A stretch of 64,000 bases of DNA, taken from NCBI RefSeq assembly GCF_008017835.1, contig NZ_VRLT01000029.1:124001-188000 (forward strand), read 5' to 3'. Shown here in pieces: positions 1 through 64,000 of this stretch (position 1 is its first letter; the number at the start of each line of letters is the position of its first letter). The notes beneath the pieces were generated by a model. It saw only the letters and a program-made list of their open reading frames with translations, had not been told where the DNA came from and did no database searches. Source of the stretch: Mesonia sp. HuA40 (GTDB lineage Bacteria; Bacteroidota; Bacteroidia; Flavobacteriales; Flavobacteriaceae). Made by a program: the position numbers and the translations under genes.

Positions 1-289
1 CGGCAATAAATCCATTTACTGGAGTCGCCTGCTGTAAGCTTTCAATTAGTTCACGCTTTCGCGGAATTTCTTGATGGTTGCCAATATAATTTTGCAACAA
101 AACATAGCTGTAATATTCTACATCATTGGCAATAATTTGTTTTACCAAAGGTTTAAAGCTACGTCCTACCCTTCCTGTACCCGCAAACAAATCGCAGAGT
201 ATCATATCATCTATTGCTCCTTCAACTGTATTTTTAACCTGCTCTACAATCCAGGCTGAGAGTCTATTTTTAGAACCGATGTAATTCAC
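1..289 (-). CDS. D12-class N6-adenine DNA methyltransferase, 5' part only
   Basis: Partial gene: the coding strand runs off the left edge after 96 codons. The N-terminus reads NYIGSKNRL, the usual opening of D12/Dam-like adenine methyltransferases; residues 33-42 (DLFAGTGRVG) are the AdoMet-binding motif I and NDVEYYSY follows about 15 residues later. The enzyme would methylate adenine in a short DNA target. The start must be GTG at 287-289, because the only nearby ATG (291-293) is in another frame and an in-frame stop lies two codons upstream of the GTG. No partner endonuclease is visible next to it, so it may be an orphan methylase or half of a restriction-modification pair lying further left. 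Confidence 0.85.
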   Translation of the reverse strand, partial: MNYIGSKNRLSAWIVEQVKNTVEGAIDDMILCDLFAGTGRVGRSFKPLVKQIIANDVEYYSYVLLQNYIGNHQEIPRKRELIESLQQATPVNGFIA

Positions 290-848
290 GCATCAAAAAT
301 TTAAATGCAAAAATACCCGATCAATTCTAAAACTTGGGTTTAAACCAAAATTTGTTTTGTTTAATCTTAATTTAATGCCCAACCTAGTTCAAATTCAGAA
401 TCTAATTATATAACTAATTGTAGCTGAACTATTTTCTTCAAATTGAATTTTTTCCATTTTTTGTTTGAGGAAACTGCTTGAATTACCAAATAATGGTATG
501 ATTGCTATTTTGTTGGATATTTAAAGCCAGCAGACAACATACCAACTACTAAGAAAACCCGTACTGAGTCCACAGTGAGTCTACCATGAGTCCACTAAAT
601 AGTGGAGAAAGGTACATTCGCCATAGATTCAATATAGAATGAGGCTTGCGCCAGTACGCTTTAGTATTGGTTTGACTGGGAGTATGTATATTTAAACACT
701 AAAGTAGTAATACAGATGCTTCAGATATTTTTTTGTTAGTAAGAAAACAGCATTACTATGGTAAGGGTTGGCAGGTTACTCGCTGTAAAACCAAATTCGG
801 TAAGCGCTACACTCTATCTATCCATTGAGCTATAGCCTATTGGATAGT
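290..848. other. Gene-free stretch with short repeats and a tRNA-like remnant
   Basis: I see no convincing gene here. It contains three tandem 11 bp units at 565-597 (consensus TGAGTCYACNN), the last of which runs into a perfect inverted repeat TCCACT-AAAT-AGTGGA at 591-606. On the minus strand, about 780-840, the sequence AGCTCAATGGATAGA resembles the D-arm of a tRNA, but no full cloverleaf can be drawn. A 44-codon plus-strand open stretch (703-837) without a start codon overlaps it. The mix looks like a decayed insertion site rather than a promoter region. Confidence 0.45.
565..597. repeat. Three tandem 11 bp repeats
   Basis: TGAGTCCACAG, TGAGTCTACCA and TGAGTCCACTA lie head to tail, about one helical turn apart. 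The third unit overlaps the left arm of the inverted repeat at 591-606. Such phased repeats can be protein-binding sites; function here is unknown. Confidence 0.6.
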
Positions 849-1484
849 TTATGCCGTAACCCAAATAATATCTGACCAAGCTTTATGATTTTCCAGCTCT
901 ACCAATACTAAGTTCTCTTTTGAGAATGTACTTAAGTACTTAAAAACTGCTTTTTTAAGTTTAGGTAAATCAGCTTTGAGTTTCCAGTGTTCACCATCTT
1001 GATTATGCACTACTATAAACAATCGGTTGGCAAGATGTTTTCGCTGTTGCTGACTTTGATTTTGGTACAGCCAATAAATTAAATCTGCTTTATGCTTTTG
1101 GGCGTAATACAAGGTTGATTTGTATTTTTTAGGAAAAATACTGGTTTTGTGGTCAAAATCTATTCCGTAAAGGCTAAAATCGACCAATCTGTTTTTGTGA
1201 TTTAATGCTGGAACTACAAATTCTGATTGGCAAAATAAGCGTTCTACTAGCATTGCACTCCAGAAATTATACCAGCGATTAGCGGCGTAGTAAAACAACT
1301 CGCGCTTATCCACCTCATAAGCGTCTACACTAAGTTTTATAAGCTCTATAAGCTCCTGCCAAACTGGTGTTTTATAAATAAAATTGGTCATGGCGTCCCA
1401 CTGGTCATTTTGTTTGCGTAACCACTGGTAGGGGTAATCCCATCGATTTTTTAACTGCTCGGCAACGAAAGCCTCGTCGATCAT
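849..1484 (-). CDS. Hypothetical protein, 211 aa, possible PD-(D/E)XK fold
   Basis: I do not recognise this protein. It is soluble in appearance, rich in Trp/Tyr and charged residues, with no signal peptide or membrane segment. Around residues 99-114 it carries a stretch LVDFSLYGIDFDHKTS whose spacing (Asp ... Asp-x-Lys after two short beta-like hydrophobic runs) is reminiscent of PD-(D/E)XK nuclease-fold proteins; this is only inference. Its start codon overlaps the stop codon of the DUF6427 gene upstream (4 bp, 1481-1484), so the two are translationally coupled and probably co-transcribed. Confidence 0.7.
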   Translation of the reverse strand: MIDEAFVAEQLKNRWDYPYQWLRKQNDQWDAMTNFIYKTPVWQELIELIKLSVDAYEVDKRELFYYAANRWYNFWSAMLVERLFCQSEFVVPALNHKNRLVDFSLYGIDFDHKTSIFPKKYKSTLYYAQKHKADLIYWLYQNQSQQQRKHLANRLFIVVHNQDGEHWKLKADLPKLKKAVFKYLSTFSKENLVLVELENHKAWSDIIWVTA

Positions 1485-2401
1485 ATTAAGAAATTATAAG
1501 CCAAGCCTAATATAGTTAAAAAAAGGAGCACACTTTCACTTTTCCACTTGGTTTTTGTTTGGGTAACCCAAATTGATGCCATTAAAACCAAGGGTAAAAA
1601 CAAATAGATAAAATTCTGGATAAGAAATTGCTCTTGGAAAACCGCCATAAATCCACCAAACATCAAAAGCAATAAGACCAATCGATAATATATTTTTTGA
1701 CTACTCTGACTCTTCTGTATGGCAGCCAGCAGACCAAAAAATCCTAGCAATAGTAAAAAACCCATCAAACCTAGTGGGAAGATAAAGTTTAAATCATTAT
1801 TCCAATCAAAATTGATAGTCCATTCAGGCCACAATAGCAATCGGGTATCATCATACCCCAATAAAGAAATGGCCATTACAATTAGCCAGACTGCTAAGCA
1901 AGCCAAGATTGGAATAAAATAATGGGTAATTTGGTTGGGACTAAAAAACAGAATACTCAAATAAGCAAAAAGTAAATAAATATAAAGCTGTGGATTAAAA
2001 GTTGCCGCAATAACTAGAAAAAATGAAAGGTCAAATAGCTTTTTACCAAAATGCTGCACATCTTGCATGCCAAATAAAATACGTAAAGCAATCATCCAAA
2101 AACCATAAGCCAGTAAAGCTTGATGATCGTTAAAGATGGGATAAAAACAGATTATACCAAGTACAAAAATAAGCACGGCGTAGGTGTTCTTTTGTGCAAA
2201 TGCTTTGGTTTTCACCACTGCATTCAGGTATAAAAAAGCAACTACCAACCCTAAAAAACCAACTACTGGCAATAAATAGTTCAGCCAGGTTTGGCTTCCC
2301 TCTACTTCAATTTTTTGTACTGCCAAATATTGCACCAAAAGCAACACCAATAAAACCAGAAAGTTTATAGGTTTAGAATTTTTAAAAAAGCTTGTTAACA
2401 T
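1481..2401 (-). CDS. DUF6427-family polytopic membrane protein
   Basis: A 306 aa integral membrane protein with about ten hydrophobic segments spread over its whole length (for instance residues 12-30, 42-65, 74-92 and 195-228) and short loops. It matches my memory of the flavobacterial DUF6427 family, which is usually found beside DUF6341 and purD, as it is here. No catalytic motif is visible and the function of the family is not known to me. It diverges from the DUF6341 gene and overlaps the next gene downstream by 4 bp. Confidence 0.8.
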   Translation of the reverse strand: MLTSFFKNSKPINFLVLLVLLLVQYLAVQKIEVEGSQTWLNYLLPVVGFLGLVVAFLYLNAVVKTKAFAQKNTYAVLIFVLGIICFYPIFNDHQALLAYGFWMIALRILFGMQDVQHFGKKLFDLSFFLVIAATFNPQLYIYLLFAYLSILFFSPNQITHYFIPILACLAVWLIVMAISLLGYDDTRLLLWPEWTINFDWNNDLNFIFPLGLMGFLLLLGFFGLLAAIQKSQSSQKIYYRLVLLLLMFGGFMAVFQEQFLIQNFIYLFLPLVLMASIWVTQTKTKWKSESVLLFLTILGLAYNFLI

Positions 2402-2421
2402 GGCTAATTTTAGTACTTTTG
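2392..2421 (+). promoter_or_regulatory. Bacteroidetes-type promoter for the DUF6341 gene
   Basis: TTG at 2392-2394, 19 bp spacer, TACTTTTG at 2414-2421. This matches the TTG-N19-TANNTTTG consensus of Bacteroidetes sigma-ABfr promoters; the start codon follows 26 bp later. The -33 element lies inside the 5' end of the divergent DUF6427 gene. Confidence 0.7.
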
Positions 2422-2447
2422 TATAAAGTAATACAACAATTTTTACG

Positions 2448-2693
2448 ATGAAAGATTTTTTTCAATTTATAGCTTCTTTATTTGAAGACGTATTGTTTCT
2501 TCCTTTTTATGCTTTAGCCGATTTAGAATTAGAAAATTGGTTTTTAGCGAATGGAGTAAACTGGTTATTTGTGCTTATAGCCGCCATGGCCTTTGGTTAC
2601 TGGATGGTACAATTAAAGAAATTTAACCAAAATGATACCGAAGACCGCAGCGTTAAAGCGCATTCCTTTTTAGGAAAAGACGCTCAATATTAA
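2448..2693 (+). CDS. DUF6341-family small membrane protein
   Basis: An 81 aa protein opening with MKDFFQFIASLFEDVLFLPF, an amphipathic segment, then one clear transmembrane helix at about residues 35-54 (VNWLFVLIAAMAFGYWMV) and a charged tail. It resembles the flavobacterial DUF6341 family, which is conserved next to DUF6427 and purD. It has its own promoter at 2392-2421. Its stop codon overlaps that of the convergent purD gene (shared TTAA at 2690-2693), so the two transcripts run into each other. Function unknown. Confidence 0.8.
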   Translation: MKDFFQFIASLFEDVLFLPFYALADLELENWFLANGVNWLFVLIAAMAFGYWMVQLKKFNQNDTEDRSVKAHSFLGKDAQY

Positions 2694-3961
2694 TTGAGGT
2701 CTTTCCCTAAATCTTTTCTATAGTACATCTTATCAAAGTGTATTTTTTGTGCACTTTGGTAAGATTTTTTTAGTGCTGCATCAAAGTTCTCTCCAAATGA
2801 GGTTAAAGCGATCACGCGACCACCATTGGTTTGCAGTTCATCTTTGCTCATTTTAGTGCCGGCGTGAAATACAATTGATTCTTTTACCTCATCAATTCCT
2901 GTAATTACTTTACCTTTTTCATAAGCTTCGGGGTACCCACCTGAAACTAGCATAACCGTAGCTGCTGTATCTGGGTTCACCTCTAATTCAATATCTTTTA
3001 ATTCTTGCTTAGCGGCAGCCTCCAACAACTCAACAAGATCTGTGTTTATTCGGGGGAGTACCACTTCGGTTTCGGGATCACCCATACGCACATTATATTC
3101 AATTACAAAAGGCTCATCTCCTACTTTAATTAATCCTATAAAAATAAAGCCCGTATAGGCTATATCTTCTTTCTTAATTCCTTCTACCGTTGGTTTTACG
3201 ATACGCTCTTCTATTTTTTGCATAAAAGTATCATCGGCAAAAGGAACAGGAGAAATAGCTCCCATGCCTCCGGTATTAAGACCGGTGTCTCCTTCTCCAA
3301 TACGCTTATAGTCTTTTGCAGTAGGCAATATTTTATAATCTTTACCATCAGTCAAAACAAACACACTTAACTCTATTCCCGACAGAAATTCTTCGATAAC
3401 CACGGTTTCACTGGCTTGCCCAAACTTACCACTTAACATGTGCTCTAGTTCATCTTGAGCGTCTTGCAAATCGTCTAAAATCAATACTCCTTTACCAGCC
3501 GCTAATCCATCTGCTTTTAAAACATAGGGCGCATCTAATTCGGTTAAAAACTGCTTCCCTGCTTCCAGGCTTTCACTTGTAAAGCTTTGGTAAGCTGCGG
3601 TGGGTATATTATGCATAGCCATAAACTCTTTGGCTCGCTCTTTACTCCCCTCCAATAGAGCTCCTTTTTTTGACGGCCCCACAAAAAGAATATTGCTCAA
3701 AGCCGCATCTTCTTTAAAGAAGTCATAAATACCATTTACCAATGGGTCTTCTGGTCCAACAACGACCAACTGAATGTCTTTGCTTAAAACCAAATCTTTA
3801 ACTGCCTCAAAATCATTTACATTTAAGGCAACATTGGTAGCAATTTCGGCTGTTCCGGCATTTCCTGGTGCCACGTATAGTTTATCGCATAATTTGCTTT
3901 TTGCTATTTGATATGCAAACGCGTGCTCTCTTCCTCCAGAACCAATTATTAAAATATTCAT
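2690..3961 (-). CDS. purD: Phosphoribosylamine--glycine ligase
   Basis: GAR synthetase, second step of de novo purine synthesis: ATP-dependent ligation of glycine to 5-phosphoribosylamine in the cytoplasm. The protein (423 aa, normal length) opens with MNILIIGSGGREHAFA, the N-domain signature; an ATP-grasp domain follows with LKADGLAAGKGV near residue 148 and EFLSGIELSVF; the family signature MGDPETEVVLPRI is near residue 290. I chose the ATG at 3959-3961 over one nine codons upstream because it starts the conserved motif. A TATTTTTG -7 box lies at 3986-3993. It stands alone, convergent with the DUF6341 gene. Confidence 0.97.
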   Translation of the reverse strand: MNILIIGSGGREHAFAYQIAKSKLCDKLYVAPGNAGTAEIATNVALNVNDFEAVKDLVLSKDIQLVVVGPEDPLVNGIYDFFKEDAALSNILFVGPSKKGALLEGSKERAKEFMAMHNIPTAAYQSFTSESLEAGKQFLTELDAPYVLKADGLAAGKGVLILDDLQDAQDELEHMLSGKFGQASETVVIEEFLSGIELSVFVLTDGKDYKILPTAKDYKRIGEGDTGLNTGGMGAISPVPFADDTFMQKIEERIVKPTVEGIKKEDIAYTGFIFIGLIKVGDEPFVIEYNVRMGDPETEVVLPRINTDLVELLEAAAKQELKDIELEVNPDTAATVMLVSGGYPEAYEKGKVITGIDEVKESIVFHAGTKMSKDELQTNGGRVIALTSFGENFDAALKKSYQSAQKIHFDKMYYRKDLGKDLN

Positions 3962-3985
3962 TTTGTTTGTTTTTGTGTGTGGCAT

Positions 3986-3993
3986 CAAAAATA
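3986..3993 (-). promoter_or_regulatory. -7 promoter element of purD
   Basis: The minus strand reads TATTTTTG, a perfect TANNTTTG element 24 bp before the purD ATG. It overlaps the upstream alternative start codon (3986-3988), which supports the downstream start. No clear -33 TTG. Confidence 0.45.
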
Positions 3994-4040
3994 ATTGTTT
4001 GTAAATTGACGCCCTAATGTTTTTCTAAAAAATAAGTAGT

Positions 4041-5348
4041 TTGAACTGGTTTGACACCATATTAAAAGTTAAAGGATTTCCAATTGAGCAAGCTCAAAAA
4101 CACTTAAATTATATTCAGTCTATACCAGAAGAAAAGTACGAATCATTCCTTGAAAAGCAAAAACAAGCTATTTTAAAGCATCATTTACAACATACTCCTT
4201 TTTATCAAGAACACACTGCTAGGCACAAGATAAATCGATGGGAAGACATACCTATTTTAACCAAAGCCGATTTACAGCGCCCACTAAAAGAACGACTTAG
4301 CACAGCCTATACTACTAAAAACGTGTATATCAATAAAACCTCAGGATCTAGTGGCCATCCCTTTGTTTTTGCTAAAGATAAATTTTGTCATGCTATGACT
4401 TGGGCAATTATTTTTAATCGTTTTGGTTGGTTTGGTCTAGATTTTAATACTTCGTTACAAGCACGTTTTTATGGTATACCTTTAGAGAAAATGGGATATT
4501 ATAAAGAGCGTATTAAAGACAAGTTTGCCAATCGGTACCGCTTTACTATTTTCGATTTAAACGATGAAAAGCTTGCTGAATTTCTTGCAAAGTTTTACAA
4601 CAAAGCATTTGATTATATTAACGGTTATACCAGCTCTATCGAGCTTTTTGCAAAATACCTAGCAAAAAAAAATATCGTATTAAAAAAGGTTTGTCCCAGT
4701 TTAAAAGTGTGCATTGTTACCAGTGAAATGCTTTTTCCCGAAACCAAGCAATTACTGGAGAATCAATTTGGTGTACCCGTAGTGAACGAATATGGTGCTA
4801 GCGAACTCGATTTAATAGCTTTTCAAAACCAGCAGACACAATGGGTGTTAAACACCGAAACGCTGTATGTTGAAATTGTAGATGAAAATGGTGCCATTTT
4901 ACCTCCAGGCCAAGAAGGACGCATTATTGTAAGTTCATTATTCAATAAGGCCCATCCGTTCATCAGGTACGATTTAGGCGATATTGGTGTGCTTTCACCA
5001 AATAGCAATGCTAAAAAAGCTTATTTAGAACGTCTAGTAGGACGAACAAATGATATTGCCCGTTTGCCAAGTGGTAAAGTGGTACCTGGACTCACATTTT
5101 ATTACGTAACCAAAAGTATAATTGAAGACGATACCAATGTAAAAGAATTTGTTATACAACAAACCCAGCCCGACACCTTTGAAATTACCTATGCCGCTGT
5201 TGCGGATATTTCTATTGAGAAACAAAATCAAATCAAGAAAGCCGTCGAAAAATACTTGGAAAAAGGACTGCGCCTTAATTTAAAACGCGTACCATTCTTA
5301 AAACGAAAAAAAAGCGGCAAATTAAAGCAATTTGAATCTTTGGTATGA
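4041..5348 (+). CDS. CapK-like phenylacetate-CoA ligase family protein
   Basis: An adenylate-forming enzyme of the PaaK/CapK type, 435 aa. Visible motifs are the phosphate-binding loop NKTSGSSGHPF (about residues 98-108), NEYGASELDL (about 249-258) and FIRYDLGDIG (about 309-318), in the order of ANL-superfamily enzymes. CapK-type proteins are common in capsule and exopolysaccharide loci, where they are thought to activate a carboxylic acid for attachment to a sugar; the substrate here cannot be read. The only plausible start is TTG at 4041, since MNWFDTILKVKGFP is the conserved beginning and no ATG precedes it. It overlaps the next gene by ATGA (5345-5348). Confidence 0.88.
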   Translation: MNWFDTILKVKGFPIEQAQKHLNYIQSIPEEKYESFLEKQKQAILKHHLQHTPFYQEHTARHKINRWEDIPILTKADLQRPLKERLSTAYTTKNVYINKTSGSSGHPFVFAKDKFCHAMTWAIIFNRFGWFGLDFNTSLQARFYGIPLEKMGYYKERIKDKFANRYRFTIFDLNDEKLAEFLAKFYNKAFDYINGYTSSIELFAKYLAKKNIVLKKVCPSLKVCIVTSEMLFPETKQLLENQFGVPVVNEYGASELDLIAFQNQQTQWVLNTETLYVEIVDENGAILPPGQEGRIIVSSLFNKAHPFIRYDLGDIGVLSPNSNAKKAYLERLVGRTNDIARLPSGKVVPGLTFYYVTKSIIEDDTNVKEFVIQQTQPDTFEITYAAVADISIEKQNQIKKAVEKYLEKGLRLNLKRVPFLKRKKSGKLKQFESLV

Positions 5349-6511
5349 AAGCAATAACCCTTATTACCAATTATTTTCCGCCAGAAACTGGCGCGGCTTC
5401 CAATCGGATAGCTCAACTGGCTCTCGGGCTTCAAAAAAGAGGCTATTCGGTACGGGTTATTTGTCCGCTTCCTAATTATCCAAAAGGCAGAATCTTCGAA
5501 GGTTATAGAGGAAAATTAATGCACATCGAGCATTTTGAAGGTATCCCAGTTACCCGATTGTATATTTTCCCGAGCAATTCCAACCAAAAGTTTAAACGGC
5601 TTTTCGCTATGCTTTCTTTTTCATTTAGCTTAGGGGTTTATAGGCTTCTACATTCAAGAAAGTTTGCAGAAAAGATTATTATTCAAAGTCCGCCGCTGAT
5701 TCTATCGGCATCGGCATTGTTTTTCTTTAACCGTAACAAACGCAAATTGATTTTAAATGTTTCTGATCTTTGGCCTAGTGCAGGTCTAGAATTGGGTGCA
5801 CTACAGAAAGGCCGCATGTATGCGTTATTAGAGCGTTTAGAGCGCTATATTTACAAGAAAGCGCACCTGGTTTTAGGGCAATCAAAAGAAATTATTGCGC
5901 GAGTGCTTGAAGTAAACCCAAAACAGCAAACCTTTTTGTACCGCAATTTACCACAAGCTAGTCGGTTGAATTTTGATAGCGATGAATCGGATGTCGAACA
6001 ACCCATAAAACTTGTTTATGCGGGATTGTTAGGAATTGCACAAGGCATTGTAAAACTTTGCGAAAATATAGAGCTGGGTAATCACGAATTGCATATTTAT
6101 GGTGGAGGTGCAGAGCAGCAGGCCTTGCAAGATTATTTAAAAAATAGCGAGAAACCTATCTTTTACCACGGTGAAGTATCTCGCAAGCATTTGTTAAAGC
6201 AACTTGGCAGTTATGATTTAGCCATTGTGCCGCTTACCCGTGCCATTTATGGCTCTACGCCTAGTAAAATTTATGAAATGGCATTAGGCGGTCTACCTAT
6301 GCTTTATTTTGCAGGTGGCGAAGGAGAGCAGGTGATGCAAGACTATGAATTGGGTTATGTGGTTGAGCCGGGAGACTTTCAAGCATTAAATCGCTTACTT
6401 GTAGATTTAAAAAAGAATGAGCTTAAACAAATGAGTGAAAAAATCCGCGAAAGCGCCGCTCAGCATTTTAACCTAGACCTTCAACTAGATGCGCTAGTTC
6501 AACTATTATAA
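5345..6511 (+). CDS. Family 4 glycosyltransferase (WbuB-like)
   Basis: A 388 aa GT-B enzyme. The N-terminal domain opens with TNYFPPETGAASNRI, typical of WbuB-type glycosyltransferases that use UDP-activated amino sugars; the C-terminal domain carries IYGGGAEQQALQDYL and then LTRAIYGSTPSKIYEMALGG, with the Glu of the E-x7-E-like nucleotide-sugar-binding region in KIYEMA. It probably adds a sugar to a lipid-linked polysaccharide intermediate at the cytoplasmic face. Translationally coupled to the CapK-like gene and convergent with the initiating transferase 6 bp away. Confidence 0.9.
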   Translation: MKAITLITNYFPPETGAASNRIAQLALGLQKRGYSVRVICPLPNYPKGRIFEGYRGKLMHIEHFEGIPVTRLYIFPSNSNQKFKRLFAMLSFSFSLGVYRLLHSRKFAEKIIIQSPPLILSASALFFFNRNKRKLILNVSDLWPSAGLELGALQKGRMYALLERLERYIYKKAHLVLGQSKEIIARVLEVNPKQQTFLYRNLPQASRLNFDSDESDVEQPIKLVYAGLLGIAQGIVKLCENIELGNHELHIYGGGAEQQALQDYLKNSEKPIFYHGEVSRKHLLKQLGSYDLAIVPLTRAIYGSTPSKIYEMALGGLPMLYFAGGEGEQVMQDYELGYVVEPGDFQALNRLLVDLKKNELKQMSEKIRESAAQHFNLDLQLDALVQLL

Positions 6512-6517
6512 GATTAT

Positions 6518-7870
6518 TTAGTAGGCTTTATCTTCCCCCCGAATAGCGTTATATACCGTTTGAAAAATAATCTTAAGATCTAATAAAAGTGACCAATTTT
6601 CTAGATAAAAAATATCATATCTCACACGGTTAATGATATCGTTCTCGGTTTCTACTTCACCTCTAAAACCACTGGTTTGGGCCAAGCCTGTTATTCCTGG
6701 TTTTATAAAGTGTCTCACCATAAACTTGTCTATTCGTTCTGCATACATATGCGTATGGCTTACCATGTGCGGACGTGGTCCCACTACAGACATATCGCCT
6801 AAAAGCACATTGTAGAACTGGGGCAATTCATCCATACTGGTTTTTCGTAAAAACTTACCTATTTTCGTAATGCGTTTATCACCGCGTTTTACCTGATGTA
6901 AATCGGCTTGCGGATTTTCGCGCATCGACCTGAATTTATAACAGTTAAACTCTTTATAGTTAAGTCCGTTGCGTTTTTGCCTAAAAAACACTGGCCCTTT
7001 TGAGCCTAACTTGATAAAAATGGCTAAAATAGGTGTTAACCAAGACAGTAAAAAAACAATTACGAAAAGAGAAAAAACAATATCGAAAATACGTTTTAAA
7101 AGCTGGTTAAAAGGCTCTTGTAATGGAATGTCACGTAACGACAAGATGGGCAAATACCCATAATAATCCATTTTTAATTGACGGGTATAAACGTCTTTAT
7201 TATCGGGTAAAAATTTTAGCTGTTTTAAATTGTTATCGGCAAAATCTATCAACTCATTGATTTGTTGGTTACTCAAAGAGGTTACCGAACAGTAAATCTC
7301 ATCGATCTTATTGTCGATAATGAATTTTAAGCATTTTTCAAACGAGCTGTCTTTTTCTTGAATAGCTAGAAGCCCTTTACAATGGTAGCCATAAGAAGGA
7401 TTGGAGGTAAAGAATTTCTTTAAGGCTTGTGTATGCTTATTTTCACCAAGAATTACAGTGGTTCTATAATTGCCACCTAAAAATTTTCGGTAACGTTTAA
7501 GCAAGTAAAAAACCAGTAATTTTACGCTAATGATACTAAGATATAAGCAAGCTAGATACTCAAAAATTATCGTTCTTGGTCTGGATAGGTCTTCAAAAAA
7601 ACCAAAAAAGGAAAAAACAATTAGAGAAAATAAACCAATTTGCACCAATGATTTGGAGAGTATTCGAAAACCCTTTGTAAAACGGTAGACTTCATAAAAA
7701 CCTGTATTTACAGATAATAGTAGCCACCCCACCGAAACAAAAAGCGTAAAGTTTAAAAAATCAATCGCTTGAAATTTAAAAATCAAGGCAAAGACCAAAA
7801 TAAACCCCACATCGATAATATAGGTTAGTGGCCTTAAATAAGGTGAATATCTGCCTTGCCTTTTATTCAT
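6518..7870 (-). CDS. Initiating sugar-phosphate transferase (WcaJ/WbaP-like)
   Basis: An exopolysaccharide polyprenyl glycosylphosphotransferase, 450 aa. Four hydrophobic segments occupy roughly residues 13-120, followed by a Rossmann-like middle domain (about 135-240), another membrane segment (about 265-290), and the bacterial sugar transferase domain with KRIFDIVFS, FFRQKRNG, YKFRSM, DELPQFYNVLLGDMSVVGPRP and KPGITGLAQ. It would transfer a sugar phosphate to undecaprenyl phosphate and so start repeat-unit assembly. It is the last gene of a long minus-strand polysaccharide series and lies 11 bp after the UDP-glucuronate decarboxylase gene. Confidence 0.93.
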   Translation of the reverse strand: MNKRQGRYSPYLRPLTYIIDVGFILVFALIFKFQAIDFLNFTLFVSVGWLLLSVNTGFYEVYRFTKGFRILSKSLVQIGLFSLIVFSFFGFFEDLSRPRTIIFEYLACLYLSIISVKLLVFYLLKRYRKFLGGNYRTTVILGENKHTQALKKFFTSNPSYGYHCKGLLAIQEKDSSFEKCLKFIIDNKIDEIYCSVTSLSNQQINELIDFADNNLKQLKFLPDNKDVYTRQLKMDYYGYLPILSLRDIPLQEPFNQLLKRIFDIVFSLFVIVFLLSWLTPILAIFIKLGSKGPVFFRQKRNGLNYKEFNCYKFRSMRENPQADLHQVKRGDKRITKIGKFLRKTSMDELPQFYNVLLGDMSVVGPRPHMVSHTHMYAERIDKFMVRHFIKPGITGLAQTSGFRGEVETENDIINRVRYDIFYLENWSLLLDLKIIFQTVYNAIRGEDKAY

Positions 7871-7881
7871 TTTTTATGCCT

Positions 7882-8874
7882 TTATTTACGAATATGTTTA
7901 GCAAAATCTTTGTGTTCTTTTTTGGTGAGTTCATCTTGCGACAAACCTTTGAAGAAATCATAGGTAATCTTCATTCCTTCGGCTCGGTTTACCTGTGGTT
8001 CCCAACCTAATATTTTCTTCGCACAGCTTATATCGGGTTGGCGTTGCATGGGATCATCTTGAGGTAATTCTTTATAAATTACCTTTTGTTTAGTGCCTGT
8101 GAGTTTTATAATCTCTTCGGCAAAATCTTTAATGCTTATTTCGTGCGGGTTACCAATATTAACCGGATACACATAATCGCTTAGCAACAACCTATAAATT
8201 CCTTCTATTTGATCGCTTACATAGCAAAAAGAACGCGTTTGCGAACCATCGCCAAAAACAGTGAGATCTTCTCCTCGTAGGGCTTGACCAATAAAAGCAG
8301 GAATTACTCTACCATCGTTGAGTCGCATTCGCGGACCATAGGTATTAAATATTCTTACAATACGCGTTTCTAGTCCGTGAAAACGGTGATAAGCCATTGT
8401 GATTGACTCTTGAAAACGCTTGGCTTCGTCATAAACCCCACGCGGACCAATGGTGCTAACATTACCATAATAAGACTCATTTTGCGGATGCACCAACGGG
8501 TCGCCATAAACTTCTGAGGTACTGGCAATTAATATTCTTGCTTTTTTCTCTTTTGCTAAGCCTAATAAATTATGCGTACCCAAAGAACCTACTTTAAGGG
8601 TTTGTATGGGAATTTTAAGGTAATCTATGGGGCTAGCCGGACTAGCAAAGTGTAAAATATAATCTAAGTTTCCCGGTACGTGCACAAACTTGGTAACATC
8701 GTGATGATAAAACTCAAATTGCTCTAAATGAAAAAGGTGTTCTATATTCTTTAGGTCGCCAGTAATCAGGTTATCCATTGCTATGACGTGAAAGCCTTCT
8801 TGGATAAACTTATCGCATAAATGCGAACCTAAAAATCCGGCTGCACCGGTAATTAATACTCTTTGCTTTGGCAT
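7882..8874 (-). CDS. UDP-glucuronate decarboxylase (UDP-xylose synthase)
   Basis: A short-chain dehydrogenase/reductase-type sugar nucleotide enzyme, 330 aa. [10 protein letters not shown] near residue 10 binds [30 protein letters not shown], the catalytic YDEAKR (YxxxK) and [14 protein letters not shown] are hallmarks of the UXS subgroup, which converts UDP-glucuronate to UDP-xylose. The preceding gene, UDP-glucose dehydrogenase, supplies the substrate, so together they form a UDP-GlcA/UDP-Xyl module for the polysaccharide locus. It starts 23 bp after the dehydrogenase gene. Confidence 0.9.
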
Positions 8875-8897
8875 AATTGTTTGCTTAAAGGTCTATT

Positions 8898-10313
8898 TTA
8901 TAATTGTTTGGCGCTACTCCCTATCTGGTAGCATACAAAACCAATTTTTTCTAATTCTTCAAGGTTTAAAATTCCTCTACCGTCAAATACAAAAGCAGGT
9001 TTTTGCATTTGGTCATAAATTTTTTGCCAATCGTATGTTTTAAATTCGTCCCACTCGGTTAAAATAGCAATAGCATGGGCGTCTTTACAAGCCTCATACG
9101 GATTTTGATGAACTGTTAGACCGGCTTGATTAGCGGCACTAGGTCTTGTATTTAAGTAATCTAAATCGGTATACATTTGCTGGGCTTGTACCTTGGGGTC
9201 GTACACTGCAATTTGTGCCTGCTCATTAAGAAGCTCATCGGCCACATAGATGGCGGCAGACTCTCTGGTATCGTTGGTGTCTTTTTTAAATGCCCAGCCC
9301 AAAAAAGCTATCTTTTTACCCGATACCGTATTGAATAATGTACTGATGATATTGTGGGCAAACCTTCTTTTTTGATGATCGTTCATAAGAATTACTTGCT
9401 CCCAGTAATCGGCTACTTCGTTAAGGCCGTAGGTTTTTGCAATATAAACCAAGTTTAAAATATCTTTTTGAAAGCAAGACCCGCCAAAACCTACCGAGGC
9501 TTTTAAGAATTTTGCACCAATGCGAGAATCCATACCAATGGCACGTGCTACTTCATTAACATCGGCTTCGGTCTTTTCGCAAAGCTCAGACATGGCATTG
9601 ATAGAAGAAACGCGTTGCGCCAAGAACGCATTGGCGGTAAGTTTAGAAAGCTCAGACGACCATACGTTGGTGGTTAAGATGCGCTCTTGAGGCACCCACT
9701 GCCCGTAAACACTAACCAAAGCTTCGATGGCTTCTTTACCTGCATCGGTGGTATTATCTCCACCAATGAGCACACGATCTGGGTTTAATAAATCGCTTAC
9801 AGCGGTACCTTCGGCTAAAAATTCTGGGTTGGATAAAATTTGAAACTTAACCGAGCTACCGTTACCCGTATTATCTAAAATGCTTTTTATAGCCGATGCT
9901 GTTCTCACCGGTAAGGTTGATTTTTCTACCACAATTTTATCTGATGTAGCTACGCGAGCAATTTGGCGTGCACAAAGCTCGATATATTTTAAATCGGCTG
10001 CCATACCTTTACCTTTACCATAAGTTTTGGTAGGTGTATTTACCGAAATAAAAATCATATCCGCGGCAGCGATGGCTTCATCTACCTGAGTAGAAAAAAA
10101 GAGGTTTTTGCCTCTAGCTTGGGCTACAATTTCATCTAATCCTGGCTCGTATACCGGCAATTTGCTCAAGTCTTCATCATTCCAAGCGGCTATTCTTTGT
10201 TCATTGATATCTACTACGGTAACCTTTATAGCTGGACATTTTTGTGCAATTACGGCCATAGTTGGCCCTCCAACATAACCCGCACCTATACAGCAAATAT
10301 TTTTTATCTTCAT
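8898..10313 (-). CDS. UDP-glucose 6-dehydrogenase, eukaryote-like type
   Basis: Oxidises UDP-glucose to UDP-glucuronate with two NAD+. At 471 aa it is longer than the short bacterial Ugd and resembles animal/plant [21 protein letters not shown] at the start, [24 protein letters not shown] near 160, [13 protein letters not shown] near 225, and [10 protein letters not shown] near 270 containing the catalytic Cys. The C-terminal UDP-binding domain has [16 protein letters not shown] and DGRGIL. It sits 3 bp after the wecG-like gene's stop and immediately before the decarboxylase that uses its product. Confidence 0.95.
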
Positions 10314-10316
10314 ATC

Positions 10317-11072
10317 TTAAGTATTCTTTTTATTAAAGTTAAATTTAGCCTTTACCACCAGGCCAATAAATTTAGAATTGCCAATTAAATAGCGTTTCCA
10401 CATACGTTTGGGCTCTTGCAAAAACCTGTAAAACCACTCTAAACCGCTTTTTTGCATCCATTTAGGAGCTCTTTTGGTTTTACCGGCCAATACATCAAAA
10501 CTACCGCCTACCCCCATAATAAAGGGAATTTGTTTTAAAGCCTCACGATGGGTATGCAAAAATATCTCTTTTTTGGGAGAGCTAATGGCAACAAACAGCA
10601 TTTTTGCTTTAGTGCTAACGATATCTTTTACAATTTGTTTTTCTTGCTCTTGAGAAAAATAACCATTTCTATATCCCGCAATCACGTTTGCATTGTAGGT
10701 TTGTTTAAATTTTTCGCTTAAAGCGGATACCACCTCTTCTTGGGCGCCCAATAAGTAAACACTATAAGCCTTTTGGTGTGCCATTTTAACCAGATTATCA
10801 AACAAATCTATGCCCGCCACCCGCTCTTTTAACGGCTGATTTAAAAGTTTTGCTGCCCAGATAACCGCTTGACCATCGGCATTGATGAGATCGGCTTCGT
10901 TTACGCTTTTTCGCAGCTGCTCATTCTTTTGCATGGCCACAATTTTACCTGCATTTACCACCGTGTGATGCAGGGGATTATTTTGTGCGATAGCCAGCTC
11001 TATACGTTGCAAGGTTTCTGCCATGCTTAAGTTGTCTATCTTGGTGTTGAGTATTTGAATGCGTTGGGCCAT
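10317..11072 (-). CDS. WecG/TagA/CpsF-family glycosyltransferase
   Basis: A GT26 transferase of 251 aa. Family features are NADGQAVIWAAKLL (about residues 64-77), a nucleotide-sugar region VYLLGAQEEVV, SPKKEIFLHTHR, GVGGSFDVLAGKTKRAPKWMQ and the C-terminal GLEWFYRFLQEPKRMWKRYL. Relatives add ManNAc(A) to a lipid-linked GlcNAc in enterobacterial common antigen or teichoic acid linkage units; the donor here is not determined. Part of the minus-strand polysaccharide operon. Confidence 0.93.
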   Translation of the reverse strand: MAQRIQILNTKIDNLSMAETLQRIELAIAQNNPLHHTVVNAGKIVAMQKNEQLRKSVNEADLINADGQAVIWAAKLLNQPLKERVAGIDLFDNLVKMAHQKAYSVYLLGAQEEVVSALSEKFKQTYNANVIAGYRNGYFSQEQEKQIVKDIVSTKAKMLFVAISSPKKEIFLHTHREALKQIPFIMGVGGSFDVLAGKTKRAPKWMQKSGLEWFYRFLQEPKRMWKRYLIGNSKFIGLVVKAKFNFNKKNT

Positions 11073-11100
11073 AGGGTATATGCAAATAAAAGCGTCAAAA

Positions 11101-12261
11101 TTAGGGCTTATCTCCAGTATTCGAAAATTTATCGGGTGTTTTTAAATAAGCTAACTTGATTAGCAACAAATATATAGGTACAGAGGCATTATAGAAAAAA
11201 TTACCTGTTATTAAAGGAACCGCTAAAAGCACCGCAAACCATAGTTTATCTTGGTGGGCTAGTTTAAAATTGAAGTAATACCTTAAAAAGAGATACAAAT
11301 ATAAGGGCGCTCCTAGAATACCAAAATACAGCCATAAGTCTATCAATTCTAATTGTGGTCGCAGCAACGGATTAGAAAGTCCGCCAATAAAATAATGAAG
11401 GCTTCGCCAGTTTTCTTGAATGTACGGAATGGTTTCTGTAAGTAATAAATCATCTCTATAAGAAAGTACTGCCGTTAACCAGCCCTCTTCTTTGCTGATT
11501 TCGGCAAACAAACTATGGTTAAATAAAACGTATACTCCAACCAAAAAAAACGTACTGATAAGACTTAAACTCCCTAAAACCCATTTTTTACTAATCTTTG
11601 CGTTTACCAAAAGCACCAAGCTGAATAAAAAAACGGCCAAGTAAACCGATTTGGTGCCAATTAATAATGAAGCAGCCAAGGTAAACCAAAACAGAGTTTG
11701 GTAATAAAATTTCTTTTTATAATAAAACACAAAGTAAAGCAAAGCGCTTAAATACAGGTAGGTTGAATTTGCCGAAGCCCAAACCAAACCATTGTAGCCC
11801 CAACGCTCGCCTTCATAAGATTTAAACCATTCTAATTGAAAAAGGGCCCCTAGTACTATAAGACTGTTGTTCAACCATAAAAAGAACTCCCAGAAGCTTG
11901 TTATTTTTCGGGTTTTATGTTTATCAAAAGACCTTAAATCTTTAAAATAGAGCAATAAAATCAAGAAAAACAAATAGCGAGCAAAACCAATTATAGCCAT
12001 TGTAGTGAAAGCTTGAGGTAAAAAATATTGCCCCAAAACAAACCATAGCACCAGTAAAAAAATACCCAAAAGTTGTTGGGTACGGGTAAATAATAAACTC
12101 GTAAACATAAAAGCAAAAGCCAATAACTTGACCAGCTTCTGAAGATAAAACTCAGCCTCGATAATATGATAATACAATTTGTTTAGCGCCTCAATTCCTA
12201 AAAAAAGTAAGAGGAACCAAAAAAACACTTGGCTTTTATCTGGGTTAAGCCACTTTTTCAT
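11101..12261 (-). CDS. O-antigen polymerase/ligase-like membrane protein
   Basis: A very hydrophobic 386 aa protein with about ten predicted membrane helices and one larger periplasmic loop near its second half (around SKEEGWLTAVLSYRDDLLL and YIQENWRSLHYFIGGL). That topology fits Wzy polymerases or WaaL-type ligases, but there is no signature strong enough to decide. I prefer the ATG at 12259-12261 (MKKWLNPDKS) to one 66 bp upstream, which would lie deep inside the preceding O-antigen ligase gene; with this choice the overlap is 17 bp. Confidence 0.7.
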   Translation of the reverse strand: MKKWLNPDKSQVFFWFLLLFLGIEALNKLYYHIIEAEFYLQKLVKLLAFAFMFTSLLFTRTQQLLGIFLLVLWFVLGQYFLPQAFTTMAIIGFARYLFFLILLLYFKDLRSFDKHKTRKITSFWEFFLWLNNSLIVLGALFQLEWFKSYEGERWGYNGLVWASANSTYLYLSALLYFVFYYKKKFYYQTLFWFTLAASLLIGTKSVYLAVFLFSLVLLVNAKISKKWVLGSLSLISTFFLVGVYVLFNHSLFAEISKEEGWLTAVLSYRDDLLLTETIPYIQENWRSLHYFIGGLSNPLLRPQLELIDLWLYFGILGAPLYLYLFLRYYFNFKLAHQDKLWFAVLLAVPLITGNFFYNASVPIYLLLIKLAYLKTPDKFSNTGDKP

Positions 12262-13522
12262 GCGTTTCTTTTTTATCGGCTTTAGCCAAAAATTCTGCAT
12301 AGAAGAGTGTCCCGAAAAGGGCGACAAAATTAATACCCATATTTCTATCTAAAATATTTTCGACCATAAAGCACCAAAACAATATGGTGAGAAAGCATAA
12401 AAATAAAAGGTTTTGATGTTTAAAAGCAGATACACCGTTTTTAAAGAAATATAAAAGCAATAAAAGCACACTAAAAATTCCGAAACGCAACACATAGCCT
12501 ATGTATTGATTGTGAGCGTTGTAACCTCGCTCTAAAGAATTATTCATATTGTATTTGGTGTACTGCTCTATTAAAACTTCATTTTCTGTACCCCCACCAT
12601 AACCCAAAATTGGTTTATCCTGTATAAGCTCAAGGGCCACCTTCCATCTAGAAAAACGAGAATCTACCCTTTGTTTATTGTTAGTGTTAAAAGTACCTAC
12701 GTTTTCTTGAAGTTCCCAGAAAGTTCCGTCAACTGTTTTATGATAGATGTAGGTTTTTTGCAGTAAGCTAAAGCTAAAAGCTAACAAAATAACAGCCGCT
12801 GTAATGAGCACAGCAAAGGTTTTAAAAGAAAGACTATGAATAAGATACAAAAGAATTAGCAGGGCATATACACCATAAATAATACGCGAAGCCAAAAAAA
12901 CTATACACAAACTAAAAACCAAAAAGCCCAAGAATTTGAGTAAGCGCGGTATTTTGATTTTAGAAAAAAGTAAGATACTCAGGGCCATAGCCATATACAT
13001 ACCCATATAAATAGGATGCATATCAGGAAGAGGCTTGGTAAAATTGAAGTTGGTAAAAGTATGGTTGAGCAACCAGTGTAAAGGATAATCTGACTGACTA
13101 TAATGATATATATTAATCGCTATTAAAGCAAAAGCTGATATAAAAGCACCGGCAAGTAAACCATAAGCCGCAAAATTTCTGAATAATTTTGGGGGTATAT
13201 CTTTTCTAAACAAAAACAAAGGTGTTAGGCCTAAGAATATATATTTGCTTATTTCTTGAAAAGCTTCTTGTTTTAACGGACTATAAGTTACTCCCCATAA
13301 AAGCGGTATAAAAAACACCATAGGAGAAAACAAGAAGAAATAGATCAACTTGCCCTTTAACTGAAAGCCATGCAATGCAAACGACAATAAGGTGGTGACC
13401 ACCAAACCAATTAAACCAATATTACTTATAGAGGTTTTAATAGGTAGAAAAAATGTGGCTACGACGATACAAATTAATGTTAAGCCTTTTAATATTTTAT
13501 TTTTGTTTAATTCAAAACTCAT
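12245..13522 (-). CDS. O-antigen ligase family protein (Wzy_C domain)
   Basis: A 425 aa polytopic inner-membrane protein of about eleven helices. The long periplasmic loop near residues 270-345 contains GYGGGTENEVLIEQY and LERGYNAHNQYIGYVLRFG; the Arg and His of the R...AHN-type motif are characteristic of the WaaL/Wzy_C family. It would join undecaprenyl-linked glycan to an acceptor or polymerise repeat units in the periplasm. Overlaps the acetyltransferase gene upstream by 4 bp and the next membrane protein downstream by 17 bp. Confidence 0.88.
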   Translation of the reverse strand: MSFELNKNKILKGLTLICIVVATFFLPIKTSISNIGLIGLVVTTLLSFALHGFQLKGKLIYFFLFSPMVFFIPLLWGVTYSPLKQEAFQEISKYIFLGLTPLFLFRKDIPPKLFRNFAAYGLLAGAFISAFALIAINIYHYSQSDYPLHWLLNHTFTNFNFTKPLPDMHPIYMGMYMAMALSILLFSKIKIPRLLKFLGFLVFSLCIVFLASRIIYGVYALLILLYLIHSLSFKTFAVLITAAVILLAFSFSLLQKTYIYHKTVDGTFWELQENVGTFNTNNKQRVDSRFSRWKVALELIQDKPILGYGGGTENEVLIEQYTKYNMNNSLERGYNAHNQYIGYVLRFGIFSVLLLLLYFFKNGVSAFKHQNLLFLCFLTILFWCFMVENILDRNMGINFVALFGTLFYAEFLAKADKKETHEKVA

Positions 13523-14031
13523 CTTTTCTTTATCAATTTTGCTGGTACACCACCTACCACCGTAAAAGCATCTACATCTTTGGTTACTACCGCTCCTGCC
13601 CCTACAATGGCGCCCTCGCCTATCTCAACACCAGGCATAATAACTACATTTCTTCCTAACCAAGCTCCTTTTCTTATAGTTGGTGGTTGAGGCTTGGTAT
13701 CTCCTTGATTTACAATACTTATATCGGTTTTTTGGTGTTGATGCGAAGTACTTAATATAGCCACATGCGGAGCAATTAAGACCTCGTCTTCAATAATCGC
13801 TTGCTGTATAAAAACATGTTCGTTAATTCTGCAATTCACCCCTATTCGAGTACCTAAGGTGTTTGAAAGATAAACATTGGGCTCTAATTTAGTTCTGCTA
13901 TCGTATGGCATAAGCTTTAGTACTTTGGCAACGTAAGCTACCCTAATTTTATTACAAAACCCAATTAACCTAGAATGAGGTAAATGCTGTATAAAAGCGT
14001 AATAAAAAATTAACTTTATTTTTTGGAGCAT
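13519..14031 (-). CDS. WcaF-like hexapeptide-repeat acetyltransferase
   Basis: A left-handed beta-helix acyltransferase, 170 aa. Imperfect hexapeptide repeats run from about residue 60 to 165 (IGVNCRINEHVFI, VLIAPHVAIL, AWLGRNVVIMPGVEIGEGAIVGAGAVVTKDV), followed by the family ending GGVPAKLI. His in SHQHQ is a candidate catalytic residue. It most likely O-acetylates a sugar of the polysaccharide using acetyl-CoA. The start overlaps the preceding glycosyltransferase by 16 bp, the stop overlaps the O-antigen ligase by 4 bp. Confidence 0.9.
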   Translation of the reverse strand: MLQKIKLIFYYAFIQHLPHSRLIGFCNKIRVAYVAKVLKLMPYDSRTKLEPNVYLSNTLGTRIGVNCRINEHVFIQQAIIEDEVLIAPHVAILSTSHQHQKTDISIVNQGDTKPQPPTIRKGAWLGRNVVIMPGVEIGEGAIVGAGAVVTKDVDAFTVVGGVPAKLIKKR

Positions 14032-15080
14032 AATTCTTTAAAGTTAGCATATAAATTGGCTGCCACCTGCTTAGTTTCATAGGTTTGTGCAGTAGCATAA
14101 GCTTTTTCCTGAATTTGGTTTTGTTTATCTATGGGTAAAGCTAAGTAATTTTTAATTTGTTGCACCACCTCTGGCACAGAATTAAATAAAAAACCATTTA
14201 CTCCAGGTTGTACATAACCCGTAGCTCCTCCTATATTTCTGGCAAATAAGATACTTTTACAAGCCATGGCTTCTAAACCTACCAAGCCTAAGCTTTCTGG
14301 AAGTTCTGTAGGGAAAATAAAAAGTTCTGATTGTTGATAAATCTCGGCTAATTTTTCCTTTTCCTGAAAGCCTCTAAAGTCAATATCTTCTTTAAAAGGA
14401 TTTTCTGCAATAGCATCGAGCAGCATTTTTTTCTGATTTCCATCTCCTGCAATAACCGCCCTAATGTTTATACCTGCTTTATTTAATTGGGTATAAATGG
14501 CTAAAAAATCTTGCCATCCCTTTCCTTCGTCTATTCGGGACACATAAGCCATTTGTAATGCTTTTCGTTTTGAAAGATCCGGATAAAACAAACCGGTATT
14601 AATTCCGCCAGACGGGTATACAAAAAAAGGGATATTAAGGCTTGGGTATCTATTTTGTACTACTTGTTTAAAATAGAAAGAAGGTACTACCAAAGCGTCT
14701 ATATTTTTTAAGGTTCTATTTTGCCATTGGTCTAAAATTGAATTGGGTTTTATAGCACTTACATCAGAGCCGTGTAGGTTAAGCACCATGGGCTTTTTTT
14801 GCATCTGTTTATACCAGAAAATTAAAGGTAAATTATGAGTTAAAAAATGAACATACACCAAATTGTGTTGTCGATGAAAAACACTAAAAATAGCTTTTAT
14901 ATAGTACTTAGCATAAGTAAGCAGTTTTTGAATTGTTGAGCTGCGTTTTCCTTGAATAAGTATTTTTTGCGTAAATGTAGCTCCATTTTCTTGGAGTGCA
15001 AAGACCGTTTTTTTGACAAATACCCCAAACAACTTATCTGTTGCTGCTGGGTACATATTGGAAATTAGCTTAATTTTCAT
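14016..15080 (-). CDS. Family 4 glycosyltransferase
   Basis: A 354 aa GT-B glycosyltransferase. N-terminal KLISNMYPAATDKLFGVFVK is the usual opening of a subgroup that begins with a donor/acceptor loop; the C-terminal half has YVSRIDEGKGWQDFL, VIAGDGNQKKML, IDFRGFQEKEKLAEIYQQSELFIFPTELPESLGLVGLEAMACK, the last being the E-x7-E sugar-nucleotide motif. No signal peptide, so it acts in the cytoplasm at the membrane face. Located between wzy and the acetyltransferase gene. Confidence 0.93.
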   Translation of the reverse strand: MKIKLISNMYPAATDKLFGVFVKKTVFALQENGATFTQKILIQGKRSSTIQKLLTYAKYYIKAIFSVFHRQHNLVYVHFLTHNLPLIFWYKQMQKKPMVLNLHGSDVSAIKPNSILDQWQNRTLKNIDALVVPSFYFKQVVQNRYPSLNIPFFVYPSGGINTGLFYPDLSKRKALQMAYVSRIDEGKGWQDFLAIYTQLNKAGINIRAVIAGDGNQKKMLLDAIAENPFKEDIDFRGFQEKEKLAEIYQQSELFIFPTELPESLGLVGLEAMACKSILFARNIGGATGYVQPGVNGFLFNSVPEVVQQIKNYLALPIDKQNQIQEKAYATAQTYETKQVAANLYANFKELCSKK

Positions 15081-15088
15081 TTTTAGTA

Positions 15089-16327
15089 TTAAATAAAGCG
15101 CTTAGAGGACTCTTTTAGCTTTTTAAAACTTACATTATAAACAAAAAATTTAAGAATAAATAGTGAGGTTACAATAAAGAAAAAAGGTATATCTACATAA
15201 CCTGTATGAATGCATTTTAATAATGCAACTGCTACAATTCCGTAAAGTGCAATTATAAAAGGGTTTTTTCGTTTTATGATTAGCTTTCGCAAGGTTTCCA
15301 TTAAAAGTGCAGCCAAGAAAAATCCAAGTCCAACAAAGAGATATCCTCCATCTACAAATAAAGCTCCTTGTAAGGTAGGAGTAATACTCCATGGCACTCC
15401 ATCTGGTCTTTCTCTTGCACCAACAATATCTCCTATAATATTCCTAGCTGCCCACTGTGTCCCTGGTAGTAGAGTTAAAACATTTGCTGCGGCCAAACCT
15501 AAATACATAGGATCCCCTTCTTTTTCCTTAATTAAAATACTAACTATTTGCTGATCATATCTAAAAAGAGCCATAGTTGGAACTATAGGTTTTAAATAAC
15601 TATTATTATCTAAAACTTCCTTATCAATACTCCTATAGTATTTACTCACATCATATTTTCTACTGACTCTAAAGGTAGCAATAGAGGACATAAGAGCTAA
15701 AAATAAAAATGCTCCTAAAAAAATTTTAAAAGAAAATATTTTTTTTAAATTATCTTGATAATCGTTTCTAACAGTATAAAAAACCATAAAAAAACCACCT
15801 AGTAAGGTTACTAATGGCGACCTATAACCTAAGGATAAAAATAAAAGAGCTTGAAATGCCAAAAAAAAGAAATGCCTTTTTTTTATTTTTTTGTTTTCCA
15901 ATAAAATACTCGCATAATACGCAAGAGTAATTACTATAGAGATATAAACAAATAAACCTGTAATTACTGCAGGATTAAACCGAGCATCTTCCGAAAAAAT
16001 TATTATTTGTCCGTTTCTAATATTGGTATAAATAATTGAAATTACAGTTATTGAATTAATTATAATAAATAATACTTTGATAATTTTATGTTTATCATAA
16101 TTCAAACTTTTATCAGAAATTCTGAACTTTATAGTTCTAAAAAATATTGCCGAAAAAAAAAAGAAAAATAAACCTATTAGAAATAAGTAAATAACTTTAG
16201 TATCATCTAAATTGTCATTATAGATGGGGAAGTTTATAATTCCAATTAAATTAATTAATAAATAAATAAGTAAGAACACCCTAACTGTTGGGAATGGAGA
16301 TATAGAAATTTTATTATTAGAATTCAT
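15089..16327 (-). CDS. Oligosaccharide repeat-unit polymerase (Wzy-like)
   Basis: A 412 aa membrane protein with about eleven hydrophobic segments. The region LSLGYRSPLVTLLGGFFMVFY near residue 160 and the periplasmic stretch with KYYRSIDKEVLDNNSYLKP and LPGTQWAARNIIGDIVGARERPDGVPWSITPTLQGALFVDGG resemble oligosaccharide repeat-unit polymerases. It would polymerise flipped repeat units in the periplasm. Its DNA and that of the upstream asparagine-synthetase-like gene are far more AT-rich than the neighbours, suggesting separate acquisition, which is common for wzy genes. Confidence 0.85.
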   Translation of the reverse strand: MNSNNKISISPFPTVRVFLLIYLLINLIGIINFPIYNDNLDDTKVIYLFLIGLFFFFFSAIFFRTIKFRISDKSLNYDKHKIIKVLFIIINSITVISIIYTNIRNGQIIIFSEDARFNPAVITGLFVYISIVITLAYYASILLENKKIKKRHFFFLAFQALLFLSLGYRSPLVTLLGGFFMVFYTVRNDYQDNLKKIFSFKIFLGAFLFLALMSSIATFRVSRKYDVSKYYRSIDKEVLDNNSYLKPIVPTMALFRYDQQIVSILIKEKEGDPMYLGLAAANVLTLLPGTQWAARNIIGDIVGARERPDGVPWSITPTLQGALFVDGGYLFVGLGFFLAALLMETLRKLIIKRKNPFIIALYGIVAVALLKCIHTGYVDIPFFFIVTSLFILKFFVYNVSFKKLKESSKRFI

Positions 16328-16331
16328 TATT

Positions 16332-18059
16332 TTAACTATAAAAATGAAGCTTAATAGCTAATAAAACTGTAATTACAGCAAATTTATTACGATATTCAAA
16401 AATATTGTCTTTATAAATATTTTTTAAATCTACTTTAAGTTCTTCATTATCAATATTTACAATATTTTCTTCAAATATAAGATCAAATTGTTTTAAAAGG
16501 TTAGGATTTGCTTTAAACCAATTGGTAATAGGGTTCATACTATCGTACTTAAGCCCAAAATATTTTTTACCACCATTCACATATTTTTTAATGAGCCGTC
16601 CATAGTTAATATTAAAATTGGTATTGGGCTTTAAGCCTATTTTTTCCCAAGTATATTGTAAAATTTCTGGATGTTTTTCTTTTAACCACTCAAAATAAAT
16701 ACGCTGGTTTAATTTATATTTATTAGGTACAGACAATATAAAATTTAAAAATTGTTTATTGTAAAATGGAGAACTTAAATCTATAAAGTTATTAAATACT
16801 TTATCTCCCATTAATGTACCATTTACTTGACGTTGTTCATAAGCAAAAAGTTCATAATCTGTATGCTGATACCTGTTGGTAAGCTCTTCAAGAAAGCTCA
16901 TTTTATTTAATAGCTCTGGCTGTTTCACAAAACCAGTTAAACCAATTTTGTCTTTATTGGATTTAAAATCAAAATTTGGTTTTAAAAAAGAACCTGAAAC
17001 TGTATCTCCTAATTGGCCTGAATGAACCAAGCCATAAGAACTACAATCTACTCTAGACATAGCATTATAGATTATAGCATTAGCTGTAAAATGAGTTAAA
17101 CCATCGGTGGCTTTTATATAATTGTTTATTATATTATCTACAAGAAAATCACCCTTATGGAGATTGTATTGTAAATGAGAATAGAAATTTTCTTTAGCAA
17201 TTTTATTAGCTATCTTTATATCACTAGACTTTGGATTTCCATACGTATAAGAGTTTATTTTTTCAAAGCCTATTTTTTTAGCAATAAGTGTATTTACACG
17301 AGAATCCATTCCTCCGCTAATAAGACCAAAATGCTGGTTATATCCATTATCTATATCTTTTTGCCATTCTTCTTTAATAGATTTTAATACTAAATTATCT
17401 ATAGATTCTATTACATCTTTCAAAGACTGCGAATCTTCTTTTTTTTCAAATTTGTAATATGATTTGGTGCTTATATTATTTTCTGGAATTTTGAAAGTTA
17501 AAATTGATCCATAATGTAATTTCTTTATTTCTTTTACTAAAGTAAAATCATTAAACATTTGGCCGTAAAGAGCTAAAGAATAGATTCCATCATAATCGTA
17601 ACTAAGTGAAATTTGATTTTCACGAAGTAATTTAGAAAGCACGTGCATTTCAGAAGAAAAAGCAAATCCTAATTCTTTATCATAAAAATAATAAATAGCC
17701 TTTGTAGCTAAATGGTCATTAAAAAGTATTAACTTTTCTTCTTTCTTTGAAAAAAGAAAGCCAGCAAAACTTCCTTTTAATAACGAGATAAAATCACTTC
17801 CCTTCTCTACATAGGCTTTAATAATTTTTTGTGGACTATTAATCGTAGAATAATTGATTCCTTCAAAACAAATGACATAGTTATCATCTTCAAATAGAAA
17901 ACGATCGTCATTAAATTTATCTAATACTGATCTTCCAAAACAAAAATTGCTACTCTCAACCTCTTCCTGAAGAATATTATCAAATTTACTATTGTAAAAA
18001 TTGTTATATATTTTTCTTTGCTGATTTTTCTTTAATAAAACACCGTAAATCCCTGCCAT
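16332..18059 (-). CDS. Asparagine-synthetase-like protein lacking the glutaminase cysteine
   Basis: A 575 aa protein with the two-domain layout of AsnB: N-terminal Ntn-hydrolase-like domain (about 1-190) and C-terminal ATP-pyrophosphatase domain with SGGMDSR at about 248-254. In true glutamine-dependent enzymes the residue after Met1 is the catalytic Cys; here the start is MAGIYG, so Cys is replaced by Ala and glutamine hydrolysis is not expected. It may use ammonia, or activate a carboxylate for another amine, for example to amidate a uronic acid of the polysaccharide (inference). The gene is strikingly AT-rich: two sampled lines (16381-16500) hold 19 G/C in 120 bases. Confidence 0.85.
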   Translation of the reverse strand: MAGIYGVLLKKNQQRKIYNNFYNSKFDNILQEEVESSNFCFGRSVLDKFNDDRFLFEDDNYVICFEGINYSTINSPQKIIKAYVEKGSDFISLLKGSFAGFLFSKKEEKLILFNDHLATKAIYYFYDKELGFAFSSEMHVLSKLLRENQISLSYDYDGIYSLALYGQMFNDFTLVKEIKKLHYGSILTFKIPENNISTKSYYKFEKKEDSQSLKDVIESIDNLVLKSIKEEWQKDIDNGYNQHFGLISGGMDSRVNTLIAKKIGFEKINSYTYGNPKSSDIKIANKIAKENFYSHLQYNLHKGDFLVDNIINNYIKATDGLTHFTANAIIYNAMSRVDCSSYGLVHSGQLGDTVSGSFLKPNFDFKSNKDKIGLTGFVKQPELLNKMSFLEELTNRYQHTDYELFAYEQRQVNGTLMGDKVFNNFIDLSSPFYNKQFLNFILSVPNKYKLNQRIYFEWLKEKHPEILQYTWEKIGLKPNTNFNINYGRLIKKYVNGGKKYFGLKYDSMNPITNWFKANPNLLKQFDLIFEENIVNIDNEELKVDLKNIYKDNIFEYRNKFAVITVLLAIKLHFYS

Positions 18060-18068
18060 AGATTAAAA

Positions 18069-19400
18069 TTATAAGTATGTTCTAATGTTTTCTTTACGCT
18101 TAAGGTAAACCGTTCCGGCAATATTCCAGAAAGATAAACTTATTGCGGTTGCTGCTGCTGCCCCTTCAATGCCGTATAACGGAATTAAAGCAAAATTTAA
18201 TATTAGATTTAGGCCTAAAGCAATGAGCGCTATATTTTGGTATTGCTTTTGTCTGCCAATCATTTGCATTATAATGCCTACCGAGCCTGTGGTACTATTT
18301 AATAAATGAATACTGCATAATATAATTAGAACGTATTTTCCTACTAGAAACTCTTCGCCAAATATGCCTAAAAAAAACTGATTAAAGATCAGCAAAACAG
18401 CTACTATCCCAGCAGTAGCTACAAAATTGATTCGAGTAGAAAATTTTACCAAACCTTTAAATTTTTCGTGTGCCTGTTCGGCAAAGGCACTCGCTATTTT
18501 TGGTGCTAGGCTAGAATTGATGGCTTCAATAGAAAAATTGGTAACCAGCGCCAGTTTTAGTGCTGCATTATAAATACCTATATTTTCATCGGTTTCATAG
18601 ATACCTAGGATAAAGGTATCTAACCAACCCAAAAATACCATAATGGTTGAGGAGAGTAACATAGGGAAAGATTCCCTTAAAAAACGCCATGAGTTGGTTC
18701 CCGATTTTAATGTTAATTGGTTTAACTCTCTACTTACTACCCAAAATGCAATGAGTGCCAATACCACTAGGGCCCAAAAATGTATTTGAATAAGCATAAC
18801 GGGAGCTACGGTATAAAAAAGATAAACCACAGCTAAAAGTAAAATAGTAAGCAAAAAACGGCCTGTATTATTGAAAAATGCAAACCAGTTGTTTAATCCT
18901 TTGGCCCGCAAAGCTCCTGCACAAAGCATGGTGACGGTCCAAAAAGGAATTCCTAGAACACTCCAAAAATAATAGGGTGCTAATTGGTCCTTTTTAAAAA
19001 TATGCAAAATAAAAAAGTCTTGTGCCCACAGAAGCACCCCCATAAGTACCAAGCTTACTAAAAAAGACTTGCTTACCACGCGGTAAAATAATCCAGGGTC
19101 TTTTTTCCAGTTTTCTGGCTTGGCATAAAAGCGCAAAAAATTAACGTCAATACCCAACCTGCCTATGATACTAGCAAACATAAAAACACTAAAACTCAAG
19201 CTTATGAGTCCGTTTACTTTGGCTCCAAACACATTGGTAATATAAAGCGTAAAAAGATAACCAGCTATGATGCCAATGCCTCTAAATATCAAAAAATAGA
19301 AACCTTTCTTAAGTACATCCTTTTGATCTGGATTGGTGTTTTTTAGCTTTTTGATGAGTTGCTTTTTCAAAATACTATTGTAGAGGTTTTTACCCAGCAA
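18069..19400 (-). CDS. Wzx-like polysaccharide flippase
   Basis: A MATE/MVF-superfamily oligosaccharide flippase of up to 443 aa with about twelve to fourteen membrane helices from residue 30 onward (FYFLIFRGIGIIAGYLFTLYI, INGLISLSFSVFMFASIIG, and so on) and a Lys-rich N-terminus. It would move undecaprenyl-linked repeat units to the periplasm. No ATG precedes the first helix: the start is TTG, either at 19398-19400 or ten codons later at 19368-19370. A -7 box (TAACTTTG, minus strand) at 19408-19415 sits so close that the first TTG would be leaderless. Confidence 0.88.
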   Translation of the reverse strand: MLGKNLYNSILKKQLIKKLKNTNPDQKDVLKKGFYFLIFRGIGIIAGYLFTLYITNVFGAKVNGLISLSFSVFMFASIIGRLGIDVNFLRFYAKPENWKKDPGLFYRVVSKSFLVSLVLMGVLLWAQDFFILHIFKKDQLAPYYFWSVLGIPFWTVTMLCAGALRAKGLNNWFAFFNNTGRFLLTILLLAVVYLFYTVAPVMLIQIHFWALVVLALIAFWVVSRELNQLTLKSGTNSWRFLRESFPMLLSSTIMVFLGWLDTFILGIYETDENIGIYNAALKLALVTNFSIEAINSSLAPKIASAFAEQAHEKFKGLVKFSTRINFVATAGIVAVLLIFNQFFLGIFGEEFLVGKYVLIILCSIHLLNSTTGSVGIIMQMIGRQKQYQNIALIALGLNLILNFALIPLYGIEGAAAATAISLSFWNIAGTVYLKRKENIRTYL

Positions 19401-19407
19401 ATGTACT

Positions 19408-19415
19408 CAAAGTTA
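19408..19415 (-). promoter_or_regulatory. -7 promoter element before the flippase gene
   Basis: The minus strand reads TAACTTTG, matching TANNTTTG. It lies in the 88 bp gap after cysQ and would start the lower polysaccharide operon (flippase to sugar transferase). The -33 element is not convincing. Confidence 0.4.
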
Positions 19416-19488
19416 GCCAAAAGTGGGACCAACTAATTTTTTATATTTGGTATTAATGGTTTTGGCAAATAGATTTATTGGTGCTTTT

Positions 19489-20247
19489 TCATCGCTCTAC
19501 CAAAAAATTAGGGTTGCGCAAATTTTCTTTGTTATAGCGCAGTGGTTGTTCATCTTCTAAACTTATCACCTCAAGGTCTAAGCCTCTTAAGATCGCATGT
19601 GCAGCAGCGGTATCCCACTCCATTGTTGGTGAAAACCTTGGATAAATATCAGCTTTACTTTCGGCAATCAACATAAACTTTAAAGAGCTTCCCATACTCA
19701 GGATTTCGGCATCTTTATATTCAGCTATAAAATCATTAGTCTCTTGGTTGGTATGCGAACGTGAGGCTACAATCTTAATAGTTCCGCTCTCGTTGGTAAT
19801 CAATTCCAATTCGGTTTCGGGGTCTGTATTTTCAGATTTATAGGCTCCTATTTGCTCCCCACCAAAGTACAATTGGTCTGATACTGGTGTAAATACCACG
19901 CCCAGTACAGGTTTTTGCCGATGTATGAGTGCAATATTGACTGTAAATTCACCATTTTTTTTGATAAATTCTTTGGTACCGTCTAACGGATCGACCATCC
20001 AGAAATATTCCCAATCTTTTCTGGTTTCATAAGGAATTTCGGAACCTTCTTCAGACAAAATAGGAAAATCAGTTGCTTCTAACGCCTTTACAATTGCTTT
20101 ATGCGCTCTTTGGTCTGCCAAGGTTATCGGACTTAAATCTTCTTTTTCTTGGATTTGAAAATCTTTTCCGTTGTACACTTCTAATATCTGTATGCCCGCA
20201 TCTCGCGCCGCATCGATCATTAAGGGGAGGTATTCTTTTAATTCCAT
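19489..20247 (-). CDS. cysQ: 3'(2'),5'-bisphosphate nucleotidase
   Basis: An inositol-monophosphatase-superfamily phosphatase, 252 aa from the chosen start, that dephosphorylates PAP (3'-phosphoadenosine 5'-phosphate) in sulfur metabolism. Metal-binding motifs are ILSEEGSEIPYE (Glu), WMVDPLDGTKEFIKKNGEFTVNIAL (DPLDGT) and MEWDTAAAHAIL (WDTAA). I start at the ATG at 20245-20247 (MELKEYLPLMIDAARDAG), which matches relatives; an ATG 48 bp upstream adds an unlikely extension. It sits between the rhamnose operon and the flippase and may be a passenger in the locus, or hint at sulfated glycan metabolism. Confidence 0.93.
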   Translation of the reverse strand: MELKEYLPLMIDAARDAGIQILEVYNGKDFQIQEKEDLSPITLADQRAHKAIVKALEATDFPILSEEGSEIPYETRKDWEYFWMVDPLDGTKEFIKKNGEFTVNIALIHRQKPVLGVVFTPVSDQLYFGGEQIGAYKSENTDPETELELITNESGTIKIVASRSHTNQETNDFIAEYKDAEILSMGSSLKFMLIAESKADIYPRFSPTMEWDTAAAHAILRGLDLEVISLEDEQPLRYNKENLRNPNFLVER

Positions 20248-20439
20248 TTTAAAATTGTAAGTAAGGGTTAATCCATAAACAAAAGATTTTTGCACATCTT
20301 TTTACTTATGTTTTGTCTAAAATAGCAGAAAAATACCTTGTCTAGCGTTACATTCTTGTTAATACCTAGCCAAGAAAACCTAAAGGTAGAGCGCAAAAAT
20401 TAGTTTAAGGTAAGATTACACTTTTATTTTTAGTGAATT

Positions 20440-21297
20440 CTACTTGCAATTTTGATCCTCGTTGTCTATTAAATTTGTAAGACTCGCTTCCCATTGAGGT
20501 ATTGTTAAATCAAAAGTTTCAATGATTTTACCTTTATCTAAACAGCTATTTATTGGTCTTTTGGCTTTAGTTTTATAGGCATTTGAAGCTTGCACCATTG
20601 TCTTTTTATCTTGTCTATCTACAATAGCTTTTGCAAAATCATACCAAGTGGCCTCGCCCAAGTTACTGTAATGATAAATACCATAGTTTTTCTTTTGCGA
20701 TAGGATTATTTGAAGGACCGCTGCCGCCAAATCATTAGCATTGGTAGGATTTCCTTTTTGCTGAGTGGTAATTTTTAGGCTTTCGCCTGATGCTGCTTTT
20801 TGTGAAATGGTTTTAAAAAAATTATTTCCGAATTGTGAGTACAACCAAGATGTTCTCACAATATAGTATTCTTTTACTATTTCTTGAATGTACTGCTCTC
20901 CCTTTAATTTAGAAGCGCCATAGACGTTTATTGGGTTTACCTCATCTTCTTCGGTGTAAGCCGATTTTTTTTCACCGTCAAAAACATAGTCTGTAGAAAT
21001 ATGAATCAGTTTAGTTTGGTGTTTTTGGCAGGCTTCGGCCAAGTGCTTTACCCCCTCTGCATTGATTAAAAAAGCTTTAACTTGATCGGTCTCTGCTTGC
21101 TCAACATTGGTATAAGCCGCTGCGTTTATGCAGTAATCAAAGTTGTGCTTTTCAAAATAGTTTTGAATCGCTTCCGCGGAAGCGATATTCAATTCTTTTG
21201 AGTCGGTAAAACAAAAATTTAAAGTCGTATATTTTTTGGCTGCAACCTGAAGACATTGCCCCAATTGCCCAGCTGACCCGGTAACTAAAATTTTCAT
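20440..21297 (-). CDS. rfbD: dTDP-4-dehydrorhamnose reductase
   Basis: RmlD, the last step of dTDP-L-rhamnose synthesis (NAD(P)H-dependent reduction). The 285 aa protein starts MKILVTGSAGQLGQCL (nucleotide-binding GxxGxxG), has DYCINAAAYTNVEQAE, STDYVFDG and the catalytic YGASKLKGE (YxxxK) near 130, and RTSWLYSQFGNNF. The ATG at 21295-21297 overlaps the rfbC stop as ATGA; another ATG two codons upstream is less likely. Final gene of the rmlBACD run. Confidence 0.95.
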   Translation of the reverse strand: MKILVTGSAGQLGQCLQVAAKKYTTLNFCFTDSKELNIASAEAIQNYFEKHNFDYCINAAAYTNVEQAETDQVKAFLINAEGVKHLAEACQKHQTKLIHISTDYVFDGEKKSAYTEEDEVNPINVYGASKLKGEQYIQEIVKEYYIVRTSWLYSQFGNNFFKTISQKAASGESLKITTQQKGNPTNANDLAAAVLQIILSQKKNYGIYHYSNLGEATWYDFAKAIVDRQDKKTMVQASNAYKTKAKRPINSCLDKGKIIETFDLTIPQWEASLTNLIDNEDQNCK

Positions 21298-21842
21298 AAC
21301 CAAATGGCTTTTTTGAGTGTAGGTAATACTTGATCTTTAGGAGAAAGTAAAAGCTCTTCTGAAGGTATTTGCCAATCTATATTTAAAGTAGGGTCATTAT
21401 AAATAATACCGGCTTCTGATGTTTTATGGTAATAGGCATCACATTTATAGGCAAAAATAGCTTGCTTAGATAAGGTTACAAATCCGTGGCCAAATCCTTT
21501 AGGGATGAATAACTGATAATTGTTTTTGTGGTTGAGTTTTACTTGATAGGATTTTCCAAAGCTTGGCGAGTCTTTTCTTAGGTCTACTGCCACATCGAGT
21601 ACTTCGCCTTGAATAACCCGTACGAGTTTTGCTTGACTATGGTCTCCTATTTGCAAATGAATTCCGCGTAAAGCGCCATATTTAGAAATAGATTGATTGT
21701 CTTGCACAAAATTGACGTTTAAGCCAGTAGTTTGCTCAAAAACCTGTTGATTAAAGGTTTCAAAAAAACTACCGCGTTCATCTTCAAAAACACGGGGTTT
21801 TAAGAGAAAACATCCGTCTAAATTGGTTTTTTCTATCTGCAT
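21294..21842 (-). CDS. rfbC: dTDP-4-dehydrorhamnose 3,5-epimerase
   Basis: RmlC, a cupin-fold epimerase of 182 aa (normal length). Signature stretches are PRVFEDERGSFFETF, FVQDNQSISKYGALRGIHLQ (catalytic His in GIH), LVRVIQGEVLDVAVDLR and FIPKGFGHGFVTLS. It epimerises C3 and C5 of dTDP-4-keto-6-deoxyglucose. Its ATG directly follows the rfbA stop codon, and its stop overlaps the rfbD start, so translation is coupled along the operon. Confidence 0.97.
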   Translation of the reverse strand: MQIEKTNLDGCFLLKPRVFEDERGSFFETFNQQVFEQTTGLNVNFVQDNQSISKYGALRGIHLQIGDHSQAKLVRVIQGEVLDVAVDLRKDSPSFGKSYQVKLNHKNNYQLFIPKGFGHGFVTLSKQAIFAYKCDAYYHKTSEAGIIYNDPTLNIDWQIPSEELLLSPKDQVLPTLKKAIWL

Positions 21843-22691
21843 TTATTGTAAATTTTTGCTGTAACCGCTTTTTGTTAAAGGCTCGAGTAACTTTTTATAT
21901 TGCGATTGGGTGATATATCCCATATTATAGGCCGCTTCTTCTAGAGCTCCCACTTTTAATCCTTGTCGTTCTTCTATTGCTTCTACAAAATTAGAAGCCT
22001 GCATGAGTGACTTAAAGGTGCCGGTGTCTAACCAGGCGGTGCCTTTGTCTAAAATACCTACTTGTAATTTACCCTTTTTAAGGTAGGCGTTGTTTACATC
22101 GGTAATTTCTAATTCGCCACGTGCGCTGGGTTGAATAGATTTGGCGATTTGCACCACTTCGTTATCATAAAAATAAATTCCTGGTACGGCATATTTAGAC
22201 TTGGGTTGACTGGGTTTTTCCTCTATAGAAATCACTTTGCCATTTTCATCAAACTCTACCACTCCATAGCGTTCAGGGTCATGTACATGGTAGGCATATA
22301 CCACCCCACCATCTGGATTGTTATTTTGTTTGAGTAAATTTTCTAGTCCAGAGCCATAAAAAATATTGTCCCCTAGTATTAAAGCTACTTTATCTTTACC
22401 TATAAACTCTTCACCAATGATAAAAGCTTCTGCCAAGCCATTGGGTTGCTCTTGTACTTTGTACTCAAATCGGCAGCCCAACTGTTTGCCATCGCCTAAA
22501 AGCTTTTTAAACAAAGGCAAATCGTGTGGTGTACTTATAATTAAGATTTCTCGGATACCCGCTAACATCAAAGTAGAAAGCGGATAATAAATCATGGGTT
22601 TATCGTACACTGGCAACAATTGCTTGCTTACGGCAAGGGTTAAGGGGTGCAAACGCGTTCCTGAACCTCCGGCTAGAATAATTCCTTTCAT
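21843..22691 (-). CDS. rfbA: Glucose-1-phosphate thymidylyltransferase
   Basis: RmlA, 282 aa, forms dTDP-glucose from dTTP and glucose 1-phosphate, the entry reaction of the rhamnose pathway. The nucleotidyltransferase motif [16 protein letters not shown] is at the N-terminus, followed by [58 protein letters not shown] and GTAWLDTGT. Starts inside the rfbB 3' end (4 bp overlap) and abuts rfbC. Confidence 0.97.
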
Positions 22692-23701
22692 TGTAAATAT
22701 TTTTTTAAGTACCAGTTTATGGTTTTCTCTATTCCTGTTTCAAAATTTTCTTGGGCTTGCCAACCTAGTTCTTTTTCTATTTTTTGGGCATCTATGGCAT
22801 ATCTAAAATCGTGTCCAGGTCTGTCTTTAACAAAGGTGATAAGTTCTAGATAGGAATCTTTAGCGGCCCGTGGGTGCTGCTGATCTAGGATTTTACAGAT
22901 GTATTGAGCGATATATAAATTTTGTCGTTCATTTTTACCGCCAATGTTATAGGTTTCGCCTAATTTTCCGCTTTCTAAAGCTTTCTGAATCCCTTTACAG
23001 TGATCTTCTACATATAACCAATCTCTGATATTGGTTCCTTGACCATAAATAGGAATCGGCTCTCCTTTTAAAGCTTTACGAATTATGGTTGGAATTAATT
23101 TTTCATCGTGTTGATAAGGGCCATAATTATTGGAGCAATTGGTGGTTACCACAGGCATACCATAGGTATGAAAGTAACTTCTTACCAACATATCTGAAGC
23201 TGCTTTTGAAGCGCTGTAAGGGCTGTTGGGTGCGTATGGCGTCTCTTCTGTAAATAAACCTTCTTCTCCCAAAGTGCCGTAAACCTCATCGGTAGAAACG
23301 TGCAAAAATCGGGCTTTTGCAAAAGTAGTTTTATGCTCGAAGGGAGCAGTCATCCATAATTTATAAGCAGCTTGTAAGAGGTTAAAGGTTCCGTTTACAT
23401 TGGTTTCTACAAATACAGCAGGATTGGCAATTGAGTTATCTACGTGAGATTCGGCGGCAAAGTGAACCACTTCTTGAAATTGATATTCCTCAAAAAGATT
23501 ATTCACCAATTGCGCATCGCAAATATCACCTTTAACGAATTGATAGTTGGGATGATTTGGCTGTTCAATATTATCTAAATTGGCCGCATAGGTGAGTTTA
23601 TCTAAATTTACAACCCGAATTTCTTTCTTGGCTCTAAGAATATAATTGATATAATTAGACCCGATAAACCCAGCTCCTCCTGTTACTAATATTGTTTTCA
23701 T
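22688..23701 (-). CDS. rfbB: dTDP-glucose 4,6-dehydratase
   Basis: RmlB, an SDR-family dehydratase of 337 aa that converts dTDP-glucose to the 4-keto-6-deoxy sugar using bound NAD+. [14 protein letters not shown] near residue 6 binds [27 protein letters not shown] (with Asp-Glu catalytic pair), [15 protein letters not shown] (YxxxK) and [10 protein letters not shown] follow in order. Overlaps both neighbours by 4 bp, showing tight coupling with the Wzz-like gene and rfbA. Confidence 0.97.
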
Positions 23702-24678
23702 GATTTAGGTTTCAAAGATTTAGCTTGCGCAATAATTTTGAAGAAAAGATAGCCTAAAAACAAGATTACCAGCAAAATTATAGGGGTAAGCAGCATTTTG
23801 TTTTTTTGTAAGATTGACTTCTGCTTTAATGGTTGAGGCAAGCTCAAATCAATAATCCTTAAAAACTCTTCTTGTTGTATTTTCTCTTTAATTAAGTTTT
23901 GAGTTTCTAATTGTAGCTCCGTTCGCTGCGAAATAAGTCCGTCAAAGTCAAAATTCGCGCCATTTACTACTATCTTGGCATCGGCAGGTGAATCTTTAGA
24001 TTTAGCGTAATTGGCTATTAAACGATCTAGAGAAGCGATAAACTCTTTATTCGCTTGCACTTGATCGGCTAAAAAGCTAGACTTTTCTTGGTATAACTTT
24101 TTGAAGTAAGCATTATCTTTTAGCTGATTTATTATTTTCTCTAAAATTAAACTACCTTCTTTATCTGCCGGATGTTTTAAAATTACTTTATGCACCCGTA
24201 TTTTATTCTGCAAAAGTTCTTTTTTCTGTTCCTCTTCTAGTAATTTAGATTCCTCTATATAATCTAAATAATTTTCTTCTTCGTTAGATAGCAATTGGGT
24301 GAGGTACACCGGTTTAACTTTAAGCGAAAGGCCTTTTAATTCTTCATCTCCTAGAAGTGCTGCCCATTTGGTATTGCCTTTTTGCAATAAAAAATTAACC
24401 TCATCAATTTTATTATACAAATAATCGGTTCCTTCTTCATTAACGCTAAGTGTAGCTTGAGTTTGGTGGTATTCTTGACTAAAGGTTTTCCAAAAGTATC
24501 CCAAAATGACACCAATAACAATCACTGCCAGTAAAAGCAGAGCGTTTCGCAGTAAAAAATGAACCAAAAGCAAAAAACGATGATAAATGTTTTTAAAAGC
24601 ATTTTTTATTAAGCGAAATAAATCAAAAATATCTATTTCCTCATTTTGTTTTTGGCTGTCTAAATTATCTTTATTCAT
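23698..24678 (-). CDS. Wzz-like chain-length determinant protein
   Basis: A 326 aa protein with two membrane helices, one near the N-terminus (about 47-66, LLLLAVIVIGVILGYFW) and one at the C-terminus (about 297-316, LLTPIILLVILFLGYLFF), bracketing a charged, coiled-coil-prone periplasmic region. That topology is typical of polysaccharide co-polymerases of the Wzz type, which set glycan chain length; there is no cytoplasmic tyrosine-kinase domain. A short cytosolic N-terminus contains an acidic EEIDIFDLFRLI motif. Shares one base with the gene upstream and 4 bp with rfbB. Confidence 0.82.
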   Translation of the reverse strand: MNKDNLDSQKQNEEIDIFDLFRLIKNAFKNIYHRFLLLVHFLLRNALLLLAVIVIGVILGYFWKTFSQEYHQTQATLSVNEEGTDYLYNKIDEVNFLLQKGNTKWAALLGDEELKGLSLKVKPVYLTQLLSNEEENYLDYIEESKLLEEEQKKELLQNKIRVHKVILKHPADKEGSLILEKIINQLKDNAYFKKLYQEKSSFLADQVQANKEFIASLDRLIANYAKSKDSPADAKIVVNGANFDFDGLISQRTELQLETQNLIKEKIQQEEFLRIIDLSLPQPLKQKSILQKNKMLLTPIILLVILFLGYLFFKIIAQAKSLKPKS

Positions 24679-26354
24679 TATTTAAAAATTTGCTCAATAA
24701 TTTTCTCGGTGATCAAATAAGTAGGTTTAACTCCAGTAGTGCCTAATCCGCCAGAAGCTAAAGTACTTCCTGTTTCTAGGGGGTTATCGCTGGCATAATA
24801 AGCATACCGCACTTTTACCTCTTCACTAATATTACCCCTCAACTTAGAGGCGGCTTGGATGGCTTTTTGGTAATGTGCGCCTTCCATTTCTAGTCCTACC
24901 ACATTCCAAGTAGAATCATAAAAGAACTTTAAGATATCTTTATTCTGTAAAGAAGTACCCAGTACGGTGATCATAGCTCCATCTACTATGGCAATATCAT
25001 TACCTTCTAAATCGGATCGAGTAAGTTCATTATGAAATGGATAATTATCGGCGGTGCCCTCAAATAAATGAGCTTTAGGAATCATTATATCGCCTTTACC
25101 TCCTTCAAGTATACCGGCTTTACCCATTATAGAAATGGATTTTACGGGCATATAATGCAAGGAATCCTCTTTTTTAAAGGGCTTTAAAAGCTCATCCATA
25201 GTTTCATAAGCCTGTTCACCAAAAGCGTAATCCATAACGATAATCACTGGTGCATGATCTTTATTTGCCGATATTTTACTGTTGATGTCTTGTATTTTTG
25301 CCGTATCAAAAATCTGAACATCAATATTGGTTCCGCTTTCATCGGGTAAAAATAGCATGCCATTTTCCAAGGCGGTTTGCTCTACTTTTGCTCGAAGGGC
25401 TTTATTTTTGGTATCACTAAGCTCTTCATACACTTTAAACATGCTTTTCTCTTTGCAAGCATCAGCTAAAGCTATGGGTGCGTATAGGGTATTCATAACG
25501 CTATGCATATTTGCACTAATAATATGCAAATCTCTGTGGTATAGATTATGTTCAATCAAACAATTTTTGATGCGATTGGCCCAAATTTCACCGTGGATGT
25601 GATGTCCTAAACGCTCGCGTAAAACCGGACTAAAGGTTACTATACGCTTGTTATTGTTTACTGCCTCATCTATGGCTAATTTACCCAAAAAATAAATAAT
25701 TTGAAAAAAGCGGTTAGGGTGAGCCGCTGTACTAAATAACGGGTGTACACGGCGTACCTCGTCAAATGTACGTCCTAAAATATTGGCGGTATGACTTAAA
25801 GCCACTTCGATTTCTGTTTGGTCTAAATCTGATTTTTTGATGGCGGCTTCTAGCTTTTTCCAATCGCGATTTACACTCCCGTCTTCATTGATAACCACCC
25901 GTTTCATAATCTTATGCGACTCGATAAATAAGAAAGTAAGGTGTGTAAGAATATCATAAATTTCAGACCTCCCGCGGGTTACCTCTATATTCATTTGCTC
26001 CTCGTCTATGCGGTAACAATTTCTTCTTCGCTTAGGTGGAACAATAGGTTTGAAATGAGAATTGGCATAACCTTCATCGCTGGTAAGGTTTATAAAACGG
26101 CACTCCTCTATACCAACTGGCAAACGATCCATCACATACATAAGACCGTTTAACTCCACCTTTTCTGAAGCTATAGTACCATAAATCTCAGGTCTAAGGG
26201 TCAGCAATGCCTCTCGAAGCGTTTCTCCCGACACTCCCATAGGTTTATAAAAACCTCGGTTAAACAAATGCCGCATGGTAATATATAGCCTTTCAATAGC
26301 ATTAGAGCTTTCTTGAGCTCTAGACCTTCCTTGCGATTTAATTTTATTCATCAT
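24678..26354 (-). CDS. DUF6909-like protein with a nucleoside-phosphorylase-like C-terminus
   Basis: A 558 aa conserved flavobacterial protein (I believe catalogued as DUF6909) of unknown function. The N-terminal 350 residues are not like anything I can name. The C-terminal third resembles PNP/MTAN-type nucleoside phosphorylases: GKAGILEGGKGDIMIP at 411-426 recalls the phosphate/ribose loop, and GLEMEGAH at 487-494 recalls the catalytic ribose-binding Met-Glu signature. No signal peptide. It overlaps the upstream GH3 gene by 11 bp and the Wzz-like gene by one base. Nucleosidase or phosphorylase activity is an inference. Confidence 0.72.
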   Translation of the reverse strand: MMNKIKSQGRSRAQESSNAIERLYITMRHLFNRGFYKPMGVSGETLREALLTLRPEIYGTIASEKVELNGLMYVMDRLPVGIEECRFINLTSDEGYANSHFKPIVPPKRRRNCYRIDEEQMNIEVTRGRSEIYDILTHLTFLFIESHKIMKRVVINEDGSVNRDWKKLEAAIKKSDLDQTEIEVALSHTANILGRTFDEVRRVHPLFSTAAHPNRFFQIIYFLGKLAIDEAVNNNKRIVTFSPVLRERLGHHIHGEIWANRIKNCLIEHNLYHRDLHIISANMHSVMNTLYAPIALADACKEKSMFKVYEELSDTKNKALRAKVEQTALENGMLFLPDESGTNIDVQIFDTAKIQDINSKISANKDHAPVIIVMDYAFGEQAYETMDELLKPFKKEDSLHYMPVKSISIMGKAGILEGGKGDIMIPKAHLFEGTADNYPFHNELTRSDLEGNDIAIVDGAMITVLGTSLQNKDILKFFYDSTWNVVGLEMEGAHYQKAIQAASKLRGNISEEVKVRYAYYASDNPLETGSTLASGGLGTTGVKPTYLITEKIIEQIFK

Positions 26355-27855
26355 TCGTTTCTAATAGTTTTAATTCATATAATTTATCGGCCAATAGACG
26401 GTCATTGGTAAGTCTGGGGAGTTTATTTTGTCCTCCTAATTTATCTATGGCTTTCATATACCTTTGAAATCCGTTCTCGACTACTGGGCTAATGACCAAT
26501 GTTTTCAAAATCTTACCTTGAATTAAATCTTGGTAATAGCTATTTTGATTTTGCAATGCCTCATCAATGCTTTGCGCAAAGGTAGTCAAATTATCAGGTT
26601 GTTTGTTAAACTCAATAAACCATTCGTGATAGGGTAAGCCCGTTTCCGGATTTGTTTGCGGCGCCACACTAAACTCGCTTACCTCCACTCTATGCTTTGC
26701 TACCGCTTGCTGCAGTGCCTCTTCAACCTCTTTGGCAATTACGTGTTCACCAAAGGCCGAAGTAAAGTGTTTAATTCTTCCTGAAACCAAAACGCGGTAT
26801 GGTTTTAAACTGGTAAAAATCACTGTATCGCCTAGATTATATGCCCATAATCCAGCATTGGTCGATATTATCATAACATAATTAACGCCTAAAGCAACAT
26901 CTGCAATACCAATACGCTCGGGATTTTCTTCAAAAAAAGAATCGGCTTCAATAAACTCATAGTAAATTCCCGCGTCTAATCGCAACAACATCCCTTTTTC
27001 GTTTTGACTGTCTTGGTAGGCAAAAAAACCTTCTGATGCTGGGAAAAGTTCTATGCTATTTATAGGTTTACCAATAAGCGACTCAAATTTGGGTCTATAA
27101 GGTTCAAAATTTACGCCACCATAAATCAGTAAATTAAAATTAGGAAAAATCTCAGTTATGGTTTTACCAGTACGTTCTTGCAAGCGTTCAAAGTACATTT
27201 GTAACCAAGACGGTATTCCGCTAAAGACGCGCATATCTGCGCTAATGGTTTCATTAATGATAGCTTCTACTTTGGTTTCCCAATCTTCAATACAATTTAC
27301 CTCCCAACTGGGCATTCGGTTTTTTTGTAAGTAGCGGGGTACAAAATGAGCCACTATACCCGATAGCCTACCCACTTTTATACCGTTTTCTTCTTGGAGC
27401 ACTGGGCTACCTTGCAGGAAGATCATTTTACCGTTTACAAAATCGCTGTTGCCAGTTTCATTGATGTAGCTTAATATAGCATTACGCGCCCCCTTAATAT
27501 GACTGGGCATAGATTCTTTAGTAATGGGAATATATTTTGCACCACTGGTGGTACCCGATGTTTTGGCAAAATAAATAGGCCTACCAGGCCACAAAATATC
27601 CTGCTCACCTTGTTTTACGCGTTCTATATAAGGTTTTAAGGCTTCGTAGTCTTTTACGGGAACCAAATTGGAAAAATCTTGCTGATTTTTAATTTTTGAA
27701 AACTGATGATCTTGACCAAATTGAGTATGCTGAGCTTGTTTAATTAATTGATTAAACACTTTTTCTTGAGCTTTCAACGGATTGTTGGCCCAGCTATCAA
27801 TCTGTGCCTTCACCACTTTAGCAAATATTTTGGCTGCAAATGATTTAATGGACAT
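26344..27855 (-). CDS. GH3-family acyl acid amido synthetase
   Basis: A 503 aa adenylate-forming enzyme of the GH3 family, known from plants as conjugating amino acids to jasmonate or auxin; bacterial members are largely uncharacterised. Motif 1 is TSGTTSGAK at 99-107 (ATP phosphate loop), motif 2 is LFPASEGFFAYQ near 265, motif 3 YNLGDTVIFTSLKPYRVLVSGR near 340-360. The C-terminal domain follows. It would adenylate a carboxylic acid and transfer it to an amine. It follows the M23 gene by 9 bp and overlaps the nucleoside-phosphorylase-like gene, so all three should be co-expressed. Confidence 0.9.
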   Translation of the reverse strand: MSIKSFAAKIFAKVVKAQIDSWANNPLKAQEKVFNQLIKQAQHTQFGQDHQFSKIKNQQDFSNLVPVKDYEALKPYIERVKQGEQDILWPGRPIYFAKTSGTTSGAKYIPITKESMPSHIKGARNAILSYINETGNSDFVNGKMIFLQGSPVLQEENGIKVGRLSGIVAHFVPRYLQKNRMPSWEVNCIEDWETKVEAIINETISADMRVFSGIPSWLQMYFERLQERTGKTITEIFPNFNLLIYGGVNFEPYRPKFESLIGKPINSIELFPASEGFFAYQDSQNEKGMLLRLDAGIYYEFIEADSFFEENPERIGIADVALGVNYVMIISTNAGLWAYNLGDTVIFTSLKPYRVLVSGRIKHFTSAFGEHVIAKEVEEALQQAVAKHRVEVSEFSVAPQTNPETGLPYHEWFIEFNKQPDNLTTFAQSIDEALQNQNSYYQDLIQGKILKTLVISPVVENGFQRYMKAIDKLGGQNKLPRLTNDRLLADKLYELKLLETNDE

Positions 27856-27864
27856 AGCTTAGGT

Positions 27865-28728
27865 TTAAAATTCTATAAATTCTTGTGGATTTACCGGGTA
27901 ACCGTTACTCCAAAGTTCAAAATGCAAGTGGGGTCCTGTGGTTAATTCACCTGTATTACCCACCTTAGCAATCACCTCTCCTGCCACCACCAATTCGCCT
28001 TGTGCCTTGGTTAAAGATTTATTGTGTTTATAAACAGATAACAGTCCGTGGTTATGTTCCAAAATAATCACATAACCAGTAGCAGCACTCCATTCTGCAA
28101 AAATCACCGTACCATCGGCAATACTCTTAACAGGTGTATTCTCTTGAGCTACCACATCGACTGCATAATGTTTTGTTTGCGGATTAAAGCTTTCTGAGAT
28201 TTCACCTTTAAGCGGTGAAAACAATGAAAATTCCACTTTAGAATCCAATTGTTTTTGAATATTAAAGCGTTCCTCCTCGGCCACCTCTTTACGCAATAGC
28301 GAGTCGGTTTCTGAGGCATTGAAATTTACTGTATCTGCAACAATTTGATTGACGCTGTCTAAGGTTTCCTCTTCAAAATCTAACGGACTCGCCTCTCCCG
28401 CCAACACACGCCGAATGCTTTCTAAATACCTGTTTTTTTGATCGAGTGCAATTTGTAGTGAATCGGTTTTGTATGCCAAGCTTGTTGCTTGTTTACGCAA
28501 TTTTGTACTGGCATAACCGGGTATGTATTCCCGCAAGGGTGTAAAAGCGATTAAAACCGTAGTAAAGGCTATGATTAAAATAGTAGAAATACCAACGCCT
28601 ACAAAGATGTTTAACCTGTTTAATCGCAGAGCAAATTGCTCTTCAAAGGTATCTTCGTTGAGAACAACTAGCCGGTACTTATAAAGTAATTTTTTTTTTA
28701 TTCTTTTACTCTTCTTGGGTTTACTCAT
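27865..28728 (-). CDS. M23-family metallopeptidase, membrane anchored
   Basis: A 287 aa peptidoglycan endopeptidase. A basic N-terminus (residues 1-20), one transmembrane helix (about 35-58), a coiled-coil linker (about 80-160), then a LytM/M23 domain. The zinc ligands are visible as HYAVD (His187, Asp191) and HLHFE (His267, His269), so the site looks complete, with KHN near 235 as the additional histidine. It would cleave cell-wall cross-links from the periplasmic side, or recruit them for division. First gene of the M23-GH3-phosphorylase-like-wzz-rml transcription unit. Confidence 0.93.
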   Translation of the reverse strand: MSKPKKSKRIKKKLLYKYRLVVLNEDTFEEQFALRLNRLNIFVGVGISTILIIAFTTVLIAFTPLREYIPGYASTKLRKQATSLAYKTDSLQIALDQKNRYLESIRRVLAGEASPLDFEEETLDSVNQIVADTVNFNASETDSLLRKEVAEEERFNIQKQLDSKVEFSLFSPLKGEISESFNPQTKHYAVDVVAQENTPVKSIADGTVIFAEWSAATGYVIILEHNHGLLSVYKHNKSLTKAQGELVVAGEVIAKVGNTGELTTGPHLHFELWSNGYPVNPQEFIEF

Positions 28729-28747
28729 AGGGCGCCAATTTACTATA

Positions 28748-28755
28748 CAAATATA
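28748..28755 (-). promoter_or_regulatory. -7 promoter element of the M23-GH3-rml operon
   Basis: The minus strand reads TATATTTG, a TANNTTTG element 19 bp before the M23 start codon. It could drive the whole eight-gene run down to rfbD, in which all gaps are 9 bp or less. Confidence 0.5.
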
Positions 28756-28798
28756 AAATATTATTACAGGTTTATCTTGAATAAATCAAGCTATCGAT

Positions 28799-28827
28799 TT
28801 TGAATTCAATTTTAATTCGTATTTTTG
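28799..28827 (+). promoter_or_regulatory. Bacteroidetes-type promoter of tatA
   Basis: TTTG at 28799-28802, 17 bp spacer, TATTTTTG at 28820-28827; the tatA ATG follows 23 bp later. Confidence 0.65.
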
Positions 28828-28850
28828 TATTATCTTAAAAAATTAAAGTT

Positions 28851-29039
28851 ATGTTGGCAAACCATTTTTTAGCCATAGGTACACCGCAAATCATCTTAAT
28901 TGTCGTGGTTGTATTATTGATATTCGGCGGTAAGAAAATACCCGAATTAATGAAAGGATTGGGCAGTGGTATAAAAGAATTCAAAGATGCTTCAAAAGAA
29001 GAGAATTCAAAAACTGACACTCAGCAAACAGAAAAGTAA
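28851..29039 (+). CDS. tatA: Twin-arginine translocase subunit TatA
   Basis: A 62 aa protein with the TatA/Hcf106 layout: a short N-terminal transmembrane helix (about residues 12-27, [18 protein letters not shown] with the FGGKK hinge), an amphipathic helix ([16 protein letters not shown]), and a short acidic/polar tail. It forms the protein-conducting element of the Tat pathway for folded proteins. tatC is not in the window. Own promoter and strong terminator make it a single-gene unit between two minus-strand clusters. Confidence 0.95.
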
Positions 29040-29065
29040 ATTTTATTTTACTTAAAACTTATATT

Positions 29066-29098
29066 AAATGCGCATTCTTTGCTAGAATGCGCATTTTT
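29066..29098. terminator. Bidirectional terminator between tatA and the DUF4837 gene
   Basis: A perfect 12 bp stem (AAATGCGCATTC / GAATGCGCATTT) with a 7-base loop, flanked by A- and T-runs on both sides. It sits between convergent genes and can serve both. Confidence 0.85.
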
Positions 29099-29101
29099 AA
29101 T

Positions 29102-30082
29102 TTAATTTATTTTTGCCGATCTTAAAATTGCTTCTAGTTCAAAAACATGATCACGCTTATTGGTTGAAGGCCTAAATACAAAACCTTCTAAAATTACATA
29201 GCGTTTGTTTTTTTCATCTCTTACCGCAAAATTGATAAATGGGCCAGCCATAAAGGCATTTTTTACTTCCCAAACCCCTCTACTTTCGTAGGCAAACTTA
29301 GCGTCTATTTGTGTATCGAATAAATACGGAGCATAGGCATCTTCGGTAACAAGATAACTTCCTTCTCTGGGGCCCGGTATATGTTTCTTACCTATACTAT
29401 CACGCATTTTAATAATATTGCCTACTATATTGGTATCTTTTTCGATAGTATGAAAAGGAACTTCATAAAGCAAAATTTCCATGGTACCTTTTGGAATGTC
29501 TTTACGAATCCAGAAAAAATTGTCTTCCTGTTTAGCATAACGATAGGCCGTAGGGAAATTTAAGGAAACCCCTAACTTTTCACGAATCACTTGGTCTGGT
29601 TTTAAAGATTTAGCAATTCGGTTTTGCTGTTCCTTTAGCTCGGTTTTTTTAAACGAAGAAACAATAGCCTCTTTGTTATTATCTAACAATTCAATTAACT
29701 TCTCTTGTGTAGGCGCATAAACAAATACCCCAGTTTGTGGCCTAGCAAAAGTATCTTGCACAATTTCAAAATACGCTTGCGCCGATTTACCTATTTTTAA
29801 AAAAGTACGGTTACTACGTACAAAGCCATCAAAAGCGCTTGGCGGTATTTGATTCATGGTAAAAAGAGGCTCTTGGTGGGTTAAGCCATCTACAGTTGCT
29901 GCCAAAATAGAGCGTATTTCCTCTCCTATTTTGCCTTCCCATAAGGCATGATCTATTACTACCGATACATTATTAATACGACCATTTGAATCGGGTAAAT
30001 TAGCTTTAGCATCCTTGGGTTGCTCCTCACAACCAAAAACCAAAAAACTAGCTAACAATAGCCCGAAAATCTTATTTATCAT
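29102..30082 (-). CDS. DUF4837-family lipoprotein
   Basis: A 326 aa exported protein. The N-terminus (MINKIFGLLLASFLVFGCEE) is a lipoprotein signal with lipobox VFGC, Cys18. The rest matches the Bacteroidetes DUF4837 family, recognised by NVSVVIDHALWEGKIGEEIR and the central YRYAKQEDNFFWIRKDIPKG region. Function unknown; probably attached to the outer membrane. It is the last gene after the transglycosylase gene (13 bp gap) and pgk, with the terminator at 29066-29098 directly after it. Confidence 0.85.
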   Translation of the reverse strand: MINKIFGLLLASFLVFGCEEQPKDAKANLPDSNGRINNVSVVIDHALWEGKIGEEIRSILAATVDGLTHQEPLFTMNQIPPSAFDGFVRSNRTFLKIGKSAQAYFEIVQDTFARPQTGVFVYAPTQEKLIELLDNNKEAIVSSFKKTELKEQQNRIAKSLKPDQVIREKLGVSLNFPTAYRYAKQEDNFFWIRKDIPKGTMEILLYEVPFHTIEKDTNIVGNIIKMRDSIGKKHIPGPREGSYLVTEDAYAPYLFDTQIDAKFAYESRGVWEVKNAFMAGPFINFAVRDEKNKRYVILEGFVFRPSTNKRDHVFELEAILRSAKIN

Positions 30083-30095
30083 AATCTACAAGAGT

Positions 30096-31601
30096 TTAAC
30101 CATTTGAAATTTTTAATTTCATTCCTGGTTTTAAACGACTACCGCTAATATCGTTCCATTTTTGAATTTCTTGTACGCTAACTCCAGGAAACTTTCGCGA
30201 AATACTCCATAAAGAATCTCCTTGTCTTACGATATAGTGTTTGTTTGTGTTTGATTTTGAACGACTTGCATAAGAATTTTTAGGGAAAATACTTAAATAT
30301 TGTCCTATACGTAAATTATTGCTGCGTAAGTTATTCCATTGTTTAATTTGACTAACACGCACCCCATATCGAGCTGCTATTTTACCCAAAAAATCTCCAC
30401 TTCTTACTCTATATCGAACGGGTTCAAGAAGTTCTTCTTTTGTGGGCATATTCGCTTCTTTGTGTTTTTGTGCTACATATTTATAAATTAGATCTTCATT
30501 TGCCACAAACAAACCAGCCTCTTTTCTGGGTAATCTTAAATGGTATTGCTTACCCTCTATTTGCGGTATAACCCCTAATTTAAAACTTGGATTTAAAAAT
30601 TCAAGCAAATCTTGATCAACTCCAGTTATATCTTCAATCATCTCAAAGTTAAGCGCTTGTTTAACTTGAATAGTATCGGTTTCAAAATAAGTGATTTGTG
30701 GTTTAGCAGACTTAAATCCGTGCTCAGACGCATATTCAAACAAGTACATGGTAGCGATAAAAGAAGGCACATAGCCAGCTGTTTCTCTAGGGAGATAGTT
30801 GCGTAATTTCCAATAGTCGGTTTGACCGCCACTTCTTCTTATTGCCTTAGAAACATTTCCTGGGCCCGAATTATAAGCTGCAAGAGCTAAGTCCCAATCA
30901 TTAAACATACCGTATAAGGTAGATAAGTATTGAGCTGCAGCCTCTGTTGAGCGTTCTGGACTCATTCTAGCATCTACGTAACTCGTCACTTCTAAACCGT
31001 GCATTTTACCTGTTGGGTACATAAATTGCCATAATCCTGTTGCGCCCACTCGAGATTTTGCACGCGGATTTAATGCCGATTCTACAATAGCCAAGTATTT
31101 CATCTCAAGCGGTATATTGTACTGATCTAATTTCTCTTCAAATAAAGGAAAATAGTAATGACTTAAACTCATTAAGCGTTGCACACTTTCTTTACGCCAT
31201 TTTAAATAGTAATTAATTACTTTTTCTAATGAGGTATTATAACTTATTTTAAATGGAGTTTTGGCATTTAACCGATCAAGACGTGCAATTAAAGTATCCC
31301 GATTTATTTGCCTAGGTACATTTTCTAATGATTCGCCTTCTTGAATGGCTTGATTCATTTCTGCATACAAGTCTGAGTTCATTAATTCCTGTTGCCAGAT
31401 CGAATCGACTTGCTTGAGCTCTTTATAATCTTTTAAATAAGTTAAAACAGCTTTTTCAAGCATGTTGTGCAACTCTTTTGCACTGGCTTCTTTGCTTAAA
31501 CTATCTGTTACTGGTAGATCGGTTATGTTTGCACTATCTTGAGCTACACCAAAGAAGCTCACACTACAAAAACAGAATAATGCAATAAGTTTAAATTTCA
31601 T
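30096..31601 (-). CDS. MltD-like lytic transglycosylase with two LysM domains
   Basis: A 501 aa exported muramidase. Signal peptide at 1-20 (ends FFGVAQ); SLT domain about 145-275 with catalytic Glu in VESALNPRAKS, then GLWQFMYPTG and AAYNSGPGNV; two C-terminal LysM peptidoglycan-binding repeats at about 397-440 (YRVRSGDFLGKIAARYG) and 455-499 (YIVRQGDSLWSISRKFP). It cleaves the MurNAc-GlcNAc bond producing anhydro-muropeptides during wall remodelling. Lies 14 bp after pgk and before the DUF4837 lipoprotein gene. Confidence 0.95.
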   Translation of the reverse strand: MKFKLIALFCFCSVSFFGVAQDSANITDLPVTDSLSKEASAKELHNMLEKAVLTYLKDYKELKQVDSIWQQELMNSDLYAEMNQAIQEGESLENVPRQINRDTLIARLDRLNAKTPFKISYNTSLEKVINYYLKWRKESVQRLMSLSHYYFPLFEEKLDQYNIPLEMKYLAIVESALNPRAKSRVGATGLWQFMYPTGKMHGLEVTSYVDARMSPERSTEAAAQYLSTLYGMFNDWDLALAAYNSGPGNVSKAIRRSGGQTDYWKLRNYLPRETAGYVPSFIATMYLFEYASEHGFKSAKPQITYFETDTIQVKQALNFEMIEDITGVDQDLLEFLNPSFKLGVIPQIEGKQYHLRLPRKEAGLFVANEDLIYKYVAQKHKEANMPTKEELLEPVRYRVRSGDFLGKIAARYGVRVSQIKQWNNLRSNNLRIGQYLSIFPKNSYASRSKSNTNKHYIVRQGDSLWSISRKFPGVSVQEIQKWNDISGSRLKPGMKLKISNG

Positions 31602-31615
31602 GTGATAGGTTTAAA

Positions 31616-32803
31616 TTAATCTTTGTTTATGGCTACTATTCCCGGCAATTCTTTGCCCTCTAACATTTCGAGCATAGCACCACCTCCAGTAGAAACATAG
31701 CTAACTTGGTCGGCTAAACCAAATTGTTTCACGGCTGCTACGCTATCTCCTCCTCCTACTAACGAGAAAGCCCCTTCTTTTGTTGCTTTTGCAATTGCGT
31801 TTCCTAAATTTAAAGTTCCTTTAGCGAAAGAAGACATTTCAAAAACCCCTACAGGTCCATTCCATAAAATAATCTGGCTTTGTTGAATTATTTGCTCAAA
31901 AAGCTTACTGGTTTCTGGCCCTACGTCTAAGCCCATCCAATTTTCGGGTATATTATCAATCGCACTCAGTTTAATTTTTGCATCATCTTTAAAAGCATCG
32001 GCTATGACCGCATCTACAGGTAAATGTACTTGTACTTTTTTAGCTTTAGCTTTTTCTAAAATCTGTAAGGCTAAAGCTAATTTATCATCTTCTACTAAAG
32101 AACTACCTACCTCACCACCTAATGCTTTTATAAAAGTGAAGGTCATTCCCCCTCCAATTATTAAATGATCTATTTTATCTAAAATATGACTGATTACAGT
32201 TATTTTTGAAGACACTTTTGCTCCGCCTAAGATAGCGGTTACTGGTTTTTCTTCCGCTTGAAAAACTTTATTAATACTCTCAATCTCTTTTGCCAAAAGA
32301 TATCCGAAGCATTTTTGTTCAAAAAATTGAGCCACTACCGTTGTTGAGGCGTGTGCGCGATGCGCCGTACCAAAAGCATCATTCACATAAATATCTCCCA
32401 AACTAGCTAATGCTTTTGCGAACTCAGAATCACCTTGTTTTTCTTCTTTATGATAGCGTAAGTTCTCGAGTAATAATACTTCACCGGCTTTAAGCTGATT
32501 TGCAGCTTCTTCGGCTTTACTGCCTACACAATTTTCTACAAACTTAACTTCAACTCCCAAAATTTCTGATAATGTTGGTACAATATGCTTTAAAGAATAT
32601 TTTTGTTCTTGGTTTTCGGGTCTACCTAAGTGAGACATTAGTATGGCAGCTCCTCCTTGGTTGAGTATTTTATCTATACTTGGTTTTGCTGCTAATATTC
32701 GAGTGGTATCGGTAACCTCAAAATCCTCGTTTAAGGGTACATTAAAATCAACTCTAATAAGCGCCTTTTTATCTTTAAAGTTAAACTGATCTATAGTCTT
32801 CAT
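31616..32803 (-). CDS. pgk: Phosphoglycerate kinase
   Basis: Glycolytic enzyme transferring phosphate from 1,3-bisphosphoglycerate to ADP. Length 395 aa is normal. N-terminal domain: LIRVDFNVPLNEDFEVTDTTRI, the PGK signature, and NDAFGTAHRAHASTT; C-terminal nucleotide domain: ILGGAKVSSKI, WNGPVGVFE, and the glycine-rich SLVGGGDSVAAV plus VSTGGGAMLEMLEG. Probably co-transcribed with the transglycosylase gene 14 bp downstream. Divergent from the clamp-loader gene. Confidence 0.98.
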   Translation of the reverse strand: MKTIDQFNFKDKKALIRVDFNVPLNEDFEVTDTTRILAAKPSIDKILNQGGAAILMSHLGRPENQEQKYSLKHIVPTLSEILGVEVKFVENCVGSKAEEAANQLKAGEVLLLENLRYHKEEKQGDSEFAKALASLGDIYVNDAFGTAHRAHASTTVVAQFFEQKCFGYLLAKEIESINKVFQAEEKPVTAILGGAKVSSKITVISHILDKIDHLIIGGGMTFTFIKALGGEVGSSLVEDDKLALALQILEKAKAKKVQVHLPVDAVIADAFKDDAKIKLSAIDNIPENWMGLDVGPETSKLFEQIIQQSQIILWNGPVGVFEMSSFAKGTLNLGNAIAKATKEGAFSLVGGGDSVAAVKQFGLADQVSYVSTGGGAMLEMLEGKELPGIVAINKD

Positions 32804-32910
32804 CGCATTCTATTTTAGCATTAATTTAAGTTTGTAAAAATATAAAAACAGCCCAAAGTCCTAACACTTATGGCAATTTTTAAATCGGGATGAAATTACA
32901 AAAATTTATG

Positions 32911-32918
32911 TACTTTCG
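32911..32918 (+). promoter_or_regulatory. -7-like element of the delta' gene
   Basis: TACTTTCG, one mismatch from TANNTTTG, only 4 bp upstream of the chosen ATG. It implies a leaderless or nearly leaderless mRNA and argues against the upstream ATG at 32890. Confidence 0.4.
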
Positions 32919-32922
32919 CTTT

Positions 32923-34086
32923 ATGGATTTTTCTTCTATAATCGGCTTAGATCATATTAAAAATCACTTGCAAAAAACCGCAAGTCGGCATATTATTCCC
33001 CACGCTCAACTCTTTGTGGGTTCAACCGGATTTGGTACTTTACCAATGGCTTTAGCTTATGCACAGTACATTTTAAGCGAACTTGGCCCTGAGAAAAATA
33101 AAACCCAAGCAAAAAAATATGTAAGCGATTTATCGCATCCCGATTTACATTTTGTGTTTCCTTCTATTATAAGAAAAACCCATAAAAAGCAATCTAGCAA
33201 GGATTACCAAAACGAATGGAAAAATTTCATACAGGAAAATCTTTATGCAGACGAATATGCGTGGAACCAATACCTTGATGAGGAGAAAAAGCAAGGGATT
33301 ATCAACGTTAGAGATGCCGAAAATATCTTAAAAGACGCATCGTTAAAATCTTTCTCTGGCGGATATAAAGTCTTTATTATTTGGGGTGCAGACAAAATGA
33401 ATAACGATTGTGCGAACAAGCTATTAAAATTAGTTGAAGAGCCACCCGCAAAAACTGTATTGCTTTTACTTACTGCTCACGAAGACCGCATTATATCAAC
33501 CATCAAATCTAGGTGTCAAGTTTTACATTTTCCTCCTTTAGGAGAAGCGGTTTTAAGCGAGGCTTTAATTGAAAAGCAAATTGAGCCCAATTTAGCATTG
33601 CAAATTGCACAACAAGCCGAGGGTGATTTTCAAAAGGCATTAAAATTAATCAACCAATCTGAAACCGAAGAACTATTTGAAAAATGGTTTATCACCTGGG
33701 TACGTGCTGCCTTTAGAGCTAAAGGCAATAAAACGGCTATAAAAGATCTCATTAATTGGAGTACAGAGGTTGCTCAAACCGGTAGAGAAACCCAAAAGCA
33801 ATTTTTATTATATTGTCTAAACTTTTTTAGACAAGCCTTATTGCTTAATTATTCGGCAAACGATTTAGTACATCTTCAACCCAAAACTGCTGGTTTTAAA
33901 TTAAAAAATTTCGCCCCTTTTATTCACGGGGGTAACATAATACCTATTCAAATAGAAATAGAAAAAGCGCTTTACCATATTGAACGTAATGGAAATGATA
34001 AATTAGTTTTAACCGATTTATCCATTCAACTTACGCGCCTAATTCACAAGAAAGAACAAAAATTAATAAAAAAGGCTGCCGATTAG
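32923..34086 (+). CDS. DNA polymerase III clamp loader subunit delta'
   Basis: A 387 aa AAA+ clamp-loader protein of the HolB/DnaX-like group. It starts MDFSSIIGLDHIKNHLQ; the Walker A position (GSTGFGTLPMALAYAQ) lacks the GKT signature, as in delta' subunits that do not hydrolyse ATP. GGYKVFIIWGADKMNNDCANKLLKLVEEPP and the sensor region with STIKSRCQVLHF (SRC motif) are diagnostic. An ATG 33 bp upstream is less likely because a promoter-like box lies between. Alone on the plus strand between pgk and the OmpH-like gene. Confidence 0.92.
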   Translation: MDFSSIIGLDHIKNHLQKTASRHIIPHAQLFVGSTGFGTLPMALAYAQYILSELGPEKNKTQAKKYVSDLSHPDLHFVFPSIIRKTHKKQSSKDYQNEWKNFIQENLYADEYAWNQYLDEEKKQGIINVRDAENILKDASLKSFSGGYKVFIIWGADKMNNDCANKLLKLVEEPPAKTVLLLLTAHEDRIISTIKSRCQVLHFPPLGEAVLSEALIEKQIEPNLALQIAQQAEGDFQKALKLINQSETEELFEKWFITWVRAAFRAKGNKTAIKDLINWSTEVAQTGRETQKQFLLYCLNFFRQALLLNYSANDLVHLQPKTAGFKLKNFAPFIHGGNIIPIQIEIEKALYHIERNGNDKLVLTDLSIQLTRLIHKKEQKLIKKAAD

Positions 34087-34097
34087 GCAACCTTTTT
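34069..34097. terminator. Terminator overlapping the end of the delta' gene
   Basis: AAAAAGGCTGCC / GGCAACCTTTTT with one mismatch and a 5-base loop that contains the TAG stop codon, ending in a T-run. Serves the delta' gene and possibly the convergent OmpH-like gene. Confidence 0.65.
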
Positions 34098-34119
34098 ATA
34101 AAATTATGCAATAATAGGT

Positions 34120-34626
34120 TTATTTTACTGACTCATTCAAAGCCTTTAAAACTTCTTGCGTAATATCTTTTCCTTCCTTTGCGTACATAATATTAGCCGA
34201 TTCATTCGAACCGAAGATATAGGTATAATTATTTTTCTCTCCGTAGGTAGCCACAAAATCTTTTACCTTAGTAATGAGAGAATCGATTACTTCATCGCTT
34301 TCTTGTCTTAAAGCTTGGCTTTGCATTTGCTGGCTCTGTTGCAATTGCTGTTGTTTCTGCATCAAATCCGCCTCTTGTTCTTGTCTAGCTTGCGCGGATA
34401 GTGATTGCATATTGTTTTGATAAGATTCAACTTCTTGTCTAAAAGCCATCGCGGTGGAATCTAGTGTACGTTTTAGTTTTTCAGATTTTTTATTGAAACG
34501 TTTTTCGGTTTCTTTCATCTGTGAAAAATCTTGAATTAGCACAGTGTTATCTACATAAGCTGTTTTTTCTTGATTACAAGATACCAGTGCGAAAACCCCA
34601 ATGACAGCAAAAACTATTTTCTTCAT
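34120..34626 (-). CDS. OmpH/Skp-like lipoprotein
   Basis: A 168 aa exported protein of the OmpH (Skp) chaperone family. The N-terminus (MKKIVFAVIGVFALVSCNQ) has a lipobox ending at Cys17; then a long Gln/Glu/Lys-rich coiled coil (about 35-125) and a compact C-terminal stretch with VATYGEKNNYTYIFGSNESANIMYAKEGKDITQEVLKALN, which resembles the end of Skp-like proteins. Probably an envelope chaperone. The start at 34624-34626 is well supported by the signal peptide; the open frame upstream is AT-rich and non-coding in character. Confidence 0.88.
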   Translation of the reverse strand: MKKIVFAVIGVFALVSCNQEKTAYVDNTVLIQDFSQMKETEKRFNKKSEKLKRTLDSTAMAFRQEVESYQNNMQSLSAQARQEQEADLMQKQQQLQQSQQMQSQALRQESDEVIDSLITKVKDFVATYGEKNNYTYIFGSNESANIMYAKEGKDITQEVLKALNESVK

Positions 34627-34644
34627 ATTTAATTTTATTTTTAG

Positions 34645-34652
34645 CAAATGTA
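34645..34652 (-). promoter_or_regulatory. -7 promoter element of the OmpH-like gene
   Basis: Minus strand TACATTTG, a perfect TANNTTTG box 18 bp before the start codon; the surrounding 150 bp are very AT-rich. Confidence 0.5.
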
Positions 34653-34848
34653 ATAAGTATTTACTTGTCATAGTAAAAAAAATAAAGTATAATAAAATCT
34701 TATTTATTAACTTTCTCCTATAATGTATCTCTATAAAAATAAGCTTAATATAAAGCGATTTAAGCGGATTAAATTTAAAATATAAGGTAATAGATACATT
34801 TAACAAAAAGTACTCTTAAATTGGCTTATATAGGTTAATTATTAAAAT

Positions 34849-35694
34849 TTATATACTTTCGAAGATATATACCAGACTTGAATAGGCGTTAGTTCGTTTT
34901 GCCTTGTAATTACTTTTAGTAGCTACCCAAAATGCTTTAAAAGGATTCTTGGTCGTTCTATTTTTTTCAGAAAGCCAACTTACATAATAAGCGTCAAATT
35001 TTAAAGGATGAATTTTTACCAACTTTAGATCAAATTGTTTTAGAAGCGAAATTAATCCATCTGGCGAGAAATGCCACAAGTGCCTAGGTACGTCATAAGC
35101 AGCCCAAAAAGATTGGTAGAATTGGGCATCATAACTGGTATAATTTGGTACAGCAATTACCAGTTTACCATTTTTATGTAATAATTTTTTTATCTGTTCA
35201 AGTTGTTCGGGTAATGCAGGCAAATGCTCTAATACGTGCCATAGGCTTATAACATCAAATTGCCTTTTAATTGCAGATAAATCGTTCTGTAACTTAATTC
35301 CTTTATCGTTTGCCAAGGCTCGTGCTTTTTGATTAGGCTCCACCCCATCGATATCCCAACCACGCGTAGACATAAATTGTAAAAAAGACCCTGTGCCTGC
35401 GCCGATATCTAATATGCGGTTTCCCGATAGATTTAGATTTTCAATCCACTTAGCTTTCTTTTTGAGCATATAGCGTTTTACCATTTGGTACAATTTGTCA
35501 AATACACTAAAAGATGCATCGGTGTGAGAAATATAGTCTTCGCTACTATAATAGTTGGGTAATTTATCTAAGGCAGGTTGAGGTTGGGTAATTAAGATAT
35601 TCTCGTTGGCATTAGCATACAAATCAAATATTTCATTAGAAACGGTAAAATCTCTAGTTTCTAAAATTTTTCTATGAGGGTCTAGCAAGTTCAT
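34849..35694 (-). CDS. Class I SAM-dependent methyltransferase
   Basis: A 281 aa methyltransferase of the Methyltransf_23 type. A zinc-free N-terminal region (1-75) precedes motif I NRILDIGAGTGSFLQFM (about 92-108), GVEPNQKARALA (acidic loop), FDVISLWHVLEHLPALPEQ and KLVIAVPNYTSYD. The DISLWHVLEH pattern is common to C-methyl- or O-methyltransferases of small molecules or sugars; the substrate is unknown. It follows the small lipoprotein gene by 4 bp. Confidence 0.88.
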   Translation of the reverse strand: MNLLDPHRKILETRDFTVSNEIFDLYANANENILITQPQPALDKLPNYYSSEDYISHTDASFSVFDKLYQMVKRYMLKKKAKWIENLNLSGNRILDIGAGTGSFLQFMSTRGWDIDGVEPNQKARALANDKGIKLQNDLSAIKRQFDVISLWHVLEHLPALPEQLEQIKKLLHKNGKLVIAVPNYTSYDAQFYQSFWAAYDVPRHLWHFSPDGLISLLKQFDLKLVKIHPLKFDAYYVSWLSEKNRTTKNPFKAFWVATKSNYKAKRTNAYSSLVYIFESI

Positions 35695-35698
35695 AATT

Positions 35699-36241
35699 TT
35701 ATCGGCTTAATTTTTTCCTCAATCGATCTAAATTTTTGATCGCTATTTCTTTACTTAGACCTTCTTGACCTAAAACATCATTCCCATTATCATCCATCAA
35801 ATAAATACTCATATAATAATGAGTATTGTTAGCACGTGCACGTCTTCTTCTTCTGTCTACTCGCCTTTGATAATCTTGCTCTCCCTCCCAAGTGTCTCTA
35901 TTGTCATCATACAATAATTTATCTACCATTGGATTTAATAGATTAACCGTGGCATCATAGTCTGTTGTGTAATGTAAGTAAACGTTTATCGATTGATCTG
36001 GAACAAGCCTGTTAGTTGTAAAATAATTTAAATTATCGGTTGCACTTTTTTCAAAATGATTGGCTATTTCTTGTCTTTGATTCTGAAGGTTGCCATTGGT
36101 TTCAAAAACATAACCTGTTAAATTAAAAACGCTTTTCTCTGGAGATTCCAACTCATAAAATTCTATTTCCCGTGCTTTTTTCAGGTAAAAACAAGCATTT
36201 AAATTTAGCGATAAAAACAGTAAAAATATTAGTCTTTTCAT
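35699..36241 (-). CDS. Hypothetical lipoprotein, 180 aa
   Basis: I do not recognise this protein. It opens with a lipoprotein signal (MKRLIFLLFLSLNLNACFYL; lipobox ending at Cys17), followed by a mixed alpha/beta-looking region and a strikingly basic run near 127-136 (RRVDRRRRRARA). No catalytic motif is seen. It starts 14 bp after a parS-like site (36256-36271) that separates it from mnmG, and is followed closely by the methyltransferase gene. Confidence 0.75.
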   Translation of the reverse strand: MKRLIFLLFLSLNLNACFYLKKAREIEFYELESPEKSVFNLTGYVFETNGNLQNQRQEIANHFEKSATDNLNYFTTNRLVPDQSINVYLHYTTDYDATVNLLNPMVDKLLYDDNRDTWEGEQDYQRRVDRRRRRARANNTHYYMSIYLMDDNGNDVLGQEGLSKEIAIKNLDRLRKKLSR

Positions 36242-36255
36242 AACACTGCCTTAAT

Positions 36256-36271
36256 TGTTCCACGTGAAACA
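36256..36271. promoter_or_regulatory. parS: parS site 1 (ParB-binding)
   Basis: TGTTCCACGTGAAACA, an exact match to the bacterial parS consensus TGTTNCACGTGAAACA, located in the 37 bp gap between the stop of mnmG and the start of the lipoprotein gene. parS sites bind ParB, nucleate the partition complex, and are usually clustered near the origin of replication. Confidence 0.9.
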
Positions 36272-36278
36272 ATACTAT

Positions 36279-38150
36279 TTATCTACCCATATAAACCAAT
36301 AAAACCGAAATATCTGCAGGACTAACGCCACTCACCCTAGAAGCTTGAGAAACCGTTGTAGGTTTAATCTCCGAAAGTTTCTGCCTTGCCTCCATCGACA
36401 TGGATTGCAATTTAAAGTAATCAAAATTATCAGGAATCTTTAAGATTTCTAAGCGATTCAATTTATCTGCATTGTTTTTCTCTTTCTCGATATAACCCGA
36501 ATATTTAACCTGTATTTCTACTTGCTCTAAAATTTCATCATCAAGTTTGTGTGTCTCAATGTAATCCTCAACAACTTTTACCGAACGCATAGTCTCTAAA
36601 GTCATTTTAGGTCTTGCGAAGATTTTAAACATCTTACCAGCTTGTTTCACAGGTGCAGAATTGTGCGCTTCCAAAATAGGATTCATCTCTTCTGGCGCGA
36701 CGCTAGTATCTTTAAAAAACTGAACCATTTTATCAGCTTCTTCCTGCTTGTAATTCATCCGCTTTAAGCGAGCTTCACTGGCTAAACCAATATCAAAACT
36801 CTTTTTTGTAAGTCTAAAATCGGCATTATCTTGACGTAGAAGCGTTCTATATTCGGCTCTACTGGTAAACATTCTATAAGGCTCTTCTGTACCTTTAGTA
36901 ATCAAATCATCGATTAAAACACCAATATAAGCCTCATCTCTTTTTAAAATAAACTCTTCTCTTTCTTGAATTTTAAGTGCTGCATTAATTCCTGCCATTA
37001 ATCCTTGACTGGCAGCTTCTTCATAACCTGTAGTACCATTAATTTGACCAGCGAAATACAAGTGATCAACCAATTTAGTTTCAAGCGTATGCTTTAATTG
37101 TGTTGGCGGAAAATAATCATATTCAATTGCGTATCCGGGTCTGAAAAATTTTACGTTTTCAAATCCTTTTACTGATTTAAGTGCGTTGTATTGTACCTCT
37201 TCTGGCAAGGAAGTAGAGAAGCCATTTACATAATATTCAACAGTATTCCAGCCCTCTGGTTCTACAAAAAGTTGGTGCCTATCCTTATCTGCAAAACGGT
37301 TTATTTTATCCTCGATACTCGGACAATAACGCGGTCCGACACTTTCAATACGTCCGTTAAACATAGGTGAGCGATCAAAACCTTCGCGTAGCAGATCGTG
37401 AACCAAGGTAGAAGTATAAGTCATATGGCAACTACGCTGATTTTTTAAAGGTTGAGTTACATCTAAATAAGAGAATTTAGCTGGATCCTCATCACCAGGT
37501 TGTTCAATCATTTTAGAAAAATCTAAAGAACGGCCATCCACTCTCGGAGGTGTACCGGTTTTCATTCTACCGGCTTCGAACCCCAATTCCATTAAGTCTG
37601 AAGTAATGCCAGTAGCAGCTCTTTCTCCTGCTCTACCTCCCCCAAAGTTCTTTTCACCAATATGAATAAGACCATTTAGGAAAGTTCCGTTAGTTAAGAT
37701 AACAGATTTGGCTTTTATTTGCAATCCTAAGCCAGTTTTAACCCCCTTTAATTTATCTTTTTCTAACCAAATCCCTTCAACCATATCTTGATAAAAATCT
37801 AGGTTTGGTGTTTGTTCTAGCATAAGCCGCCAATCTTCTGCAAAACGCATTCTATCACTTTGCACTCGGGGACTCCACATTGCTGGACCCTTACTTTTAT
37901 TAAGCATTTTAAATTGTATAGCACTGGTATCACTTACAATACCGCTATAACCACCCATTGCATCAATCTCCCGTACAATTTGACCTTTAGCTATACCCCC
38001 CATTGCCGGATTACACGACATTTGAGCGATATTTTGCAAATTCATAGTAATTAAAAGTGTTTTACATCCCATGTTAGCCGATGCCGCAGCGGCTTCGCTA
38101 CCTGCATGACCTCCACCTACAACAATCACATCATATTCTTTATCAAACAT
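36279..38150 (-). CDS. mnmG: tRNA uridine-5-carboxymethylaminomethyl modification enzyme MnmG (GidA)
   Basis: FAD-dependent enzyme that, with MnmE, modifies the wobble uridine (U34) of certain tRNAs. Full length at 623 aa. DVIVVGGGHAGSEAAAASANMG is the FAD-binding GxGxxG motif; CNPAMGGIAKGQIVREIDAMGG and GTFLNGLIHIGEKNFGGGRAGE are GidA signatures; Cys-containing RYCPSIEDKI and INGTTGYEEAASQGLMAGINA follow. The gene is bracketed by two parS sites, and gidA is classically linked to the replication origin in many bacteria. mnmE is not in the window. Confidence 0.98.
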   Translation of the reverse strand: MFDKEYDVIVVGGGHAGSEAAAASANMGCKTLLITMNLQNIAQMSCNPAMGGIAKGQIVREIDAMGGYSGIVSDTSAIQFKMLNKSKGPAMWSPRVQSDRMRFAEDWRLMLEQTPNLDFYQDMVEGIWLEKDKLKGVKTGLGLQIKAKSVILTNGTFLNGLIHIGEKNFGGGRAGERAATGITSDLMELGFEAGRMKTGTPPRVDGRSLDFSKMIEQPGDEDPAKFSYLDVTQPLKNQRSCHMTYTSTLVHDLLREGFDRSPMFNGRIESVGPRYCPSIEDKINRFADKDRHQLFVEPEGWNTVEYYVNGFSTSLPEEVQYNALKSVKGFENVKFFRPGYAIEYDYFPPTQLKHTLETKLVDHLYFAGQINGTTGYEEAASQGLMAGINAALKIQEREEFILKRDEAYIGVLIDDLITKGTEEPYRMFTSRAEYRTLLRQDNADFRLTKKSFDIGLASEARLKRMNYKQEEADKMVQFFKDTSVAPEEMNPILEAHNSAPVKQAGKMFKIFARPKMTLETMRSVKVVEDYIETHKLDDEILEQVEIQVKYSGYIEKEKNNADKLNRLEILKIPDNFDYFKLQSMSMEARQKLSEIKPTTVSQASRVSGVSPADISVLLVYMGR

Positions 38151-38161
38151 CTTAAACGCTT

Positions 38162-38581
38162 TTAATGTTCCACGTGGAACATGTCAATTTTTTCATTCTC
38201 TTTTTCACGCATTATTCTCTTTTCAGCATCGGTCGCATCACTATAACCACATAAATGTAAAATCCCGTGAGCCATAACCCGTTTAAGTTCATTTTCAAAA
38301 CTAACCCCAAATTTTTCAGCATTCTCTTTTACTCGATCGGTAGAAATATATATATCTGAAAACAACTCTCTACCCACCTTATAATCAAAGGTAATAATAT
38401 CGGTATAGGTATCATGACTAAGATATTCCTGATTAATTTTAAGTAAAAATTCGTCATCGCAAAAAACATAATTGATTTCGCCTAGGCGATGCTTTTCGGA
38501 TAGAATAATTTGATTTATCCAGCGTTCATATTCCTGTGGTGCGGGAAGCTGAAAATCGTTTTCGTTATTAAAATGAATCAT
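38162..38581 (-). CDS. ybeY: Endoribonuclease/rRNA maturation factor YbeY
   Basis: A 139 aa metalloprotein involved in 16S rRNA 3' maturation and ribosome quality control. VFCDDEFLLKINQEYLSHDTYTDIITFDY is the conserved core, followed by AHGILHLCGYSD. The third zinc-ligand His of the HGxLHLxGYDH motif is replaced (YSD), which I recall as usual in Bacteroidetes. The last six residues, MFHVEH, are encoded by a perfect parS palindrome, so the C-terminal tail is probably not constrained as protein. The start overlaps the DUF4175 gene by 14 bp. Confidence 0.93.
   Translation of the reverse strand: MIHFNNENDFQLPAPQEYERWINQIILSEKHRLGEINYVFCDDEFLLKINQEYLSHDTYTDIITFDYKVGRELFSDIYISTDRVKENAEKFGVSFENELKRVMAHGILHLCGYSDATDAEKRIMREKENEKIDMFHVEH
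38166..38181. promoter_or_regulatory. parS: parS site 2, inside the 3' end of ybeY
   Basis: TGTTCCACGTGGAACA, a perfect 16 bp palindrome and one base from the consensus; the same form occurs among known parS sites. It lies within the coding sequence of ybeY just before the stop and upstream of mnmG. Confidence 0.85.
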
Positions 38582-41500
38582 TGGTATTCTTAAAATAAGT
38601 ACGTACTTTTTCTTCGTATTTTGGTTGCAAAGGTAAGCTTTGTCGATTTAAAATATCATCCATTTGAAAATATTCTTTGGCCTTTAAGGGAAGCCTGCTT
38701 TGGTCATTAACAAATTCCTTTTTATTCGTTTTAGCCGTTCGCCTATTCTCTTGTTCTTGTTCTAACAAAGCTCCTTTAATTTGTATTAATTGATGTTGAA
38801 TATCGCGCATTCTTTTTCCGGTTTCCTCGGTATAGCCTTGAGTTAAAATCTTCTTCTCAACTTCTTGCATTTTCCTTAGTAATTGATTCGTCTCTTTACC
38901 CATATTAAAAGACTCTAGAACATCTTGTAATTGAAAACGCAGTGCTTGTTGTTGTTTGTAAATTTCGAAAATTTCCTTACTCATTTCTTCAGAATCGCCC
39001 ATAATTCCAGACTTTCCGTCTTTTCCCTGCTTAGTATTAGATTGTCCGGACTCGCCCTGTGCGCCTGCTCCTTCTTGTTCACCTTTTTGACCCTCTTGCC
39101 CGTTCTGCCCCTGTTTACCTATTTGCTTGGAACCGGGTTTGTTTCCTTCTTTATTACCTAGTTCTCCTTGTTTTTTAATAATGGTTTCTAATTGAAATTC
39201 TCCGTCTTGACCCTTGCCTTGTCCAGGTTTCGGTTTTCCTTGACCCGATTTACCCTGACCCATCATTTGCATAGCCGACTGCATTTGGTCTAAACTTTGA
39301 GCTAACATATTAGCCAAATCATTTGCTCCCTTAAACACGTATTGCTGGTTCGCAGTAGCATAATTCACCTCATTTTCGGCCAAACGAGATAAAGCTATAT
39401 CTATATTAGAATTTATACTCGTTATCACTTCATCTATTTTAGGTGAAATCATGGGGTTTCTGCTGGCCAATGCAAATAAACTATCGTCTATATGTTTAAA
39501 ATTTTCTTTTAGCTTCTGCTGTGTTCTAATTCCCTTTAATAAGGCGTTTTGAACATTAAATTCTTCAGATTGCTGTATTAATTCCTCTTGACTAAAACTA
39601 AACCGTAATAAATTATGCAATAGCCTTTCTAACATTGCTGCATCTTCCTGCATTTGCTCCTGAGCACCACTCTGCATCATTTGCTGCATTTTCTGACCCA
39701 TTCTTTGCATTTTTTGGGCGGCCTCACGTTGTTTCTTTTGGGCTTTACTTTGATTACTATTCTGTTGGGATTGCTCCTGATTTTCTTTATTCTCTTTCTG
39801 TTCTTCTAAAATATTCTTGGCTTCTTCTTGATCTTTTTTAATAGATCGTTCTAACACTTCAGAACGTTCTAATTTTAATGGCTTAATCAAGGCCTTATTC
39901 TCTTTATGCAATTGATCAATGTTTTTCTGCCATTCTTCAAATTCAACATTTAACTCCTCTTGCCTCTCGCCTGTATTCTCTTCTTTTTTATAGCTTAATT
40001 CATTTTGTTTATCGGCTAATTCCTTCAAATCGGCAGCTAATTGTTCGGCTTTTTGCTCTACGTAAAAGCGTTTGGTTAATTCCAATAACTCCGCTAGCTT
40101 TTTTTGTTGAGTCAGGTTGTTTTGACCCAATTTTTCCATCTTTTCATCTAAACGGTCTTTACGGATTTTATCTTGGTATTTTTCTAATTCTTTCAATAAC
40201 TTATCATCCTTCTCACGGTCTTTATTCACTTCGTTTAAGCGCTCTTTTAAGGCTTCTTTTAGCAAGGAATTTTTTTCATTTTTATTCAATTCTTTTTCAA
40301 GTGATTTAGCAAACTTCTCCATCATTTCATTTTGTTGTTTTTCCCTTTCCGCTAAATCCTTCAATCTTTGCTTATCTTGATAGCTTAATTGAGCTTTTTC
40401 TCTTTGATCATCTTTCAGATTATTCAAATTAACTTGCTGTTTTTGCATTTCGTTTAAGGATTCACTCATTCCCGATATCGCTTGCTTTTGTTCCGTTAAG
40501 GACTGTTTTTCCTTCTCTTTATCAGATTGTACCCTATAGTTATAAACTTCACTCCTTGCTCTTTTAAAACCGTTTACTTCATCGTTATCTTTAACTTCAA
40601 AATAAAATTGATAAGCCGTTCCAGGTGTTAAGTCCAATCCATTAGGGAAGTCATAATAGAACTCGGCAAAGTTCTCTCCGGTAAAGGCAATAGGAATAGC
40701 TTTTATCTCTTCTCTTTGGCTTATAGGATATATAACCAGCGCCAATTGGGTCAAACCATGATCATCTTGAATACTGCCTTTAAAATACCAAATATCTGTT
40801 TCTAAACTGTCTATTTGTCGTTGCATCTTAATCCGCGGAAGCTCATCTTTGACAACCTCAATCTTATAATTCATTCTTTCATATGCCTCTATAAAAGCAT
40901 TACTGGTAAAGACCTCATAAGATAAAGCCGCTTTAATATTTCTTTTATTAAAATGAAAAAGATGAGCATCATTAGCCAAAGAAACAACAGTATCTTTGGT
41001 CTTTAAACCAACATTTTCTGTATTCTCCGTTTTTAGCAGCCATTTTACGTTAGTACCTTCTGGTACTTTAGCATTTCCCGTTCCATTTATCGTTTCATCC
41101 AATCTATTTAAATATGCAGGGTATTGCAACTGCATTTTAAAATCGATTAACTTGGGTACCGGACGCACCAGCAAGTCATAAGTTTTTGAATAAAAACCAT
41201 TGGCTCCGAGTTTAAACGATAAATTCTCTGTAAGATTATCAAAATGAAATGTAAAGGTATTTTGATCTATTTTTTTTAGTAGTTGTTTTTTATCTTTAAC
41301 TAATAAATGAACTGATTCTGGCAAAAACTTACCGTGCACTTTAACTTCTAAAGTAAAACTCTCTTTTTCAAAATGTTGTAACTGATTTTTATCTATGCTA
41401 AATTCAAAAGGTGCTGGTGGGGTAAATTCTTGGTTATACTGCACTACCCTGGCATAGCTTTGATTGAATGAATCTAGAGAATCTGTAACATAGATTATTG

Positions 41501-41996
41501 TAAAAATAAGGGCGGGCAAAATAGCCCACTTAGCGTAACTTAAACTACTTTTAAAACTAATAGCCTGTTGAAATGGTATTGGCTTAAGTTCAATTGCTTT
41601 TTGCTCTATACTAGCAATCAATAACTTAGAGTCCTCTTTGCTTAATTTATTTTGTAACTGCAGAAGATTGAGCAGTTTATCATCTACTTCGGTAAAGTGT
41701 TTTCCTATTAATCGAGAAGCCTCTTCGTAGCTAATTCCTTGACGAATCCTAAATAGTTGAAGTAAAGGAATACCTACTAATTTAAACAATAAAATAGCTT
41801 CGACACCTATAAAAATCCAAAATAAAAACTTCCGTATAAACGGATTTAACCAAAGTGTATATTCTAAAAAAACAACACCTAAAAAATAAAGGATTCCAAT
41901 ACTAAAGAACAATAAAATTCCCTTTATCAATTCATTGGTATAATACCGCCTAATAAATTGAGTCAGTTTCTTTTCAATTACCCTAAAGTGCTCCAT
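38568..41996 (-). CDS. DUF4175-family large membrane-anchored coiled-coil protein
   Basis: A 1142 aa protein conserved in Bacteroidetes. Hydrophobic helices lie near residues 25-47, 53-77 and about 153-172; then a periplasmic region with beta-rich, Ig-like stretches (about 190-480), a very long Lys/Glu/Gln-rich coiled coil (about 490-760), a Met/Gln-rich helical region, and a low-complexity Gly/Gln/Lys segment (about 930-1010). No enzyme motif is visible. It likely spans the envelope as a structural or scaffolding protein; function unknown. The long charged coil is unusual among its neighbours. Overlaps ybeY by 14 bp. Confidence 0.85.
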   Translation of the reverse strand: MEHFRVIEKKLTQFIRRYYTNELIKGILLFFSIGILYFLGVVFLEYTLWLNPFIRKFLFWIFIGVEAILLFKLVGIPLLQLFRIRQGISYEEASRLIGKHFTEVDDKLLNLLQLQNKLSKEDSKLLIASIEQKAIELKPIPFQQAISFKSSLSYAKWAILPALIFTIIYVTDSLDSFNQSYARVVQYNQEFTPPAPFEFSIDKNQLQHFEKESFTLEVKVHGKFLPESVHLLVKDKKQLLKKIDQNTFTFHFDNLTENLSFKLGANGFYSKTYDLLVRPVPKLIDFKMQLQYPAYLNRLDETINGTGNAKVPEGTNVKWLLKTENTENVGLKTKDTVVSLANDAHLFHFNKRNIKAALSYEVFTSNAFIEAYERMNYKIEVVKDELPRIKMQRQIDSLETDIWYFKGSIQDDHGLTQLALVIYPISQREEIKAIPIAFTGENFAEFYYDFPNGLDLTPGTAYQFYFEVKDNDEVNGFKRARSEVYNYRVQSDKEKEKQSLTEQKQAISGMSESLNEMQKQQVNLNNLKDDQREKAQLSYQDKQRLKDLAEREKQQNEMMEKFAKSLEKELNKNEKNSLLKEALKERLNEVNKDREKDDKLLKELEKYQDKIRKDRLDEKMEKLGQNNLTQQKKLAELLELTKRFYVEQKAEQLAADLKELADKQNELSYKKEENTGERQEELNVEFEEWQKNIDQLHKENKALIKPLKLERSEVLERSIKKDQEEAKNILEEQKENKENQEQSQQNSNQSKAQKKQREAAQKMQRMGQKMQQMMQSGAQEQMQEDAAMLERLLHNLLRFSFSQEELIQQSEEFNVQNALLKGIRTQQKLKENFKHIDDSLFALASRNPMISPKIDEVITSINSNIDIALSRLAENEVNYATANQQYVFKGANDLANMLAQSLDQMQSAMQMMGQGKSGQGKPKPGQGKGQDGEFQLETIIKKQGELGNKEGNKPGSKQIGKQGQNGQEGQKGEQEGAGAQGESGQSNTKQGKDGKSGIMGDSEEMSKEIFEIYKQQQALRFQLQDVLESFNMGKETNQLLRKMQEVEKKILTQGYTEETGKRMRDIQHQLIQIKGALLEQEQENRRTAKTNKKEFVNDQSRLPLKAKEYFQMDDILNRQSLPLQPKYEEKVRTYFKNTNDSF

Positions 41997-42101
41997 TGTT
42001 ACCTATACTTATAACGTATAAAAATATATTTTTTTCATGACATGCACTAGGCTTTTAACGCACAAGTATGCTCGAGCATTTCTTAAAATCAATATAGGTT
42101 G

Positions 42102-42109
42102 TATCTTTG
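42102..42109 (+). promoter_or_regulatory. -7 promoter element of gltX
   Basis: TATCTTTG, matching TANNTTTG, 16 bp before the gltX ATG. It overlaps an upstream alternative start, supporting the shorter GltX. Confidence 0.5.
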
Positions 42110-42125
42110 CCAAAAAATAAAAGCT

Positions 42126-43649
42126 ATGTCAAACCACGTAAGAGTAAGATTTGCACCCAGCCCAACAGGCCCTTTACATATTGGCGGTGTGCGAACGGCA
42201 CTATATAACTATTTATTTGCTAAAAAACACCAAGGTGAATTCATATTACGCATAGAAGATACCGATCAAAATAGATTTGTACCTGGCGCAGAAGACTATA
42301 TTATTGAGGCATTGAATTGGCTCAACATTCCTTATGACGAAGGGCCTAAAAAAGAAAAAAATGTTGGTCCCTACCGCCAAAGCGAACGCAAATCGATGTA
42401 CAAGGAATATGCCGAGCTTTTAATACAACAAAATAAGGCGTATTACGCTTTTGACACTGCCGAAGAATTAACCGAAGCGAGAGCGATAGCCGAGTCAAAA
42501 AAAGAAACCTTCATTTATAATTGGAGCAATAGACAATCACTCAAAAATTCGCTTTCTATGCCAGCCGACGAAGTTCGGCAAAAATTAGAAGCGGGCGATC
42601 CTTATGTAATTCGGTTTAAAACACCAGAGGATGAAACCTTACAGCTAACCGATGAAATTCGCGGAGAGATACAAGTAAATACAAAAGTATTAGACGATAA
42701 AGTACTTTTTAAAAGTGATGGCATGCCCACCTACCATCTCGCCAATATTGTAGATGATTATTTAATGCAAATTACACATGTAATTCGTGGTGAAGAATGG
42801 TTACCGTCTTTAGCGCTTCACGTATTATTATACCGAGCTTTTGGTTGGAAAGCTCCTAAATTTGCTCATTTACCTTTAATTTTAAAACCTACAGGTAAGG
42901 GGAAATTGAGTAAACGCGATGGAGACAAAATGGGATTCCCCGTATTTCCGTTACGTTGGAAAGACCCTAAAACCGGTGAGTATTTTAATGGCTATCGTGA
43001 AGATGGTTATTTACCAGAAGCGGTAATAAATATGCTGGCCTTTTTAGGTTGGAATGAAGGTGAAGGTTCTGAAAAAGAATTATACCAACTAGAAGAATTG
43101 GTTAAAGCCTTTAGTTTATCTCACGTATCTAAGTCTGGTGCCAAATTTGATCCAGATAAAGCCAAATGGTTTCAGCATCATTACTTACAAAAACAAACTA
43201 CTGAAAAATTAGCTGAAGATTTTCAAAGAATACTCTTGCAAAAAGGAATTGAAGCCGATTTGTCTACGATTGAAAATGTAGTCAATGAAGTAAAAGAACG
43301 CGCTACTTTTGTTCAAGATTTTTGGGACTTAAGTCATTATTATTTTCAGGCTCCAGTCGAATTTAACGCAAAAGCTTCTAAAAAGGCTTGGAAACAAGAT
43401 ACACCTGTTTTGATGCAAGAGCTTATTGAGTTATTGAAAAGAACAGAGGCAGAAAAACAAGAAGAATTACAAACTGAAATAAAGGCATTCATTACTGATA
43501 AAGGCATTGGCTTTGGAAAGATTATGCAACCTTTACGCTTAAGCCTAGTGGGAGATATGATGGGTCCAGAAGTATTCCATATTTTGGCTTTTATAGGAAA
43601 AGAAGAAGCTATTGATCGCATTCAATTTGCTATTCAACAACTAAAATAA
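42126..43649 (+). CDS. gltX: Glutamate--tRNA ligase
   Basis: Class Ic aminoacyl-tRNA synthetase charging tRNA-Glu; 507 aa. HIGH-type motif in RFAPSPTGPLHIGGVRTALYNYLFA at the N-terminus, IRIEDTDQNR-like region (LRIEDTDQNRF), VIRGEEWLPSLALH, and the KMSKS equivalent KLSKRDGDKMGFPVFPL. Because a GlnRS is also encoded nearby (glnS), this is presumably a discriminating GluRS. The ATG at 42126 (MSNHVRVRF) is chosen over one 27 bp upstream that sits in the promoter. Convergent with the OMP gene. Confidence 0.97.
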   Translation: MSNHVRVRFAPSPTGPLHIGGVRTALYNYLFAKKHQGEFILRIEDTDQNRFVPGAEDYIIEALNWLNIPYDEGPKKEKNVGPYRQSERKSMYKEYAELLIQQNKAYYAFDTAEELTEARAIAESKKETFIYNWSNRQSLKNSLSMPADEVRQKLEAGDPYVIRFKTPEDETLQLTDEIRGEIQVNTKVLDDKVLFKSDGMPTYHLANIVDDYLMQITHVIRGEEWLPSLALHVLLYRAFGWKAPKFAHLPLILKPTGKGKLSKRDGDKMGFPVFPLRWKDPKTGEYFNGYREDGYLPEAVINMLAFLGWNEGEGSEKELYQLEELVKAFSLSHVSKSGAKFDPDKAKWFQHHYLQKQTTEKLAEDFQRILLQKGIEADLSTIENVVNEVKERATFVQDFWDLSHYYFQAPVEFNAKASKKAWKQDTPVLMQELIELLKRTEAEKQEELQTEIKAFITDKGIGFGKIMQPLRLSLVGDMMGPEVFHILAFIGKEEAIDRIQFAIQQLK

Positions 43650-43669
43650 ATTCCTACTACTCTATTCTC

Positions 43670-43713
43670 ATAGCTCTTTTAAAAAACTGAATCAAGTTTT
43701 TTAAAGGAGCTAT
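43670..43713. terminator. Bidirectional terminator between gltX and the OMP gene
   Basis: A 19 bp stem (ATAGCTCTTTTAAAAAACT / AGTTTTTTAAAGGAGCTAT, one G-T wobble) with a 6-base loop, between the convergent genes; it ends at the base before the OMP stop codon. Confidence 0.75.
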
Positions 43714-44385
43714 TTAATTAATGAAAAATACTAAGCCTGCAGTAATAGTACTCCCGTTGGCTTTAAAATCCTTATCAGGGTTTTGTTGGTCTTTGCTTGG
43801 AGCCATAAAATTGGAAAGACCATATTGGTAATTGAGAAACACTTGTATGTTTTTTAATCCCATCATAATTCCGCCTTGAGCGATAAAATTAAAACGATTA
43901 ACTTCTTTAAATTCTGTAATACTTAAGCTGGGTTGAGCAACCAATTGATGATTTTTGTAGCGGTTGTCATAATCTAATTTTGAGTTGAACTGTACTGCTG
44001 GACCTGCAAAAATACTTAAGTGGTTGGCTATTAAACTGTAGTTAAAAGAAAAATGTATTTGACCTGCTAAAAATTCGTTTTTTACGTTTTCTTTCCTTCC
44101 TAAAAGATCAATAGCTTCTACAGAAAAATATTGTTTGTAAATATCAATTCCATAAAGAAATCCTGCATGTTCACTTAGATCAGTTTTAAAAATAAGTCCT
44201 ACATTAAAGCCGAGCTCGTCTTGGGTTTCAAATTGATTTCCCTGTAAACCAAAGTAATTTAAACCAATTTTAAGTCCTAATTTATCGGTAGATTGGGAGA
44301 TTGAATCTTTTGGTTTTTCTATGTTTTCTTGACTATAAAACACTGCTGAAGAAAACAAGAAAAAGGCAAATAAAAATTTTTTCAT
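43714..44385 (-). CDS. Outer membrane beta-barrel protein
   Basis: A 223 aa exported protein. Signal peptide at about 1-18 (MKKFLFAFFLFSSAVFYS), then alternating-hydrophobicity strands typical of a small 8-10-strand porin-like barrel (GLKIGLNYFGLQGNQF, FNVGLIFKTDLSEHAGFLYGIDIY, GQIHFSFNYSLIANHLSIFAGPAVQF) ending with FKANGSTITAGLVFFIN, a C-terminal aromatic as in outer membrane proteins. Ligand unknown. Confidence 0.82.
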   Translation of the reverse strand: MKKFLFAFFLFSSAVFYSQENIEKPKDSISQSTDKLGLKIGLNYFGLQGNQFETQDELGFNVGLIFKTDLSEHAGFLYGIDIYKQYFSVEAIDLLGRKENVKNEFLAGQIHFSFNYSLIANHLSIFAGPAVQFNSKLDYDNRYKNHQLVAQPSLSITEFKEVNRFNFIAQGGIMMGLKNIQVFLNYQYGLSNFMAPSKDQQNPDKDFKANGSTITAGLVFFIN

Positions 44386-44440
44386 AGGTTAAAGTAAAAG
44401 AAAATAAACTTATATTTAACTAAATTAAAAAATTATTACA

Positions 44441-45406
44441 ATGGGAACATTTTTACTAGGCTTTTTATTCTTTTTCGGATTAATAATTCTTATTTCCGGA
44501 ATATTCACCGTAAAACAACAAAGCGCTGCAATTGTTGAACGTTTTGGTAAATTTTTGAGCGTAAGAAACTCTGGTTTACAAATAAAAATACCTGTAATTG
44601 ATAGAATTGCAGGAAGAATTAATTTAAAAATACAGCAGCTAGATGTAATTGTAGAAACCAAAACAAAAGATGATGTTTTTGTATTATTAAAAATATCGGT
44701 ACAATTTCAAGTTATACGCGATAGAGTTTATGATGCCTTCTATAAGTTAGAAAATCCGCAAAATCAAATCACTTCTTATGTTTTTGATGTAGTGCGTGCA
44801 GAGGTACCAAAGATGAAGTTAGACGATGTTTTTGAAAGAAAAGATGATATTGCCATTGCCGTAAAAGGTGAACTAAATGATGCTATGGTTGAATATGGTT
44901 ATGATATCATTAAAACCTTAGTAACCGATATTGATCCTGATGTTAAAGTAAAAGAGGCTATGAACCGTATTAACGCTTCTGAACGCGAAAAGGTAGCAGC
45001 TGAGTATGAAGCTGAAGCTGATAGAATTAAAATTGTTGCTAAGGCACGCGCAGAGGCCGAAAGTAAACGTTTGCAAGGTCAAGGTATAGCCGATCAAAGA
45101 AGAGAGATAGCACGTGGTTTAGAGGAGTCTGTAGACGTGCTAAATAATGTAGGAATAAATTCGCAAGAAGCTTCGGCTTTGATTGTGGTTACTCAACATT
45201 ATGATACCTTACAATCTATAGGTGGTGAAACCAATACCAACTTGATTTTATTACCTAATTCACCTCAAGCAGGTAGCGATATGTTAAATAATATGATTGC
45301 TTCTTTTGTAGCCTCGAACCAAATTGGTGAAAAAATGAAGGAACAGAATAAAGCCAAAGGGATTACCAATAAAAAACGAGATAAAAATCAAGACAACGAA
45401 AATTAA
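44441..45406 (+). CDS. SPFH/Band 7 domain protein (stomatin/HflK-like)
   Basis: A 321 aa membrane-associated scaffold. One N-terminal transmembrane helix (about 4-24), then the SPFH domain with KQQSAAIVERFGKFLSVRNSGLQIKIP and the central KISVQFQVIRDRVYDAFYKLENPQNQI, followed by a helical, charged region AEYEAEADRIKIVAKARAEAESKRLQGQGIADQRREIARG that mediates oligomerisation in relatives, and a polar tail. Likely forms ring assemblies in the inner membrane and modulates proteolysis or membrane domains. Single-gene unit with its own terminator. Confidence 0.93.
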   Translation: MGTFLLGFLFFFGLIILISGIFTVKQQSAAIVERFGKFLSVRNSGLQIKIPVIDRIAGRINLKIQQLDVIVETKTKDDVFVLLKISVQFQVIRDRVYDAFYKLENPQNQITSYVFDVVRAEVPKMKLDDVFERKDDIAIAVKGELNDAMVEYGYDIIKTLVTDIDPDVKVKEAMNRINASEREKVAAEYEAEADRIKIVAKARAEAESKRLQGQGIADQRREIARGLEESVDVLNNVGINSQEASALIVVTQHYDTLQSIGGETNTNLILLPNSPQAGSDMLNNMIASFVASNQIGEKMKEQNKAKGITNKKRDKNQDNEN

Positions 45407-45412
45407 ATCTCA

Positions 45413-45449
45413 AAAAAAAACCGATTGAAAATTTTCAATCGGTTTTTTC
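45413..45449. terminator. Terminator after the SPFH gene
   Basis: AAAAAACCGATTGAAAA / TTTTCAATCGGTTTTTT, a perfect palindrome followed by a T-run. It can also serve the convergent DUF6327-like gene. Confidence 0.85.
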
Positions 45450-45467
45450 TTATTTTAACGGATCAGC

Positions 45468-45674
45468 CTATCTACCTAAAAGTTTACTAGCCGCCTTTAT
45501 AATAAAAGCTCTTTTAACTACCGCAGAGAATAAAGAAGTAACCAAAGATACGGGTGAAAGATCTTCTTTAATTTCGTTGACACTGAGCTTAACTTTTTCT
45601 TTATCAATCTGTGTCTGTAATTTTAAAATTTTAAGATCCTCGTCTATTTGATTATAATCGGTATAAATTCTCAT
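45468..45674 (-). CDS. DUF6327-like small protein
   Basis: A 68 aa protein beginning MRIYTDYNQIDEDLKILKLQTQIDKEKVKL, an amphipathic, charged helix, with a weakly hydrophobic C-terminal half (SLVTSLFSAVVKRAFIIKAASKLLG). It resembles the flavobacterial DUF6327 family found downstream of a holin-like and a YtxH protein; the assignment is from memory. It overlaps the holin-like gene by 4 bp. Function unknown. Confidence 0.72.
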   Translation of the reverse strand: MRIYTDYNQIDEDLKILKLQTQIDKEKVKLSVNEIKEDLSPVSLVTSLFSAVVKRAFIIKAASKLLGR

Positions 45675-46090
45675 AGCTCTTTTTCGTTAGTTTGACTCAA
45701 TTCCTTTTCTAATGCTTGATCAACTGTTTGTTTTAAATTATCGTCATTAAAAAACTCTTTAGATAATTTTTTAAGAATCAATTTATCAAAGAGGTTTTTT
45801 CCTAGGGTTAGAAAATAAAGTACCACAAGGGCGTAAAAAGCCGCAACAATAAAATAACCAAGACTTAGAGCACCCATACTTTCTCCAATTAGTATAGCTA
45901 CAGCCACAGAGAAAAAAGATAAAAAAAGTAGACCAATACCACCTACCACCAGCAATTTAACCAGCATAGCGGATGTTCTACTCATTTTTTTAAAAATATC
46001 TAATTTATAGTAAGCAATCTGGCTCTCTATATAATTCTTAATATTTTCGTTGAGTTCATTAATATGATCAGATAAATGGTTTACCCCCAT
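45671..46090 (-). CDS. Phage-holin-3_6 family (holin-like) membrane protein
   Basis: A 139 aa protein with an amphipathic N-terminal helix (LSDHINELNENIKNYIESQIAYYKLDIFKKMS) and two transmembrane helices (about 45-68 and 73-97), then a charged tail. This is the layout of the chromosomal Phage_holin_3_6 family, which is not viral but accompanies YtxH in envelope-stress operons. Ends overlap the DUF6327-like gene and it follows ytxH by 2 bp. Confidence 0.82.
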   Translation of the reverse strand: MGVNHLSDHINELNENIKNYIESQIAYYKLDIFKKMSRTSAMLVKLLVVGGIGLLFLSFFSVAVAILIGESMGALSLGYFIVAAFYALVVLYFLTLGKNLFDKLILKKLSKEFFNDDNLKQTVDQALEKELSQTNEKEL

Positions 46091-46092
46091 AA

Positions 46093-46446
46093 TTAGGCGT
46101 TGGCTTTTTTACCTCCTACTTCTTTTTGAAGCTGAGCATTTTTTTTGCGCAATTCTTCTAATTTAGCTTCCATAGCAACCAAAATATCATCGGCTTTATA
46201 ACTAGCAGAAGACAATGTTTCTTCTAGGCGAGTTTCAAAATTAGTTTTAGCTTTTTGAGCAGATTCACTTAAATTCTTAGAAGTTTCCTCTAATTGCTTA
46301 TCTAGTTTTGCTTTAGCTTTTTTGGCCTCTTTATTTATCTTTTTACGGGTGTTTACCCCTTTATCTGGTGCGTAAAGTAAACCTAAGCCTGCTCCTATCG
46401 CTGCTCCTGTAAGTAATGCTAAAATGGTATTTCCTGTATTTGCCAT
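46093..46446 (-). CDS. YtxH domain-containing protein
   Basis: A 117 aa protein with an N-terminal glycine-rich membrane helix (TILALLTGAAIGAGLGLLYAPDKG; the GLLYAPxxG signature is diagnostic of YtxH) followed by a long charged coiled coil (KKINKEAKKAKAKLDKQLEET and so on). Homologues are general-stress proteins attached to the membrane. First gene of the three-gene unit, with a -7 box at 46476-46483. Confidence 0.9.
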   Translation of the reverse strand: MANTGNTILALLTGAAIGAGLGLLYAPDKGVNTRKKINKEAKKAKAKLDKQLEETSKNLSESAQKAKTNFETRLEETLSSASYKADDILVAMEAKLEELRKKNAQLQKEVGGKKANA

Positions 46447-46475
46447 GATGATTAGATTTAAAATTTATAATTGCT

Positions 46476-46483
46476 CAAATTTA
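46476..46483 (-). promoter_or_regulatory. -7 promoter element of the ytxH operon
   Basis: Minus strand TAAATTTG, matching TANNTTTG, 29 bp before the YtxH start; it lies directly after the glnS terminator. Confidence 0.45.
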
Positions 46484-46489
46484 ACAGAA

Positions 46490-46519
46490 AACCCATCATT
46501 TATGTGTTAATGATGGGTT
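46490..46519 (-). terminator. Terminator of glnS
   Basis: AACCCATCATT / AATGATGGGTT, a perfect 11 bp stem with an 8-base loop, 27 bp after the glnS stop, followed on the minus strand by a T-rich tail. Confidence 0.75.
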
Positions 46520-46546
46520 AATAGTTTAAAATTTATTATAAATTAT

Positions 46547-48226
46547 TTACTTATCAATCTTAGCCCAAGAGTCTCGTAAACCAACCGTTTTATTAAAAAT
46601 CAATTGGTTTTCTGAACTATCTTGATCAACACAAAAATAACCTATGCGTTGAAATTGATAATGCTCTAGTTCTTTTGCCTTTTGAAGCGCCGGCTCTACA
46701 TATCCCGTAATTTTCTCTAAAGACTTAGGATTTATAAATTCTAAAAAGTCTTTTTCTTTATGAGCATCTGGAGTGGCATCGGTAAAAAGTCTATCATACA
46801 ATCGAATTTCGGCTGGTACCGCATGTTCTATAGAAACCCAATGTAAAGTACCTTTAACCTTTCGTTTTGATTCTGGCGTACCGCTACCGCTTCTACTTTT
46901 TGGATCATACGTACAATGCACCTCTACAATTTCTCCATTCTCGTCTTTAATTGCTTCGTTGGCCTGAATGATGTAAGCACTTTTTAAACGCACTTCTTTG
47001 CCCAATTTTAACCTAAAGAATTTACGGTTAGCTTCTTCTCTAAAATCTTCCTTTTCGATGTAAATTTCACGAGAAAAAGGTATAGTACGTGTTCCTGCTT
47101 GTTCATCTTCTGGATTATTCTCTGTTTCTAACCATTCTTCTTTCGCTTCATCATAGTTGGTAATAACTAATTTCAAAGGATCTAGAACACCCATTACACG
47201 AGTTGCGGTTTTGTTAAGATCTTCTCGAGCGCAAAATTCTAAATGGCTCATATCAATTACATTTTCGCGCTTACCTACTCCTATAGTTTCGGCAAATTTT
47301 CGAATGGAGTTAGGTGTATATCCGCGACGACGCAAACCAGAAATAGTAGGCATACGAGGATCATCCCAGGCCGTAACAATACCCTTTTCTACCAATTGGG
47401 CTAATTTACGCTTACTTACTACTGTATGACTTAAATTTCTACGAGCAAATTCTCTCTGCTTTGGTACAAAATCATTGGTTGTACTGATTTGTTGTAAGAA
47501 CCAATTGTATAATTCTCTGTGCGGAAGAAACTCAAGCGTACAAAAAGAATGCGAAATTTCTTCTATAAAATCGCTTTCACCATGCGCCCAATCGTACATA
47601 GGATAAATCTTCCAAGCATCTCCAGTACGGTGGTGTGGTTTATGTAGTGTTCTGTACATAACGGGATCGCGCATAAGCATATTTGGACTAGCCATATCTA
47701 TTTTAGCGCGTAATACGTGCTCGCCCTCTTTGGTTTTACCATTTTTCATGGCTTCAAAAAGTTCTAAATTCTCCTCTACACTACGCTCCCTATATGGACT
47801 CGCAGTACCCGCTTGGGTTGGGGTTCCTTTTTGTTGCGCCATAGCTTCAGATGTCTGACTATCTACATAAGCTTTACCGGCCTTAATAAGCTTTACCGCC
47901 CAATCATACAATTGCTGAAAATAGTCTGATGCATAGCATTCCTTTTCCCATTTAAAACCCAACCACTCTACATCTTTTCTTATGGCATTTACATAAGCGC
48001 TTTCTTCTTTAATGGGATTGGTATCATCAAACCGTAGATTTACGGGTGCATTGTAACGTAAACCTAACCCAAAATTTAGATTGATGGATGAGGCATGACC
48101 TATGTGAAGATAACCATTTGGCTCAGGTGGAAAACGAAATTTTAACTCCTCCTTTTTATATCCGTTTTGAAGATCTTCTTCTATGATTTGCTCTATGAAA
48201 TTCAATGATTTTTTTTCTTCTGTCAT
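46547..48226 (-). CDS. glnS: Glutamine--tRNA ligase
   Basis: Class Ic synthetase charging tRNA-Gln, 559 aa. FRFPPEPNGYLHIGHASSINLNFGL holds the HIGH motif; YDWAHGESDFIEEISHSFCTLEF and SHTVVSKRKLAQLV (KMSKS equivalent) follow; the C-terminal anticodon-binding beta-barrels are complete. I start at the ATG 48224-48226 (MTEEKKSLNF); an ATG 33 bp upstream encodes an unlikely hydrophobic leader and overlaps the -7 box (TAACTTTG, 48248-48255). Confidence 0.97.
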   Translation of the reverse strand: MTEEKKSLNFIEQIIEEDLQNGYKKEELKFRFPPEPNGYLHIGHASSINLNFGLGLRYNAPVNLRFDDTNPIKEESAYVNAIRKDVEWLGFKWEKECYASDYFQQLYDWAVKLIKAGKAYVDSQTSEAMAQQKGTPTQAGTASPYRERSVEENLELFEAMKNGKTKEGEHVLRAKIDMASPNMLMRDPVMYRTLHKPHHRTGDAWKIYPMYDWAHGESDFIEEISHSFCTLEFLPHRELYNWFLQQISTTNDFVPKQREFARRNLSHTVVSKRKLAQLVEKGIVTAWDDPRMPTISGLRRRGYTPNSIRKFAETIGVGKRENVIDMSHLEFCAREDLNKTATRVMGVLDPLKLVITNYDEAKEEWLETENNPEDEQAGTRTIPFSREIYIEKEDFREEANRKFFRLKLGKEVRLKSAYIIQANEAIKDENGEIVEVHCTYDPKSRSGSGTPESKRKVKGTLHWVSIEHAVPAEIRLYDRLFTDATPDAHKEKDFLEFINPKSLEKITGYVEPALQKAKELEHYQFQRIGYFCVDQDSSENQLIFNKTVGLRDSWAKIDK

Positions 48227-48247
48227 AATCTTTAAAATGATAAGTAG

Positions 48248-48255
48248 CAAAGTTA
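48248..48255 (-). promoter_or_regulatory. -7 promoter element of glnS
   Basis: Minus strand TAACTTTG, 21 bp before the chosen glnS start; matches TANNTTTG. Confidence 0.5.
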
Positions 48256-48418
48256 TCAAAAATTAAAACGTACTAGATTGTTCTCATGAAAGTATTTTAA
48301 AAATTTAGTCTTTAATGCCTTCACTTGTTTTAGACCGATTATATTTTGGAACTAAATTACTTGTAGATTACCTATTGGTAGTTGATAGTTTAATTAAACC
48401 CAAAGATATTGAGGTAAG
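48256..48418. other. Part of the glnS-folB intergenic stretch without a clear gene
   Basis: Between glnS and the broken membrane-protein gene I see only a 43-codon plus-strand open frame (48315-48446, MPSLVLDRLYF...), overlapping that gene's 3' end. It has no promoter or family resemblance I can name; it may be a remnant. The rest is AT-rich and empty. Confidence 0.35.
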
Positions 48419-48645
48419 CTATTCGATTGTTTTAGATCTTTTGTAATAGGCTATTGGATATAGTATTAATATAAGCATTACTATTGTAAATATTATCCAA
48501 TCGATTATATGGTAATGACTATATTCTTGATCTTTTATAAAAACATATAATCCATATAAATTAAATGGTGTTATAATTAAATTAAATAAAATATAAATGT
48601 GAATTTATTAAAAAGTAATTTATCTAACGCCTCATTAATTTTCAT
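48419..48645 (-). pseudogene. Small two-helix membrane protein gene broken by a 5 bp duplication
   Basis: Translation starts at ATG 48643-48645 (MKINEALDKLLFNKFTFIFYLI) and stops early. The reading frame continues in another phase for about 50 further codons, ending YYKRSKTIE at 48419. The shift falls exactly at a tandem ATTAA-ATTAA (48576-48585); removing one copy gives one continuous 73-codon frame with two hydrophobic helices (about 15-35 and 47-67). I do not recognise the family. It could be a young pseudogene, a phase-variable gene, or an assembly error. Confidence 0.55.
48576..48585. repeat. 5 bp tandem duplication (ATTAA x2)
   Basis: Two exact ATTAA copies; deleting one restores the frame of the small membrane protein gene on the minus strand. 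Confidence 0.7.
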
Positions 48646-48758
48646 AAAATGGCTTCTAATTTATTATCCAAAATAATTTAAAATACAAATATTCTAAAAA
48701 AAACATCATCCTAACTGGAAGAACATTCTTTAAAAGAATAATTTCATTTAAAAATAAG

Positions 48759-48785
48759 TTGAAAAAATAAATGCTTGTATCTTCG
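48759..48785 (+). promoter_or_regulatory. Probable promoter of folB
   Basis: TTG at 48759-48761, 16 bp spacer, TATCTTCG at 48778-48785 (one mismatch from TANNTTTG), 13 bp before the GTG start. It overlaps the upstream TTG that would otherwise extend FolB. Confidence 0.5.
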
Positions 48786-48798
48786 TAAAAAAAATATT

Positions 48799-49155
48799 GT
48801 GGGGATTATAAAATTAAATAACATTCGCGTTTACGCACATCACGGGTGTTTAACAGAAGAAGGTAAAATAGGGAGCGATTATAGAGTAGATTTAAAAGTG
48901 AAAGCAGATTTAGCTCCATCCGCTTTAAGCGATGAACTTAGCGATACCGTAGATTATGTTCATTTAAACAAAATTGTAAAAGAAGAAATGGCCATTCGTT
49001 CTAAATTATTAGAACACGTGGCTCAACGTATTTTAGACCGTATTTTTACTGATTTAAAACAAGTTACTAAAGCAGAAGTAAGTGTAGCTAAAGTAAATCC
49101 GCCACTTGGTGGTGATGTAGCATCGGTAAGTATCACTTTAAAGGCTAAACGATAA
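48799..49155 (+). CDS. folB: Dihydroneopterin aldolase
   Basis: Folate-pathway enzyme cleaving dihydroneopterin to 6-hydroxymethyl-dihydropterin and glycolaldehyde; 118 aa, normal length. IRVYAHHGCLTEEGKIGSDYRVDL carries the catalytic Glu region, SDTVDYVHLNKIV the substrate loop, LLEHVAQRILDRIF and VAKVNPPLGGDVASVSI the Lys of the active site. The start is GTG at 48799 (read as MGIIKLNNIRVYA, as in relatives); an in-frame TTG at 48775 lies within the promoter. Followed by tRNA-Cys. Confidence 0.93.
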   Translation: MGIIKLNNIRVYAHHGCLTEEGKIGSDYRVDLKVKADLAPSALSDELSDTVDYVHLNKIVKEEMAIRSKLLEHVAQRILDRIFTDLKQVTKAEVSVAKVNPPLGGDVASVSITLKAKR

Positions 49156-49188
49156 TTTGTTTTTATAGATTTTTTTTCATTACATTTG
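49156..49188 (+). promoter_or_regulatory. Promoter of tRNA-Cys
   Basis: TTTG at 49156-49159, 21 bp spacer, TACATTTG at 49181-49188; the tRNA starts 15 bp later. Confidence 0.65.
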
Positions 49189-49202
49189 CACTGCAATGAT
49201 AA

Positions 49203-49273
49203 GGTGCCGTGGCCGAGTGGCTAGGCAGTGGTCTGCAACACCATCTACAGCGGTTCGAATCCGCTCGGCACCT
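49203..49273 (+). tRNA. tRNA-Cys(GCA)
   Basis: A 71 nt cloverleaf: acceptor stem GGTGCCG/CGGCACC, D-arm GGCCGAGTGGCTAGGCA, anticodon loop CTGCAAC (anticodon GCA, Cys), T-arm with GGTTCGAATCC and discriminator T. CCA is not encoded. Own promoter upstream and a strong hairpin downstream. Confidence 0.97.
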
Positions 49274-49278
49274 CAAAA

Positions 49279-49310
49279 AAAAAAGCAACAATTTAAATTG
49301 TTGCTTTTTT
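49279..49310. terminator. Terminator after tRNA-Cys
   Basis: AAAAAAGCAACAATTT / AAATTGTTGCTTTTTT, a perfect palindrome with T-run, 6 bp after the tRNA; may also serve the convergent LysE gene. Confidence 0.85.
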
Positions 49311-49323
49311 TGTTTTCATTTAA

Positions 49324-50019
49324 TTATTCTTGCGGTAAAGTATATTCAACATCCTTTTCAAAGCTATTGAGCTCCTCGGGGAAAATACCTCTACCCACCA
49401 GAACCAGCCCAAAAACTATAATGAGTAAACTTATTATCTTTTTGATAGAAATTATTCTTTTTGGGGTTAATTTATGATTCAATCTTTTGGCTAATAGAAT
49501 CTTTAACAAATCAACCACAAAATAACTCAATAATACACTGGCAAAGAAAACCAATAATTTATCGGGTTGCATATCTAATTGGGGACCAAAAATTATGATT
49601 AATCCCAGCCAAAATCCCAACACGCCAATATTTACAAAGTTGAGTAGAAATCCTTTTGCAAAAAGCCCAGCAATATCACTCTTTTTTAATTGGCGTACCT
49701 CATTATCATTATGTGTATTTACTGCTTTTTTACCTTTTATATAGGTAATTAATCCATAGGTAATAAGAATACCTCCGCCAAAAATAAAAAGAGCAGGATC
49801 ATCTTTAATACTATTTAAAAGTTTACTGGTACTAAAATAGGCAATGCATAGAAAGACAATATCAGCTACAATTACGCCTATATCAAAAGATATAGCCGCT
49901 CTAAATCCTTTTAAAGCTGCTGTTTCGAGTAAAACAAAAAAAACGGGACCTAATAAAAAAGCTAAAAAAAAGCCTAAGGGTATCGCTTTCAAAATAATAT
50001 CTATCATACTTGCAAGCAT
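49324..50019 (-). CDS. LysE-family translocator
   Basis: A 231 aa inner-membrane exporter of the LysE/RhtB type with six hydrophobic segments. The N-terminus contains IPLGFFLAFLLGPVFFVLLETAALKGFRAAI, with the GPVFF variant of the family GP-motif in helix 1. Substrates of relatives are amino acids or small solutes; not determinable here. Two ATGs are possible (50017-50019, or four codons in at 50005-50007). A TACCTTTG box at 50030-50037 lies so close that the mRNA would have almost no leader. Confidence 0.87.
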   Translation of the reverse strand: MLASMIDIILKAIPLGFFLAFLLGPVFFVLLETAALKGFRAAISFDIGVIVADIVFLCIAYFSTSKLLNSIKDDPALFIFGGGILITYGLITYIKGKKAVNTHNDNEVRQLKKSDIAGLFAKGFLLNFVNIGVLGFWLGLIIIFGPQLDMQPDKLLVFFASVLLSYFVVDLLKILLAKRLNHKLTPKRIISIKKIISLLIIVFGLVLVGRGIFPEELNSFEKDVEYTLPQE

Positions 50020-50029
50020 CTATCTTGTA

Positions 50030-50037
50030 CAAAGGTA
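50030..50037 (-). promoter_or_regulatory. -7 promoter element of the LysE gene
   Basis: Minus strand TACCTTTG, a perfect TANNTTTG box 10 bp before the first ATG. Confidence 0.5.
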
Positions 50038-50047
50038 AGCAACTGAT

Positions 50048-50728
50048 TTATTTTAAAGAGATGCTTCCGCCAAAGCTTGCCTTTTTATTCAGGCTTTTGG
50101 GTTTGCCATAAATTAGAATATTACCTCCAGTACTGGCTTTTGCGTCACAGGCTTCTGTGGCATGTACGCGCGCCAATCCTCCAGCATTAATTTCTACAGT
50201 AGTTTTTTTGCTTATTAAACCCTGGCCATCATATTCTCCACCTGTTCTTACTTTAACTATCTGGTCTTCTGCTAAACCTTTGGCAGTTAAAATTCCGCCA
50301 GTTACCGCTTTCAATCTTAAAGTTTTTACATCAACATCTACTACTTTTATTTCACTACCTTCTTGTACTTTTAGATGCAGCTCTGGCTGATTTATTTTCT
50401 CTGCATAGATATAAGCGCCTTCATTAGCATCTAAAATCACAGGATTTTTAGCATAGACATCTATTTGTATATCCTCATCTTCCCAAAGATTTTTTAAGGT
50501 CGATTTAATTTTTAAAACTCCTTCTTCTACAAATATTGAAATATCATCTGGATTTCCCGCATTTATTTCAACTCGATTGGTTTCTGCTATTTTTACTTGT
50601 ACGTGAATTTTACTAAAAACTTTTATCTCTTTGAATTCATCTACTTCAAATTTTTTTTGGGCCTTTAGAATTTGAGGATTCAGCGTCGCCAACAATAAAA
50701 TAACAAATACTCCTATTACATTTTTCAT
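50048..50728 (-). CDS. DUF2807 (GIN domain) exported protein
   Basis: A 226 aa secreted protein. Signal peptide about 1-24 (MKNVIGVFVILLLATLNPQILKAQ), then the DUF2807/putative auto-transporter adhesin head GIN domain: VDEFKEIKVFSKIHVQVKIAETNRVEINAG, and repeated glycine-rich beta-helix turns (TGGILTAKGLAEDQIVKVRTGGEYDG, INAGGLARVHATEACDAKASTGGNILIYGKPKSLNKKASFGGSISLK). Probably a surface or periplasmic beta-helix protein. The ATG at 50726-50728 is chosen because of the signal peptide; it lies 10 bp after the rnr stop. Confidence 0.88.
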   Translation of the reverse strand: MKNVIGVFVILLLATLNPQILKAQKKFEVDEFKEIKVFSKIHVQVKIAETNRVEINAGNPDDISIFVEEGVLKIKSTLKNLWEDEDIQIDVYAKNPVILDANEGAYIYAEKINQPELHLKVQEGSEIKVVDVDVKTLRLKAVTGGILTAKGLAEDQIVKVRTGGEYDGQGLISKKTTVEINAGGLARVHATEACDAKASTGGNILIYGKPKSLNKKASFGGSISLK

Positions 50729-50738
50729 ATTAATTGAA

Positions 50739-52931
50739 TTAAGATTCGGCATGACCTAATAAGTGAAAATCAAGATGTCTTTTAATTACATCGGCTTCTT
50801 TAACTTTTACCAAAACATCATCTCCTAATTGATACACATTTTTAGAATTTCTCCCAACCACAGCAAAATTTTCTGGGTCATAATCGTAGTGGTCATCATT
50901 TAAATCGCGCAAGCGCACCATTCCTTCACATTTATTCTCTTGTACTTCAATATAAATACCCCATTCGGTTACACCAGAAATAACGCCTAAAAAGGTTTCG
51001 TCTTGGTGGTTTTTCATAAACTTTACTTGCATATATTTGATTGAATCGCGTTCTGCTTGTGTGGCAAAATTCTCCATGTCGCTACAATGATTGCATCGAT
51101 CTTCATAAACTTCATCGTCTGGACTAGGTTTTTGATCTAAATAATGCTGCAATAAACGATGTGCCATAATATCTGGGTAACGTCTAATAGGGGAAGTAAA
51201 GTGACTATATGCATCAAAAGCTAAGCCGTAGTGACCGATGTTTTTTGTACTATAATAAGCCTTACTCATACTTCTAATGGTAAGCGTATCAACCAGATTT
51301 TGTTCTTTTTTACCTTGTACTTCTTCTAGCAATCCGTTTAAGGAATTAGAAATAGCTTTAGGACTACTCAAATTAAGTTTGTAACCAAATTTAGCGACTA
51401 AAGTCTCTAAAGAAGCTAATTTTTCATCGTTAGGTTCATCGTGGCAGCGGTATATAAAAGTTTTCTTTGGTTCTTGTTTAGCGATAAATTCGGCTACTTT
51501 TTTATTGGCCAACAACATGAATTCTTCAATTAATTTATTGGCGTCTTTCGCGGTTTTGAAAAATACACCTAAAGGTTCATTATCTTCATCTAAATTGAAT
51601 TTAACTTCAACTTTATCAAAAGAAATCGCACCCGATTGCATACGTTTTTTACGTAAAATTTTAGCTAATTTGTCTAGACTCAATATCGCTTCCACCACCC
51701 TTGAATCGGCTTCATAGCTTTCGCCTTCAATTGCAATCTCTGCCGGTATATTAGCCTGTTTAGTTTCAATAATATGCTGTGCCTCTTCATAAGCAAAACG
51801 GGCGTCGCTATAGGTGACCGTTCTTCCGAACCATTGATTAATTACTTTGGCTTGTGCATTGAGTTCAAAAATAGCCGAAAAAGTAAATTTTTCCTCGTGA
51901 GGTCGCAAAGAACAAGCTTTATTTGATAAAATTTCTGGTAACATGGGAATTACACGGTCAACTAAATAAATAGAAGTAGCCCTTTCGTATGCTTCATCAT
52001 CTAAAGGGGTATTGGGTTGTACATAATGCGAAACATCGGCAATATGAATCCCTATTTCTACATTTCCATTTTCAAGAGTTCTAAAACTCAAAGCATCATC
52101 AAAGTCTTTGGCATCTTTAGGATCTATAGTAAAAGTTAGCACCTCACGTAAATCTCTTCTTTTACTAATTTCTTGTTGGGTGATACTTGTATCTAGCTGT
52201 TGTGCAAATCTTTCTACTTCTTCCGGAAATTCAGACGCAATATCATTCGTGGCTAAAATACCCTTCATTTCTGTTTCGTGTTCTCCGGGTTTACCCAAAA
52301 CTTCTATGATTTTCCCTAGTGGTGAATCTCCTTTCTTCTTCCATTCTTGAAGTTCAACCAAAACCAACATTCCATTTTCTGCTTTATCCAGTTGATCTTT
52401 GCCTATAAAAATATCGGTATACATTTTAGGATCATTTACTACAACGAAGCCAAAATTCTCTTGTTTGGTCAAGGTACCTACAAATTTTGTTTTATTGCGT
52501 TTAACAATTTCAACCACTTCACCTTCGCTCCTTCTATTTCTTCTTTTGTTATAGATATAAATTTTTACCAAATCTCCATCTAAAGCTTTGTTAAGCTGAT
52601 TATTGGGCACAAAAACATCATTGTCTTCATTTTCGAGCACAATATAAGCATCACCCTTTGAAGTCATGTCAACTACACCCTGGTAATAATTATGCTGTAA
52701 ATTGATTTGAAATTTTCCTCGATCAACAGCTAGAATATCTTTTTTCCCAGCTAATTGATTGAGTTTTTTAATGATTTGATTTCTACCTGAAGCATCATTT
52801 ACCTTTAACTTAGCCGCAATTTGCTTGTAATTAAAAGTTTTTTCAGGATGTTCACGCAAAATGCTTAAAATCTTTTGAGATAGATTATTTATTTTATTTT
52901 GAGAGGATTTTTTCTTTTTTCTTTTTGTCAT
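50739..52931 (-). CDS. rnr: Ribonuclease R
   Basis: A 3'-5' exoribonuclease of 730 aa degrading structured RNA. A helix-turn-helix-like N-terminus (LSQKILSILREHPEKTFNYKQIAAKL), two cold-shock-type OB domains, the RNB catalytic domain with FTIDPKDAKDFDDALSF near residue 270 (metal-binding Asp residues), ADVSHYV and the later HFTSPIRRYPDIMAHRLLQ, and a C-terminal S1 domain. Divergent from the AT-rich intergenic stretch; promoter at 53005-53033. Confidence 0.97.
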   Translation of the reverse strand: MTKRKKKKSSQNKINNLSQKILSILREHPEKTFNYKQIAAKLKVNDASGRNQIIKKLNQLAGKKDILAVDRGKFQINLQHNYYQGVVDMTSKGDAYIVLENEDNDVFVPNNQLNKALDGDLVKIYIYNKRRNRRSEGEVVEIVKRNKTKFVGTLTKQENFGFVVVNDPKMYTDIFIGKDQLDKAENGMLVLVELQEWKKKGDSPLGKIIEVLGKPGEHETEMKGILATNDIASEFPEEVERFAQQLDTSITQQEISKRRDLREVLTFTIDPKDAKDFDDALSFRTLENGNVEIGIHIADVSHYVQPNTPLDDEAYERATSIYLVDRVIPMLPEILSNKACSLRPHEEKFTFSAIFELNAQAKVINQWFGRTVTYSDARFAYEEAQHIIETKQANIPAEIAIEGESYEADSRVVEAILSLDKLAKILRKKRMQSGAISFDKVEVKFNLDEDNEPLGVFFKTAKDANKLIEEFMLLANKKVAEFIAKQEPKKTFIYRCHDEPNDEKLASLETLVAKFGYKLNLSSPKAISNSLNGLLEEVQGKKEQNLVDTLTIRSMSKAYYSTKNIGHYGLAFDAYSHFTSPIRRYPDIMAHRLLQHYLDQKPSPDDEVYEDRCNHCSDMENFATQAERDSIKYMQVKFMKNHQDETFLGVISGVTEWGIYIEVQENKCEGMVRLRDLNDDHYDYDPENFAVVGRNSKNVYQLGDDVLVKVKEADVIKRHLDFHLLGHAES

Positions 52932-53004
52932 AGTATCTATTTACTTGGATAAAAGTAAAGTATATAAACGAATGCTAAGAATATTTTATATAAACTTTTG
53001 TATT

Positions 53005-53033
53005 CAAAGATAAAAAACAATTAAATGCCTCAA
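53005..53033 (-). promoter_or_regulatory. Promoter of rnr
   Basis: On the minus strand TTG (53031-53033), 18 bp spacer, TATCTTTG (53005-53012). Long 5' leader of about 65 nt before the rnr ATG. Confidence 0.6.
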
Positions 53034-53095
53034 CTTTACGTAAAAATAACTAATAGTTAAACTCTTAACAATGTTAAATAAATGCAAAAAAATTG

Positions 53096-53103
53096 TATTT
53101 TTG
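53096..53103 (+). promoter_or_regulatory. -7 element before the 30-codon peptide gene
   Basis: TATTTTTG, matching TANNTTTG, 29 bp before the ATG of the small peptide gene. Confidence 0.45.
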
Positions 53104-53132
53104 AGGTATACATTATAAACAATCAATTTTTG

Positions 53133-53225
53133 ATGTCTAAAAGTAAAAAATATCTTTTCTTATTTATTCTCATTTTTATTTTGGGCTATCTAAGTATTTT
53201 CTTTTCGATTAATGCCATTTTCTAA
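53133..53225 (+). CDS. Candidate small membrane peptide, 30 aa
   Basis: ATG followed by 30 codons, reading MSKSKKYLFLFILIFILGYL and then SIFFSINAIF before TAA. A basic start (KSKK) precedes one hydrophobic helix of about 20 residues, the pattern of a real single-span membrane peptide, and a -7 box lies 29 bp upstream. I know no family for it. Low base complexity of AT-rich DNA can produce such frames by chance, so it is a candidate only. Confidence 0.4.
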   Translation: MSKSKKYLFLFILIFILGYLSIFFSINAIF

Positions 53226-53814
53226 ATAGGTAGTTTTAGTCTATCTCTTTTTTTTTAAGTTTAATTCGGGTTCTTTTTCTCTTTAGCCAACTTATCAACA
53301 TTCTATTGTATTATTATTTTCTTCTTATTTAAATTTAAAAAAAAATGATGATTATTATTGTTTGTGAATAGCGGTATAATTTTACATATCATTTTTTTGA
53401 ATTATCATTAAACACAAAACTTAAACTAAATTCCTTGCATTTGTTAATAGTAAAATATTGATTTATATAGTTTTCGACTCACTTGTTAACAGTTGTTAAT
53501 AAGTAAAATAACAATAGAATGTTTATTAAAGATTTTGAAAAAACATGTTGATAAGTGTGAAATTATAGCCTAAAACTTTTTCTAAAAAATAAATAACTTT
53601 ACTTGACTTTGATAATTAAACGCTCATATTGAAATAATAATGGAATAACCAAAAATAAGTTTTAAGAAAATATTAGCACTTATCAACAAAAAAGGTGAAT
53701 TATTAATTGCTTTAAGCTGAAGTGTTTATCATTTTTAATTAACACACCTGTAAATAGTCATTCTGGTTGAAAAACTTCATACCTTTGCCTCTATCAACAA
53801 CACAAAATTTTATT
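53226..53814. other. oriC: Gene-free AT-rich stretch with DnaA-box cluster (candidate oriC)
   Basis: No gene here. It contains three exact TTATCAACA nonamers (53292-53300 plus; 53546-53554 minus; 53680-53688 plus) and a TTATTAACA (53494-53502 minus), close to the DnaA-box consensus TTATNCACA, with AT-rich tracts between them that could serve as an unwinding element. The flanking genes rnr and rpiB diverge. Two parS sites lie about 15-17 kb to the left. Origin function is inferred, not shown. Confidence 0.55.
53780..53787 (+). promoter_or_regulatory. -7 promoter element of rpiB
   Basis: TACCTTTG, a perfect TANNTTTG box 27 bp before the rpiB ATG; it overlaps an upstream alternative frame, supporting the shorter protein. 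Confidence 0.55.
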
Positions 53815-54246
53815 ATGACCATCGCAATTGGAAACGATCATGCCGGTACGGCATACAAAAAAGCTATTGTTAAGCATTTAGAGAATAAAGGAATAAAAGT
53901 AATTAATCATGGTACAGACCACGAAGAGAGTGTAGATTATCCAGATTTTATTCACCCTGTTGCTCAATCGGTAAGTGAGCAAAAGGTAGATTTAGGAATA
54001 ATTATTTGCGGAAGCGGTAATGGTGCTGCTATGACCGCTAATAAACATGCAGACGTGAGATGCGCTTTATGTTGGACTAAAGAAATAGTTGCTCTAGCTC
54101 GAGCACATAATGATGCTAATATATTAAGTATTCCTGCTCGTTTTACCAGTCTACCGCAAGTAATTGAAATGGTAGACACTTATTTAAGTACTCAATTTGA
54201 AGGCGGAAGACATCAAAACCGGGTAAATAAAATCGCTTGCCAATAA
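53815..54246 (+). CDS. rpiB: Ribose-5-phosphate isomerase B
   Basis: Interconverts ribose 5-phosphate and ribulose 5-phosphate. The 143 aa protein begins MTIAIGNDHAGTAYK (GNDHAG signature), followed by HGTDHEESVDYPDF and the catalytic loop GIIICGSGNGAAMTANKHADVRCALCW with the active-site Cys in ICGSG. The ATG at 53815 is chosen because the family starts there; 16 extra codons upstream are inside the promoter. First gene of a plus-strand run with the CDF transporter 1 bp downstream. Confidence 0.95.
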   Translation: MTIAIGNDHAGTAYKKAIVKHLENKGIKVINHGTDHEESVDYPDFIHPVAQSVSEQKVDLGIIICGSGNGAAMTANKHADVRCALCWTKEIVALARAHNDANILSIPARFTSLPQVIEMVDTYLSTQFEGGRHQNRVNKIACQ

Positions 54247-54247
54247 T

Positions 54248-55153
54248 ATGAGTCACCACCACGATCATAAGCATCCAGAACTTTCAGGTAAGAATTTAAA
54301 AATATCTATTTTTTTAAATATACTCATAACCATTTCACAGGTTATAGGAGGCCTTATAAGCGGTAGCCTCGCTTTATTATCTGATGCTTTACATAATTTT
54401 ACAGACGTGGTGAGTCTTATTATAAGTTTTTGGGCCAACAAAATGGCTTCAAAAAGTGCCTCTTTTAGTAAAACATTCGGGTATAAAAGGGCAGAAATTA
54501 TTGCAGCATTTGTTAATGCCGCTAGCCTTATGGTTATTTCTATCCTTTTAATAAAAGAATCTATAGATCGATTTTTAAATCCGCAAAGCATAGATTCTAC
54601 TATAGTAATCGTGTTGGCCGCAGTGGCCATTTTAGGTAATGGGTTTAGTGTTTTACTGATGAAAAAAGACAGTAAAGCAAATATGAATATGAAATCGGCA
54701 TATCTTCATTTATTAACTGATATGTTAGCTTCTGTAGCGGTATTATTAGGAGGTTTATTAATGCGTTTTTACGGATTTTATTGGATAGATAGTTTGCTTA
54801 CTGCCGGTATTGCAGTTTACTTAATTGTAATGGGTTATGATTTATTAAAATCCTCTTTTAATATTTTGATGCTCTTTACCCCAGAATCCATTCGAACAGA
54901 AGATTTAGTAAAAACAGCTTGTAGTTTAACCGAAATAAAAAACATGCATCACGTGCATATTTGGTCACTAAATGAAACCGAAATTCATCTCGAAGCTCAT
55001 CTTGATTTTCATCACGATATTTCGCTTTCAAGTTTTAATGAAATATTAGAAAAACTAAAAGTATTACTGAACCAAAAATACGGTATTAATCATTTTAATC
55101 TTCAACCAGAATTTAATAAGGAGGATACCAAAGAAATAATTGTACAAGACTAA
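54248..55153 (+). CDS. Cation diffusion facilitator (CDF) transporter
   Basis: A 301 aa metal/proton antiporter of the CDF family, probably exporting Zn2+ or related divalent cations. A His-rich N-terminus (HHHDHKHPE), six membrane helices, metal-site residues in ALLSDALHNFTDVVSLI (helix 2) and HLLTDMLASVAVLLGG (helix 5), and a cytoplasmic C-terminal domain with HHVHIWSLNETEIHLEAHLDF. One base after rpiB and 2 bp before the acetyltransferase gene, so part of one operon. Confidence 0.94.
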   Translation: MSHHHDHKHPELSGKNLKISIFLNILITISQVIGGLISGSLALLSDALHNFTDVVSLIISFWANKMASKSASFSKTFGYKRAEIIAAFVNAASLMVISILLIKESIDRFLNPQSIDSTIVIVLAAVAILGNGFSVLLMKKDSKANMNMKSAYLHLLTDMLASVAVLLGGLLMRFYGFYWIDSLLTAGIAVYLIVMGYDLLKSSFNILMLFTPESIRTEDLVKTACSLTEIKNMHHVHIWSLNETEIHLEAHLDFHHDISLSSFNEILEKLKVLLNQKYGINHFNLQPEFNKEDTKEIIVQD

Positions 55154-55155
55154 AT

Positions 55156-55605
55156 ATGCTTATTACCTTTTATCAAAAAACTTTCAATCAACTTTCTTTA
55201 AATCAGCTGTATGCGCTTGCAAAACTTCGCGCTGATGTTTTTGTTCTCGAACAAAATTGTTTGTATCCAGATCTAGATAATAAAGATCAACAGGCTTTGC
55301 ATATACTTGGTTATAAAGATAATGAATTGGTAGCTTATGCTCGTTGTTTTAAACCCGGACTTTATTTTACTGAAGCTAGTATTGGCAGGGTTTTGGTTGC
55401 AAAAAACCAACGTAAAAAAGCTTTTGGACAACAACTTATGCACCACGCCATAAAGGCAATAGCATCACACTACTCTACCTCCTCTATTCGAATCTCAGCA
55501 CAGCTTTATTTATTAGAATTTTATACCTTCTTAGGATTTGTGAAAACAGGAGACTCTTACTTAGAAGATGGGATACCGCATATCAATATGCTTTACTATA
55601 AATAG
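55156..55605 (+). CDS. GNAT-family N-acetyltransferase, ElaA-like
   Basis: A 149 aa acetyltransferase. The opening half has ALAKLRADVFVLEQNCLYPDLDNKDQQALHILGY, a hallmark of ElaA-type GNAT proteins, and the acetyl-CoA loop is in GRVLVAKNQRKKAFGQQLM (Q/R-x-x-G/A variant). C-terminal SAQLYLLEFYTFLGFVKTGDSYLEDGIPHINM is typical. Substrate unknown. Last gene of the rpiB-CDF-GNAT unit. Confidence 0.9.
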   Translation: MLITFYQKTFNQLSLNQLYALAKLRADVFVLEQNCLYPDLDNKDQQALHILGYKDNELVAYARCFKPGLYFTEASIGRVLVAKNQRKKAFGQQLMHHAIKAIASHYSTSSIRISAQLYLLEFYTFLGFVKTGDSYLEDGIPHINMLYYK

Positions 55606-55643
55606 CTTAAGCTATATAGACCCATAAAGTCATCTATTTTTTC

Positions 55644-55651
55644 TACTTTTG
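55644..55651 (+). promoter_or_regulatory. -7 promoter element of the sulP gene
   Basis: TACTTTTG, matching TANNTTTG, 60 bp before the SulP start codon; leaves a rather long leader with no obvious structure. Confidence 0.45.
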
Positions 55652-55711
55652 CAAGCTATTTTAAAAAACGAGCTTTCAGGTTGATTTTCAAGTGATAAAG
55701 CCCATTACCTT

Positions 55712-57256
55712 ATGAAAAAAGTACTCAATTTATTTGACTTTAAGCAAAAAGTAAATTATAGAACAGAAATATTAGCCGGTTTAACCGTAGCTATGACAAT
55801 GATTCCAGAATCGCTGTCTTTCGCCATTTTAGCAGATTTCCCTCCGCTAGTGGGTTTATATGCGGCTTTTATAATGGGATTAATTACCGCCATTTTTGGA
55901 GGTAGACCAGGTATGGTTTCTGGCGGTGCTGGGGCTACCGTAGTGGTATTAATCGCATTAATGCAATCGCATGGCTTAGAATACGTTTTTGGAGCGGTAG
56001 CTATTGCAGGTATTATACAAATTTTGGTAGGGCTTTTTAAACTAGGTAAATTCATTCGGTTGGTTCCACAACCCGTTATGTTTGGATTTGTAAATGGTTT
56101 AGCGGTGATTATTTTTATGTCTCAGCTAGAGCAATTCAAAATTAAAATGAATGGAGAGTATACTTGGCTTACAGGAACACCATTTTTAATTATGGCTGGT
56201 CTTACCGCATTAACCATAGGTATTATCCTAATTTTACCAAAAATAACAAAAGCTGTTCCTGCTTCTTTAGTAGCTATTTTGGTTGTTTTTATATTGGTAC
56301 TAGTCTTCAATATAGATACTAAACAGGTTGTAGATATTGCCTCAGTAAGCGGTAGTTTGCCTCCATTTCATATTCCTGACATTCCATTTACCTTAGAAAC
56401 GCTTAAGATAATTTTGCCCTATGGCCTAATAATGGCGGCAGTAGGTTTAACCGAAGGACTTCTAACTTTAAACCTTGTAGATGAAATTACCAATAGCAAA
56501 GGAAATAGCAATAGGGAGTGCTTAGCGCAGGGTGCTGCCAATATTACCAACGGTTTTTTCTTTGGAATGGGAGGTTGCCCTATGATTGCGCAAACTCTAG
56601 TAAATTTATCCTCCGGATCTAGAGCAAGATTATCGGGTATTGTGGCGGCCTTAACCATATTAGTAATAATATTAGTGGGAGCTCCTGTAATAGAATTAAT
56701 ACCAATGGCGGCTTTAACTGGCGTTATGATTATGGTGGCTTTTGGTACTTTTGAATGGGCAAGTTTTAAAGCACTTTCAAAAATGCCTAAACACGATATA
56801 TTTGTTATGCTCGTGGTAACTTTTATAACCATTATTTTGCATAATTTAGCCTTAGCTGTACTTATTGGTGTTATTATATCGGCATTGGTATTTGCTTGGG
56901 AAAGCGCTAAACGAATACGTGCTCGAAAATATGTAGATGAAAAGGGAGTGAAACATTATGAATTGTACGGACCTTTATTTTTTGGTTCGACCACGGCTTT
57001 TACGAGTAAATTTGATGTAGAAAATGATCCCGATGAAGTGATTATTGATTTCGCCGAAAGTAGAATTGCAGATATGAGTGCCATCGATGCCGTTAACAAA
57101 CTAACCAAACGCTATTTAAAACAAGGTAAAAAAATACACCTCAAACATTTAAGTCCAGATTGTAGAAGACTTTTACATAATGCAGAGAAAATTATACAAG
57201 TGAATATTATTGAGGACCCCTCTTATACCGTAATGGGAAGTAGCAAAGTAAGTTAA
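55712..57256 (+). CDS. SulP-family inorganic anion transporter
   Basis: A 514 aa inner-membrane carrier with 10-12 hydrophobic segments from residue 18 onward and a C-terminal cytoplasmic STAS domain (about 410-500, with IIDFAESRIADMSAIDAVNKL). The conserved SulP core is seen in MTMIPESLSFAILADFPPLVGLYAAFIMG and GMVSGGAGATVVVL. Relatives move sulfate, bicarbonate or other anions; which one cannot be told. Convergent with the DUF1853 gene 3 bp away. Confidence 0.93.
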   Translation: MKKVLNLFDFKQKVNYRTEILAGLTVAMTMIPESLSFAILADFPPLVGLYAAFIMGLITAIFGGRPGMVSGGAGATVVVLIALMQSHGLEYVFGAVAIAGIIQILVGLFKLGKFIRLVPQPVMFGFVNGLAVIIFMSQLEQFKIKMNGEYTWLTGTPFLIMAGLTALTIGIILILPKITKAVPASLVAILVVFILVLVFNIDTKQVVDIASVSGSLPPFHIPDIPFTLETLKIILPYGLIMAAVGLTEGLLTLNLVDEITNSKGNSNRECLAQGAANITNGFFFGMGGCPMIAQTLVNLSSGSRARLSGIVAALTILVIILVGAPVIELIPMAALTGVMIMVAFGTFEWASFKALSKMPKHDIFVMLVVTFITIILHNLALAVLIGVIISALVFAWESAKRIRARKYVDEKGVKHYELYGPLFFGSTTAFTSKFDVENDPDEVIIDFAESRIADMSAIDAVNKLTKRYLKQGKKIHLKHLSPDCRRLLHNAEKIIQVNIIEDPSYTVMGSSKVS

Positions 57257-57259
57257 TTT

Positions 57260-58105
57260 CTAACCGATAGGCCACCAAACTACAAAAATAAGCTCGATCA
57301 AATCGAGCTTATTTTTTACCCATAAGTAAGATGATTTCTTATTTTGAGCAAGAAAGTCAACTTCTTCTAATTGTTTGTTGTAATCTACCCAATTCACATC
57401 TAAATGAGGAGATATACTCCAGTCTTTTTTAAAGGGAGAATAATAAAATTTATCTCTAAAATACGTATCACTTGTAAAGCTATTTAAATCTACGTAAGTA
57501 CCCGAAATACAGTTAGGATTTAAATAAGGTAAAATGGACTTATTATATCCTTTTGGTAAGAAAAGATGGGCTTTAAAGTGAGCATATTGATTCTTAATTT
57601 GGTTGGGGTTAATACCCAATTTTTTTAAAAAATACTGAACGCTATGATTTTGTAAAAGCGGAAGCTGATGATTTTTTAAATGATCTAATTTCCGTAATAA
57701 GGAATCTTTTCGGTTAGCTCCCACCCAAGCTTCAAGCGGATTTTGAATACGGGTATCAAGTAAATAAAATTTATATACTAGCTCCACGTGCAAAAAATCA
57801 CCAGAACTTAAATCTTTCAGTAAAAAATCAATCTCGCCTAAGGTTATTTTATCCTCTATTATTTGCAGGTTGCTACCCAACATATCATAGCGGTTAGATT
57901 TATTTATTTCGGCCTCAAAAAATGCTTCAGCACGTTTACCTAAAACTAATTTATCGGGCAGTGATGCTAATTCTTCAGCTTGTATAGGGTTTTCTTTAGT
58001 GGGAAGTTTAAAAAAATCTATTCCGTAAAAGGAATCTGGTAAAATTAAATGATGAGTTTTTTGATAACCCAAGAATTGTAATTGATTTTTATACCTCTCG
58101 CGCAT
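57260..58105 (-). CDS. DUF1853-family protein
   Basis: A 281 aa soluble protein matching the DUF1853 family. LGKRAEAFFEAEINKSNRYDMLGSNLQIIEDKITLGEIDFLLKDLSSGDFLHVELVYKFYL contains the conserved Glu and the GEIDFLL...HVELVYKF pattern that suggests a PD-(D/E)XK nuclease-like fold (Asp of EIDF, Glu/Lys of ELVYK). Function unknown. Its last 20 codons contain the transcription terminator of the convergent sulP gene (57284-57317). Confidence 0.85.
   Translation of the reverse strand: MRERYKNQLQFLGYQKTHHLILPDSFYGIDFFKLPTKENPIQAEELASLPDKLVLGKRAEAFFEAEINKSNRYDMLGSNLQIIEDKITLGEIDFLLKDLSSGDFLHVELVYKFYLLDTRIQNPLEAWVGANRKDSLLRKLDHLKNHQLPLLQNHSVQYFLKKLGINPNQIKNQYAHFKAHLFLPKGYNKSILPYLNPNCISGTYVDLNSFTSDTYFRDKFYYSPFKKDWSISPHLDVNWVDYNKQLEEVDFLAQNKKSSYLWVKNKLDLIELIFVVWWPIG
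57284..57317 (+). terminator. Terminator of sulP, embedded in the DUF1853 coding sequence
   Basis: AAAATAAGCTCGAT-CAA-ATCGAGCTTATTTT followed by a T-run, 27 bp after the sulP stop. It lies inside the 3' coding end of the convergent DUF1853 gene, where it encodes part of its C-terminus. Confidence 0.8.
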
Positions 58106-58114
58106 ATTTATAAA

Positions 58115-59725
58115 TTAAGCTTTATTTAAAATATCGGCGTAAGCCTTAGTATCATTTAAAATGCGTTTGGCTTCTAAAATTTCGGAATTGTGTTTAGAAA
58201 AATATTCATAGGCTCCTTTTTCATAAAAATAATTAGATAATAACTGCTTATTTATCCAGTATAGTATCTCTTCCTTTTGTCTTTCAATAGCTTCGGCTTT
58301 TGTGTTTTTAAGCTGAAGTTCTAAATTGCTTAATGCATCATTCAATTTTGTAGCCATTCCTTCTTTTTCGGCTTGTTCTTTAAGCTTTTTTAAATCTTTT
58401 TCAGTGTTGGTCTCATAATTAAATTCAACCTTTTTAAGAAATTGGTTAAATGCTTTAAAAATTGCAGAGTTTTTAGGGTAAGAATTCATATTTACCCCTT
58501 TGTTATTAAGGTAATATTGAGTGCTAAAATCAAATATCAAATCTTGGTCTAGTAGTGCCTGGGTGACAGGACTTACTAAAGAAGAAGCTAAACTTACGTC
58601 TGGTGTTATACCTCCTGCATCATAAACTATTCTACCTGCTTTGGTTTTAAATGCTTTGTGCTTCTTATTTTCTTTAGCCTGGCCGTTTTTGCTATAATCT
58701 AAAGCTTGAATACATCTTCCGCTGGGGGTATAATACCGCGAAATGGTTATTTTAACTTGAGAACCATAGCTCAAATTTTTAGGGCGTTGTACCAATCCTT
58801 TACCAAAACTTTTACCTCCAATAATCACTGCCCGATCTAAATCTTGTAAACTACCCGCAACAATTTCGCTTGCAGAAGCACTTTTTGCATTTATAAGTAT
58901 AGCTAAGGGTATTTGTGTATCTAAAGCTTCATTTTTTGTTTTATAATTCTGATTGTATTTATCAATATTAGACTGGGTGTAGGTAATCAAAGTGTTTTTT
59001 GGTACAAATAAATTAGCAACATTTACCGCTTCACTTAACAATCCGCCTGGGTTGTTACGTAAATCTAAAATCAATCTTTTTGCGCCTTGATCTATTAAAT
59101 CTTTTGCCGCCATTCCTACTTCAAAAGAAGCAGTTCTCGTAAATTCTTTAAGTACAATATACCCGTTGGCTTCTTTATCTAAATTATAAAAAGGTACCGC
59201 CTTTTCTTTTCGAGCAGATCTTTTTATTTGAGCCTCATAAATTTTACCTTGGCGTTTATACGCAATATTCACACTGGTATTAGCCGCCCCATTGAGTAAG
59301 TTGATGGCATTATCTGCATATTCACTTATTGTAATATCATTTATTCGTACTAATTCATCGCCGGGTTGTAATCCAGCTTGATCTGCCGGGGAATCTTGGG
59401 TTAAGGCTACAACAATTAATTTGTTTTCATTACTTTTTATACGTGCCCCAATACTGGCTACCTCACCCGATTGATTAATGCGTGCTTGTTCAACCTCTTG
59501 TTGATTGTAATACTGGGTGTAAGGATCTAATTCACGCAACATAGCTGTTATAGCTGTATCCATTAATTCTGCAGGATTGGTTTCATCTACATAATTCATG
59601 GTTATTTCTTTAAAAACAGAAGTAAAAAGTTCTAATTGCTTGGCTATAGCAAAAAAATCATTTTTAAATCCCGATGTAAGTATAAAAATACCTACCAGCA
59701 TTATTCCTATTATTCCTTTTTTCAT
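58115..59725 (-). CDS. S41-family C-terminal processing peptidase
   Basis: A 536 aa periplasmic serine protease of the CtpA/Prc type. N-terminal signal or anchor (1-20), PDZ domain (about 85-165, with LTQDSPADQAGLQPGDELVRIND), S41 catalytic domain with LDLRNNPGGLLSEAVNVA and SASASEIVAGSLQDLDRAVIIGGKSFGKGLVQ, giving the catalytic Ser (SASE) and Lys (GKSFGKG). A long helical C-terminus follows. It would trim or degrade envelope proteins at their C-terminus. Lies between rnpA and DUF1853 on the minus strand. Confidence 0.94.
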   Translation of the reverse strand: MKKGIIGIMLVGIFILTSGFKNDFFAIAKQLELFTSVFKEITMNYVDETNPAELMDTAITAMLRELDPYTQYYNQQEVEQARINQSGEVASIGARIKSNENKLIVVALTQDSPADQAGLQPGDELVRINDITISEYADNAINLLNGAANTSVNIAYKRQGKIYEAQIKRSARKEKAVPFYNLDKEANGYIVLKEFTRTASFEVGMAAKDLIDQGAKRLILDLRNNPGGLLSEAVNVANLFVPKNTLITYTQSNIDKYNQNYKTKNEALDTQIPLAILINAKSASASEIVAGSLQDLDRAVIIGGKSFGKGLVQRPKNLSYGSQVKITISRYYTPSGRCIQALDYSKNGQAKENKKHKAFKTKAGRIVYDAGGITPDVSLASSLVSPVTQALLDQDLIFDFSTQYYLNNKGVNMNSYPKNSAIFKAFNQFLKKVEFNYETNTEKDLKKLKEQAEKEGMATKLNDALSNLELQLKNTKAEAIERQKEEILYWINKQLLSNYFYEKGAYEYFSKHNSEILEAKRILNDTKAYADILNKA

Positions 59726-59826
59726 GAATGTTTTGCTTTAAAAAGTTGATTACAGAAGAAAACCTGTTGGGTAAATATAAGCAAATAAAATTCAAGTATA
59801 GATTAGATTTTTAGTGGCTCTTAAAG

Positions 59827-60189
59827 CTAAACTTTTTTATTAAATTCGATTAAAAGCTGCTGCATTGCTTTTGAAATAGTGGTAGAAGTCTGCTTTCTAT
59901 TACCTAGAAAAATAAACAAGATATTATAGTTTTTATGCAGCTTAACCTGGTCTTTTTGTAACCGGTAAGCTTCGCGTATTTGTCTTTTGATGCGATTTCT
60001 GTCTACAGCAAGTTTAAAGTTGCGCTTAGGAACGCTAACCATTATTTTTGGAGCTTCTTGATCTTTTTTGAAAGCAGGTTTATATACCATTCTGAGCGGA
60101 AATTTTTTCTGCGTTTCTCCATTTTCAAACAGCGCTTTTATAGCTGTCTTACTTTTTAAACGTTGATCTTTTCCTAAGGTTTTTTTCAT
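59827..60189 (-). CDS. rnpA: Ribonuclease P protein component
   Basis: The small basic subunit that helps the RNase P RNA bind precursor tRNA. 120 aa from the ATG at 60187-60189 (MKKTLGKDQRLKSKTAIKALFENG); the RNR signature is RNRIKRQIREAYRL near residue 70. An ATG 45 bp upstream would give an unlikely extension reaching into the dinB stop region. Unlike many bacteria, rpmH is not adjacent. Its presence here, like that of mnmG, recalls the classic origin neighbourhood. Confidence 0.95.
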   Translation of the reverse strand: MKKTLGKDQRLKSKTAIKALFENGETQKKFPLRMVYKPAFKKDQEAPKIMVSVPKRNFKLAVDRNRIKRQIREAYRLQKDQVKLHKNYNILFIFLGNRKQTSTTISKAMQQLLIEFNKKV

Positions 60190-60223
60190 GCTGTAAATAT
60201 AACAAGTAAATAAGCTGCCTAGA

Positions 60224-61321
60224 TTAAAATTCAAATTTAAGTTGTTTACCTATAATTGTTGTTGGTTCTTGCTTTACGGATGCATGTCCAGGTTTTTTTA
60301 AATTAGTTATTGATATCCCTACTAAACGCACCGAATTTTGCAATTTTTCTTGATACAAAAGTGTCTTAGCATTTTCAAGAATAAGTGCTTTATCTCGAAT
60401 ATAAAAAGCTAGAGTTTTACTTCTAGTTTGTACACTAAAATCGCCATATTTTATTTTAAGCGTAATGGTTTTGCCTGAGAATTTATTTTTGTCTAGGCGC
60501 TGAGCTACTTCTGTAGCAATTTGGCTTAAGCGTTCTTCAAGAAAAATTTCAGAACTAATATTGTTTGAAAAAGTGCGCTCGGCACCAACAGATTTACGTA
60601 CTCGCTCTGGCTTCACTTCACTTAGGTGCACCCCTCTTACAACTTGGTAATATAATTTACCGCTTTTCCCAAAATGATTTTCTAAAAATTCTAGTGATTT
60701 TAATTTTAAATCTGAACCTTTAAAAATTCCAAGCTGATACATTTTTTGTGCGGTAACTTTACCAACACCAAAAAACTTTTTTATTTCTAAATCTTCTAAA
60801 AATTGTTCAACTTCCTCGGGAGGTACGGTTTTTTGGCCGTTAGGCTTGTTTATATCACTAGCAATTTTAGCTACAAATTTATTAATTGAAATGCCTGCAG
60901 AAGCATTAAGCCCAGTTTTCTCTTTTATTTCTGCTCGTATTAAACGAGCAATTTGCGTTGCGCTACTTAAGTCTTTTAAGTTTTCAGTCACGTCTAAATA
61001 AGCTTCATCAAGCGACAAAGGCTCTACTAAAGGCGTATAACTTAAAAAGATGCTGCGTATTTGCGCAGATATTTCTTTATAACGTTCAAATCGTGGTTTT
61101 ATAAAAATTAAATCTGCGCAAAGCTTACTAGCTAACCTACCACTCATAGCGCTTCGTACCCCAAACTTACGGGCCTCATAGCTCGCGGCGGCTACCACAC
61201 CTCTTTTACCGCCACCGCCTACTGCAATGGGTTTATCTCGTAAATCTGGATGATCCAGTTGCTCAACAGAGGCGTAAAATGCATCCATATCTATATGTAT
61301 TATTTTGCGCTCTTTTACCAT
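60224..61321 (-). CDS. dinB: DNA polymerase IV (DinB)
   Basis: Y-family translesion polymerase of 365 aa. Catalytic motifs IIHIDMDAFYASVEQLD (first metal-binding Asp) and SLDEAYLDVT (Asp-Glu pair) are intact; the thumb contains SINKFVAKIASDINKPNGQ and the helix-hairpin FGVGKVTAQKMYQLGI; a little-finger domain follows. The C-terminal end does not show a clear QxxL(F)-type clamp motif except possibly GKQLKFEF. A TAACTTTG box lies only 4 bp before the ATG, so the mRNA is probably leaderless. Confidence 0.95.
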   Translation of the reverse strand: MVKERKIIHIDMDAFYASVEQLDHPDLRDKPIAVGGGGKRGVVAAASYEARKFGVRSAMSGRLASKLCADLIFIKPRFERYKEISAQIRSIFLSYTPLVEPLSLDEAYLDVTENLKDLSSATQIARLIRAEIKEKTGLNASAGISINKFVAKIASDINKPNGQKTVPPEEVEQFLEDLEIKKFFGVGKVTAQKMYQLGIFKGSDLKLKSLEFLENHFGKSGKLYYQVVRGVHLSEVKPERVRKSVGAERTFSNNISSEIFLEERLSQIATEVAQRLDKNKFSGKTITLKIKYGDFSVQTRSKTLAFYIRDKALILENAKTLLYQEKLQNSVRLVGISITNLKKPGHASVKQEPTTIIGKQLKFEF

Positions 61322-61325
61322 GCTA

Positions 61326-61333
61326 CAAAGTTA
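61326..61333 (-). promoter_or_regulatory. -7 promoter element of dinB
   Basis: Minus strand TAACTTTG, a perfect TANNTTTG box 4 bp from the dinB ATG, implying a leaderless or nearly leaderless transcript. Confidence 0.5.
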
Positions 61334-61350
61334 GAATAAGAAATAATGAT

Positions 61351-61380
61351 TTGCTAACAATGCATTTAGCAATACCTTTG
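61351..61380 (+). promoter_or_regulatory. Bacteroidetes-type promoter of the CYTH gene
   Basis: TTG at 61351-61353, 19 bp spacer, TACCTTTG at 61373-61380; ATG 35 bp later. A textbook match to TTG-N19-TANNTTTG. Confidence 0.7.
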
Positions 61381-61415
61381 TTTCTATACAATATTTTTTA
61401 AATCCGTTCATACAA

Positions 61416-61883
61416 ATGCACGAAATAGAACGTAAATTTTTAGTAAAAAACAGCCGGTATAAAGCCTTGGCTTTTGAGAGAAAATATACCATTCAAGCCT
61501 ATTTAAATACGCATCCTGAACGCAGTGTACGTATTAGAATTCAAGAACAAAAAGCATGGATAACCGTTAAAGGTAAATCTGATGAAAAAGGCTTGAGTCG
61601 GTTTGAGTGGGAACAATCTATAGCTGTAGCTGATGCAGAAAAACTTTTGAAAATCTGTGAGCCGGGTAAAATTGAAAAGTATCGCTACTACGTGAAATTT
61701 GAAGGTCAAGTTTTTGAGGTAGATGAATTTCTAGGAGAAAATAGCGGATTAGTGGTAGCTGAAGCTGAATTAGAAAATATAAATCAACCACTTGCTTTAC
61801 CCGATTGGATAGGAGAAGAAGTGACAGGTAATAAGGCTTATTATAATGCCTCCTTAATGAAATTACCCTTTATAAACTGGTAA
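61416..61883 (+). CDS. CYTH-domain (triphosphate tunnel metalloenzyme) protein
   Basis: A 155 aa protein of the CYTH superfamily. The ExExK-type start (MHEIERKFLVKN), basic tunnel residues (RSVRIRIQEQKAWITVKGKSDEKGLSRFEWE) and acidic residues on later strands (FEVDEFLGENSGLVVAEAELE) are visible. Relatives hydrolyse inorganic triphosphate or ATP. Single-gene unit with a clear promoter and terminator. Confidence 0.93.
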   Translation: MHEIERKFLVKNSRYKALAFERKYTIQAYLNTHPERSVRIRIQEQKAWITVKGKSDEKGLSRFEWEQSIAVADAEKLLKICEPGKIEKYRYYVKFEGQVFEVDEFLGENSGLVVAEAELENINQPLALPDWIGEEVTGNKAYYNASLMKLPFINW

Positions 61884-61918
61884 AAAAAAGCAAATCGATT
61901 TTTTCGATTTGCTTTTTT
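61883..61918. terminator. Bidirectional terminator after the CYTH gene
   Basis: AAAAAAGCAAATCG / CGATTTGCTTTTTT with a T-rich loop; sits between the CYTH gene and the convergent TolC-like gene. Confidence 0.85.
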
Positions 61919-61937
61919 GCCTGTAATACAATTTTAT

Positions 61938-63338
61938 CTATTGCCATCCGCCTCCCAAGGCACGGTATAAATCTACAATTGCTTTTAAACGATTGTATTT
62001 TGCATCGATCATACCTAATTGAGAATTTAAAGCATTTTCTCTAGCGGTAAGCACTTCTAAATAGTTAGCAAACCCATTATTTAATAGTTCTTCAGAATAA
62101 TCTGTAGCCTTTTGGTTAGCATTAAATTCTTTTTGTTTTAGAATTTGCTTTTTTTCAGCAGCCTGGTAGGCATACATAGCATCTGAAACTTCTTTACTCG
62201 CTTGTAAAATAGCTTCTTTAAAACGCAATCTTGCTTGTTCTTGTTGGGCTTGAGCTACTTCATATTGCGTTTTTATTTGGCGTTTATTAAATATAGGTTG
62301 GGCCAAGCCAGAAACTACATTAGCGAATAATGAGTTGGCATCAAGCAACTCACTTAAATCTAAACTCTGAAAGCCTGTATTGGCGGTTAAAGTTAAAGAT
62401 GGGTAAAAGTTACTACGGGCAACATTACTAAGCTCAAAAGCATTTCTAAATGCCATCTCGGCAGCAATTACATCGGGTCTATTGCTTAAAAGTTGTGCTG
62501 GCACTCCAGTTTTTAATTCGGTAATAATTTGTTGCTCGCTCAAAGCCGATCGAGGAATAAATTGAGGTGCCTCTCCTAAAAGAATAGACATACTGTTTTC
62601 TAATAAGCGTACCTGTTTTTGCAAATCTACCAATATGGCTTGAGCGGTATACAATTGCGCTTCGGTTTGTTGAACCCCAACCTCTGTTAAATTCCCAGCT
62701 TCTTTCAAGGCGTTGGTAGTTGATAAACTATTTTGCCTGTTTTCTATGGTTTGTTCGGTAATCTTAATCTGTTCATCTAAGGCAAGTAATTGGTAGTAAA
62801 TATTCGCTACAGAGGCAATTAATCGTGTTTTAACAGCCTTATGTGCGGCCACACTTTGCAGGTAAGAAGCTTCAAATGCTCTTTTTTGGCTTCTTATTTT
62901 TCCCCAAATATCGGCCTCCCAAGATAAGCCGGCACTTAATTCATATTGATCTAAAGCACCATCAAAGAAACTACCAAATTGACTGTTTCTAGCCAATTCT
63001 TGGTGGGTCCATTGTGCATTGGCGTTTAAACTAGGTAAATATCCTGCTTTACCTTGTTTTAGATAAGCTTCGGCAGCGATAATTTGCTGCAAAGCCACCC
63101 GGATATCGATATTGTTTTTAAGCGCGGTATTGATATGGTCTTGCAAAACACTATCAGTAAATAAATCTTGATAAGATACTTGGGCTAATGAAGTAGAGTC
63201 TTTAGCTATTTGATCTGTTCTAAAATGAGCTTCTTCAAGCACTTCTGGCTTTTGATAATCTTTTGCCGCAAAGCAGGAAACCAACAAAAAGGGCATACTG
63301 GCAATTAGCAAAAGATTGTATATTCTATTTTTTTTCAT
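61938..63338 (-). CDS. TolC-like RND efflux outer membrane lipoprotein
   Basis: A 466 aa NodT-family outer-membrane channel. The N-terminus (residues 1-22) is a lipoprotein signal with lipobox LVSC; then YQKPEV, two OEP repeats with long helices (about 70-250 and 270-450), and conserved NANAQWTHQELARNSQFG, LSWEADIWGKIRSQKRAFEAS, RPDVIAAEMAFRNA. Forms the exit duct for the RND pump encoded upstream; its ATG overlaps that gene's stop by one base. Confidence 0.95.
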   Translation of the reverse strand: MKKNRIYNLLLIASMPFLLVSCFAAKDYQKPEVLEEAHFRTDQIAKDSTSLAQVSYQDLFTDSVLQDHINTALKNNIDIRVALQQIIAAEAYLKQGKAGYLPSLNANAQWTHQELARNSQFGSFFDGALDQYELSAGLSWEADIWGKIRSQKRAFEASYLQSVAAHKAVKTRLIASVANIYYQLLALDEQIKITEQTIENRQNSLSTTNALKEAGNLTEVGVQQTEAQLYTAQAILVDLQKQVRLLENSMSILLGEAPQFIPRSALSEQQIITELKTGVPAQLLSNRPDVIAAEMAFRNAFELSNVARSNFYPSLTLTANTGFQSLDLSELLDANSLFANVVSGLAQPIFNKRQIKTQYEVAQAQQEQARLRFKEAILQASKEVSDAMYAYQAAEKKQILKQKEFNANQKATDYSEELLNNGFANYLEVLTARENALNSQLGMIDAKYNRLKAIVDLYRALGGGWQ

Positions 63339-64000
63339 TATGCATTTTTTTCGTTTAATTCTTGTGCTTCTTTTTCTTTTTCAAGAATGGTTTTACCCAC
63401 AACTTTTTCTTGTAACCACTGAAAGAAAATATAAAGTATAGGAATAATAAACACCCCTAAAATAGTACCTATTAATAACCCGCCTACTGCACCTGTACCA
63501 ATAGAACGGTTACCTTCTGCACCTGTACCAGAGGCAAAAACCAAAGGCAATAAACCTATGATAAAAGCCAAAGAGGTCATTAGAATTGGTCTTAATCTTA
63601 CTTTTGCACCTTCTAAAGCCGCTTCTACAATGGGCATGCCATGTTGCCTACGCTGCATAGCAAATTCTACAATCAAAATGGCATTTTTTGCTAGTAAACC
63701 AACCAGCATAATCAATGCAATTTGAAAATAAATATTGGCTTGCAATCCTGCAAAATAGGTAACCATATAGGCTCCTACTACCCCAACAGGTAATGATAGT
63801 AGTACCGCAAATGGTATAAAATAACTTTCGTATTGTGCTGCTAAAATAAAATACACAAAAACAATACTTAATAAGAAAATGAAGAAAGCCTGTGATCCTG
63901 CATTTACTTCTTCTCTTGTTAAACCAGAATATCCAATTCCATATTTTGTTGAAAGTTGACTAGCTTCTTCTTGTAAGGCTGCAATAGCATCACCAGAAGA
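63338..64000 (-). CDS. RND multidrug efflux pump (AcrB/HAE1 type), C-terminal part
   Basis: Partial: 220 residues of the C-terminal half; the 5' end lies beyond the right edge. Membrane segments include FFIFLLSIVFVYFILAAQYESYFIPFAVLLSLPVGVVGAYM and LIMLVGLLAKNAILIVEFA, both family signatures (GLxxKNAILIVEFA); LRPILMTSLAFIIGLLPLVFASGTGAEGNRSIGTGAVGG is also diagnostic. It would export drugs or toxic compounds by proton antiport; the membrane fusion protein is presumably encoded further right. Confidence 0.95.
   Translation of the reverse strand, partial: SSGDAIAALQEEASQLSTKYGIGYSGLTREEVNAGSQAFFIFLLSIVFVYFILAAQYESYFIPFAVLLSLPVGVVGAYMVTYFAGLQANIYFQIALIMLVGLLAKNAILIVEFAMQRRQHGMPIVEAALEGAKVRLRPILMTSLAFIIGLLPLVFASGTGAEGNRSIGTGAVGGLLIGTILGVFIIPILYIFFQWLQEKVVGKTILEKEKEAQELNEKNA

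Follow-up and report, generated by a model that had tools for sequence, protein, structure and literature searches.

In this Mesonia genome, chromosome replication very probably starts in the gap between the diverging genes rnr and rpiB, which would be a DnaA-dependent origin (oriC) of a known kind. The computational case consists of a DnaA-box cluster, conservation among relatives, a regional change in GC skew and nearby parS-like sites, which support the candidate origin put forward in the initial annotation, together with a module of fixed spacing. The window, that is, the whole 64,000-nucleotide stretch that was analyzed, lies on contig C22 of a draft genome of 62 contigs, with dnaA on contig C11. 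The features are listed below in window coordinates.

36256..36271, no strand assigned: parS-like site TGTTCCACGTGAAACA adjoining mnmG
38166..38181, no strand assigned: parS-like site TGTTCCACGTGGAACA on the opposite side of mnmG
50739..52931, minus strand: rnr, ribonuclease R, left flank (Pfam RNB, E 1.1e-111)
52932..53814, no strand assigned: rnr-rpiB intergenic gap, predicted oriC region, enclosing the annotated 53226-53814
53288..53383, plus strand: conserved core module, about 96 bp, in which converging DnaA boxes flank an AT-rich stretch
53292..53300, plus strand: DnaA box A, exact match to TTATCAACA, left arm of the core module
53301..53362, no strand assigned: AT-rich stretch from box A to box B, candidate DNA unwinding element
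53344..53358, minus strand: candidate DnaA-trio repeat, five NTN triplets (3'-NAN-5' on the plus strand), starting four bases from box B
53363..53371, minus strand: box B, CTATTCACA, one mismatch to TTATNNACA, right arm of the core module, with GCGG (plus strand) on its outer side
53483..53491, plus strand: degenerate box TTGTTAACA; the close relative G001 has TTATTAACA there
53494..53502, minus strand: DnaA box TTATTAACA
53546..53554, minus strand: DnaA box TTATCAACA; several same-genus gaps have a box at about equal distance from rpiB
53680..53688, plus strand: DnaA box TTATCAACA, closest to rpiB; several same-genus gaps have a box at about equal distance from rpiB
53815..54246, plus strand: rpiB, ribose-5-phosphate isomerase B, right flank (Pfam LacAB_rpiB, E 5.3e-56)

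The flanking genes diverge as initially annotated, with RNase R on the minus strand and RpiB on the plus strand. The gene-free stretch described at 53226-53814 lies inside the gap, but the true gap is longer, since rnr starts at 52931 and the gap therefore begins at 52932. The annotated stretch had begun at 53226 because a 30-codon open reading frame (53133-53225) stops just before it. This reading frame would encode a hydrophobic peptide and lies inside the gap, 0.2 kb from the rnr start. On the other side, the likely ATG of rpiB is at 53815, and the list of open reading frames begins the gene at an upstream TTG (53767).

The standard DnaA box is TTATCCACA. Three exact TTATCAACA nonamers and one TTATTAACA, distributed over both strands, were found in the gap where the annotation had placed them. 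The TTATCAACA copy at 14332-14340 was also present, but it is not the sole other copy in the window, as another occurs at 23109-23117. The resulting five exact copies compare with a shuffle mean of 1.12, and 1 of 100 shuffles reached five, which makes the count mildly unusual; TTATNNACA showed zero enrichment over the whole window (19 versus 19.3 expected). Clustering, as annotated, exceeds chance: the 62 exact TTATCAACA copies in the 2.64-Mb draft predict 0.003 triples within 389 bp, and one was found. The gap is the sole place in the draft with three exact copies within 400 bp, and its cluster is the top-scoring one over 348 kb of the 361.6-kb contig C22. A DnaA-box cluster in an intergenic region, as expected of an oriC, is present here.

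Conservation was assessed in 50 loci with diverging rnr and rpiB and a gap of 200-2600 bp (46.4 kb total). These gaps are not independent, as near-duplicates were kept and the window's own locus (L021) was included. The loci from which they were taken included one from an uncultured Mesonia (L075, RpiB 97% identical) and those of 15 further same-genus genomes. TTATNNACA occurred 186 times in the 50 gaps and TTATCAACA 46 times, compared with 29.0 and 1.6 in dinucleotide shuffles, respectively, while control intergenic DNA from the same loci (48.3 kb) contained 20 TTATNNACA and no TTATCAACA. The nonamers are kept in the gaps of relatives: counting that of the window, 49 of 50 gaps had at least one TTATNNACA; L043 had none, and L065, L069 and L077 had one each. 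Box positions agreed in many same-genus gaps, at about 517, 324, 260 and 126 bp upstream of rpiB. In G035, rpiB lies 37 kb off, yet the box cluster remains directly upstream of rnr. When the best TTATNAACA cluster per region was determined in 12 genomes, it fell in the gap in nine, tied in G010 and G027, and lay elsewhere in G007. Both the gap boxes and the module model described below show position and elements conserved in relatives, a further property expected of an oriC.

Boxes A and B form the arms of the core module, 71 bp from one to the other in the window, and enclose T-rich and A-rich stretches and a TGATGNTTATNAT element. Converging pairs 69-73 bp apart were found in 35 of 46 gaps, at another place in L036 and L037; this count left out L021, L022, L034 and L056 as near-duplicates or the window itself. 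The commonest distance was 71 bp (22 gaps), followed by 72 bp (10 gaps); mononucleotide shuffles gave 0.17 per distance. Pairs 63 and 64 bp apart were also frequent (12 gaps each) and represent other boxes of the gap. A 14-base motif performed well within the genus and poorly outside it, and gave way to the box-pair search. Out of 299 family genomes, 29 had a single match each to a strict module pattern, and the reversed control had none. All 29 loci lay within 1.5 kb of rnr and/or rpiB (rnr 27, rpiB 27). The strict pattern had no match in the other 270 family genomes or in the window itself, which fails it because of box B.

A sequence-only model was built from alignment A2, which has 48 modules as rows, the window included. 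From the 56 modules picked, A2 left out L044, L058, L061, L264, L265, L273, L274 and L276 (wrong strand or site); it also left out L075, near-identical to the window. A separate set of 14 rows was used minus G009, G003, G010 and G007, whose strand was wrong. At E-values up to 0.01, which are rough, the model matched 237 of 249 family genomes and 177 of 186 genera, some training genomes among them. Its match in the window (G000:C22:177290-177381, E 7.9e-12) belongs to one of the 48 training rows. The 12 family genomes with no model match include the single-contig G035. Placement is a better control than match counts that include training genomes. The 30 best-scoring loci, many of them from training genomes, all lay beside rnr and/or rpiB (22 both, 8 one), and in 15 of the 15 genomes with both places listed, match and rpiB shared a contig, the match lying 0.3-2.8 kb upstream of the gene. 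Across the wider order, 118 of 246 genomes (all families together) were matched, 73 of them from the same family and 45 from others. Other families gave weak matches, at E 1.6e-6 to 0.01, including one in G048 that lay 360 bp upstream of the rpiB of that genome.

On composition, the gap also holds the AT-rich element expected next to or between the boxes of an oriC: the 60 bp from 53290 are 87% A+T, the maximum among 26 such segments across the gap. According to the part of PMC8287927 drawn on here, DnaA-trios are searched for as three or more 3'-NAN-5' triplets within 16 bp of a DnaA box, and the commonest reported trio is 3'-GAT-5'. The window has five consecutive triplets beside box B (3'-TAT, TAT, TAG, TAG, TAA-5'), more than the three named in that excerpt, under a rule that is weak and easily satisfied in AT-rich DNA. 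3'-GAT-5' is not among these five triplets, and its prevalence in that excerpt is a matter of frequency, not a requirement. On the minus strand past box B, T was found at +6, +9, +15 and +18 in 100, 95, 81 and 81% of the 48 rows, respectively. At +12, the window has T, as do 14% of the rows, so that the middle triplet is unconserved. The family consensus has two triplets, a break, two more and then a T run. Judged from these letters, the repeat may be read as DnaA-trios with about even chances.

Cumulative GC skew along C22 (348 kb) drops to a minimum at C22:204285 and then climbs. The initial annotation had proposed checking whether the skew minimum falls in the gap; the shift holds for the region, but the exact minimum lies 26.5 kb to the right of the rpiB start. 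A fourfold-site model with gene strand as a factor placed the change point at 202 kb (198-205 kb within 2 units), with 177 kb worse by 5.2 log-likelihood units and a bootstrap range of 129-223 kb. The change point of gene strand was uninformative. Nearly all coding sequence at 180-204 kb of C22 is on one strand (minus), and the block C22:207000-227000 has its gene order inverted relative to G028 and G034. The inverted block or the one-strand gene run could displace the Mesonia skew minimum.

The same comparison was made in 12 genomes with flanks, the Mesonia genome included. All 12 showed skew declining as far as the region, and 10 showed it climbing on the far side; the remaining two, G006 and G011, have contigs that run out no more than 2 kb from the detected minimum, before any rise. 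The minimum fell within the gap in two of the 12 (G010, G025); in G008, it was just inside rnr, by 0.1 kb. The other nine genomes, Mesonia among them, had the minimum displaced toward rpiB by 7-47 kb, with a cumulative value 75-322 counts lower than at the gap. All nine minima that missed the gap were on the rpiB side, and none fell well past rnr. On the single contig of G028 (dnaA at base 415, module at 911.6 kb), skew went from -0.13 (860-880 kb) to +0.07 (900-920 kb) and +0.14 (940-1040 kb); a stretch sampled at 2.2 Mb gave -0.04, its sign against the pattern. So the exact place is given by the boxes and the module, and the neighborhood by skew and parS.

Two parS sites had been annotated 15-17 kb away, and both were recovered as parS-like sites flanking mnmG. 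At up to two mismatches, TGTTCCACGTGGAACA occurred at only two places in the genome listing, whereas the reversed control gave 1 match per strand; with this control, parS lies nearby, as expected of an oriC. All five relatives searched had parS-like sites within 40 kb of the gap or cluster (reversed control 0-4 per strand). Six other same-genus genomes likewise have a pair of such sites bracketing mnmG, with about 1.9 kb between the two. The origin-neighbor genes mnmG (36279-38150) and rnpA (59827-60234) were located within 25 kb, in agreement with the initial annotation. That annotation also placed dnaA outside the window, consistent with its location on C11. Within 40 kb around dnaA, the skew ranged from -0.14 to 0.00 with no negative-to-positive switch like that of C22, and no three TTATNNACA occurred within 600 bp. 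The dnaA neighborhood was rejected as the origin for lack of both a skew switch and a TTATNNACA cluster. Assuming circular contigs, about 0.9-1.9 Mb separates dnaA from the module or box cluster in G028, G034, G035 and G036, where both lie on one contig. The G028:C1 record begins near dnaA, with the predicted origin module 0.91 Mb off.

One alternative is an origin about 27 kb farther right, located at the skew minimum between a yceD-like gene and pdxA, with the gap cluster being something else. The raw cumulative minimum at C22:204285 and the 198-205 kb favored by the change point agree with such a location, as do two inverted boxes at 204331 and 204345, a pair kept in other genus members. 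However, the junction offers two boxes over about 76 bp, a smaller cluster than that of the gap, and was found in only five of 12 genomes, lying 29-56 kb from rpiB in four relatives. The skew minima of those relatives are about 1 kb left of rpiB (G008, G010) or 12-13 kb right of it (G003, G007), and the junction was rejected as the origin because it tracks the minimum in none of the other four genomes. In addition, the 207-227 kb inversion and the one-strand coding at 180-204 kb could have moved the Mesonia minimum. We consider an origin at this junction improbable. The inverted DnaA-like pair itself (C22:204331-204353, about window coordinate 80331, beyond the window) has starts 14 bp apart and lies in the 75-76 bp pdxA/yceD-like spacer of five genus members, one of which has a single box; it may be a DnaA-controlled promoter or titration site.

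DnaA-titrating or -regulating sites are known in E. coli as datA and DARS. Such sites too bear several DnaA boxes, and sequence alone is compatible with the gap being a site of this type near the origin rather than the origin itself. Against this stand the skew sign change in the neighborhood, the lack of a second exact-box triple in the draft, the resemblance of the AT-rich stretch and trinucleotide repeat between the boxes to an unwinding site, and the retention of the module in 237 of 249 family genomes, which leave a titrating role a very slim chance. Least credible, to the point of being scarcely worth entertaining, is an origin adjoining mnmG. The portions of PMC11278836 and PMC12843772 considered here place the oriC of two Flavobacteriaceae (Mariniflexile litorale and Algorimicrobium, respectively) at or next to mnmG by Ori-Finder 2022, in agreement with their GC-skew plots, and in Mesonia mnmG is 15-17 kb from the gap and flanked by parS-like sites. 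Yet of 12 genomes, 11 lacked TTATNAACA in the mnmG flanks (1.2 kb each side) and the other had a single copy there, whereas the 1.4 kb upstream of rpiB had 1-5 per genome; on this near-absence, the mnmG flanks were rejected as the origin. The published wording in those portions is also loose and may denote the same neighborhood.

With the rnr-rpiB gap as the origin, initiation would proceed as follows. DnaA, encoded elsewhere, would bind the TTATCAACA-type boxes. The AT-rich stretch sits between boxes A and B, which face each other across 71 bp, and may be opened by a DnaA filament extending from box B along the trinucleotide repeat; the helicase would then be loaded. Two forks would depart, leftward via rnr and mnmG and rightward via rpiB, and ParB on the parS-like sites beside mnmG would presumably gather the new origins.

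A wider proposal, which we hold tentatively and rate somewhat below an even chance, is that Flavobacteriaceae share a specific core in which converging boxes at a fixed 71-72 bp open the enclosed stretch from both ends. This core would be partly symmetric and new and would stay beside rnr or rpiB, and genome numbering based on dnaA would be misleading. As far as the literature was searched, DoriC aside, a Flavobacteriaceae core with fixed spacing is undescribed; titles and the openings of abstracts held no description of an rnr-rpiB origin or of the core module, and a DoriC listing is possible. Flavobacteriaceae are a large group of environmental and fish-associated bacteria. Origin positions in this group tend to rest on an assumption from dnaA or a prediction from skew, and the present results offer a precise candidate location across the family. 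As the 96-bp core can be found in one search, draft genomes could be oriented by it. The core would also provide the right origin for estimating growth rates from coverage and could serve in small origin plasmids for laboratory flavobacteria.

Compared with the Ori-Finder 2022 predictions of oriC at or next to mnmG, as worded in the portions of PMC11278836 and PMC12843772 cited above, the Mesonia boxes and module are in the rnr-rpiB gap and not at mnmG. The rpiB-mnmG distance was 15-36 kb in the 12 genomes measured. For Mariniflexile litorale, the dnaA position does not fit the skew plot, and figure legend and text disagree over which label is oriC, in the material taken from PMC11278836. The Basal Unwinding System of Bacillus subtilis, as given in the excerpt of PMC8287927, resembles the Mesonia gap in having DnaA boxes adjoining an AT-rich stretch with trinucleotide steps, at least three of them, with a conserved middle A and within 16 bp of a box. 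Relative to that excerpt (PMC8287927), the Mesonia triplets are 3'-TAN-5' and not 3'-GAT-5', and the middle one is unconserved in the family. Mesonia also differs from Bacillus subtilis in having its AT-rich stretch bounded by two converging boxes with a spacing of 71-72 bp, in its box family (TTATYAACA instead of TTATCCACA) and in not having dnaA as a neighbor of the gap. In E. coli, oriC contains several DnaA boxes beside an AT-rich unwinding element, with mnmG (gidA) in the vicinity. The Mesonia gap shares this combination of several boxes, an AT-rich element and a nearby mnmG, whereas its gene neighbors, box consensus and spacing all differ from those of E. coli.
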